33,634 nucleotides of DNA, from assembly GCA_012514635.1 (NCBI GenBank), contig JAAYZX010000032.1, positions 1 through 33,634 of the forward strand. Reading direction: 5' to 3'. This DNA is from Actinomycetota bacterium. Lineage in GTDB: Bacteria; Actinomycetota; Thermoleophilia; RBG-16-64-13. The position numbers were made by a program, and so were the translations under genes. The first letter of the stretch is position 1, and each line of letters starts with the position of its first letter. Below are positions 1-33,634 of this stretch, in pieces. The notes under the pieces are model-generated. The model worked only from the letters and a program-made list of their open reading frames with translations. It was not told where the DNA came from and did not search any database.

Positions 1-120
1 ATCCCCTGCCACCAACACACGATAACCTTCCTGGGAGAGATATAGCTGCAGGAGTTCGGCGATAGAGGCGTCGTCTTCCACCACCAGAAGCGTGCCCAAC
101 CGGTCCTGTCTTGCCCGCAT
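1..120 (-). CDS. Response regulator, N-terminal receiver fragment (partial)
   Basis: The minus strand encodes about 40 residues from an ATG at 120 to the window edge. They include LLVVEDDASIAELLQLYL, the first beta strand, acidic pair and first helix of a CheY-like receiver domain. A strong Shine-Dalgarno (AAAAGGAGGGG) lies just upstream of the ATG, which fixes the start. The phosphoacceptor Asp and any output domain lie outside the window, so the type of regulator cannot be told. It is divergent from the glycine cleavage genes, with 176 bp between the two starts. A link to glycine metabolism is possible but unsupported. Confidence 0.85.
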   Translation of the reverse strand, partial: MRARQDRLGTLLVVEDDASIAELLQLYLSQEGYRVLVAGD

Positions 121-243
121 ATCCCCTCCTTTTATTAATTCAACCTTAGCAGAAACAGGGGCACTTTCTGCGACCACCTTTCCCCACAATCAACCCGTGA
201 GCTAAAGTGGAGACAGGTGAGCAGTAAGGTTGTCGACAGCGTA

Positions 244-252
244 TGGTATACA
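244..252 (+). promoter_or_regulatory. Candidate extended -10 promoter for gcvT
   Basis: TGGTATACA fits an extended -10 element (TGn plus TATACA) and would start transcription near 259, about 38 nt before the gcvT ATG. No good -35 hexamer is visible. No glycine riboswitch is recognisable in 121-296. Confidence 0.3.
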
Positions 253-296
253 AACATTTGGCGCGCGCTCGACCCAACACACAGGAGCATATGGGG

Positions 297-1427
297 ATGA
301 AGAACAACTCCCGCACTACACCCCTCCACCACCGGCACCTGGCTGCCGGCGCACGCATGACCGAATTCGGTGGTTGGAACATGCCTCTGGTCTACTCATC
401 AATCCTGACAGAGCACATGCAGGTGAGACGACGTTGCGGCCTGTTCGACGTCTCGCACATGGGACGCTTCGCGGTGACCGGCGGCGATGCAGAGGCATCT
501 CTAGCCAAACTCATCCCGACCGACCTGTCTCACTTGGCCATCAATCAGGCCGTCTATACGGCATTCCTCAATGAACAAGGCGGCATCCGTGACGATCTAA
601 TCATCTACCGTCGCCCGGACGGATATCTTCTGGTGGTCAATGCGGGCAACCGCATAAAGGACTGGGAGTGGGTCACCAACCATCTGCTACCTGGAGCGCA
701 GGCAGTCGACAATACCAGTGACTCTTGTCTGCTGGCACTGCAGGGACCGCTCGCTTTTCAGGTGCTGGCGGAGCTGAGTGCTTCTGCATCCGGTGCAGAA
801 GCCCCTGCCGGCATCCCCCACTTCGCATGCGCGGAAGGTGTAGTAGCCGACATACCGGTACTCTTCATGCATACGGGCTACACGGGCGAAGACGGTGTGG
901 AGATCATGGTCAATAGTGCCGGAATAGAGGGCCTGTGGGATGCGCTTCTGGCCGTCGATTCGCCGGGAACCGTGTTGCCCTGCGGACTGGGTGCGCGCGA
1001 CACACTGCGGCTGGAGGCCGCCCTTCCACTCCACGGTCAAGACATCGATGAGACCACTCTGCCCTATGAGGCACGTTTGGGCAGAATCGTGAACTTGGAC
1101 AAGGGACGCTTCATCGGTTGCGAGGCTCTGACGGCGGCGCATGCCACGGGGCCGCAGAGGCTTTTGGTGGGGCTGGTCGCGGAGGGTCGTAGCCTGCTCC
1201 GCCACCAAGACCGAATCTTGATAGGAGGCGAGGCCGTCGGCTGCGTGACATCGGGAAGTTTCAGCCCGGTGCTTCGACGACCTATCGCTTTGGGATACGT
1301 GCCGTCCTCTCACGCTGAAGTGGATACTGAGGTGGAAGTGGAATCACGTGGACGACGTCTCCAGGCCCGCATTGTACCGCGGCCCTTCTACAGACGCGGC
1401 GTCACACCTCTGCCGCCCGAGACGTAG
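297..1427 (+). CDS. gcvT: Aminomethyltransferase, T-protein of the glycine cleavage system
   Basis: GcvT transfers the methylene group from aminomethyl-lipoyl-GcvH to tetrahydrofolate and releases ammonia. The 376-residue product has the expected family length. It shows the N-terminal TTPLHHRHLAAGARMTEFGGW block, the DVSHMGR and GIRDDLIIYR folate-fold segments, NAGNRIKDWEW, GYTGEDGVEI, and a GLGARDTLRLEA segment near the middle-end. The start at 297 is preferred because AGGAG at 283-287 lies 9 nt upstream. ATG 291 is too close to it, and the further extension to 243 does not resemble the family. It is followed 62 bp later by gcvPA and gcvPB, so the three are probably one operon. The lipoyl carrier gene gcvH, often between T and P, is absent here. 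Confidence 0.95.
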   Translation: MKNNSRTTPLHHRHLAAGARMTEFGGWNMPLVYSSILTEHMQVRRRCGLFDVSHMGRFAVTGGDAEASLAKLIPTDLSHLAINQAVYTAFLNEQGGIRDDLIIYRRPDGYLLVVNAGNRIKDWEWVTNHLLPGAQAVDNTSDSCLLALQGPLAFQVLAELSASASGAEAPAGIPHFACAEGVVADIPVLFMHTGYTGEDGVEIMVNSAGIEGLWDALLAVDSPGTVLPCGLGARDTLRLEAALPLHGQDIDETTLPYEARLGRIVNLDKGRFIGCEALTAAHATGPQRLLVGLVAEGRSLLRHQDRILIGGEAVGCVTSGSFSPVLRRPIALGYVPSSHAEVDTEVEVESRGRRLQARIVPRPFYRRGVTPLPPET

Positions 1428-1489
1428 CCGAGGTTGTACATACTGACCACACACCGATCCCGATTACATACAAAAAGAGAGGAGCCCAG

Positions 1490-2821
1490 GTGACAGCCTA
1501 CCTGCCGCACTCCGATAATGAGCGCAAAGCCATGCTTGCAGCCATAGGCGCCGGTTCCATCGATGACCTGTTCTCCGACATCCCCCAAGAGTTGCGCATC
1601 GCGGATACCGGCTTACCGTCCGGCCTAACGGAAGTGGAGGTCGCGCAACACTTAGAGGACTTGGCTGCACAGAACCAGGTAGTGGGATCGCGCAGCTTCT
1701 TGGGGGCGGGATATTATCAACACCATATTCCTGCGGCCGTGCGCGCCGTCATCGGCCGCACGGAGTTCGCCACTTCATATACGCCTTACCAGGCGGAAGT
1801 GAGCCAGGGAACGCTGCAACACATCTTCGAGTTCCAGTCCGCCATCTGCGAGCTCACCGGTCTCGATGTTGCCAATGCTTCTATGTGGGACGGGCCCTCA
1901 GCCGCAGCCGAAGCCGCATTTCTGGCCGTGAGACAGACGCGGCGAGAAGAGATCGCCCTCTCTGCCGGTCTCCATCCCGAAACCGCACACGTTATAGATA
2001 CGTATGCAGCGGGTCCTGGATTCCCGGTGACAAGCCTCCGACTCGATCCCATCACCGGCCAAACGTCGATCCCAACAGGGGAAGTGCTGGGCGGCGCGGG
2101 AGCGCTTGTGGTGCAGCAGCCTAACTTCCTAGGTATCATCGAGGACCTGGAAGCTTTGGCGGCGGCGGCCCATGCAGCCGGCGCACTCCTGGTAGTGATT
2201 CAGAACCCGATGACCCTGGGTCTTCTGGAATCCCCGGGAGCACAGGGAGCCGACGTGGTAGTGGGTGACGTACAGGTATTAGGAAATGCTATGTCCTTCG
2301 GTGGACCATCGGCCGGTTACATGGCCACCCGCCAACAGTATCTTCGCCAGTTGCCGGGTAGATTGGTAGGACAGACCACCGATGCAGCCGGCAGAACCTG
2401 CTACACCCTCACCCTGCAGGCGCGGGAACAACACATCCGTCGCGCTAAGGCCACATCCAACATCTGCTCCAACCAAGCACTAAATGCTCTGGCCGCTATC
2501 GTTCATCTGGCACTGCTGGGATCGCGAGGATTGGCTGAGTTGGGAGAGATCTGTGTCACGCGGGCCCATTGGCTGCAGCGCAGACTCATCGACGATGTAG
2601 GCGCGAAGCCGCTGGCGAACGGGCCGTTCTTTCACGAGTTTGCGGTGAACCTCCCCGAGCCGGCTCAGGTCTTCACGGCACGCATGCGGACGGCAGGATT
2701 TGAAGCCGGAGTACCGCTGACGAGATGGTTCCCAGCGGAAACAAATGGCCTACTCGTGGCCGTCACGGAGATGAATACGCCCGCAGATCTAGCCGCGTAC
2801 ATGGAGGAGGCACAACGATGA
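1490..2821 (+). CDS. gcvPA: Glycine dehydrogenase (decarboxylating) subunit 1
   Basis: This is the N-terminal half of the split P-protein, which with GcvPB decarboxylates glycine and loads the aminomethyl group onto lipoyl-GcvH. The 443 residues match the usual subunit-1 length. Typical blocks are present: YLPHSDNERKAML at the start, SRSFLGAGYYQHHIPAAV, TPYQAEVSQGTLQHIFEFQ, and FGGPSAGYMATR in the middle. The PLP lysine is not expected in this subunit. The start is GTG 1490, supported by AGAGAGGAG about 6 nt upstream. The stop overlaps the gcvPB start as ATGA, indicating translational coupling. The split PA/PB form is common in Gram-positive, thermophilic and many anaerobic bacteria. Confidence 0.95.
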   Translation: MTAYLPHSDNERKAMLAAIGAGSIDDLFSDIPQELRIADTGLPSGLTEVEVAQHLEDLAAQNQVVGSRSFLGAGYYQHHIPAAVRAVIGRTEFATSYTPYQAEVSQGTLQHIFEFQSAICELTGLDVANASMWDGPSAAAEAAFLAVRQTRREEIALSAGLHPETAHVIDTYAAGPGFPVTSLRLDPITGQTSIPTGEVLGGAGALVVQQPNFLGIIEDLEALAAAAHAAGALLVVIQNPMTLGLLESPGAQGADVVVGDVQVLGNAMSFGGPSAGYMATRQQYLRQLPGRLVGQTTDAAGRTCYTLTLQAREQHIRRAKATSNICSNQALNALAAIVHLALLGSRGLAELGEICVTRAHWLQRRLIDDVGAKPLANGPFFHEFAVNLPEPAQVFTARMRTAGFEAGVPLTRWFPAETNGLLVAVTEMNTPADLAAYMEEAQR

Positions 2822-4338
2822 GCCCGCTCAACGAGTGCACAGAACCGGTTCGCCGCGGTGTAGAGCCACTCATATTCGAGAAGGGCGGCGCCGGACACCG
2901 TGGGATGGATCTTCCGCCGGCCGGCGTAGAAACGCCGCCGGCGGCGGAGCTCCTGCGTGATGCGCGCCTACGCGGACGGGCGCCACGCCTACCCGAGATG
3001 TCAGAGCCGGAAGTGGTACGGCACTACACCAGACTTTCGCGCTTGAACCATGCCGTAGACCTGGGTTTCTACCCACTCGGTTCGTGCACCATGAAATACA
3101 ATCCCAAAATCAACGATGAACTTGCCGACCTTCCCGGCTTCGCTCGGCTGCACCCCTACCAACCCGAAACGCAGGTGCAAGGTGTGTTGCGCCTAATGTG
3201 GGAGTTGGAGCAGGCCTTGCTGGCCATCACCGGCATGTCTCGTGTCAGCTTCCAACCCTCGGCAGGAGCGCAGGGCGAGCTGGTAGGCATCCTGATGATC
3301 CGGGCGTATCATCGTAGTCGTGGAGAAGGGGAACGCGATACTATTCTGGTTCCCGATTCGGCCCACGGCACCAATTTGGCCACCGCAACACTCGCGGGAT
3401 ACCGTGTGGTGGAGCTACCCAGCTCAGACCGCGGGCTCATCGATCTGGAAACATTGAATGCCGCACTCTCTGAGAAGACCGCCGGGCTCATGCTGACCAA
3501 CCCCAATACGCTGGGCCTCTTCGAAGAGGACATCTTGGAAATCACCAACGCGGTGCACCAAGCCGGAGGCCTCGTCTACTACGACGGTGCCAATCTCAAC
3601 GCCATCATGGGTAGAGCTCGGCCGGGCGACATGGGGCTGGATGTCGTGCACATGAACCTCCACAAAACCTTCTCTACCCCGCACGGCGGCGGAGGGCCCG
3701 GTGCCGGTCCCGTGGCGGTAGGTGAAATCCTGGAACCGTTCCTGCCCGTCCCGCTGGTGACCCGCCGACCACCGTCTCCGGCTACGACCGAACCGGAGTT
3801 CTTCCTCGACTCAGACCGCCCCCTGAACATAGGCAGAGTCAAGGGTTTCTACGGAAATATCAGCGTGCTGATACGTGCCTATGCCTATATCCGACGCATG
3901 GGCGCCGAAGGACTGCGCCTGGCATCCGAAGATGCAGTTCTCAATGCCAACTACCTGCTCACCCAATTACATGATTTATACGAAGTTCCCTACGACCGCA
4001 CCTGCATGCACGAGTTCGTAGCATCGGCTGCTCGGCAGAAAAAAGCAGGGGTGATGGCCCGCGACATCGCTAAACGCATCCTGGATTTCGGCATGCACGC
4101 CCCCACGGTTTATTTCCCGCTGGTGGTGCCGGAAGCACTCATGATCGAGCCCACCGAAACCGAGAGCCTAAGCGAGTTGGATGCTTTCGTGGACGTAATG
4201 CGCACCATCGATCAGGAGTGTCGCGAGAGTCCCGACACCGTCCTTTCGGCCCCGCACAATACACCCGTCCAGCGTCCGGATGAGGTGAAGGCCGCCCGGC
4301 AACCGGTTCTACGTTGGGTACCCCCACCCGCGGGATAG
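2818..4338 (+). CDS. gcvPB: Glycine dehydrogenase (decarboxylating) subunit 2
   Basis: This is the PLP-binding half of the P-protein. The 506 residues carry the GFYPLGSCTMKYNPKIN signature and the block MNLHKTFSTPHGGGGPG, in which the Lys after His is the Schiff-base lysine. EPEVVRHYTRLSRLNHAVD near the N terminus is also typical. The ATG at 2818 overlaps the gcvPA stop (ATGA), which decides the start; the frame stays open back to 2725 inside gcvPA but that is not coding. GcvPA and GcvPB act as an alpha2beta2 enzyme in the cytoplasm. The operon seems to end here, with no further gcv gene downstream. Confidence 0.95.
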   Translation: MSPLNECTEPVRRGVEPLIFEKGGAGHRGMDLPPAGVETPPAAELLRDARLRGRAPRLPEMSEPEVVRHYTRLSRLNHAVDLGFYPLGSCTMKYNPKINDELADLPGFARLHPYQPETQVQGVLRLMWELEQALLAITGMSRVSFQPSAGAQGELVGILMIRAYHRSRGEGERDTILVPDSAHGTNLATATLAGYRVVELPSSDRGLIDLETLNAALSEKTAGLMLTNPNTLGLFEEDILEITNAVHQAGGLVYYDGANLNAIMGRARPGDMGLDVVHMNLHKTFSTPHGGGGPGAGPVAVGEILEPFLPVPLVTRRPPSPATTEPEFFLDSDRPLNIGRVKGFYGNISVLIRAYAYIRRMGAEGLRLASEDAVLNANYLLTQLHDLYEVPYDRTCMHEFVASAARQKKAGVMARDIAKRILDFGMHAPTVYFPLVVPEALMIEPTETESLSELDAFVDVMRTIDQECRESPDTVLSAPHNTPVQRPDEVKAARQPVLRWVPPPAG

Positions 4339-4561
4339 GGGATGTCGAAGGAAAACCAGCAAGGTGGCAGAATCCTATGAGGGTAGGCGCCTGCGCCGCT
4401 GGGCGGGGGGTGTCGGTCGGACAGGCTTCCCAGAGGAGCCGCCAAGTGCTTATGCGTGATGTGCGTGTCGAAGTCGTGCTGGATCGTGCGCCGTATCCGA
4501 CGCCAATCCGAACCTGCATGTATATTATTGAAGCGACCGCATTAACGTGCTCACTTGCTTG
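4339..4561. other. Intergenic region, no gene recognised
   Basis: This 223-bp gap holds several small GC-rich inverted repeats, for example GGCTTCC-CAGA-GGAGCC at 4424-4440 with one bulged T, but no T-tract terminator. An AT-rich TATATTATT at 4521-4529 could be a -10 region for the deacetylase. I compared it by eye with tRNA, cobalamin and c-di-AMP riboswitch patterns and none fits convincingly. Confidence 0.4.
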
Positions 4562-5866
4562 ATGAACGATCCATATAAAACACAGAACAGACGGCAAGAT
4601 CCCACCCCAGACTGGGACCTCCCGTGGAGTTCCCAGACCAAAGACCATAGAAATGCTTCCCAATCTGCCGGCCGCGGCGGCGGCAACGGAGAGAGCGCCA
4701 AGGGTGAGGGTGGTGCCCTGCGCCTGTCGCGAAGCGAACGGCGCAGGGCACGGGCTTCCATCAAGGCCCAAACCCTATCCAACTCCCGCCCGCGACTCCT
4801 AGACCTCCCGGTTGTATTTGCCCTTGCAGTAATCGCCCTTCTCTTGGGCCCGCCGGGCGTACTCGGTACTGCGTTCTTCGTAACCGTCCAGGGCGCACTT
4901 CTCCAGGTGACGCCCGGCACCACGGGAGAGCAGATAGCCAACCTCCGCCACCTGGATCCACGACCCGGCGCCAGAGTGGACTTAGCCGGCGACGTCCGCT
5001 CACCGGGCACCGCCTCCCAGGGAGTAATCACTCTTACCAACCACAAAACCGACGCCGCCGGCCCACTTCGCAACGGCGCCGAACTCGTGGCCATGGACGG
5101 CCGCCCATTGATAGAGGAGATCGCAAAGAAATCTGAGGAGATACCTTTTCAGACGATATCAGAAGGAAGCGGCTCTGTAGTCTCCCTGGTCCAGAGAGGT
5201 GAACCGGGCCTACGCGAAACGCTGGTGGGCGTCGGCAGCAGGCGCATCGGCGCCATGTTGGTGGCCAAGGATCCCATCAATGCCGTCATCCATCGCACGT
5301 CTTCGGTGGCTTCTGGACAGAAGACGGCAGCGCTAACCTTTGATGACGGCCCCGACACATTCACTCCTCAGATCCTCGCAATACTGGCTCAGAAAGGAGT
5401 GCCCGCCACATTCTTTGTTCTGGGAGGAAACGCGTCCGCACAGCCCAGCCTGATCCAGAAGATCCGAGACGGCGGTCACCAGATTGAGAATCACACGTGG
5501 AGCCATCCGGACCTGACACGCCTCAACGTGGATCAGATGCGCAGCGAGATCAAACGCACATCCGATCTCCTGGGAGGCTGCGGCTTCCTGCGTCCTCCCT
5601 ACGGCAGCTACAACAGCACCGTCACCACAGTGGCAGGCGAGCTCGGTCTGCGTCTTGCCCTGTGGGATGTGGATACCAGAGATTGGGAGAGTAACAACAG
5701 AGACTCCATAATCAGTAGGTTCAAGGCGGAGATCAAGCCCGGAGCCATCATTCTCATGCACGACGGGGGAGGAGATCGATCGGCCACGGTGGCAGCACTT
5801 CCAACCATAATCGACTGGCTGCTCTCAAACGGTTATGCCCTAACCACGTTGAACCGATTAACTTAG
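4562..5866 (+). CDS. Membrane-anchored polysaccharide deacetylase with G5 domain
   Basis: This is a NodB-family (carbohydrate esterase 4) deacetylase, probably acting on peptidoglycan or another acetylated surface glycan outside the membrane. From the ATG at 4562 the 434 residues comprise a basic, disordered N terminus, one membrane segment at about 83-107, a linker, a G5-like domain at about 184-246, and the catalytic domain at about 255-430. The CE4 motifs are intact: TFDDGPD (259-265), HTWSH (311-315) giving the metal-binding Asp and two His, RPPYG (344-348), WDVDTRDW (368-375) and LMHDGG (398-403). No strong ribosome site precedes either possible start (GTG 4547 or ATG 4562), so the start is uncertain. 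It stands alone between gcvPB and the STAS gene. Confidence 0.88.
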   Translation: MNDPYKTQNRRQDPTPDWDLPWSSQTKDHRNASQSAGRGGGNGESAKGEGGALRLSRSERRRARASIKAQTLSNSRPRLLDLPVVFALAVIALLLGPPGVLGTAFFVTVQGALLQVTPGTTGEQIANLRHLDPRPGARVDLAGDVRSPGTASQGVITLTNHKTDAAGPLRNGAELVAMDGRPLIEEIAKKSEEIPFQTISEGSGSVVSLVQRGEPGLRETLVGVGSRRIGAMLVAKDPINAVIHRTSSVASGQKTAALTFDDGPDTFTPQILAILAQKGVPATFFVLGGNASAQPSLIQKIRDGGHQIENHTWSHPDLTRLNVDQMRSEIKRTSDLLGGCGFLRPPYGSYNSTVTTVAGELGLRLALWDVDTRDWESNNRDSIISRFKAEIKPGAIILMHDGGGDRSATVAALPTIIDWLLSNGYALTTLNRLT

Positions 5867-5968
5867 TGCAGTGTGTCCACCGTGCTGCCTGCCTGGACGA
5901 ACCAGAATGTATAAGACTCCAAGCGGGATAGGTTTCATGGAGGCAACGGACGGGAAAATAAAAGAAGC

Positions 5969-6010
5969 CCGACGCAACACCAAGGGGGTGTGGCGTCGGT
6001 GTTTGTTGTC
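5969..6010 (+). terminator. Strong hairpin between deacetylase and STAS genes
   Basis: CCGACGC-A-ACACC, loop AAGGG, GGTGT-G-GCGTCGG forms a 12-bp stem with a single A/G mismatch (5969-5999). It is followed by TGTTTGTTGTC, a partly T-rich tail. An A-rich run precedes it, so it could also act on the opposite strand. It is probably the terminator of the deacetylase transcript. It ends only 11 nt before the ribosome site of the STAS gene, so a role in the leader of that gene is possible. Confidence 0.6.
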
Positions 6011-6025
6011 GGAGGAAGGGAGACC

Positions 6026-6379
6026 ATGGAGCTTTCTACGTCAGAGCTCGCAGGCACTCCCGTGATCAGGATTCGTGGGGAGATAGATCATGGGAACGCC
6101 TCGACGCTGAGTACCGCCATCGATGATCTGCTGAACACCGAACAGCACGTCATAATCCTCGATGTGACCCAGGTAGACTACATGGACAGTGGCGGTATAT
6201 CCGTGCTGCTTTCCGCCCTACGCAGATTGAGGGAACGGGGCTGGCTCGGCATCATCAACCCTAATGCAAATGTGCAGCGTTTGTTTCAGATCGTGGGCCT
6301 GGCTCTTGATTCAAGCTTCCGCGTATTCGACGACAACGCAGCAGCGGAACAGGCTCTGCGCGAGACCGCCCGGACATGA
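6026..6379 (+). CDS. STAS-domain anti-sigma factor antagonist (RsbV/SpoIIAA type)
   Basis: The 117-residue product is a single STAS domain with the family order: a GEIDHGNASTL segment, ILDVTQVDYMDSGG, then the helix ISVLLSALRRLRERG and a NANVQRLFQIVGL block. The Ser in YMDSGG aligns with the Ser phosphorylated by partner kinases in SpoIIAA and RsbV. The start ATG 6026 is chosen because GGAGGAAGGGAG immediately precedes it; the upstream in-frame codons to 5990 fall in the hairpin. It overlaps the next gene by ATGA, and that gene encodes the expected partner kinase, so the two should form a partner-switching pair controlling a sigma factor. No sigma factor gene is in the window. Confidence 0.9.
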   Translation: MELSTSELAGTPVIRIRGEIDHGNASTLSTAIDDLLNTEQHVIILDVTQVDYMDSGGISVLLSALRRLRERGWLGIINPNANVQRLFQIVGLALDSSFRVFDDNAAAEQALRETART

Positions 6380-6798
6380 CACACAGTCACATCGCGTTTT
6401 CCCGATCAATCACCGTACAGCCTGACACATCGCAGCTCTATGAAGTTCGCCGTTTTGTCGAGTCGGTAGCTGCAGATGCCACCCTCGATTCAGAGCGCAC
6501 CTTCGATCTTATGGTGGCCGTGTCGGAGGCGTGTGCCAACGCTGTAGAGCACTCGGGATCGCCGGGCCTGCCCGTGAAGGTGAAGGCCGCCTGTCGCGGA
6601 GGGCGCCTGGTCATCCAGATCTGCGATTACGGCGGGTTCCGTCTTCCCAGTACGGCGAACGGCTTCCAGCGGGATCATCGCGGGTTGGGCCTACCGCTGA
6701 TGGTGGCCCTTATGGACGAGGTGCGCATCGCTAAGTTGTCGGGAGGGGGTACCAAGGTAACCCTCAGTGTTAAGCTTCCCGCTCCTGCGCTCTGCTGA
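6376..6798 (+). CDS. Anti-sigma factor serine kinase (RsbW/SpoIIAB type HATPase)
   Basis: The 140-residue product is a GHKL ATPase of the anti-sigma kinase type. The N box is SEACANAVEHSG (Glu and Asn for Mg-ATP), the G1 box is ICDYGGF, and the G2 box is GLGLPLMVALMDEV. GGGTKVTLSVKL forms the last strand. Such proteins phosphorylate their STAS antagonist and sequester a sigma factor. The ATG overlaps the STAS stop codon (ATGA), so translation is coupled. Its 3' end overlaps the convergent selD gene by 29 bp. Confidence 0.88.
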   Translation: MTHSHIAFSRSITVQPDTSQLYEVRRFVESVAADATLDSERTFDLMVAVSEACANAVEHSGSPGLPVKVKAACRGGRLVIQICDYGGFRLPSTANGFQRDHRGLGLPLMVALMDEVRIAKLSGGGTKVTLSVKLPAPALC

Positions 6799-7861
6799 CT
6801 TCCTCTCCGACCGACCGCAGAATCACCAGCCGTCTGTCGGTCGCAGTGAGCATGCGTCCCACAACCGCGGCCGCGAGTACACCTCCGCGCTCCAACTCGC
6901 TCACGAGAACCCGTGCCCGATCCGGCGGAAGAGAGACCAGCAATCCTCCCGACGTCTGCGGATCCGCGCACATGAGGCGTTGCCACTCCTCCACTCCCGT
7001 CCCCCACTCCGTATCGGCAGCAATATATTCGAGATTCCTGTACGTGCCACCGGGGACAATCCCGCTGCGGGCCAACTCATCCGCCCCACTCAGCAACGGA
7101 AGCGCGTCACACCAGATCTCGGCCGTGGTATCACTCGCCTGACACATTTCCAGGAGGTGCCCGGTCAGCCCAAACCCAGTGACGTCGGTAAGACCGTTGG
7201 GGCGTTGGGCGACGGCGATCCGCGAGGCATCATGATTGAGCGTGGCCATGCAGTGAGTGGCTTCGGCGATGATCTCCTGTGCGGCGACATCCCCTTTTAT
7301 GGCCGTCGCCACGATGCCCGTACCCAGGGGCTTGGTCAGCACCAGCACATCACCCGGCAGCGCTCCGGCGTTGGTCAGATACTCACCCGGGCGCACCAAT
7401 CCCGTGACCGCCATGCCGTACTTGGGCTCCGGGTCATCAATGGTATGACCGCCCACGATGGTGACTCCCGCCTGGAGCGCCGCATCTGCGCCCCCACGTA
7501 GGATATCGGCCAACATATCCAGAGGGAGTTGTTGTGCCGGGAAGGCCACTATGTTGAGCGCGATCCTGGGTGATGCACCCATAGCATAAATGTCGGACAG
7601 CGAATTGGCGGCGGCGATTCGTCCAAAATCGTAGGGGTCGTCAACCACAGGAGTGAAGAAGTCTACGGTCTGCACCAAGGCGAGATCGTCAGATATTCGG
7701 TAGACGGCTGCATCGTCGGCAGTGTTGGTCCCCACCAGTAGATCCGGGTCCGACACAACCGGCAACTTGGCAATAACGTGACCCAAGTCCCCTGGGCCGA
7801 TCTTGCATGCTCAGCCGGACCCATGCGACAGAGTGGTGAGACGAGGAAGCTCCTCTGCCAT
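6770..7861 (-). CDS. selD: Selenide, water dikinase, itself a selenoprotein (TGA = Sec at codon 17)
   Basis: SelD makes selenophosphate, the selenium donor for Sec-tRNA synthesis. The frame from ATG 7861 (GAGGAG 5 nt upstream) reads 16 codons, an in-frame TGA at 7813-7811, then runs open to 6770, giving 363 residues. The start region reads LTTLSHGSG-U-ACKIGPGDL, the known SelD active-site loop in which position 17 is Cys or Sec and Lys20 follows. Later blocks include GTNTADDAAVY, QTVDFFTPVVDDPYDFGRIAAANSLSD, GGHTIDDPEPKYG and DVTGFGLTGH. A hairpin at 7798-7780 puts a GGGAC loop 19 nt after TGA, fitting a bacterial SECIS. A start at TTG 7786 would delete the catalytic loop. Without Sec decoding the product would be a 16-residue peptide. 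It may share a transcript with the zinc-ribbon and PspC genes upstream. Confidence 0.93.
7780..7798 (-). promoter_or_regulatory. Candidate bacterial SECIS hairpin of selD
   Basis: On the minus strand GGCCCAG, loop GGGAC, TTGGGTC forms a 7-bp stem (two G-U pairs). The loop begins 19 nt after the TGA at 7813-7811 and starts with G, as bacterial SECIS models require. Confidence 0.55.
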
Positions 7862-7981
7862 ATCAACTCCTCATAGTTTCCATAGCGGTCCATACATGGT
7901 ACACCGTCACCTCCGCTCCGTACACCCGCGCGTTGGCACACGAAGCCCGTGCACACGGAGACCTATCGATGGCAGAGCTAC

Positions 7982-8008
7982 GCGGGCCGCAGGATCCCGC
8001 GGCCCCGC
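7982..8008 (-). terminator. GC-rich hairpin after the PspC gene
   Basis: GCGGGCCGC, an 8-nt loop, then GCGGCCCCGC pair with one bulge. It sits 17 nt beyond the PspC stop and upstream of selD. There is no T-tract, so it may only attenuate, or be neutral. The rest of the 7862-8024 gap holds nothing I recognise. Confidence 0.35.
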
Positions 8009-8024
8009 TGAGTGTTGGCCCGAG

Positions 8025-8273
8025 CTACTCCGCCGGCGGAGTAGGAGGAGCCGGAGGCGGAGGAGTGGGCGGAATGGAAGGCGCCGCGGCTTCGTCGGGC
8101 GCCTCAGGCACGATGATCCACATGATGAGATAGGCCAACACGCCTGCCCCCATCAATACCAGCACCGCCCACAAAACACGGATGAGGGTGGGATCTACCC
8201 CCATGTACTCCCCCAGCCCACCGCAGACACCGCCGATCATGCGATCGGTACGAGATCGGTACAATTTCTTCAT
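8025..8273 (-). CDS. PspC-domain membrane protein
   Basis: This 82-residue protein has the PspC signature at its N terminus: KKLYRSRTDRMIGGVCGGLGEYMGVDPTLIRVLW. A hydrophobic membrane segment (about 37-57) and a Pro/Ala-rich cytoplasmic or external tail follow. PspC-type proteins are envelope-stress sensors or membrane partners of PspA, and short actinobacterial versions have no proven role. ATG 8273 is chosen because AGGTGG lies upstream and the family begins with MKKLYRS; GTG 8285 is an alternative. It follows the 76-residue zinc-ribbon gene with a 13-bp gap and precedes selD. Confidence 0.85.
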   Translation of the reverse strand: MKKLYRSRTDRMIGGVCGGLGEYMGVDPTLIRVLWAVLVLMGAGVLAYLIMWIIVPEAPDEAAAPSIPPTPPPPAPPTPPAE

Positions 8274-8286
8274 AATGACATCCACC

Positions 8287-8517
8287 TCATGTCAGCGGAA
8301 CAAGTGTCTGCCGATAACCGCAGGCGGGGCACTCCAGCACCGTCTCGCCGGTATCGAGCTCCCTTCTCTCCAGCTGCACGTTGCAGTTGGTACACATGCC
8401 TGCCGCCATCATGCATTCCGGCGACGTGCAGAGGTAAGTGGTCTCGCCTCCTGGACCTTTCATGAGTACTTCAGCTTGGTGTATATGGCACCGTTCGCAA
8501 CTGTGGGCTTCAGACAC
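8287..8517 (-). CDS. Small Cys-rich zinc-ribbon protein
   Basis: The 76-residue product has four Cys pairs or near-pairs: CERC at residues 7-10, an LCTSPEC segment, MCTNC, and ECPACGY near the end. This suggests two zinc ribbons, the first loosely like the N terminus of McsA-type proteins. The function is not recognised. The start is GTG 8517, supported by GAGGAGG 9-10 nt upstream. It lies 13 bp after another small zinc-ribbon gene and 13 bp before the PspC gene, all on the minus strand, so the three are probably cotranscribed. Confidence 0.72.
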   Translation of the reverse strand: MSEAHSCERCHIHQAEVLMKGPGGETTYLCTSPECMMAAGMCTNCNVQLERRELDTGETVLECPACGYRQTLVPLT

Positions 8518-8530
8518 GGCACCTACCTCC

Positions 8531-8728
8531 TCAACGCTGGTCTGCTATCTGTTCCCGATATATGTCTGTATTGAACATCACACATTCCGAGTTTATGCAG
8601 TACCAAACTCGGAATGTGTCGCACACTCCGGTGGATAGACTGCCCGACGTACCAGTGCGTTCGATCTCCTCTACACGTTCGGCTAACGGCCGTCCGCAAT
8701 TGACACACACCTTCACCTGCTCCACCAC
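8531..8728 (-). CDS. Small zinc-ribbon protein with an internal palindrome
   Basis: This is a 65-residue protein with a CVNCGRPL zinc knuckle at the N terminus and a second Cys pair spaced as CINSEC in the second half, consistent with one zinc ribbon. GTG 8728 is preceded by AGGGAGAG at a normal spacing. The function is not recognised. Its coding sequence contains a perfect 14-bp inverted repeat (8581-8618). It is the first gene of the minus-strand cluster leading to selD, and diverges from the DUF255 gene. Confidence 0.68.
   Translation of the reverse strand: MVEQVKVCVNCGRPLAERVEEIERTGTSGSLSTGVCDTFRVWYCINSECVMFNTDIYREQIADQR
8581..8618. repeat. Perfect 14-bp inverted repeat inside the zinc-ribbon gene
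   Basis: CACATTCCGAGTTT at 8581-8594 and its exact complement AAACTCGGAATGTG at 8605-8618 flank a 10-nt spacer. It would fold as a stable RNA hairpin in either transcript or could be a protein-binding site. Confidence 0.9.
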
Positions 8729-8754
8729 GTGTCTCTCCCTGATCGCTTCGTCTA

Positions 8755-8763
8755 TGCTATACC
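8755..8763 (+). promoter_or_regulatory. Candidate extended -10 promoter for the DUF255 gene
   Basis: TGCTATACC is an extended -10 match and would start transcription near 8770, about 60 nt before the GTG at 8832. No -35 hexamer is clear. Confidence 0.3.
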
Positions 8764-8831
8764 TTTCCCGCTACTTATGAGACATACACCTGCCCGGGCG
8801 ATGGTCCGAGCCGAGCGGAGGTAAAGTCCCC

Positions 8832-10337
8832 GTGTCCATCCGTTTCTCCTGGCGCCCTAATCAAGCCCATTTGATCTCATGGCGAGAATGGAACGACGCC
8901 GTAGCAGACGCGACGGCCGAAGACCGGCCTATCTTCCTATGCCTCACAACGTCCTGGTGCCGTTGGTGTCAGGCGCTCGACGAAGGCCCTCTCTCAGACG
9001 ATGTGCTCATCGCCACGTTGAATCGAGCATTCGTGCCGGCCCGAGTAGACGTAGACGAACGACCAGACATCGCACTACGCTACAGCATAGGCGGTTGGCC
9101 CACTACAGCCTTCCTAACACCGGATGGAGAAACCATTACCGGGGGAACGTATTTCACGACTCCTGAACTAATCGAGATGTCGGACAACGTCCTCGACATA
9201 TGGCAAAAACATAGGGAAGACCTGGCCGCGGAAGTGGCAGAATTACAGCTGGCAACCACCGCACTCCTGAAAGCCACCAGGGAGAACCCTGATAAGCGAG
9301 AAATATCGGCCGACTTCATCGCTTTTTTGACCGAGACCGCGCTGAGCGCCCACGACAGCGAGTACGGTGGCTTCGGGAAAGGAGCTAAGTTCCCGCGCAC
9401 CGATATCCTGGAGACGCTCTTGGAGATGCGCGATGATCGATCCCGTAGCATCCTGAATCACACCCTCGACTCCCTGCTGGCGGCCCCCATCCGCGATCGT
9501 CTCGGTGGAGGCTTCTACCGCTATTCGGCAACCCGCGATTGGTCGTCTCCGCATACCGAGAAGCTGCTGGCGGACAACGCCGCCCTGGCCTCCGTTATGG
9601 CTCAGGCTTCCGCTGCGCTGAAGCGCACAGACTTGGCCGATGAGGCCATCGCCATAATCTCCTTCCTGGACTCGGCGATGTGGCTACCGAATGCCGGTCT
9701 CTATCGTCACTCACTGCCGGCTTTTGATGAGGGCGATTCCATGGAGATCAACGACGAGAGGGCCTACGCCATTTCCAACGCCGCAACCGTAACGGCACTG
9801 GCAAACGTAGCGGCAACTACCGGACAGGCCGCACCTGCCAAACAGGCCCAAAGACTGGCAGACACCCTCTGGAATACACGAAGTAACCGGGGATTGATAG
9901 CGCACGAAACAAAGGGAGCCGATTGCTACCTCTCGACCCAAGGCAATATGCTGGAAGCCCTGTTGGCCCTACACCGTCAAGGAGACGATGAGGCCCAGGT
10001 GCGGGCAGAAGAGCTCTGGCAGGCAATCGACAGCTACTTCTCAGTCGCAGGTCACAGCCTCCTTCTGGCGGACTTGGCCGCCCCGGTCAACGTGCCACCC
10101 GAATCAACCTATATGTACCGCGCACGCGTAGGCCGTTTGAGTCGAACGGAGACCCCACTTCCCGACAACGCCCGCATCGCCGCCTGCTTGGCTCACTTGA
10201 CTGATATCACAGGTGACACCGCGCCCCGCAACAGAGCGCGTGGCATGCTGGAACAGTTGGCCCCGCAGGCGATGGCTATGGGGAACTATTCAATCGGTCT
10301 GATCCGAGCAGCCCTCCTGGCCGGTCTGGGGCGCTGA
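8832..10337 (+). CDS. Thioredoxin-fold DUF255 (YyaL/SPATA20-like) protein
   Basis: The 501-residue product starts with a thioredoxin-like DUF255 domain (about 1-120): WREWNDAVADATAEDRPIFL, then TTSWCRWCQALDEG with a CxxC redox pair, then DVDERPDIALRY and GGWPTTAFLTPDG. The rest resembles the alpha/alpha-barrel part of YyaL/SPATA20 proteins (DSEYGGFGKGAKFPRTDILE, then GGGFYRYSATRDWSSPHTEKLLADNA). The role of the family is not settled. It is shorter than typical YyaL (about 650-700 residues). Start GTG 8832 is supported by GGAGGT 9 nt upstream. It stands alone on the plus strand and converges with the FAD oxidoreductase gene, with 26 bp between the stops. Confidence 0.85.
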   Translation: MSIRFSWRPNQAHLISWREWNDAVADATAEDRPIFLCLTTSWCRWCQALDEGPLSDDVLIATLNRAFVPARVDVDERPDIALRYSIGGWPTTAFLTPDGETITGGTYFTTPELIEMSDNVLDIWQKHREDLAAEVAELQLATTALLKATRENPDKREISADFIAFLTETALSAHDSEYGGFGKGAKFPRTDILETLLEMRDDRSRSILNHTLDSLLAAPIRDRLGGGFYRYSATRDWSSPHTEKLLADNAALASVMAQASAALKRTDLADEAIAIISFLDSAMWLPNAGLYRHSLPAFDEGDSMEINDERAYAISNAATVTALANVAATTGQAAPAKQAQRLADTLWNTRSNRGLIAHETKGADCYLSTQGNMLEALLALHRQGDDEAQVRAEELWQAIDSYFSVAGHSLLLADLAAPVNVPPESTYMYRARVGRLSRTETPLPDNARIAACLAHLTDITGDTAPRNRARGMLEQLAPQAMAMGNYSIGLIRAALLAGLGR

Positions 10338-10363
10338 GCGATGGAGGAAGCCGCCGCCGCCCC

Positions 10364-11719
10364 TTACTCAACCATCTGAACGCCGAATCCCTGCGCATCC
10401 TCCACCAACTCGAAATCCACCCCGCAGATGGGACAGGTAACTCGATCGCCGACTTGGGCATCCGGCTCCAGCTGAATCTCATGGCGACACACGGGACACT
10501 GCACGCCAATGAAGCGCGGCCGGTAGGTTGGCTCAAAGAGCTGTTTCATTAGAGCAGGATCGAGATCGCTTCTGCTGGAACCGATACCGACCGCCTCCTC
10601 CAGTTCTCCCGCCTCGGCCACGTTACCCACCAAAATAGCGCCAATTAGGCGATCATCCGGGGCAAACACCAGTTTCTTATAGAATTCCCCGATCACTTCC
10701 GTCCTGACTTCGCTCGGGCCCGAGCGATACGGTACAACCGTCTGTCCGATCGCCACCACGCTCAATCCCATGAGCTGACAATTGAGCACATGCACGCTGC
10801 TGCGGCCGGAACGAACAGAATCTTGTGCCCCGCAGGCCGCCAGCCCTACGCTTTCACCCTGCCGCCAAGCACGCAGCCAATTGAAAGGGGGCTCGTCACC
10901 AACGACATCGCCCGCGACCCACACGTGCGGCCAGGGAGTAGACAGGTCTTCCGCCACCCGAAGGCCACCCTCCGCAACCGGCAACGCAGCCGTCACGGGC
11001 CGGTAGGCAGCGCACGCTCCTACCAGATCTGCCGGATACACCTGTCCGCTACTTAGCTTCACAGCCGCCGCCCGGCCGGCCTTTTTCTCGATAGAGCGCA
11101 CGTCGGCGCCCTTCACCACCTTCACACCTGCCGCATGCAGACGCCCGTCCAAGATCTGCGACGCGTCTTCGTCCAGCACACCGGGCAGAATTCTTTCTCC
11201 CGCAACTAGATAAGTGATGTCCAATCCGGACGTGGCGGCTGCTTGAACCATCTGCAGAGCCGGTAGGGAGTCTCCATACACCACCACCCGGCCGTCGCCC
11301 CCCTGCAACACACGCAGCTGAGCCGCCTCCTGAAGAGTCTGGAAAGAAATCACCCCGGGCAGGTCGGAACCGTCAACTCCTTCACAGTTGGGCTCCCGTC
11401 CCGTAGCAACGATCAGGTGATCGTACTCCAGAGTGGAGCCATCGAGCATACGCACCATGGATGCAGAAGGCTCCACAGCCACGACCTCCGTGTTGAGTCG
11501 GAGATCAATCCTCTTTTCCTCCCAGAACGAAGGATTACGAGCCATTAGGGCCGCCTCCGCCAGTCGTCCAGCGGCATACTCGCCCAGCTGAGGCCTACGA
11601 TAGAAGGGATGATCCTCGCGGCTCACCATGATGATCTCGGCTGCCGGCACGTTGGCACGGATGGTTTGGGCCGCCCGCGTTCCCGCTACTCCGCCTCCAA
11701 TAATCAGATAGCGGCTCAC
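10364..11719 (-). CDS. FAD-dependent pyridine-nucleotide oxidoreductase with C-terminal LysW-like zinc ribbon
   Basis: The 451-residue product has an FAD-binding N terminus (YLIIGGGVAGTRAAQTI), the ATGREP block and the second FAD motif HVWVAGDVVG, as in NADH:rubredoxin or nitrite reductase-type flavoproteins. The central nucleotide-binding fold reads VVVYGDSLPALQ where GxGxxG is normal, so NAD(P)H use is uncertain. The last 45 residues form an added zinc ribbon, CPVC-x17-CPICG followed by VDFELVED, resembling the lysine-biosynthesis carrier LysW more than rubredoxin. GTG 11719 is chosen as start (AAGGAGG 4 nt upstream); an extension to 11890 would run into the upstream gene. Sitting just behind a flavodiiron protein gene, it is a plausible electron donor to that enzyme, by inference. 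Confidence 0.85.
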   Translation of the reverse strand: MSRYLIIGGGVAGTRAAQTIRANVPAAEIIMVSREDHPFYRRPQLGEYAAGRLAEAALMARNPSFWEEKRIDLRLNTEVVAVEPSASMVRMLDGSTLEYDHLIVATGREPNCEGVDGSDLPGVISFQTLQEAAQLRVLQGGDGRVVVYGDSLPALQMVQAAATSGLDITYLVAGERILPGVLDEDASQILDGRLHAAGVKVVKGADVRSIEKKAGRAAAVKLSSGQVYPADLVGACAAYRPVTAALPVAEGGLRVAEDLSTPWPHVWVAGDVVGDEPPFNWLRAWRQGESVGLAACGAQDSVRSGRSSVHVLNCQLMGLSVVAIGQTVVPYRSGPSEVRTEVIGEFYKKLVFAPDDRLIGAILVGNVAEAGELEEAVGIGSSRSDLDPALMKQLFEPTYRPRFIGVQCPVCRHEIQLEPDAQVGDRVTCPICGVDFELVEDAQGFGVQMVE

Positions 11720-11837
11720 CTGGCCTCCTTCTCTGCGCGACGGCTCCGCCGCCGCGCGCTTACTTCCCGCTCCATAGGACACTTCTTCTCGACCGGACCC
11801 AATTGCCGCCGAGCGCCGCCTACGGAAGCAAGTATCT

Positions 11838-13046
11838 TTAACGAACCCATTCTTTAACCCGCCTTGCCACTTGGCGACCGTATTCCTCACAGGCTATGAG
11901 TTCCTCTTCGTTGGGTACGTAACGAACCTCAAGAGGCTCCAACACATCCAGGCTCATGGAGCGCAATGTGGCATCGATCTCTTTGACGGCACCGCCCCCC
12001 CAACCAAAGGATCCAAATGCCCCCGTCAGACGCGACTTCGGCCTCAATCCCTTGATGTACGTCAGGAACCTGCCCACATTAGGCAACATACCGTTGTTCA
12101 GTACAGGCGATCCCACCAGAAACGCCCTCGATTCTTGGACGTACCGTGCAACTCGCGCCAACGGCGTGCCACTCAATGGCAGTATCGTGACCTCTACATC
12201 CTCCTGCGCCACCCCATCCGCCACGGCATATGCCATCTTCTCGGTGGAATGCCACATGGTGTCGTAGACAAGACAGACCCGGGGCTTCGCTTCAAAACGC
12301 GCCCAGGCCGCATATGCCTCAATAATGGCATCGACATGTTCACGTAGCCGCCAGATGGCTCCGTGACTTGGGGCAATTGTGTCGATTTCCAGTCCCATCT
12401 CGATCAACTTTTCAATTGTCTTGGTGACCTGGCCGGCGAACGGCATGAGAATATTGGCGAAGTAGGTGACGGCTTCTTCCATTACCACGTTCATATCCAA
12501 TTCGTCGGCAAACCGGCGGCTGCTCGCCAGATGCTGGCCGAAAGCGTCGTTCGGCAGCAAGATATGCGGCTCCTTGACGTAGGTGAACATGCTGTCCGGC
12601 CAATGCAGCATGGGCGCCTCAATGAAGGACAGCGTGTACGAGCCCAGATTGATCTCGTCGCCGGTGCCCACCGCCATGACGTCCCAGCCTTCGCACTCCT
12701 CACGGGTGAAGTGTAACGCCAATGCCTCCTGCCCCCTCTTGGAGGTCAAGATCTTGCGGGGACGCAGTTGTTCAATCAGCCAAGGCAGGCACCCCGAATG
12801 GTCCATCTCCACGTGATTGACCACCAGGTAGTCCACCGTTTGTTCTTGACAACATCCACGCACACGCCGCAACATCTCCGGCCCCAAACCTGCGCGCACT
12901 CCGTCCACCACGCAGACCTTCTCATCTACGATCAGGTACGAGTTGTAACTGCTGCCATGAGGGGTGTCATACCCGTGAAACTCACGTACACCCCAATCGA
13001 CGGCACCCACCCAGTAAATACCGTCCGCCAAAGGGACACGCTGCAT
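11838..13046 (-). CDS. Flavodiiron protein (A-type, FprA-like O2/NO reductase)
   Basis: Flavodiiron proteins reduce O2 to water or NO to N2O in the cytoplasm of anaerobes. The 402-residue product has the beta-lactamase-like diiron domain followed by a flavodoxin domain from about 255. Diiron ligands are present: HVEMDH (His78, Glu80, Asp82, His83), His148 in MLHWPDS, Asp167 in NDAFGQH and His228 in SHGAIWR. The FMN loop is YDTMWHSTEK (261-270), with SFGWGGGAVKEI later. There is no rubredoxin extension, so an external donor is needed. The ATG at 13046 has GAGGAGG upstream. It lies 47 bp after the methyltransferase and 118 bp before the FAD oxidoreductase, on the same strand. Confidence 0.95.
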   Translation of the reverse strand: MQRVPLADGIYWVGAVDWGVREFHGYDTPHGSSYNSYLIVDEKVCVVDGVRAGLGPEMLRRVRGCCQEQTVDYLVVNHVEMDHSGCLPWLIEQLRPRKILTSKRGQEALALHFTREECEGWDVMAVGTGDEINLGSYTLSFIEAPMLHWPDSMFTYVKEPHILLPNDAFGQHLASSRRFADELDMNVVMEEAVTYFANILMPFAGQVTKTIEKLIEMGLEIDTIAPSHGAIWRLREHVDAIIEAYAAWARFEAKPRVCLVYDTMWHSTEKMAYAVADGVAQEDVEVTILPLSGTPLARVARYVQESRAFLVGSPVLNNGMLPNVGRFLTYIKGLRPKSRLTGAFGSFGWGGGAVKEIDATLRSMSLDVLEPLEVRYVPNEEELIACEEYGRQVARRVKEWVR

Positions 13047-13093
13047 ATTCGCGAACCTCCTCGATCACGGATACCAAAGGGCACCGCAGATCA

Positions 13094-14062
13094 TCAACGC
13101 ATGCGTCTACCGAGGATCAATTGGTTGGTTCCCAGAGTAAGATCGACAATCTCCACATCTTCAAAACCCGCTTCCTGCAACCAAGTTCGATACTCCTCCT
13201 CCAACCACACTCCACCCTCATCGGTAGCTTGAAGCATATCCACGGCGAACATCCGCGCCCGCGGGCTACGATCCCACACCAGGTCCACGGCGGCCAAGAC
13301 CCCACCCGGAGCGAGCGTGCGGTACACGCGATCGGCAAGCCTACGATTCTTAGCAGGGCCGTAAATGTGGAAGACATTTCCCAGATATGCCACATCGAAC
13401 GGCCCGCTGGGAAGAGCCACGTTGAAGTCACCCTCTACGAGTCGTACGCCCGAGCCCACTGCGTCTCGCTGCCGCCGCGCCAGCCGAATAATACTGGGCG
13501 TATCGACCACTGTGGCCTGCAGTCCACGATCCGCAAAACGTAATGCCACGTGACCGAGACCGCCACCCACATCGATCATACTGCGAGGATGCACAGGTCG
13601 CGCATAAGACAGTATGGCGTCCACCGATTCGTCGATCTTAGCCGAACTCCCCTCTGCCATGGTATGAGCAAAGGCGTGAAGGTTCCGACGCCGTCGCGAC
13701 GCAGGGGGACGTTTCCCGTGAGCGATGATATAGGGAAGCTCCATCCAACCACGAGCCTTGCCCGCTTGGTGAACCAACCGCGCCCGCTCCAAGTCTGGTC
13801 CCGGTTCCACCAGATGGCGTCGCCCACGCTCGGTCAACCTATAAAGCGAAGGATCCGACGACCTCACCACCTCCACCACTCCGATTTCCGCCAGCGCCTC
13901 CAACACCAGTCGACATACACGGGGATCGGCGGAGGCGGAGGCGGCCACGGCTGAAGCCGTGGCCGCCTCCGCCTCCGCCAACGCGTCGATCACACCCGAT
14001 TCCAACGCCGCCGCCAGAAGCAGCAAACGCTCGATTTGTGAACGGTCAACCAGTGGGACCAT
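13094..14062 (-). CDS. SAM-dependent O-methyltransferase-like protein
   Basis: The 322-residue product has an N-terminal winged-helix dimerisation region (about 1-90) and a class I SAM-methyltransferase domain whose motif I reads MIDVGGGLGHVALRFADRG, with the acidic VVDTPSI after it. The LGNVFHIYGPAKNRRLADRVY and LAPGGVLAAVDLV blocks fit the O-methyltransferase family 2 (PF00891) group. The substrate is unknown. ATG 14062 is chosen because GGGAGG precedes it and the family usually begins near here; the frame stays open to 14146, but those codons overlap the upstream gene's tail. A perfect 24-bp palindrome lies in codons 28-45. It sits 47 bp after the stop of the Sec-rhodanese gene and 47 bp before the flavodiiron gene. 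Confidence 0.85.
   Translation of the reverse strand: MVPLVDRSQIERLLLLAAALESGVIDALAEAEAATASAVAASASADPRVCRLVLEALAEIGVVEVVRSSDPSLYRLTERGRRHLVEPGPDLERARLVHQAGKARGWMELPYIIAHGKRPPASRRRRNLHAFAHTMAEGSSAKIDESVDAILSYARPVHPRSMIDVGGGLGHVALRFADRGLQATVVDTPSIIRLARRQRDAVGSGVRLVEGDFNVALPSGPFDVAYLGNVFHIYGPAKNRRLADRVYRTLAPGGVLAAVDLVWDRSPRARMFAVDMLQATDEGGVWLEEEYRTWLQEAGFEDVEIVDLTLGTNQLILGRRMR
13928..13979. repeat. Perfect 24-bp inverted repeat inside the methyltransferase gene
   Basis: Arms at 13928-13951 and 13956-13979 are exact complements around a TGAA loop. The arms are GC-rich with a GGCGGA tandem triplet-like pattern ending in GGCCACGGC. It codes an Ala/Glu/Ser-rich helix and adds no obvious length compared with the family. 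Confidence 0.95.
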
Positions 14063-14109
14063 CGCCCTCCCAGCCCGGCGAAACCACAACACGCCCTTAG
14101 GACTGTCTT

Positions 14110-15252
14110 TTACGCAGTTTCCAGCGGCAATCCGGCGCCCTGCCATTCCGCCACACCACCGGCGTAATCCCGCACATTAGTGAAACCGAGCTGTCGCAGC
14201 TTATCAGCCGCGATAGAGCTGGCTTCTCAGCCGAAGTCGTTGCAGTAGACAACGATGGGTTCATCTTTAGCGAACCGCTTCCTCGCCTCGCGGGTCAACG
14301 ATCGAAAGTCCAGCCACTCGGCTCCGGGCAGATGCCCTTTCTTCCAGTGCTCTTCGCCTACAACGTCCACGAGTTGCATATGCTCGCCGCGCTGCAGTGC
14401 CGCCCACAGCTCCTCACGAGTGATCACGCCCACGCTCGGCCTTCCGGCCAACGGATCGTAAAACACGAGGTATGCGGCGGCCGTGAAGTAGTCGGCGCGC
14501 CTGAACAGCTCCACCTTGGCGTGATCAGCCATATCGACTAAGGCGCTCGGCACCAGACCGGACTGTTCCAATCTCTTGCCTGCCGTCAACACGGCCCAAA
14601 GCTGCTCCTCAGGTATCCGGTACGGCGCCAGGACATCGATAACTCCGTAGATACCCCCGGCGGCGACTTCATGCGCCACCACTCCCACCACTTCCCCGGC
14701 CAGAACAAGTACCCACCACTCATCATTTGGTACGGTCTTCTCCAGCTCTTCCAGCGAAGGAGCGCCGGCCTCGCCCCTGGCGTGTAGAAAAACAGCATGC
14801 ACCGCCTTGAGGTGCGGATAGTCGAGGGGATCGAGAGAAAGGCCCGGCATATCCTCGGGTGGATGGGCGGCCCGTGCCACCATGAGCGCCCTACTCATCT
14901 CCAGCTGCATCCCCCGCGCCAGAAGAGCGGTGACAAGCAGACATTCGTCACTACGAACCAGGTACGCACGCGGAGCTATCTCTTCTTTGATCAGATCAAA
15001 AAGATCCTCGTAGCGATCCGTGTAGACGGGATCCAAGTATGTCTCCAGCAGAGTGTGGTGCACGTGGTCACCGTGGTGATCTTCCAGTACCAATGCATAG
15101 CCCACGTTGGCCGCCCCATCCAACACCCTGTACACCTGAGCATGCTCCGCCAAGTGTGCATGGAAACCGGCCAGCAGCGGCACCCGATACGATTCCGTTT
15201 TGACGGCACGCATCTGCGCAATCTCATGATGTGCTGAACGTACAAGCTTCAT
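14110..15252 (-). CDS. GNAT-like protein fused to a selenocysteine rhodanese domain (TGA = Sec at codon 342)
   Basis: From ATG 15252 (GAGGAG 6 nt upstream) the frame runs 341 codons to a TGA at 14229-14227, then 38 more codons to a TAA at 14110. Residues 1 to about 270 look like one or two GNAT acetyltransferase-type folds (weak similarity by eye, e.g. DEWWVLVLAGEVVGVVAHE). Residues about 278-380 are a rhodanese domain: DVVGEEHWKKGHLPGAEWLDF, then IVVYCNDFG-U-EASSIAADKL, then GFTNVRDYAGGVAEWQGAGLP, which is complete only if TGA is read through. Sec342 lies five residues after Cys337, replacing the second Cys of CxxxxC-type rhodanese loops. A hairpin puts its loop 20 nt after the TGA. It heads the operon with a methyltransferase, flavodiiron protein and FAD oxidoreductase. 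A pseudogene is the alternative. Confidence 0.88.
14194..14213 (-). promoter_or_regulatory. Candidate bacterial SECIS hairpin of the rhodanese gene
   Basis: On the minus strand TCGCGGC, loop TGATAA, GCTGCGA forms a 7-bp stem with one G-U pair. The loop starts 20 nt after the TGA at 14229-14227 and has G as its second base. Confidence 0.6.
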
Positions 15253-15341
15253 GAACGCTCCTCATCTGGTGGTGATTGCCTGGTACCCGGAACCGCATAA
15301 GGATATTCATCGCGGGCGACGCCCCAGCCATGCCGATCAGC

Positions 15342-15370
15342 ATGCTAACAGCAAGTGAAATGGGCGGCAA
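15342..15370 (-). promoter_or_regulatory. Candidate sigma-A promoter of the rhodanese-flavodiiron operon
   Basis: TTGCCG at 15370-15365, a 17-nt spacer and TAGCAT at 15347-15342, with TGT just before the -10 (extended -10). Transcription would start near 15335, giving an 80-nt leader before ATG 15252. Confidence 0.5.
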
Positions 15371-15383
15371 CACTGGGTGCTGT

Positions 15384-15392
15384 TGCTAGAAT
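15384..15392 (+). promoter_or_regulatory. Candidate extended -10 promoter for the MATE gene
   Basis: TGCTAGAAT is an extended -10 match. Transcription would start at about 15398-15399, on the ATG of a 12-codon leader ORF. It lies back to back with the rhodanese-operon promoter. Confidence 0.35.
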
Positions 15393-15398
15393 CGCCTC

Positions 15399-15437
15399 AT
15401 GAACCGGCAAAATTATCGCCTGGTGTTCGTCGCGTGA
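15399..15437 (+). CDS. Possible 12-residue leader peptide upstream of the MATE gene
   Basis: ATG 15399 opens MNRQNYRLVFVA and stops at TGA 15435-15437, overlapping GTG 15434, the preferred MATE start (GTGA overlap). There is no ribosome site, but the predicted transcript would start at or next to the ATG, as in leaderless translation. This is tentative. Confidence 0.3.
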   Translation: MNRQNYRLVFVA

Positions 15438-16747
15438 CTTTTTCATTGCTGAACCCTCGGCGCGATCGCGAGATCCTACGACTGGCCCTACCCGCCCTGG
15501 GCTCATTGGCGGCGGACCCTCTACTCTCCATGGTGGATACCGCCTTGGTTGGGCATCTAGGACCCGCTCCCCTGGCAGCTTTGGCGGTCTCGGTAGTGGT
15601 TTTCAATCTGGCCTTCACCCTCTTCAACTTTTTAGCCTACGGTACAACCGCGCCGGTGGCCCGACGGTTCAGCTCCGGCAGAGGGCACGAGATACCGGGC
15701 TTCGCGGTTCAGACGCTCTGGGTTACCATCATACTGGGCGGAGTGGCTACGATCCTTGCAGAGTCGCTCGCGGTACCGCTGGGGAAGTTGGTAGGCGCCG
15801 ATCAGGAGGTGCTGGTTCTCTTCCTCGCCTATTTCCGAATACGCGTGCTCGCACTGGTTCCCATGATGATCACCCTGGCGGGCCATGGTCTCTTTCGCGG
15901 TCTTCTGGATACCCGCACCCCCCTTCTTATCACGGTGTGCGTCAACGTAGTCAACGCCGGCCTCGCCTACGTACTTATCTACCCTGCCGGTATGGGAGTA
16001 CGCGGAGCCGCCATCGCCACGCTGTCGGCCCAAACCGCGGGAGCCATGCTCTTCCTCTGGCGCGCCGCCAAACGACTGCGTCCCTTAACCGACACTTTCG
16101 ACTGGCGGCCGCACAAGGGTCCTATGCAGGAACTGCTGGTATTGAGTCGAGATCTTGCCATCCGCACTCTAGCGCTGTACGGCGTGTATTTCCTCTCCAC
16201 TACCGCCGCCACCCGCATGGGCACCATCCAGGTCGCCGCCCACCAAATAGCGCTGGACTTGTGGATGTTCTTAGCCATGATTATGGATTCTCTGGCCATC
16301 GCCGGTCAGGCGTTGATCGGGCGCTATTTGGGAGCGGGCAAATCCGCAGAGGCCCGCGTTATCGGCACCCGTATTGCCTGGTGGAGTGTCGCCGCGGGCG
16401 TAGTTTTCAGTCTGGCCTACCACCTTGCCCAGGACCTCCTGCCTCGTATATTCACAACGGACCCAGAAGTACTGGCCACCATCGCTACGGTCTTCCCCTT
16501 CGTGATCTTACTGCAGCCCCTCAACGGCTTCGTTTTTGGGCTCGACGGTGTTCTCATCGGCGCCTCCGACACCAAGTATCTGGCCCAAGCCATGATGTTG
16601 AGCGCACTGATAGGAGCGGGGATTGTACTTGCAGCACTCTTTTTCGGCTGGGGCCTGCAGGGTGTATGGTGGGGACTTGGCGCGCTGATGTTGACCAGAG
16701 CCATAACCGTCGGCCGGAGATTCTGGAGTGGGCGCTGGGTGCACTGA
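15434..16747 (+). CDS. MATE-family efflux transporter (DinF-like)
   Basis: The 437-residue product is a polytopic inner-membrane protein with about 12 hydrophobic segments and MATE signatures: RLALPALGSLAADPLLSMVDTALVGHLG at the N terminus, a repeat-like second half with AAHQIALDLWMFLAMIMDSLAIAGQALIGRYLGAG, and LDGVLIGASDTKYL near the end. Such proteins export cationic or amphipathic compounds using Na+ or H+ gradients. GTG 15434 is preferred because a candidate promoter -10 (15387-15392) and a short leader ORF lie between it and the more upstream GTG 15377; no good ribosome site marks either one. It diverges from the rhodanese operon. Confidence 0.87.
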   Translation: MTFSLLNPRRDREILRLALPALGSLAADPLLSMVDTALVGHLGPAPLAALAVSVVVFNLAFTLFNFLAYGTTAPVARRFSSGRGHEIPGFAVQTLWVTIILGGVATILAESLAVPLGKLVGADQEVLVLFLAYFRIRVLALVPMMITLAGHGLFRGLLDTRTPLLITVCVNVVNAGLAYVLIYPAGMGVRGAAIATLSAQTAGAMLFLWRAAKRLRPLTDTFDWRPHKGPMQELLVLSRDLAIRTLALYGVYFLSTTAATRMGTIQVAAHQIALDLWMFLAMIMDSLAIAGQALIGRYLGAGKSAEARVIGTRIAWWSVAAGVVFSLAYHLAQDLLPRIFTTDPEVLATIATVFPFVILLQPLNGFVFGLDGVLIGASDTKYLAQAMMLSALIGAGIVLAALFFGWGLQGVWWGLGALMLTRAITVGRRFWSGRWVH

Positions 16748-16752
16748 TGTAC

Positions 16753-16782
16753 CGTCTTGCAGCCGCCGGCGGCTGCAAGACG
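16753..16782. terminator. Perfect 30-bp palindrome between convergent genes
   Basis: CGTCTTGCAGCCGCC is followed immediately by its exact complement, ending at 16782. It starts 5 bp after the MATE stop. It is probably a terminator element acting with the next hairpin, though there is no T-tract and no spacer for an RNA loop. Confidence 0.55.
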
Positions 16783-16783
16783 T

Positions 16784-16820
16784 GATGAGGGCGGCGTCCG
16801 TTATGGACGCCGCCCTCATC
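16784..16820. terminator. Perfect 16-bp hairpin between the convergent MATE and peroxiredoxin genes
   Basis: GATGAGGGCGGCGTCC, loop GTTAT, and the exact complementary arm. It is symmetric, so it could stop transcription from both sides. No T-tract follows on either strand. Confidence 0.6.
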
Positions 16821-16869
16821 CTCACCTCAGGTCGTGACCTCCCAGAGCGGTGTCACGCCGCATACGCTT

Positions 16870-17583
16870 CTATTCGAACGCGTTCTCTACTTTCCATTCC
16901 TTCCAGACCTTTCCGGCCAGGTCCGGTCCAGGGGTCAGAGTGGGTTTTCCGGGCTGCCACCCGGACGGCGTCACCTCGCCGGTTGCGACCACATGCTGGA
17001 AGGCCTTCAGCTGACGGATCATCTCCGTAACATTCCGGCCCACCTCAGGTGTCAGCACTTCCATCGCCCGAATGACCCCCTCGGGATCAATAATGAAGCG
17101 GCCCCGGATATCCACCCCAGCAGCCTCTTCGTAGACTCCGTACACAGTCCCCACGCGACCGCCCTGATCACTCAGCAGAGGAAACGGCACGCCACCGGGC
17201 ACCATCTTCGTCAGTTCTTCCTCCTGCCAGATCTTGTGGCTGAAACGACTGTCTGTGCTCATGGCCAACACTTCTGCGCCCAGAGCCTTGATTTCAGGAT
17301 ACTTGACGGCAACTGCCGCCAGTTCCGTCGGTCAAACGAATGTGAAGTCTCCCGGATAAAAGCAGAGAACCACCCACTTGCCCTTATGGTCCGACAGCTT
17401 GACATTCTGGAAACCGCCGTCTACGAACGCGCTTACTTCGAAGTCCGGCGCCGGATACCCTACCCGTGCCATCACTTTGGACACCACCTCCTCTGTTGTT
17501 CCGGCGGATTCTGCCGCCTCCACACCCGGGGCACCAATAGGACCCTGGGCAGGCTTCACGCAACCGTCTTTTGCCGCAGGCAT
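16870..17583 (-). CDS. Selenocysteine-containing peroxiredoxin (TGA = Sec at codon 84)
   Basis: The frame from ATG 17583 (AAGGAG upstream) reads 83 codons, a TGA at 17334-17332, then 153 codons to 16870; total 237 residues. The TGA sits exactly at the peroxidatic Cys of the AhpC/Prx1 motif: [15 protein letters not shown]. After it come [34 protein letters not shown] and [10 protein letters not shown], all typical. The resolving Cys expected in GEVCPxxW is Thr205 here ([10 protein letters not shown]), so the usual 2-Cys cycle is not possible; Cys8 and Cys74 are the only Cys left. It should reduce hydroperoxides in the cytoplasm with thiol or thioredoxin partners. A hairpin loop starts 17 nt after the TGA. 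Simple gene calling would split it in two. Confidence 0.93.
17305..17320 (-). promoter_or_regulatory. Candidate bacterial SECIS hairpin of the peroxiredoxin gene
   Basis: On the minus strand GGCGGC, loop AGTT, GCCGTC forms a 6-bp stem with one G-U pair. The loop begins 17 nt after the TGA at 17334-17332 and has G as its second base. A competing longer stem (GACGGAACTG with CAGTTGCCGTC, one bulge) would place the loop only 12 nt away. Confidence 0.5.
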
Positions 17584-17686
17584 CTAGCTCCTTCCCTAGA
17601 ATTCCAGTCAACGTCTAGGAACCTGCGGATTCCCAGACTCGTTATGAAGAGTTCCCCGAGGAGGCCGGGTACAAACCGCCGTTGCC

Positions 17687-17727
17687 AAAACGAGGGGGGC
17701 GGCGCCCGGAACAGGCGCCGCCCCCCA
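17687..17727 (-). terminator. Intrinsic terminator of the LppM-like lipoprotein gene
   Basis: A perfect 13-bp GC stem (arms 17714-17726 and 17694-17706, GGGGGGCGGCGCC on the plus strand) with a 7-nt loop is followed on the minus strand by TCGTTTT. It lies 37 bp beyond the lipoprotein stop and insulates the peroxiredoxin gene. Confidence 0.75.
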
Positions 17728-17763
17728 ACAGCACAGCGTTACTACGGCCGCCGGCCTATTGCG

Positions 17764-18636
17764 CTACGAACGATCTGTCTCCTCACCCGCGTCGCCTGTC
17801 TCTTCCGTGGATTCGACGCTTTCCGTCGCCACAGCCGTTGACGGAGGAGCAACCGCCGCCGCCGGCGCCGCCCTGCGACTTCGCTTCACCAAGACGACAA
17901 TCAGAATGATGATCAATGCCACCAGCACCACGCCGCCACCGATAAAGCCACCCACCACACCCCAACGCAGCACGCTGCTCTCGGCATTCATCTCAACCAT
18001 TTCGCCGCCTTTGGGCCGCCATATCAGTGTGCTGCCCTGCACCTCGTCGGCGTTATGGCTTTTAATAGAACCGGGGAGTGTAACGCGATTCTCGAACTGG
18101 ATAATACTCTGTAGCATCTCAATGGGAGCCTCTTCACCGGCGCTCTCACCAATGACGGATAGGGCCGCTCCTAAATCAAATTTTCCCGAAAAACGGGTTT
18201 TCATTGCAAACAGAGAAGTGGTCTGAGAGATGTCGATCTCGGAGTTGCCCAGATCGCCCATGGGGCTGTCGCCCTCGGATTGCAGGAGGCTCTTCAGCTC
18301 CTCCTGGTCCTTGAAGGCCATCGTAGTCTTGACCCACTTGGTACCGTCAGGATCGGTGCCCTCCTGGACGTTCCATCCTTCCGGCATATCCTCCTTCAGG
18401 TCGCCGAATAAATCTTCGCCGCCCTGTTGCGCCATCAGGTCCTGGATTTCTTTGTCCGCCGCAAGACGCATCCCAAACGTGCCGGACCCATTCTCTTCTA
18501 CCACCGTATCGAGGCCGATCTGGATCTTGCACCCCATCGCAAACAGAGCAACACAGATACATAGGAGCAGGAATCCGGCGCGCAACGCCATCCTCCTGAC
18601 GTTTGCACGCCTCAAATCATCATCTTTGGTACCCAT
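17764..18636 (-). CDS. LppM/DUF3153-like membrane-anchored lipoprotein
   Basis: The 290-residue product has a signal peptide with a lipobox, LFAMGC, giving lipidated Cys36. An extracytoplasmic domain of about 185 residues follows (KIQIGLDTVVEENGSGTFGM...), then a second membrane segment at about 225-250, a basic stop KRSRR, and an Ala/Thr/Glu-rich cytoplasmic tail. This lipoprotein-domain-TM layout matches the LppM/DUF3153 group found in Actinobacteria and some other Gram-positives. Its role is unknown. GGGAGGGAG lies just upstream of ATG 18636. A TATAAG at 18715-18710 might be its -10 element. A strong terminator follows the gene. Confidence 0.75.
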   Translation of the reverse strand: MGTKDDDLRRANVRRMALRAGFLLLCICVALFAMGCKIQIGLDTVVEENGSGTFGMRLAADKEIQDLMAQQGGEDLFGDLKEDMPEGWNVQEGTDPDGTKWVKTTMAFKDQEELKSLLQSEGDSPMGDLGNSEIDISQTTSLFAMKTRFSGKFDLGAALSVIGESAGEEAPIEMLQSIIQFENRVTLPGSIKSHNADEVQGSTLIWRPKGGEMVEMNAESSVLRWGVVGGFIGGGVVLVALIIILIVVLVKRSRRAAPAAAVAPPSTAVATESVESTEETGDAGEETDRS

Positions 18637-18749
18637 TGACTCCCTCCCAGTTCGACCGCCGGTCTATTTAGGCCGGGCCGACACATCAGACCGCCCGCCT
18701 CGACTTCATCTTATACCCCACACCACCCCCCTTATCCTTGCGCCTCGTC

Positions 18750-19961
18750 TTACGATCCGTTTTGCAGATACCAAATAAGCGCCAGAACGCCTAATGCAGC
18801 AGTCGCTCCCACCGCCAACCCGTAGGCCTGCGGCGGATAGCTTCCATCGACGCCGCGAGGAAACATGGCTATCAGTGCACCAACCCCGTACTGAAGCAAC
18901 GCCGCCCCCCCGAGGCCGAACATATTCACACCGGTCACCGCCCTGCCTATCATCTGCACGGGAAACACAGTCCGCACATGGGCCATAGTGAGGATATTGT
19001 GTCCCCCGCCGTACCCGAAGAGTACGAAAGTAGGGTAGGCGAGCCAAGCCCATCCCGTCAACGCTGCCAACACCATCAAGAGCTGCGCTATCAGAAAGGC
19101 GCCCATGCCCAGCACAACGGCCTGCCGTCGCCCCCAGTGGTCGAACATCCAACCACAGGAGAAGTACCCCACAAGCCCTCCGATGGCGGCCAGAGTGATG
19201 ATCGTCCCCGCGCCCGTACGGCTGAACCCCAAAGCATCGAACAGGTACGGTCCAAACCACAGGCCCTGGAAAGTCAAGAGGGTCCCCGCGAAGCTTAGAT
19301 TAAGCAAGGCGATGGGCCAGAAACGTCGATCACGGAATAGGGCCTTGATGGAAGAAGAATCACCGCCGACCCGCGCAGCGTGTTCGTCCGCGTTCTGTGC
19401 TCCCGGGGGCACGTTCCTCACGATTACAGCGACCGCCAACGCACTCATCAGCACCACGCCCGACGCCGCCAAAAAAACGGTCCGCCAGCCGCACGCTGTG
19501 ACCGCCCATGCCAGAGGAGCTCCGGTGACAAACGAGCCCAATGCCCCCAATCCCACCAGCACTCCCGAAACAGTGGCAAAACGTCGTGGCGAATACCAGC
19601 GACTGAATGCCGTATACGCCCCCATGAGAACTCCGCCCATGCCCGCCCCGATCAAAGCCCGCCCCACCACCAGGGATGCAAAGGAGTGCGCACCGGCGAA
19701 AACCAGGCTGCCGATGACGGCGCACATCATGAGCACAGGAGTAGCGATACGAGGCCCCCACCGATCCAGTGCACCACCCAGCGGCAACTGCACGAGGGCA
19801 AAAACCACGAAGAACACAGCGGTCATGAGCCCCAACTCCGTAGCTCCCAGCGAAAACTCACGGGACAGATCACCGGAGATTACCGCATTGGCGGAACGGA
19901 AAAAGTTGGAGAGAAAATAGGCCAGCGCGAAGGCGCCGAAGAGCCAGGGTCGCCGCCTCAC
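18750..19961 (-). CDS. Major facilitator superfamily transporter
   Basis: The 403-residue product has about 12 hydrophobic segments. The cytoplasmic loop 2-3 motif reads GGALDRWGPRIATPV, a version of MFS motif A, and DHWGRRQAVV in the second half is its repeat. ISGDLSREFSLGATELGLM resembles nitrate/sugar-phosphate-like MFS N termini. The substrate is not predictable. It starts 73 bp after hisA on the same strand, and could be cotranscribed with the his genes. The start ATG 19961 is the first in frame and fits an MFS start (RRRPWLFGAFALAYFLSNFFRS). Confidence 0.85.
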   Translation of the reverse strand: MRRRPWLFGAFALAYFLSNFFRSANAVISGDLSREFSLGATELGLMTAVFFVVFALVQLPLGGALDRWGPRIATPVLMMCAVIGSLVFAGAHSFASLVVGRALIGAGMGGVLMGAYTAFSRWYSPRRFATVSGVLVGLGALGSFVTGAPLAWAVTACGWRTVFLAASGVVLMSALAVAVIVRNVPPGAQNADEHAARVGGDSSSIKALFRDRRFWPIALLNLSFAGTLLTFQGLWFGPYLFDALGFSRTGAGTIITLAAIGGLVGYFSCGWMFDHWGRRQAVVLGMGAFLIAQLLMVLAALTGWAWLAYPTFVLFGYGGGHNILTMAHVRTVFPVQMIGRAVTGVNMFGLGGAALLQYGVGALIAMFPRGVDGSYPPQAYGLAVGATAALGVLALIWYLQNGS

Positions 19962-20034
19962 AGGCTAACGGAGAATCCGCGTTGCGTCTTGCATTTCTTA
20001 ATCCGACAACGTCACAACAGACTGCGAAGACGTC

Positions 20035-20763
20035 TCACTCAGCACCCAACACCGCCAGAGCCTCGGCCAACGTGAAGGCTCCCTCGTACAGAGCTCGTCC
20101 GGTGATGACGCCGGTCACACCATGCTTCTCCAGAACCTTGACGGCCTTGAGATCCTGTAGAGTAGTAATGCCGCCAGAGGCAATAATCTCGAGCGTCGTC
20201 TGTTGTGCCAACTCTTCGTATGCTTTGATGTTGGGGCCCATCATCATGCCATCACGAGACACGTCGGTGTAGAGTACTTCCTTGACGCCCAGCCCAACCA
20301 GCTGTTCGGTCAGTTCCGCCACAGGCACCATGGTGCGCTTCTGCCAACCATGCGTTGCAACGAAACCGTCTTGAGCGTCTACCGCCACCACCAAATTAGT
20401 CCCCCAACGATGGAGTGCCTCCACAAGGAAAGCGTTGTCCTCGATTGCGGCTGTGCCCACAATTATGCGAGACACACGTGACGATGCGATGAGGTCCAGC
20501 GCCTCCAGAGTACGAATCCCGCCCCCTAGTTGAACGGGAATATTCACAGCCGCGGCCATAGCAGCCACCGCATCGAAGTTCTGCGGGCTGCCCAGACGCG
20601 CCCCGTCTAGATCCACCACGTGGAGATGTCGAGCGCCTTCCTGCTCCCATCTTCTGGCCATCTCCGCAGGATCAGAGCCAAAAACCGTGCTGTCGGCGAA
20701 ATCTCCTCGACGAAGACGCACACACTGACCGTTCTGTATGTCGATTGCCGGGAAGAGTCTCAT
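20035..20763 (-). CDS. hisA: Phosphoribosylformimino-5-aminoimidazole carboxamide ribotide isomerase
   Basis: HisA performs the Amadori isomerisation that feeds the HisH-HisF synthase in histidine biosynthesis. The 242 residues form the usual TIM barrel: FPAIDIQNGQCVRL with catalytic Asp8, LHVVDLDGA, PVQLGGGIRT, VVAVDAQDG, and the second catalytic Asp in YTDVSRDGMMMGPN. The C-terminal ASGGI phosphate loop is present. It starts one base after the hisH stop, so translation is coupled. A bifunctional HisA/TrpF (PriA) activity, known in Actinobacteria, cannot be excluded. hisF is not next to it, unlike in most operons. Confidence 0.95.
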   Translation of the reverse strand: MRLFPAIDIQNGQCVRLRRGDFADSTVFGSDPAEMARRWEQEGARHLHVVDLDGARLGSPQNFDAVAAMAAAVNIPVQLGGGIRTLEALDLIASSRVSRIIVGTAAIEDNAFLVEALHRWGTNLVVAVDAQDGFVATHGWQKRTMVPVAELTEQLVGLGVKEVLYTDVSRDGMMMGPNIKAYEELAQQTTLEIIASGGITTLQDLKAVKVLEKHGVTGVITGRALYEGAFTLAEALAVLGAE

Positions 20764-20764
20764 C

Positions 20765-21397
20765 TCAGTACTTCTCCTTTGCCACCTCTGCGTGTCGCAC
20801 GAAGTTGCGATATATGCATAGCCCCAACGTGCCCGACTTCTCGGGATGGAATTGGAACCCGGCTACGTTTTCTCTTTCCACCCCAGATACGAAGCCAACT
20901 CCATATTCGGTGAAGGTGAGCACATCCTGAGGTCGTCGCGGCACCACCACATAACTGTGGTCAAAATAGAAGATGGAACCATTCGGTACATCCTCCAGCA
21001 ACTCTGAATCTCTGGCGATCTCGATCTGGTTCCAGCCTACGTGAGGCACCTCAAGGTCGGGAGGAAAACTACGCACCTCGCCCCGGAGCAACCCCAAACC
21101 AGGCACCTCAAGACTCTCCTGGCTGCCCTCAAAGAGCAGCTGAAGACCGAGGCCTACCCCCAGGATAGGGACGCCTTCCATGACACGCTCTTTGATGGGT
21201 TGCACCAGTTCCAGTCGTTCCAGTTCAGCCATCGCAGGGCCGAAAGCACCGTCACCCGCAAGCACCAAAGACACGGCTCCACGGACGGCAACCGGATCTG
21301 AGCCGATCTCGGCGGCGATGCCCACCTGCTCCAATGCCCTCTGCACCGAGCATATATCGCCGACACCATAATCGATGATATACGTCTGCATGGTCAT
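20765..21397 (-). CDS. hisH: Imidazole glycerol phosphate synthase subunit HisH, nucleophile missing
   Basis: HisH is the glutaminase subunit that channels ammonia to HisF. The 210-residue product is clearly HisH by YIIDYGVGDICSVQRALEQVG, VPHVGWNQIEI, YFDHSYVVV and GFQFHPEKSG (His184 and Glu186 of the triad). The nucleophile elbow, normally GICLGMQLLFE, reads GVGLGLQLLFE, so Gly82 (codon GGC) replaces the catalytic Cys. The oxyanion strand PGVGAF is altered to AGDGAF. Glutamine hydrolysis should therefore be lost, and the protein may act only as an allosteric or structural partner. The start is ATG 21397 or 21391, both with weak ribosome sites. It lies 39 bp after hisB and 1 bp before hisA. 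Confidence 0.92.
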   Translation of the reverse strand: MTMQTYIIDYGVGDICSVQRALEQVGIAAEIGSDPVAVRGAVSLVLAGDGAFGPAMAELERLELVQPIKERVMEGVPILGVGLGLQLLFEGSQESLEVPGLGLLRGEVRSFPPDLEVPHVGWNQIEIARDSELLEDVPNGSIFYFDHSYVVVPRRPQDVLTFTEYGVGFVSGVERENVAGFQFHPEKSGTLGLCIYRNFVRHAEVAKEKY

Positions 21398-21436
21398 GAG
21401 CAGGCCGGTGATCGGTGATTTGCCACCCGAGCGATC

Positions 21437-22060
21437 TCAGAGTACCCCTTTGGTGGAGGGGATGTCGCTACGACGTGGATCGGGACCGGCGGCCACCCTC
21501 AGTGCGCGGGCAAAAGCCTTGAACACGGCTTCGACCATGTGGTGCGAGTTGGCGCCCGCCAGCAGACGCACGTGCGCTGTGACCCGGGCGTTGGCCACCA
21601 GAGCCTGGAAGAATTCAAGTGCCAGCTCCGTATCAAAACCGCCAATGACCGCTGATGGCAGAAGATCCCCCTGCCACACCAGAAAAGGCCGGCCGCTGAG
21701 ATCCAAAGCCACATGCGCCAGGGATTCGTCCATGGGAACGTGGGCGTCGCCGTAGCGGGTGATGCCCGCTTTGTCACCAAGAGCCTGATCGAGGGCCCTT
21801 CCCAAACAGATACCGACATCTTCCACCGTATGGTGCGCGCCGGTCTCAAGATCGCCTTCAGCGCGGACCTCGAGATCAAACAACCCATGGCGGGCTACTA
21901 GAGTCAGCATATGATCGAAGAAGCCGACCCCGGTATCAACGCGTGCCGTACCGGTGCCGTCCAGGTCTATTGCCAGAACCACGTCCGTCTCGGCGGTATG
22001 TCGCTTCACCTGAGCCCGTCGGCTGCCGGTATCTGCCTGCCTACCTGATTCGCTTGTCAT
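21437..22060 (-). CDS. hisB: Imidazoleglycerol-phosphate dehydratase
   Basis: HisB dehydrates imidazole glycerol phosphate. The 207-residue protein is a monofunctional dehydratase with metal-binding His-rich motifs: GFFDHMLTLVARHG, AHHTVEDVGI, MDESLAHVALDLSGRPF and NSHHMVEAVFKAFARALR. It ends in RRSDIPSTKGVL, typical of the family. ATG 22060 is chosen with a GAGGGG site upstream. The frame stays open to 22249, but that stretch is unlike the family and contains a candidate -10 element. No phosphatase domain is attached. It follows hisD after a 242-bp gap and precedes hisH by 39 bp. Confidence 0.95.
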   Translation of the reverse strand: MTSESGRQADTGSRRAQVKRHTAETDVVLAIDLDGTGTARVDTGVGFFDHMLTLVARHGLFDLEVRAEGDLETGAHHTVEDVGICLGRALDQALGDKAGITRYGDAHVPMDESLAHVALDLSGRPFLVWQGDLLPSAVIGGFDTELALEFFQALVANARVTAHVRLLAGANSHHMVEAVFKAFARALRVAAGPDPRRSDIPSTKGVL

Positions 22061-22302
22061 AGTCTTGCGCCCCTCTCTGTGCCGGAGCGAGGATAGCACA
22101 GCGCCTCTCTCCGCCCCCGGTGGGCGGCCGGATAGACGGCGGTCGCTCAGCGCCCCCGTGATGGTGGGGAGCTGAAGGCGATTGTGCAGTCCTGAACCGG
22201 TGAAGTCCGACGGTGCTCCGGCTTGTTCAGACGACCCGTTCATACCCATGATTCCGACTCAGCATCAGGTACCGGCACAACATCACTGTGTGCGCCTCAC
22301 CC
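22061..22302. other. Gap between hisD and hisB
   Basis: This 242-bp gap is unusually long for a his operon. On the minus strand TGCTATCCT at 22098-22090 could be an extended -10 promoter starting a transcript near 22083, so hisB-hisH-hisA may have their own promoter. A short GC inverted repeat (CCGCCC...GGGCGG) lies near 22117-22133. I see no convincing gene. Confidence 0.4.
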
Positions 22303-23673
22303 TCAAGCCCCTCCACGAAGTTGCGCGGAGTGCTTATGAAAACTGAAGCCCTCGCTCTCTGCCAGACGGGCCAGCGGCGGGGCTAGGGCCGCCGCCGCCT
22401 CCGGGCCCAGTTCGATCAACGACTGCCTACGCATGAAGGTCTGCACTCCCAGTGCCGACGCAAACCGAGCCGACCCTCCCGTAGGCAGCACATGGTTGGA
22501 GCCTGCTACGTAGTCCCCGAACGCCGTGGGCGTATGGTGACCCAAGAAGATGGCGCCTGCGTTGTGGAGGCGATCGAGGAGATCGCGAGGATGATCAAAG
22601 TGGATCTCAAGATGCTCGGGCGCGTACTCATCGGCAAGGGCACACGCCACCTCTACAAAATCCTGACCGGCCTCCGGATAGAAGGCAAAGAGGCGGGATG
22701 AAGCCTCCGCAGTTGCGGAATCAGCGGCCGCGGCGTGGTCGCCGGCGTCGGCCCCACGGGCGGTAACGCCGACATCAGCGGCCGCTTCGCCGGCACCTGT
22801 GGCGCCCATCCGCAGCTTTTCGATGACGGACGACACCTGTGCACAGAACTCGGCCGAATGCCCCATCAACACCGCCTCCGCGCCGCTCCCATGTTCTTCC
22901 TGGGCCAAGAGATCGGCCGCAACCCAATCAACCCGCGCGTTAGGGTCGGCTATTATCAGCACCTCACTGGGACCGGCCAGGCTGTCGATACCCACGATGC
23001 CAAACACCTGTCGCTTGGCCTCATTGACGTAGGCATTGCCCGGACCGCTGATTACATCTACACGGCCCACGGTCTCCGTACCGTAGGCGAGGGCTCCCAC
23101 CGCCTGGGCCCCACCCAAACGATATACCTCCTCCACCCCCAAGAGATGCGCTGCTGCCATAACGGACTCGTTCACCGACCCATCTCTTCCGGGCGGCGTA
23201 CAGATGGCCAGCTCCGCCACCCCCGCCACCTGCGCCGGCACCACGTTCATGATCACGGACGACGCATAAGAGCCCAGACCTCCCGGAACATATAATCCCG
23301 CACGACGAACAGGGCGCTGCCGAATACCGATACGCTGCCCTTGATCAGCCACTTCTTCCCAATCGGGGACCAGCTCGTGGCGATGGAACCAGGCACAGTT
23401 ATCACGGGCCAACTCTAGGGCGATGCGAAGATCCGAGTCCAACCGTTCCAAGGCTGCTCGTAGATCCTCCACCGGCACTCGGATATCGGCCGCCGAGACT
23501 TCGGGCCAGTCAAGCCGAGCCGTAGCGGAAACCAGGGCTTCATCACCGCGGAGGCGCACATCCGCCAGAATGTCAGACACCACACGGGCGATTTCGTCGC
23601 TACGCATCTGAGGCGGCCGCAGTCCCTTGACTGCAGACGGGACCGACGAAACAGAGAGAGATTGAATCAGCAC
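22303..23673 (-). CDS. hisD: Histidinol dehydrogenase with low-complexity insertion
   Basis: HisD oxidises histidinol to histidine in two NAD steps. The 456-residue product has the family blocks RRAGLYVPGGLGSYASSVIMNVVPA, RLGGAQAVGALAYGTE, SGPGNAYVNEAKRQVFG, GIDSLAGPSEVL, zinc ligands in AQEEHG, GDYVAGSNHVLPTGGSARF, and a C-terminal His near FSFHKHS. GTG 23673 is chosen for the start (GGAGG 7 nt upstream); the frame is open to 23787, but those residues do not fit the family. Between EKL and FAFYPE there is an Ala-rich low-complexity segment of about 38 residues, replacing a shorter conserved strand-helix. Within it a 12-bp sequence is repeated 54 bp apart in frame. It heads the his cluster. 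Confidence 0.93.
   Translation of the reverse strand: MLIQSLSVSSVPSAVKGLRPPQMRSDEIARVVSDILADVRLRGDEALVSATARLDWPEVSAADIRVPVEDLRAALERLDSDLRIALELARDNCAWFHRHELVPDWEEVADQGQRIGIRQRPVRRAGLYVPGGLGSYASSVIMNVVPAQVAGVAELAICTPPGRDGSVNESVMAAAHLLGVEEVYRLGGAQAVGALAYGTETVGRVDVISGPGNAYVNEAKRQVFGIVGIDSLAGPSEVLIIADPNARVDWVAADLLAQEEHGSGAEAVLMGHSAEFCAQVSSVIEKLRMGATGAGEAAADVGVTARGADAGDHAAAADSATAEASSRLFAFYPEAGQDFVEVACALADEYAPEHLEIHFDHPRDLLDRLHNAGAIFLGHHTPTAFGDYVAGSNHVLPTGGSARFASALGVQTFMRRQSLIELGPEAAAALAPPLARLAESEGFSFHKHSAQLRGGA
22720..22785. repeat. 12-bp direct repeat in the hisD insertion
   Basis: ATCAGCGGCCGC occurs at 22720-22731 and 22774-22785, 54 bp (18 codons) apart. In the minus-strand reading frame it encodes Ala-Ala-Ala-Asp in both copies. 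Confidence 0.85.
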
Positions 23674-23700
23674 GGCGAAGCCTCCAGCGACGGGCAGCAG

Positions 23701-23726
23701 CGTGGTCACACCACGTAAGGTTAGCA
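23701..23726 (-). promoter_or_regulatory. Candidate hisD promoter with overlapping operator-like palindrome
   Basis: On the minus strand TGCTAACCT (23726-23718) is an extended -10 match, giving a start near 23711 and a leader of about 38 nt. CGTGGT-CAC-ACCACG at 23701-23715 is a perfect inverted repeat lying over the predicted start, where a repressor could bind. No -35 hexamer is clear. Confidence 0.35.
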
Positions 23727-23753
23727 GGGGAAGCAGACGGGAGCGAACGGCGC

Positions 23754-23759
23754 TATTCT
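23754..23759 (+). promoter_or_regulatory. Candidate -10 element for the second MFS gene
   Basis: GCTATTCT contains TATTCT at 23754-23759, 34 bp before ATG 23793. It resembles other putative -10 sites in this window. No -35 element is clear. Confidence 0.25.
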
Positions 23760-23792
23760 GGGAGTCACGCTTTGTAACCCAACGCACAGAGA

Positions 23793-25145
23793 ATGATTGC
23801 CATCTTCAGACGCCTGAGTCAGTTACGCCGTCGCTACCCTAATCAGTTCTGGCTGGTGTTTGTCGGCAACCTGATCAGCACCATTGGCGTCAGCATGATC
23901 TGGCCCTTCATGATGGTGTATGCAGGTGAGCGACTGCAGTTGCCCATGACGGCCGTTGGAAGCCTGCTGACCCTCAACTCAGCATTCTCGCTCATAGCCT
24001 CATTCGTGGCAGGCGCATTGGCGGACCGCGTCGGACGCAGGGTGGTCATGATCGTGGGGATGGCTCTGCAGGGCGTCGTATACGTGTTCTTCAGTTTCGC
24101 CGATTCCCTGTGGATGTTCGCAGTATTGATGGCCGCCGGCGGCTTCGTCAGCCCCATCTACCGCGTGGGGGTAGATGCCATGGTGGCCGATCTCGTTCCC
24201 GAACAGAGACGCATCGATGCATACGCGCTCCTGCGCATGGGCAACAACGCCGGCGTGGCAATTGGACCCAGCGTGGGCGGATTCCTAGCCACTCGTTCAT
24301 ACACCATCATCTTCTTCTGCGCCGCGGCAGGTCTACTGCTGTACAGTCTCCTGACTCTGCTGTTCTCCAAGGAAACCATCCCTCGCCGCAGCGGGAGTGA
24401 GGCAGATACTCAAGAGAAACGAGGCGGCTACTTCGCCGTTTTCGCCGACCGTCGCTTCATGGCCACCATGGTCGGCTTCACCATTGCCACTGTCGGCGCT
24501 GCGCTCATGTTTGTACTGCTTGCCGTCTACGCCAAGACTCAGTTCGGCATCCCGGAGAGCCAGTATGGATTTATAATGGCCTCCAATGCCCTCGTAGTGG
24601 TGGTGTTCCAGATGATGGCCACCCGCATTTCTAGACGCTTCCCACCGTACCGCGTCCTCGCACTGGGCTCGTTGCTGTACAGCGTGGGTATCGGAAGCAT
24701 CGCTCTAGGCAGCAGCTTCCTGGCCTTCCTGGCCAGTATGCTTATTCTCACCCTGGGCGAGTTGCTGCTGGTGCCCACCACCTCCGCTCTGGTAGCCAAT
24801 ATGGCACCTCCCGACATGCGTGGCAGATACATGAGCATCTATGGCTTGACTTGGGGCGCAGGCTCGGGGATCGGTCCGGTGTTCGGCGGGTTCCTGAGCG
24901 ATACCATCGGCCCTCGCGCCATCTGGCTGGGCGGAGCCATCATCTGCATAATCAGTGCCGCCCTGTTCGGTGTGCTGGCCCGACGTACTCGTCCTCCCGC
25001 CTCGGGCCCGGGTGCTACCGAGCCGGCAACCGCGGGCTCGACCGGCGCGGGTCCGGCAGGCACGGGAGCTTCGGTCACGGAATCGTCCTCGGTGCGCTTC
25101 AGTCCTTCAGATACCGCTCGAAGTGCCCTACCAGACGCCGCATGA
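23793..25145 (+). CDS. Major facilitator superfamily transporter with long C-terminal tail
   Basis: The 450-residue product has about 12 hydrophobic segments, with MFS motif A in the loop 2-3 (GALADRVGRRVVMIVG). The block VPEQRRIDAYALLRMGNNAGVAIGPSVGGFL is typical of multidrug or drug-resistance MFS members. The substrate is unknown. After the last membrane segment (about residue 400) comes a 46-residue Gly/Ala/Thr/Ser-rich tail. The last 47 bp overlap the 3' end of the convergent S9 peptidase gene. The ribosome site (CAGAGAG) before ATG 23793 is weak. It diverges from hisD. Confidence 0.87.
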   Translation: MIAIFRRLSQLRRRYPNQFWLVFVGNLISTIGVSMIWPFMMVYAGERLQLPMTAVGSLLTLNSAFSLIASFVAGALADRVGRRVVMIVGMALQGVVYVFFSFADSLWMFAVLMAAGGFVSPIYRVGVDAMVADLVPEQRRIDAYALLRMGNNAGVAIGPSVGGFLATRSYTIIFFCAAAGLLLYSLLTLLFSKETIPRRSGSEADTQEKRGGYFAVFADRRFMATMVGFTIATVGAALMFVLLAVYAKTQFGIPESQYGFIMASNALVVVVFQMMATRISRRFPPYRVLALGSLLYSVGIGSIALGSSFLAFLASMLILTLGELLLVPTTSALVANMAPPDMRGRYMSIYGLTWGAGSGIGPVFGGFLSDTIGPRAIWLGGAIICIISAALFGVLARRTRPPASGPGATEPATAGSTGAGPAGTGASVTESSSVRFSPSDTARSALPDAA

Positions 25146-27378
25146 GGTATAGAGCATAGTCCGAGCGCTGAGACCAAGCGTGGGTGGCCGCCGGTGCCAA
25201 AGCCACCTCGAAGTCTTTGCCCAAGCGCATCAGTTCCTCGGCCAACACCATTGACGTCTGGAACGGCACCACGTCGTCCTGCATACCGTGAATGATTAGC
25301 AGATGATCGCGCAGATTGACGGCGTACTGCAGGGCGCCGCGCGCGAAGGTCTCGGGGTGGGTCTGGGGGCGACGGCAGATGGCCACGTCATCGCTGCCGA
25401 AGAAATGGGGATCCACGGCCGGCGCCGCGGCCACGCCGGCGCGGAAGAGCGCCGGTTTGCGCAGCAGCGAGTAGATGGTCAGTGTGCCGCCGTAGCTGGT
25501 GCCCCAGACGCCCAGACGGTCGCCATCCACGTACGGGAGCGTCTTCACATAGTCCACCGCGCTGTGGATGTCTTCCAGGTCGCCGCCGCCCCAGTCCATG
25601 AGGAAGGCCTCGCGAAAGTCGCGACCGTAGCCGGTGCTGCCCCGCACGTCCACCTGCACCACGATGTAGCCGAGTTCAGCCGCCAGGTACTGCTGCAGCG
25701 CCGCGAAGCGCGGCTCCCAACGATTACGCACCGTATTGGAGTACATGTTGCCGAATATGACCGGATGCTTCCGTGAACGATTCAGGTAAGGAGGGTCGAT
25801 GATACGAGCGTGCACAGCAAAACGATCTGACCGATGCGGGAACGAGACGTACCGTGCCGCCTGCCACGTGACGGTGTCGAATTGCGACGGCCGCGAGTGC
25901 GTGATGCGGCGAGGATCTGCCGGAACGGCGGCATCGGTGAGATAGAGCTCGGGCGCGGTGACATCGTCGGTGGATAGCAGGGCGAGCGTGTGCCCGTCGG
26001 GCGAGAGGAACGGCGTGTGCACGCCGGGGCGGGTGGTAAGACGAACCCGAGTGGTTCCCAGCTCATCCGTGCGCCACACGTGGCGCTCATAAGGGCTGGG
26101 TTCGGAAGACACGTAAAGGATATCACCGGCACCGGGCACGGCTGGACCGGGGCGCTCCACAGGGATGCCGGGACCGGTCACGTCGAAGGAGTCCGGGGTG
26201 AGAACGCGCACGGAGCCGGCACAGAAGACCAGATCCGGCGAGAAACTTTCCCCGAGAACAGCGAGGTGAGCGCCGTCGCGAGCGTCGCGGTGGACGTCGC
26301 TGCGGGCGCCACCATGAGTGTCGCCGTCCCGAGGCGCCACGGACGGATCGAACAGATAGAGACGATAGCGATCGTCGAGGTCGCCACTCACAAGGATGCG
26401 ACGCCCGTCGTCATGCCAGGCCGACGCGATGTCGTTGTAGATGCGGGACTCGCGATGATCGTGCCAGATCTCGGTGAAGTGGCCGGTCCGCGGGTCGGCC
26501 AGAAGCAGATGCCGGTCGACGGCGTCATCCGTCTCCCGGTCGATGAGCAGGATCCCCGACGGCGACCAGGCAAAGGAGACGATACGAGTGGCGGTGGCCG
26601 CGGGCAGGTCGAGCAGACACAGAGAGTCTTCTTCCACATCATACAACCCGATGGTGCGCGACTCGTTGACGTCACCCGGCCGCCCGCGACGCAGAACGTT
26701 CATGACCGGCGCTTCGCTCAGGTAGTAGGGCAGGGACATAGTGGGCACCTGCCTGCGATCCACCACGTGCACGGCGAGGTGGCGGCCGTCCGGTGACCAC
26801 GCGTAGGACGGAGGCCCGCCCCACGTGGCCGGACCGATCTCGACGTCGCGGCGGTAATAGGTACCCAGGGGCACGTCGCCTACCGCCGGACGGCCGATGG
26901 CCGTGACCCGCTCGGGTAGACCGCCCGCCCACGGCAGGAACCAGAGATCACCGTCCTCCAGGAACGAGATCAGTCGTCCATCCGGTGAGATACCGAGTTC
27001 CGTCCTTTCGGATCCCGAGGCTTCCTCCCCCACCGACGACGCCGCTACCGGCGATGTGAGGCGCCGCGGCGTGCCGCCGGGCGCCCCCACTTCCCACACT
27101 TCCCCCCCGCAGAGAAACACCACAGCATCCGACCACGGACTCCAGACCAGATCGCTCACGCCTCCCGCCTCACGCACCTCTTCCCATGCCCGCGTCAGAC
27201 ATACAGGCGTGATCTCTTCACGCTCCACCAACCAGATCTCCCGCACACCCATTCCGGTATCGTCCCATAGGAATGCCAGGTGTCGTCCGTCGGGCGACCA
27301 CCGCAGCTCGGCCGGCGCCGTGCCGGCAGGCGCCGGCCGGCCGGTGATAAGTTCCAGAGTCAAGGGCGATTCGGCCAT
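25099..27378 (-). CDS. S9-family serine peptidase (dipeptidyl-peptidase IV/acylaminoacyl-type)
   Basis: The 759-residue product has an N-terminal beta-propeller (repeated W/SPDG blades such as ELRWSPDGRHLAFLW, YAWSPDGRHLAVHV, TPFLSPDGHTLALLS) and a C-terminal alpha/beta hydrolase. The catalytic residues are Ser at about 628 in WGTSYGGTL, Asp at about 701 in HGMQDDVVPF and His at about 733 in ATHAWS. It should cleave short peptides, releasing dipeptides or acylated residues. No signal peptide is visible, so it is probably cytoplasmic. ATG 27378 is preferred (GAGAGGA upstream; MAESPLTLELIT fits the family); the frame remains open to 27642. It is divergent from the UPF0182 gene and converges on the MFS gene. 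Confidence 0.9.
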   Translation of the reverse strand: MAESPLTLELITGRPAPAGTAPAELRWSPDGRHLAFLWDDTGMGVREIWLVEREEITPVCLTRAWEEVREAGGVSDLVWSPWSDAVVFLCGGEVWEVGAPGGTPRRLTSPVAASSVGEEASGSERTELGISPDGRLISFLEDGDLWFLPWAGGLPERVTAIGRPAVGDVPLGTYYRRDVEIGPATWGGPPSYAWSPDGRHLAVHVVDRRQVPTMSLPYYLSEAPVMNVLRRGRPGDVNESRTIGLYDVEEDSLCLLDLPAATATRIVSFAWSPSGILLIDRETDDAVDRHLLLADPRTGHFTEIWHDHRESRIYNDIASAWHDDGRRILVSGDLDDRYRLYLFDPSVAPRDGDTHGGARSDVHRDARDGAHLAVLGESFSPDLVFCAGSVRVLTPDSFDVTGPGIPVERPGPAVPGAGDILYVSSEPSPYERHVWRTDELGTTRVRLTTRPGVHTPFLSPDGHTLALLSTDDVTAPELYLTDAAVPADPRRITHSRPSQFDTVTWQAARYVSFPHRSDRFAVHARIIDPPYLNRSRKHPVIFGNMYSNTVRNRWEPRFAALQQYLAAELGYIVVQVDVRGSTGYGRDFREAFLMDWGGGDLEDIHSAVDYVKTLPYVDGDRLGVWGTSYGGTLTIYSLLRKPALFRAGVAAAPAVDPHFFGSDDVAICRRPQTHPETFARGALQYAVNLRDHLLIIHGMQDDVVPFQTSMVLAEELMRLGKDFEVALAPAATHAWSQRSDYALYLMRRLVGHFERYLKD

Positions 27379-27507
27379 GACCGTCCTCTCGTTCCATTTG
27401 GATATCACTCGTTGCGCTTCCCCGATCGGTCCCTCGCGACCGGTCCGGAAGTTGTCTGGCAGCATACACGGGGGCGCCCAAACCGGACGCCGATGATGCT
27501 CTTCGGC

Positions 27508-27513
27508 TATCCT
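27508..27513 (+). promoter_or_regulatory. Candidate -10 element for the UPF0182 gene
   Basis: GGCTATCCT contains TATCCT at 27508-27513, 60 bp before ATG 27574, and resembles the site before hisB. No -35 hexamer is clear. Confidence 0.25.
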
Positions 27514-27573
27514 GGAGAGCAGGAACGCCGCACCCACCCCAACACGGAAGACATCCGGCCACCGGGAGACACG

Positions 27574-30456
27574 ATGACCGAAATGCCGAAAACCCCAGCC
27601 GACATCCTCTTGGAGAACTTGAGGAAGTGGAGAGAAGGCCACACAACTGACGCCAAGGAGGCAGGCGAAGAACCCAGGAGACGCAATATACCCCGCCGCA
27701 CCAAGATCGTTCTGTGGATATTAGCCATCATCATAGCGGTAGTGATACTGGCATTCATCCTTTCCAGCTTCTGGAGTGAAATCCTTTGGTTCGATGAAGT
27801 CGGATACCGCGGCATCTTCCTAACCCGTATCTGGGCACCTCTGGCCCTCGGCGTGGTCGCCGGAATAGTGTTCTTCGCGGTCTTCTATCTCAACCTCCGT
27901 TTGGCTCGGCGACTTTCCCCCCGCCTGCGGGTGGCGGCACGAAACCAGGACGATGAAGGCACGGAGATACTGGAGCTCATTCCCACTCCTGATCGTTCTG
28001 TGAATCGCATCTTGCTCATAGGCTCGATGGTTGTCGCACTATTCTTCGCAGTGGGCACCGCCGGCGGATGGCAAGAAATACTTCTGTTTTTCAACCGCGT
28101 GGACTTCGGCTATACCGACCCCATCTTCAACCGCGATGCTTCTTTTTATGTGTACGTACTGCCCATTCTGCGACGCCTGCTTGGATTCTTCAGCAGTCTC
28201 CTGATTGTCACGCTGATCGCTACGACTTCCGTTTACGTATTCGATCGCGCCATCACTCGTCCGGCCACAGGGCGCGGTTTCATTCTGGCGCCTCACGTCA
28301 AAGCCCACCTCTCCCTGCTGGCGGCCCTGATACTCGTAGGCAAGGCGGTCGAATTTTTCATACAGCGGTGGGAGTTGCTGTACTCAACCCGGGGCGTAAC
28401 TTTCGGAGCGGGCTACACGGACGCCACCGTGCAGCTGCCGGTGCTGGGGGTCCTGGCAGCGGTAGCGTTGATCTCAGCGGTTATCTTCCTGGTAAACATC
28501 CACTATCGAGGATGGAAACTTCCCATCGTCTCTGTGGGACTACTGGTTGTAGTGTGGGTCGGCGCAGGCGCCATCTATCCGGCAATCATTCAGCAGTACC
28601 GGGTATCGCCCAACGAGATTCAAATGGAGACTCCATACATCGTCAACAACATTGAAGCCACGCGCTTCGCGTTCGGCCTCGATAACACGATAACTAAGCC
28701 ATTCCCGGCCAAACAACAACTCACTCTGGAGGATATCGAGAACAATAAGGCCACCATCGATAACATCCGACTCTGGGATCCGCGCCCCCTGCTGGACACC
28801 TACTCGCAGCTACAGGAAATCCGGCTGTACTATCGCTTCAAAGACGTCGACGTCGATCGCTACCATGTGGATGACAATTACCGGCAGGTGATGCTCGCCG
28901 CCCGCGAACTAGATCAATCCGACCTGCAGGCGCAGGCCAAGACTTGGGTCAATGAACGCATCACGTACACGCACGGCTACGGTGTTGTAGCCTGTGCCGT
29001 CAATGAGGTACGCGGCGAAGGACTTCCCGCATTCCTCATTGAGGATATCCCGCCCCAGACCAAAACAGATCTCAGCGTCACCCGACCCGAGATCTACTAC
29101 GGTGAGATCGGCAACGAGTTCGTGTTGGTCAAAACCACCGCACTGGAATTCGACTACCCCAGCGGTAATGAAAACGTGTTCACCACCTACGAAGGTGAAG
29201 GCGGGGTACCCATCACCGGCTTCTTCAAGCAGTTGGCCTTCACCATCAAGTTCCGAGACCTCAAGCTGCTGTTCTCCGAATACCTCACGCCGGAAACGCG
29301 CATCATGTATAAGCGCACCATCCGCGAGCGGGTGCAGGCGATCGCCCCCTTCCTGCAATACGACCGCGATCCGTACATCGTCATCCGTGACGACGGTTCC
29401 CTGGTTTGGATCATGGACGTCTACACCACCACCGGCCGCTTCCCGTACGCACAACCTACCGGGCAAGACCTCAACTACATCAGGAATTCGATCAAGGTGG
29501 TGATCGACGCCTATCACGGCGATGTCACTTTCTACCAGATCGATCCTGACGACGCTATGGCCACCGCCTGGAGCAATGTCTTCCCGGAACTGCTGCGTCC
29601 CGGCAGCGAGCTACCCGACGATCTCCGGCAACACCTGCGCTATCCGGAGGACATGTTCTCCATCCAGGCCGACAAGATGACGGTCTACCACATGCAGGAT
29701 CCACAGACCTTCTACAACAAGGAAGACGTCTGGCAAATCCCTGAGGAGATCTATTTCAATGAAGAGGTCCGCGTAGAGCCCTATTACATCATCATGGGCC
29801 TGCCCGGGGAGCGCGAAGAGGAGTTCATCCTGCTCCAGCCCTTCACCCCGCTGGAACGCAAGAATATGATTGCCTGGATGTGCGGGCGCATGGACGGGGA
29901 CAACTATGGGCAAATCGTTATATTTGACTTCCCCAAGGATACACTCATCTTTGGCCCCTCCCAGGTTGAAGCGCGCATCACCAACGACACCGAGATATCG
30001 GCGCAGATCACGCTCTGGAGCCAGGCCGGAAGCCGAGTGATCCGCGGCAACCTCCTGGTCATCCCGGTGGAGGACAGCGTCATGTACGTGGAGCCCCTCT
30101 TCCTCCAGGCCGAGCAAAGCCCCATTCCCGAACTGCGACGGGTCATCGTGAACTACGGGGACGAAGTGGTCATGGAACCTACACTGGCAGACGGACTGAA
30201 ACGCATCTTCGGCTCCAGCCCGCCCTCCACAACCGAGCCGCCCAGTACCACCACAACGGAGCCGACCGAGACTACGATCACCACGGCACCGCCCACCACC
30301 ACGTCTACCACCGCCGGCCTACCCGCCGATGCGGCCGAATTGATAGCTCGGGCCGAGGAGCTCTACCAGCAGATCCTCACCAACCAGGGCGAGACTCAGC
30401 AGCTCATCAACGAACTGGGGCGTGTACTGGACGACTTGGCCAGAATCCGGCAATAG
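27574..30456 (+). CDS. UPF0182 family large membrane protein
   Basis: The 960-residue product matches the UPF0182 (COG1615) family in length and layout. It has seven membrane segments at about 44-66, 85-107, 144-164, 200-222, 245-262, 288-308 and 316-336. A large external domain of about 530 residues follows, with family-like blocks NEIQMETPYIVNNIEATRFAFGL, LWDPRPLLDTYSQLQEIRLYY, RPEIYYGEIGNEFVLVKT and YPEDMFSIQADKMTVYHM. A Thr/Pro-rich linker and a short C-terminal coiled coil (AAELIARAEELYQQIL...) end it. The function is unknown; the family is common in Actinobacteria, Cyanobacteria and some anaerobic Firmicutes. ATG 27574 with GGGAG upstream is chosen; the frame is open further back but overlaps the divergent peptidase gene. 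Confidence 0.9.
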   Translation: MTEMPKTPADILLENLRKWREGHTTDAKEAGEEPRRRNIPRRTKIVLWILAIIIAVVILAFILSSFWSEILWFDEVGYRGIFLTRIWAPLALGVVAGIVFFAVFYLNLRLARRLSPRLRVAARNQDDEGTEILELIPTPDRSVNRILLIGSMVVALFFAVGTAGGWQEILLFFNRVDFGYTDPIFNRDASFYVYVLPILRRLLGFFSSLLIVTLIATTSVYVFDRAITRPATGRGFILAPHVKAHLSLLAALILVGKAVEFFIQRWELLYSTRGVTFGAGYTDATVQLPVLGVLAAVALISAVIFLVNIHYRGWKLPIVSVGLLVVVWVGAGAIYPAIIQQYRVSPNEIQMETPYIVNNIEATRFAFGLDNTITKPFPAKQQLTLEDIENNKATIDNIRLWDPRPLLDTYSQLQEIRLYYRFKDVDVDRYHVDDNYRQVMLAARELDQSDLQAQAKTWVNERITYTHGYGVVACAVNEVRGEGLPAFLIEDIPPQTKTDLSVTRPEIYYGEIGNEFVLVKTTALEFDYPSGNENVFTTYEGEGGVPITGFFKQLAFTIKFRDLKLLFSEYLTPETRIMYKRTIRERVQAIAPFLQYDRDPYIVIRDDGSLVWIMDVYTTTGRFPYAQPTGQDLNYIRNSIKVVIDAYHGDVTFYQIDPDDAMATAWSNVFPELLRPGSELPDDLRQHLRYPEDMFSIQADKMTVYHMQDPQTFYNKEDVWQIPEEIYFNEEVRVEPYYIIMGLPGEREEEFILLQPFTPLERKNMIAWMCGRMDGDNYGQIVIFDFPKDTLIFGPSQVEARITNDTEISAQITLWSQAGSRVIRGNLLVIPVEDSVMYVEPLFLQAEQSPIPELRRVIVNYGDEVVMEPTLADGLKRIFGSSPPSTTEPPSTTTTEPTETTITTAPPTTTSTTAGLPADAAELIARAEELYQQILTNQGETQQLINELGRVLDDLARIRQ

Positions 30457-30506
30457 AGAAGACGCATATCTCTGCACCCGGCACGATAGAATGTCGCACA
30501 ATGTGA

Positions 30507-30537
30507 GCCCCCGGCCGCGCAGGGCGCGGCCGGGGGC
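30507..30537. terminator. Perfect 14-bp GC hairpin after the UPF0182 gene
   Basis: GCCCCCGGCCGCGC, loop AGG, and the exact complement. It lies 50 bp after the stop of the UPF0182 gene and has no T-tract. Confidence 0.6.
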
Positions 30538-30539
30538 CG

Positions 30540-30574
30540 GGCGTGGCGGCCCGGCGTAGCCGGGCCGCCACGCC
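30540..30574. terminator. Second perfect hairpin, 16 bp, upstream of carB
   Basis: GGCGTGGCGGCCCGGC, loop GTA, and the exact complement. It follows the previous hairpin after 2 bp and ends 27 bp before the carB ribosome site. It could act as a tandem terminator or as a structured carB leader. A TAGAAT at 30487-30492 upstream of both is a possible -10. Confidence 0.55.
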
Positions 30575-30614
30575 GCTAGAACCCAACCGCCACCACGCGC
30601 AGGAGAGCAGCAGC

Positions 30615-33600
30615 ATGCCCAGACGTGACGACGTCCATAAAGTCCTCATTATCGGCTCCGGCCCCATCGTCATAGGGCAGGCCTGTGAGTTTGACTACTC
30701 CGGCACCCAGGCATGCAAAGCCCTGCGTTCCCTCGGCTACGAGATCGTGCTGGTGAACTCCAACCCGGCCACCATCATGACCGACCCGGTCATGGCCGAC
30801 GCCACTTACATCGAGCCGCTCAATGTGGAGACGCTGGAAGAAATTATCGCCGTAGAGCAGCCCGATGCCCTGCTTCCCAACCTAGGCGGACAATCGGGCC
30901 TCAACCTTTCCTCGGAACTGGCACGCGCCGGCGTCCTAGATCGGCACAACGTCCCCATCATCGGTGTCAAGGCCGACGCCATCGAACGCGGTGAGGATCG
31001 CCTGGCGTTCAAAGAGACAATGTCGCGCCTGGGAATAGAAACTCCGCGCAGCGAGATCTGCTACACAGTGGAGGACTGTGAACACGTGGCCGCCCAGATC
31101 GGTTATCCCGTGGTGATAAGGCCGGCATACACCATGGGCGGCACCGGTGGTGGTCTCGTATACAACGTGGAGGAGTTGCGTGACGTAGCCGCCCGTGGCA
31201 TCCGCGCCAGCCTGGTGGGTCAGGTCTTGGTGGAGGAGTCGGTGGTGGGTTGGGAGGAACTCGAGCTCGAGGTGATACGGGATGCCAAGAATCAGATGGT
31301 CACCGTCTGCTCCATTGAGAACGTCGATGCCGTGGGAGTCCATACCGGCGACAGCTATTGCACCGCCCCCATGCTCACTATCGCTCCGGAGCTGCAGGCT
31401 AAGCTGCAGAAGTATTCGTACGACATAGTGGAGGCCATCGGCGTCATCGGCGGCACCAACATCCAATTCGCACACGACCCCCGGTCTGGACGCGTGGTAG
31501 TTATAGAAATCAACCCGCGCACCTCGCGCTCCTCGGCGCTGGCCTCCAAAGCCACCGGTTTCCCCATCGCCATGGTGAGCGCCACACTCGCGGGTGGTCT
31601 CACTCTCGATGAAATCCCCTATTGGCGCGACGGCACTCTCGACAAATACACGCCCTCCGGCGATCACGTGGTAGTGAAGTTCGCGCGCTGGGCATTCGAA
31701 AAATTCCCCGGTTCGCAAGATAAGTTGGGCACACAGATGCGGGCCGTGGGGGAAGTCATGTCAATCGGCAACACCTATAAAGAGGCGCTGCAAAAAGCCA
31801 TCCGATCTCTGGAGATGAGTCGCTACGGCCTCGGTTTCATCAAGGACTTCCACGAACGCGGGCTCGATGATCTATTGGATATGCTGGTGGAGCCTTCAAG
31901 CGAACGACACTTCATCATGTACGAGGCGCTGCGCAAGGGCGCCACCACTGATCTGCTCTACGCCCGCACCCACATCAAACCCTGGTTCATCGAGCAGATG
32001 CGGGAACTGGTTGATTTGGAAGAAAGGATGCTGACCTACCGAGGAGACCACCTGCCCGACGATCTCCTCGGCGAAGCCAAAAAGGACGGTTTCGCCGACG
32101 CCTACCTGGCCAAACTGTTGGATGTCCCCGAAACCCAACTGCGAGAGCGGCGCAAAGCGCTGGGCCTAGTGCACGGTTACCAACCGGTACCGGTCAGCGG
32201 AGTAGCCGATCCTGCAGCCTACTACTACTCCACCTACAACGCCCCCGATCTGCTGCCCGTGAGTGATCGTCGCAAAGTCATGGTGCTGGGTGGTGGTCCC
32301 AATCGCATCGGCCAGGGTATCGAATTTGACTATTGTTGCGTGCACGCCGCCTTCGCCCTCCGTGACGCGGGGTTCGAGACCATCATGGTCAACTGCAACC
32401 CCGAGACCGTCTCCACCGACTACGACACGTCCGACCGCCTCTATTTCGAGCCGCTCACCGTGGAGGATGTTCTCGCCATCTACGAAAAGGAGCGGCCGGA
32501 GGGCGTCATCGTACAATTTGGAGGCCAGACGCCGCTCAACATAGCCCGCGAACTGGAAGCGGCAGGTGTGCATATCATCGGTACGTCGCCCGATACCATC
32601 GACTTGGCCGAAGACCGTGACCGTTTCGGCCGCATCATGATCGAGCTCGGCATACCTATGCCACAGGCCGGGATGGCTTCCACCCTCGACGAGGCCCTCG
32701 CCGTTGCAGATGAGATCGGCTATCCCGTGATCGTGCGCCCCAGCTACGTGCTGGGAGGACGAGGCATGGAGATCGTGCACGACAGAGACATGCTGGCCCG
32801 CTATGTGGCCGCCGCCGTGGACGTGACGCCGGAGCGCCCCATCCTCATTGACAAGTTCTTGGAGAACGCTCTTGAGTGCGAAGCCGACGCCCTCTCCGAC
32901 GGCACCGATGCCTTCGTCCCGGCGGTTATGGAGCATATCGAATATGCCGGTGTCCATTCCGGCGACTCCGCCTGCGTAATCCCGCCGGTGGGTATCCCCG
33001 CCGCGCACATTGCCACCATCGAAGAATACACGCGGCGTATCGCCACCACGCTGGGCGTGGTGGGGCTCATGAACATCCAGTATGCCATCGCCGACGAAGT
33101 GGTCTACGTGCTGGAGGCCAATCCGCGGGCCTCACGCACGGTACCGTTGGTCTCGAAGGTGTGCAACGTGCAGATGGCGCATCTGGCCACGCGGTTGATG
33201 CTGGGCGCCAAGCTGGCCGACCTCAACCTCAAGCAAAGCGTTATTCCTCACTTCGGGGTCAAGGAGGCGGTCTTCCCCTTCAACATGTTCCCCGAGGTGG
33301 ATCCGCTGTTGGGCCCAGAGATGCGCTCCACGGGCGAGGTGCTGGGCATGGCCGACTCCTTCGGGCTGGCATTCGCCAAGTCACAGGAGGCCGCCCAACA
33401 ACGGCTCCCCCAAGAGGGCACCGTGCTCATCACCGTGGCTGAACGTGATCGCAACGGGGATAGGGACAACATCCTCGAGGCCGCCCGCCAGTTCCACCGC
33501 ATGGGATTCACCATACGCGCCACCGGCGGCACGCACGACTTCCTGGCCGCACGAGGCATCCCCTCCGCACCCATCCTCAAGCTGCGCGAAGGCAGGCCCA

Positions 33601-33634
33601 ACATCGAAGACGCGATCAAGAACGCCGAGATCCA
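30615..33634 (+). CDS. carB: Carbamoyl-phosphate synthase large subunit (3' end outside window)
   Basis: CarB makes carbamoyl phosphate from bicarbonate, ammonia and two ATP for pyrimidine and arginine synthesis. About 1006 codons are present. The N terminus reads KVLIIGSGPIVIGQACEFDYSGTQACKALR, followed by the first ATP-grasp half (PAYTMGGTGGG, EINPRTSRSSALASKATGFPIA). The second half repeats it (VMVLGGGPNRIGQGIEFDYCC, PSYVLGGRGMEIV, EANPRASRTVPLVSK). The start of the C-terminal MGS-like allosteric domain is visible (TVLITVAERDRNGDRDNI). The ATG at 30615 has AGGAGAG 7 nt upstream. The glutaminase partner carA is not directly upstream; it must lie elsewhere. The gene runs off the window. Confidence 0.96.
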   Translation, partial: MPRRDDVHKVLIIGSGPIVIGQACEFDYSGTQACKALRSLGYEIVLVNSNPATIMTDPVMADATYIEPLNVETLEEIIAVEQPDALLPNLGGQSGLNLSSELARAGVLDRHNVPIIGVKADAIERGEDRLAFKETMSRLGIETPRSEICYTVEDCEHVAAQIGYPVVIRPAYTMGGTGGGLVYNVEELRDVAARGIRASLVGQVLVEESVVGWEELELEVIRDAKNQMVTVCSIENVDAVGVHTGDSYCTAPMLTIAPELQAKLQKYSYDIVEAIGVIGGTNIQFAHDPRSGRVVVIEINPRTSRSSALASKATGFPIAMVSATLAGGLTLDEIPYWRDGTLDKYTPSGDHVVVKFARWAFEKFPGSQDKLGTQMRAVGEVMSIGNTYKEALQKAIRSLEMSRYGLGFIKDFHERGLDDLLDMLVEPSSERHFIMYEALRKGATTDLLYARTHIKPWFIEQMRELVDLEERMLTYRGDHLPDDLLGEAKKDGFADAYLAKLLDVPETQLRERRKALGLVHGYQPVPVSGVADPAAYYYSTYNAPDLLPVSDRRKVMVLGGGPNRIGQGIEFDYCCVHAAFALRDAGFETIMVNCNPETVSTDYDTSDRLYFEPLTVEDVLAIYEKERPEGVIVQFGGQTPLNIARELEAAGVHIIGTSPDTIDLAEDRDRFGRIMIELGIPMPQAGMASTLDEALAVADEIGYPVIVRPSYVLGGRGMEIVHDRDMLARYVAAAVDVTPERPILIDKFLENALECEADALSDGTDAFVPAVMEHIEYAGVHSGDSACVIPPVGIPAAHIATIEEYTRRIATTLGVVGLMNIQYAIADEVVYVLEANPRASRTVPLVSKVCNVQMAHLATRLMLGAKLADLNLKQSVIPHFGVKEAVFPFNMFPEVDPLLGPEMRSTGEVLGMADSFGLAFAKSQEAAQQRLPQEGTVLITVAERDRNGDRDNILEAARQFHRMGFTIRATGGTHDFLAARGIPSAPILKLREGRPNIEDAIKNAEI

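Follow-up and report, generated by a model that had tools for sequence, protein, structure and literature searches.

The minus-strand gene at positions 14110-15252 of the stretch analysed here (the window, 33,634 nt of contig JAAYZX010000032.1 from a thermoleophilian member of the Actinomycetota) almost certainly encodes a selenoprotein, 380 residues long, in which a tandem GNAT-like part is followed by a rhodanese domain and a UGA at codon 342 is read as selenocysteine (Sec). The frame opens with ATG at 15252, closes with TAA at 14112-14110 and has a single in-frame TGA, at 14229-14227, which stands at the same codon in orthologues. The 38 codons 3′ of it specify a complete C-terminal half of the rhodanese domain, and the contention of the initial annotation, that the TGA lies inside an otherwise intact domain, is borne out by a Pfam match running across it (PF00581, residues 278-372, 62.3 bits versus a cut-off of 22.2). 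Sec342 is the sixth and the catalytic Cys337 (TGC, 14242-14244) the first residue of the rhodanese loop C-N-D-F-G-U, and the pairing of the two in one loop that had been proposed is evident in the frame as C-x4-U spacing. With standard annotation the gene stops at codon 341 and half of the active site is lost. Elsewhere in the window TGA is an ordinary stop rather than a reassigned sense codon, since it terminates 11 of the 23 genes, and genome-wide reassignment was thereby ruled out.

Orthologues were sought in 61 genomes, the source and 60 relatives, and 12 of the 18 from the same family possess the rhodanese-GNAT protein, approximately 46-56% identical where near full length. Codon 342 is TGA in eleven of these, including the source, and TGT (Cys) in the twelfth (genome G001, loci L027/L069; 41-44% identical, with the methyltransferase neighbor described below retained), with no further residue type being found. 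Cys337, and either Sec or Cys at 342, are invariant in the orthologue alignment (A1). Unrelated residues at 342 in relatives lacking the hairpin had been named at the outset as what would speak against Sec; the eleven other members instead have ten Sec and one Cys, and the TGA genes retain the hairpin that the Cys gene has lost. tRNA-Sec was detected in eight of the eleven TGA genomes, the other three being 64-93% complete drafts without a match. Six of the 18 family genomes do not have the gene and five of the six do have tRNA-Sec, so the rhodanese gene is not needed for Sec synthesis. In a class-wide sample of 299 genomes, the N-terminal part is essentially confined to the family of the source. 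Named genomes yielded nothing when scanned with the single protein, and ten metagenome-assembled genomes (MAGs) from Thermoleophilia and other Actinomycetota when scanned with the orthologue alignment; the named members of the orthologue group are MAGs without exception. One copy, that of G007 (L026), is peculiar: its frame shifts near residue 90-105, and where the other copies conserve Trp303 it has a second TGA, so that it may be decayed or misassembled.

Shortly 3′ of the TGA is a candidate SECIS element, a 20 nt hairpin at 14194-14213 on the minus strand (from 14213 to 14194, UCGCGGCU-GAUA-AGCUGCGA), in which 8 bp close a 4-nt loop starting with G (GAUA, 14205-14202) that is 21 nt after the TGA; its energy is -12.6 kcal/mol. 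The 7 bp and 20 nt given for it in the initial annotation describe the same hairpin counted with a 6-nt loop, and the count is otherwise 8 bp and 21 nt. All of these values lie within a model of bacterial SECIS elements that specifies a loop of 3-9 nt whose first or second nucleotide is G, a spacing of 16-37 nt, 4-16 bp and -7.5 kcal/mol or lower (PMC13188914). The 50 nt from the TGA onwards fold at -26.5 kcal/mol (z = -5.0). However, for 8585 codon positions in genes of the window the chance rate of passing the SECIS filter is approximately 6%, with 0.9% reaching the observed energy, and for this reason the hairpin alone is weak evidence. More pertinent is that, for nine TGA orthologues, synonymous-codon identity along the gene peaks in the 16-codon windows at, just before and just after the TGA (0.76, compared to 0.53 before and 0.54 after them). 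Across eleven sequences the stem is 95.5% paired versus 27-53% for slid versions, and the codon for Arg353 is CGA in all eleven, with CGA accounting for approximately 12% of Arg codons in the other genes of the window. The Cys orthologue encodes an identical peptide, IAADKLRQLG, with other codons and has no hairpin. A covariation test of the stem yielded zero compensatory double changes among orthologues, and support for the hairpin consequently derives not from covariation but from the conserved synonymous sites and from its disappearance in the Cys gene. As judged from the aligned sequences, conservation of the hairpin among TGA genes is not weak evidence. An Rfam search of the window at gathering thresholds gave no matches.

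The source genome (2.34 Mb, 98% complete) has the set SelA, SelB, SelD and tRNA-Sec, the last with anticodon UCA (TCA in the DNA; 80.4 bits) and adjoined by SelB and SelA on contig 56. The selD gene, whose product supplies selenophosphate for Sec, is within the window (6770-7861, minus strand; TIGR00476, 399 bits) and has its own Sec17 (GSG-U-ACK); an ordinary ORF list places its start late, at TTG 7786. The gene for a Sec peroxiredoxin, PrxU, is also there (16870-17583, minus strand; Sec84 in TFV-U-PTE; NF040737, 378.6 bits with a cut-off of 270), and under the standard code it is split in two. As SelD and PrxU share the window with the Sec rhodanese, there are three selenoprotein genes in 33 kb. 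With this machinery, SelB would bind the hairpin (14213-14194) and deliver Sec-tRNA to UGA 342, and translation would run on to the TAA at 14110; readthrough to that point, though predicted, is strongly supported by the sequence. That the TGA is instead a real stop, in a truncated or decaying gene or through sequencing error, gains some color from the broken appearance of the G007 copy, but it is barely tenable given the identical TGA in eleven genomes with Cys in the twelfth, purifying conservation beyond the TGA, the SECIS-like hairpin and the full Sec machinery. Interpretation as a pseudogene was discarded, with the G007 copy perhaps an exception.

The C-terminal part (residues 275-378; 14119-14430, minus strand) is, by its Pfam match, fold and loop Cys, a rhodanese domain, for which sulfurtransferase activity is predicted. 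An AlphaFold2 model built on the orthologue alignment (mean pLDDT 86) superimposes at its C-terminus on the rhodanese domain of 3tp9 in Foldseek comparison (rmsd 1.6 A, 106 columns). The initial annotation's GNAT-like N-terminal region was correct though understated, since AlphaFold2 and Foldseek reveal a tandem GNAT comprising residues 1-126 (14875-15252, minus strand; pLDDT 86) and 138-265 (14458-14841, minus strand). Residues 1-265 match the tandem GNAT 3iwg, of Colwellia psychrerythraea, with E 1.1e-16 and a TM-score, by target, of 0.80-0.82. Nevertheless, identity to 3iwg is 15-16%, it has no rhodanese, and the CoA motif is missing from the window protein: the acetyl-CoA motif [QR]xxGx[GA] is absent from the GNAT part in nine of ten members and from both repeats here, the sole match (QEAGHG, residue 195, L021) not being conserved. 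The Pfam GNAT model PF18015 scores 19.3 bits, under its cut-off of 23.8. Because of the missing motif and the sub-cut-off Pfam score, acetyl transfer is doubtful, and the tandem GNAT probably serves in binding or docking. H60-x2-H63-x-H65, D102 and C104 in its first repeat are invariant among orthologues; the H-x2-H-x-H of residues 60-65 (15058-15075, minus strand) may be a metal site, the GNAT part around it having no CoA motif.

Next downstream of the rhodanese gene is that for an O-methyltransferase-like protein (13094-14077, minus strand; PF00891, 54.4 bits; start unsure, perhaps ATG 14062), and a methyltransferase is adjacent in 11 of 11 related loci examined. It is followed by genes for a flavodiiron protein with ODP and flavodoxin parts (11838-13046, minus strand; PF19583, PF00258), kept in L063-L068 and L026, and for an NAD(P)H:FAD reductase (10364-11890, minus strand, with the true start downstream of 11890; PF07992, PF21344) retained at L063, L064, L065, L067 and L068. 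Both of the latter genes are retained in most related loci that are long enough to show them, and this gene order suggests that the conserved cluster may be a redox unit. The reductase, beside the flavodiiron protein, has a LysW-like zinc ribbon (PF21344) at its C-terminus. The window also has a gene for an LppM-domain protein (PF21946; 17764-18636, minus strand), which is near the rhodanese gene in several relatives (L062, L063, L064 and L067).

The catalytic Cys of rhodaneses forms a persulfide. In related Actinomycetota families the loop positions equivalent to 337 and 342 are C-x4-C or C-x4-U, in keeping with a redox pair. Cys337 would take up sulfane sulfur as a persulfide that Sec342 would then attack, with sulfide being freed or sulfur passed on, and a Cys337-S-Se-Sec342 selenenylsulfide being left for a thiol or flavin partner to re-reduce. 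On this view the gene product would reduce persulfide or polysulfide, or else relay sulfur under redox gating, alongside the flavodiiron protein and FAD reductase of the cluster; this chemistry is put forward tentatively, as having nearly an even chance of being correct. The combination of Sec readthrough, Cys-Sec sulfur chemistry and a GNAT docking module is, on balance, probably the best explanation as a whole. The Cys-Sec pair directly predicts that an S-Se bond forms within the rhodanese during its reaction; this is testable on one protein, for which the natural Cys orthologue is a ready control.

Other chemistries merit consideration. Sec342 could reduce peroxide or other oxidants, in the manner of a peroxidase or thiol-oxidoreductase, in place of sulfur transfer: a C-x4-C/U pair has the anatomy of a dithiol switch, and the company of the flavodiiron protein, the FAD reductase and, 1.6 kb away, the Sec peroxiredoxin is in keeping with such a role. 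Nevertheless, the rhodanese fold is intact, as is the loop that holds the catalytic Cys, and none of the related loci compared has a PrxU match, making the proposal unlikely. Selenium itself might be the cargo, with the Cys-Sec loop binding selenide or perselenide and handing it to the SelD encoded in the window. Rhodanese-type enzymes can handle selenium, the tRNA 2-selenouridine synthase MnmH being a rhodanese, and selD is 6.3 kb away and also in the vicinity at L069 and L070. It is, however, outside the syntenic stretch of L063, L064, L065, L067 and L068, and the occurrence of tRNA-Sec in five of the six family genomes without the gene speaks against a carrier; this role is decidedly improbable. 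Gene order and genome distribution thus weaken both of these alternatives.

The constancy of the methyltransferase, the most constant neighbor, raises another prospect, that of a cluster for methylation or detoxification of chalcogens or arsenic in which the adjacent enzyme would methylate S, Se or As species that the Sec rhodanese had activated or set free. The methyltransferase has weak similarity to ArsM arsenite methyltransferases, some of which are themselves selenoproteins, but these matches are far below cut-off and its best match is to an O-methyltransferase domain; involvement in such a pathway is accordingly rated improbable.

In a 2026 review five rhodanese selenoprotein forms are distinguished, with motifs UxxS, UxxG, CxU, UxxG and UxxxxU, and none of the five is a C-x4-U rhodanese or is described as having a GNAT or CBS partner (PMC13188914). 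The UxxS and UxxG forms share the rhodanese fold and Sec with the window protein, but do not have the Cys-Sec pair. Of the curated NCBIfam models none reached its cut-off, with only sub-cut-off matches, including those to NF041203 and TsoB, and assignment to either was dropped. NF041203 (rhodanese_LYCAU; 38.5 bits with a cut-off of 115) also pairs Cys with a nearby Sec in a single rhodanese domain, but its motif is CxU, not C-x4-U, and it is without a GNAT domain. TsoB (NF045694, rhodanese/DsbD-fusion-like; 34.4 bits over the rhodanese part with a cut-off of 805) is also a rhodanese selenoprotein and its UxxxxU has the same five-residue spacing (PMC13188914). It differs in that it is about 570 aa long and carries a DsbD-like part and two Sec, whereas the window protein has Cys first and the tandem GNAT, and neither Pfam scan nor fold disclosed a DsbD-like domain in it. 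Among proteins without Sec, BH2092 (PDB 3nhv/3o3w) has Cys at both loop positions (C-x4-C, YCWGPAC), but no GNAT fusion. As its motif and partner are unlisted and the NCBIfam scores are below cut-off, the window protein is a new Cys-Sec rhodanese selenoprotein with spacing akin to that of TsoB, a genuine new variant absent from the published selenoprotein lists examined, and the initial annotation's suggestion of a new selenoprotein architecture has fared well. Nothing relevant was found in the literature on C-x4-C rhodaneses, rhodanese-CBS selenoproteins, Thermoleophilia selenoproteins or the gene cluster, in which subscription journals were thinly covered, and an earlier report is possible.

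The C-x4-U loop extends well beyond the family of the source. Searches of class and phylum samples with the rhodanese part alone revealed many more TGA-bearing genes, 42 of 61 among the matches listed for the phylum sample at E <= 1e-13. At every TGA locus read, in seven genomes and a further 23 loci, the TGA falls on loop residue six, with Cys as residue one; a hairpin conforming to the SECIS model follows it in the 23 loci and a stable stem of like sequence in the seven genomes. Most of the loci read encode rhodanese-CBS proteins (PF00571), whose hairpin is nearly fixed (CGRGCCGCGUGGCGGCUCG), and they apparently constitute an unlisted selenoprotein family larger than that of the window protein. 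Standard annotation would inflict an equal loss on C-x4-U rhodaneses in dozens of genomes in a sample of one phylum. Both the rhodanese-CBS and stand-alone C-x4-U proteins (L083-L124) resemble the window protein in TGA loop position and SECIS-like hairpin, but differ in having a CBS partner or none, and the window's group is on a separate branch. The C-x4-C Cys forms are single-domain relatives. A tree built on 87 columns sets the window's group (support 99) apart from the CBS and Cys groups, a topology compatible with one or several origins of Sec. It is conceivable, though somewhat less than an even bet, that all belong to a widespread unlisted class of Actinomycetota proteins in which a Cys-Sec rhodanese loop, joined to varied modules (tandem GNAT, CBS or none), relays or reduces sulfane sulfur via a selenenylsulfide.

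The near-invariant hairpin CGRGCCGCGTGGCGGCTCG of the C-x4-U rhodanese-CBS genes was seen in L083, L085, L086, L088, L089, L091, L096 and L098-L124, from many Actinomycetota families. The stand-alone C-x4-U rhodaneses of L121 and L123, of approximately 95 aa and with the loop YCSNFN-U-HSS, are from single-contig genomes that are 100% complete.
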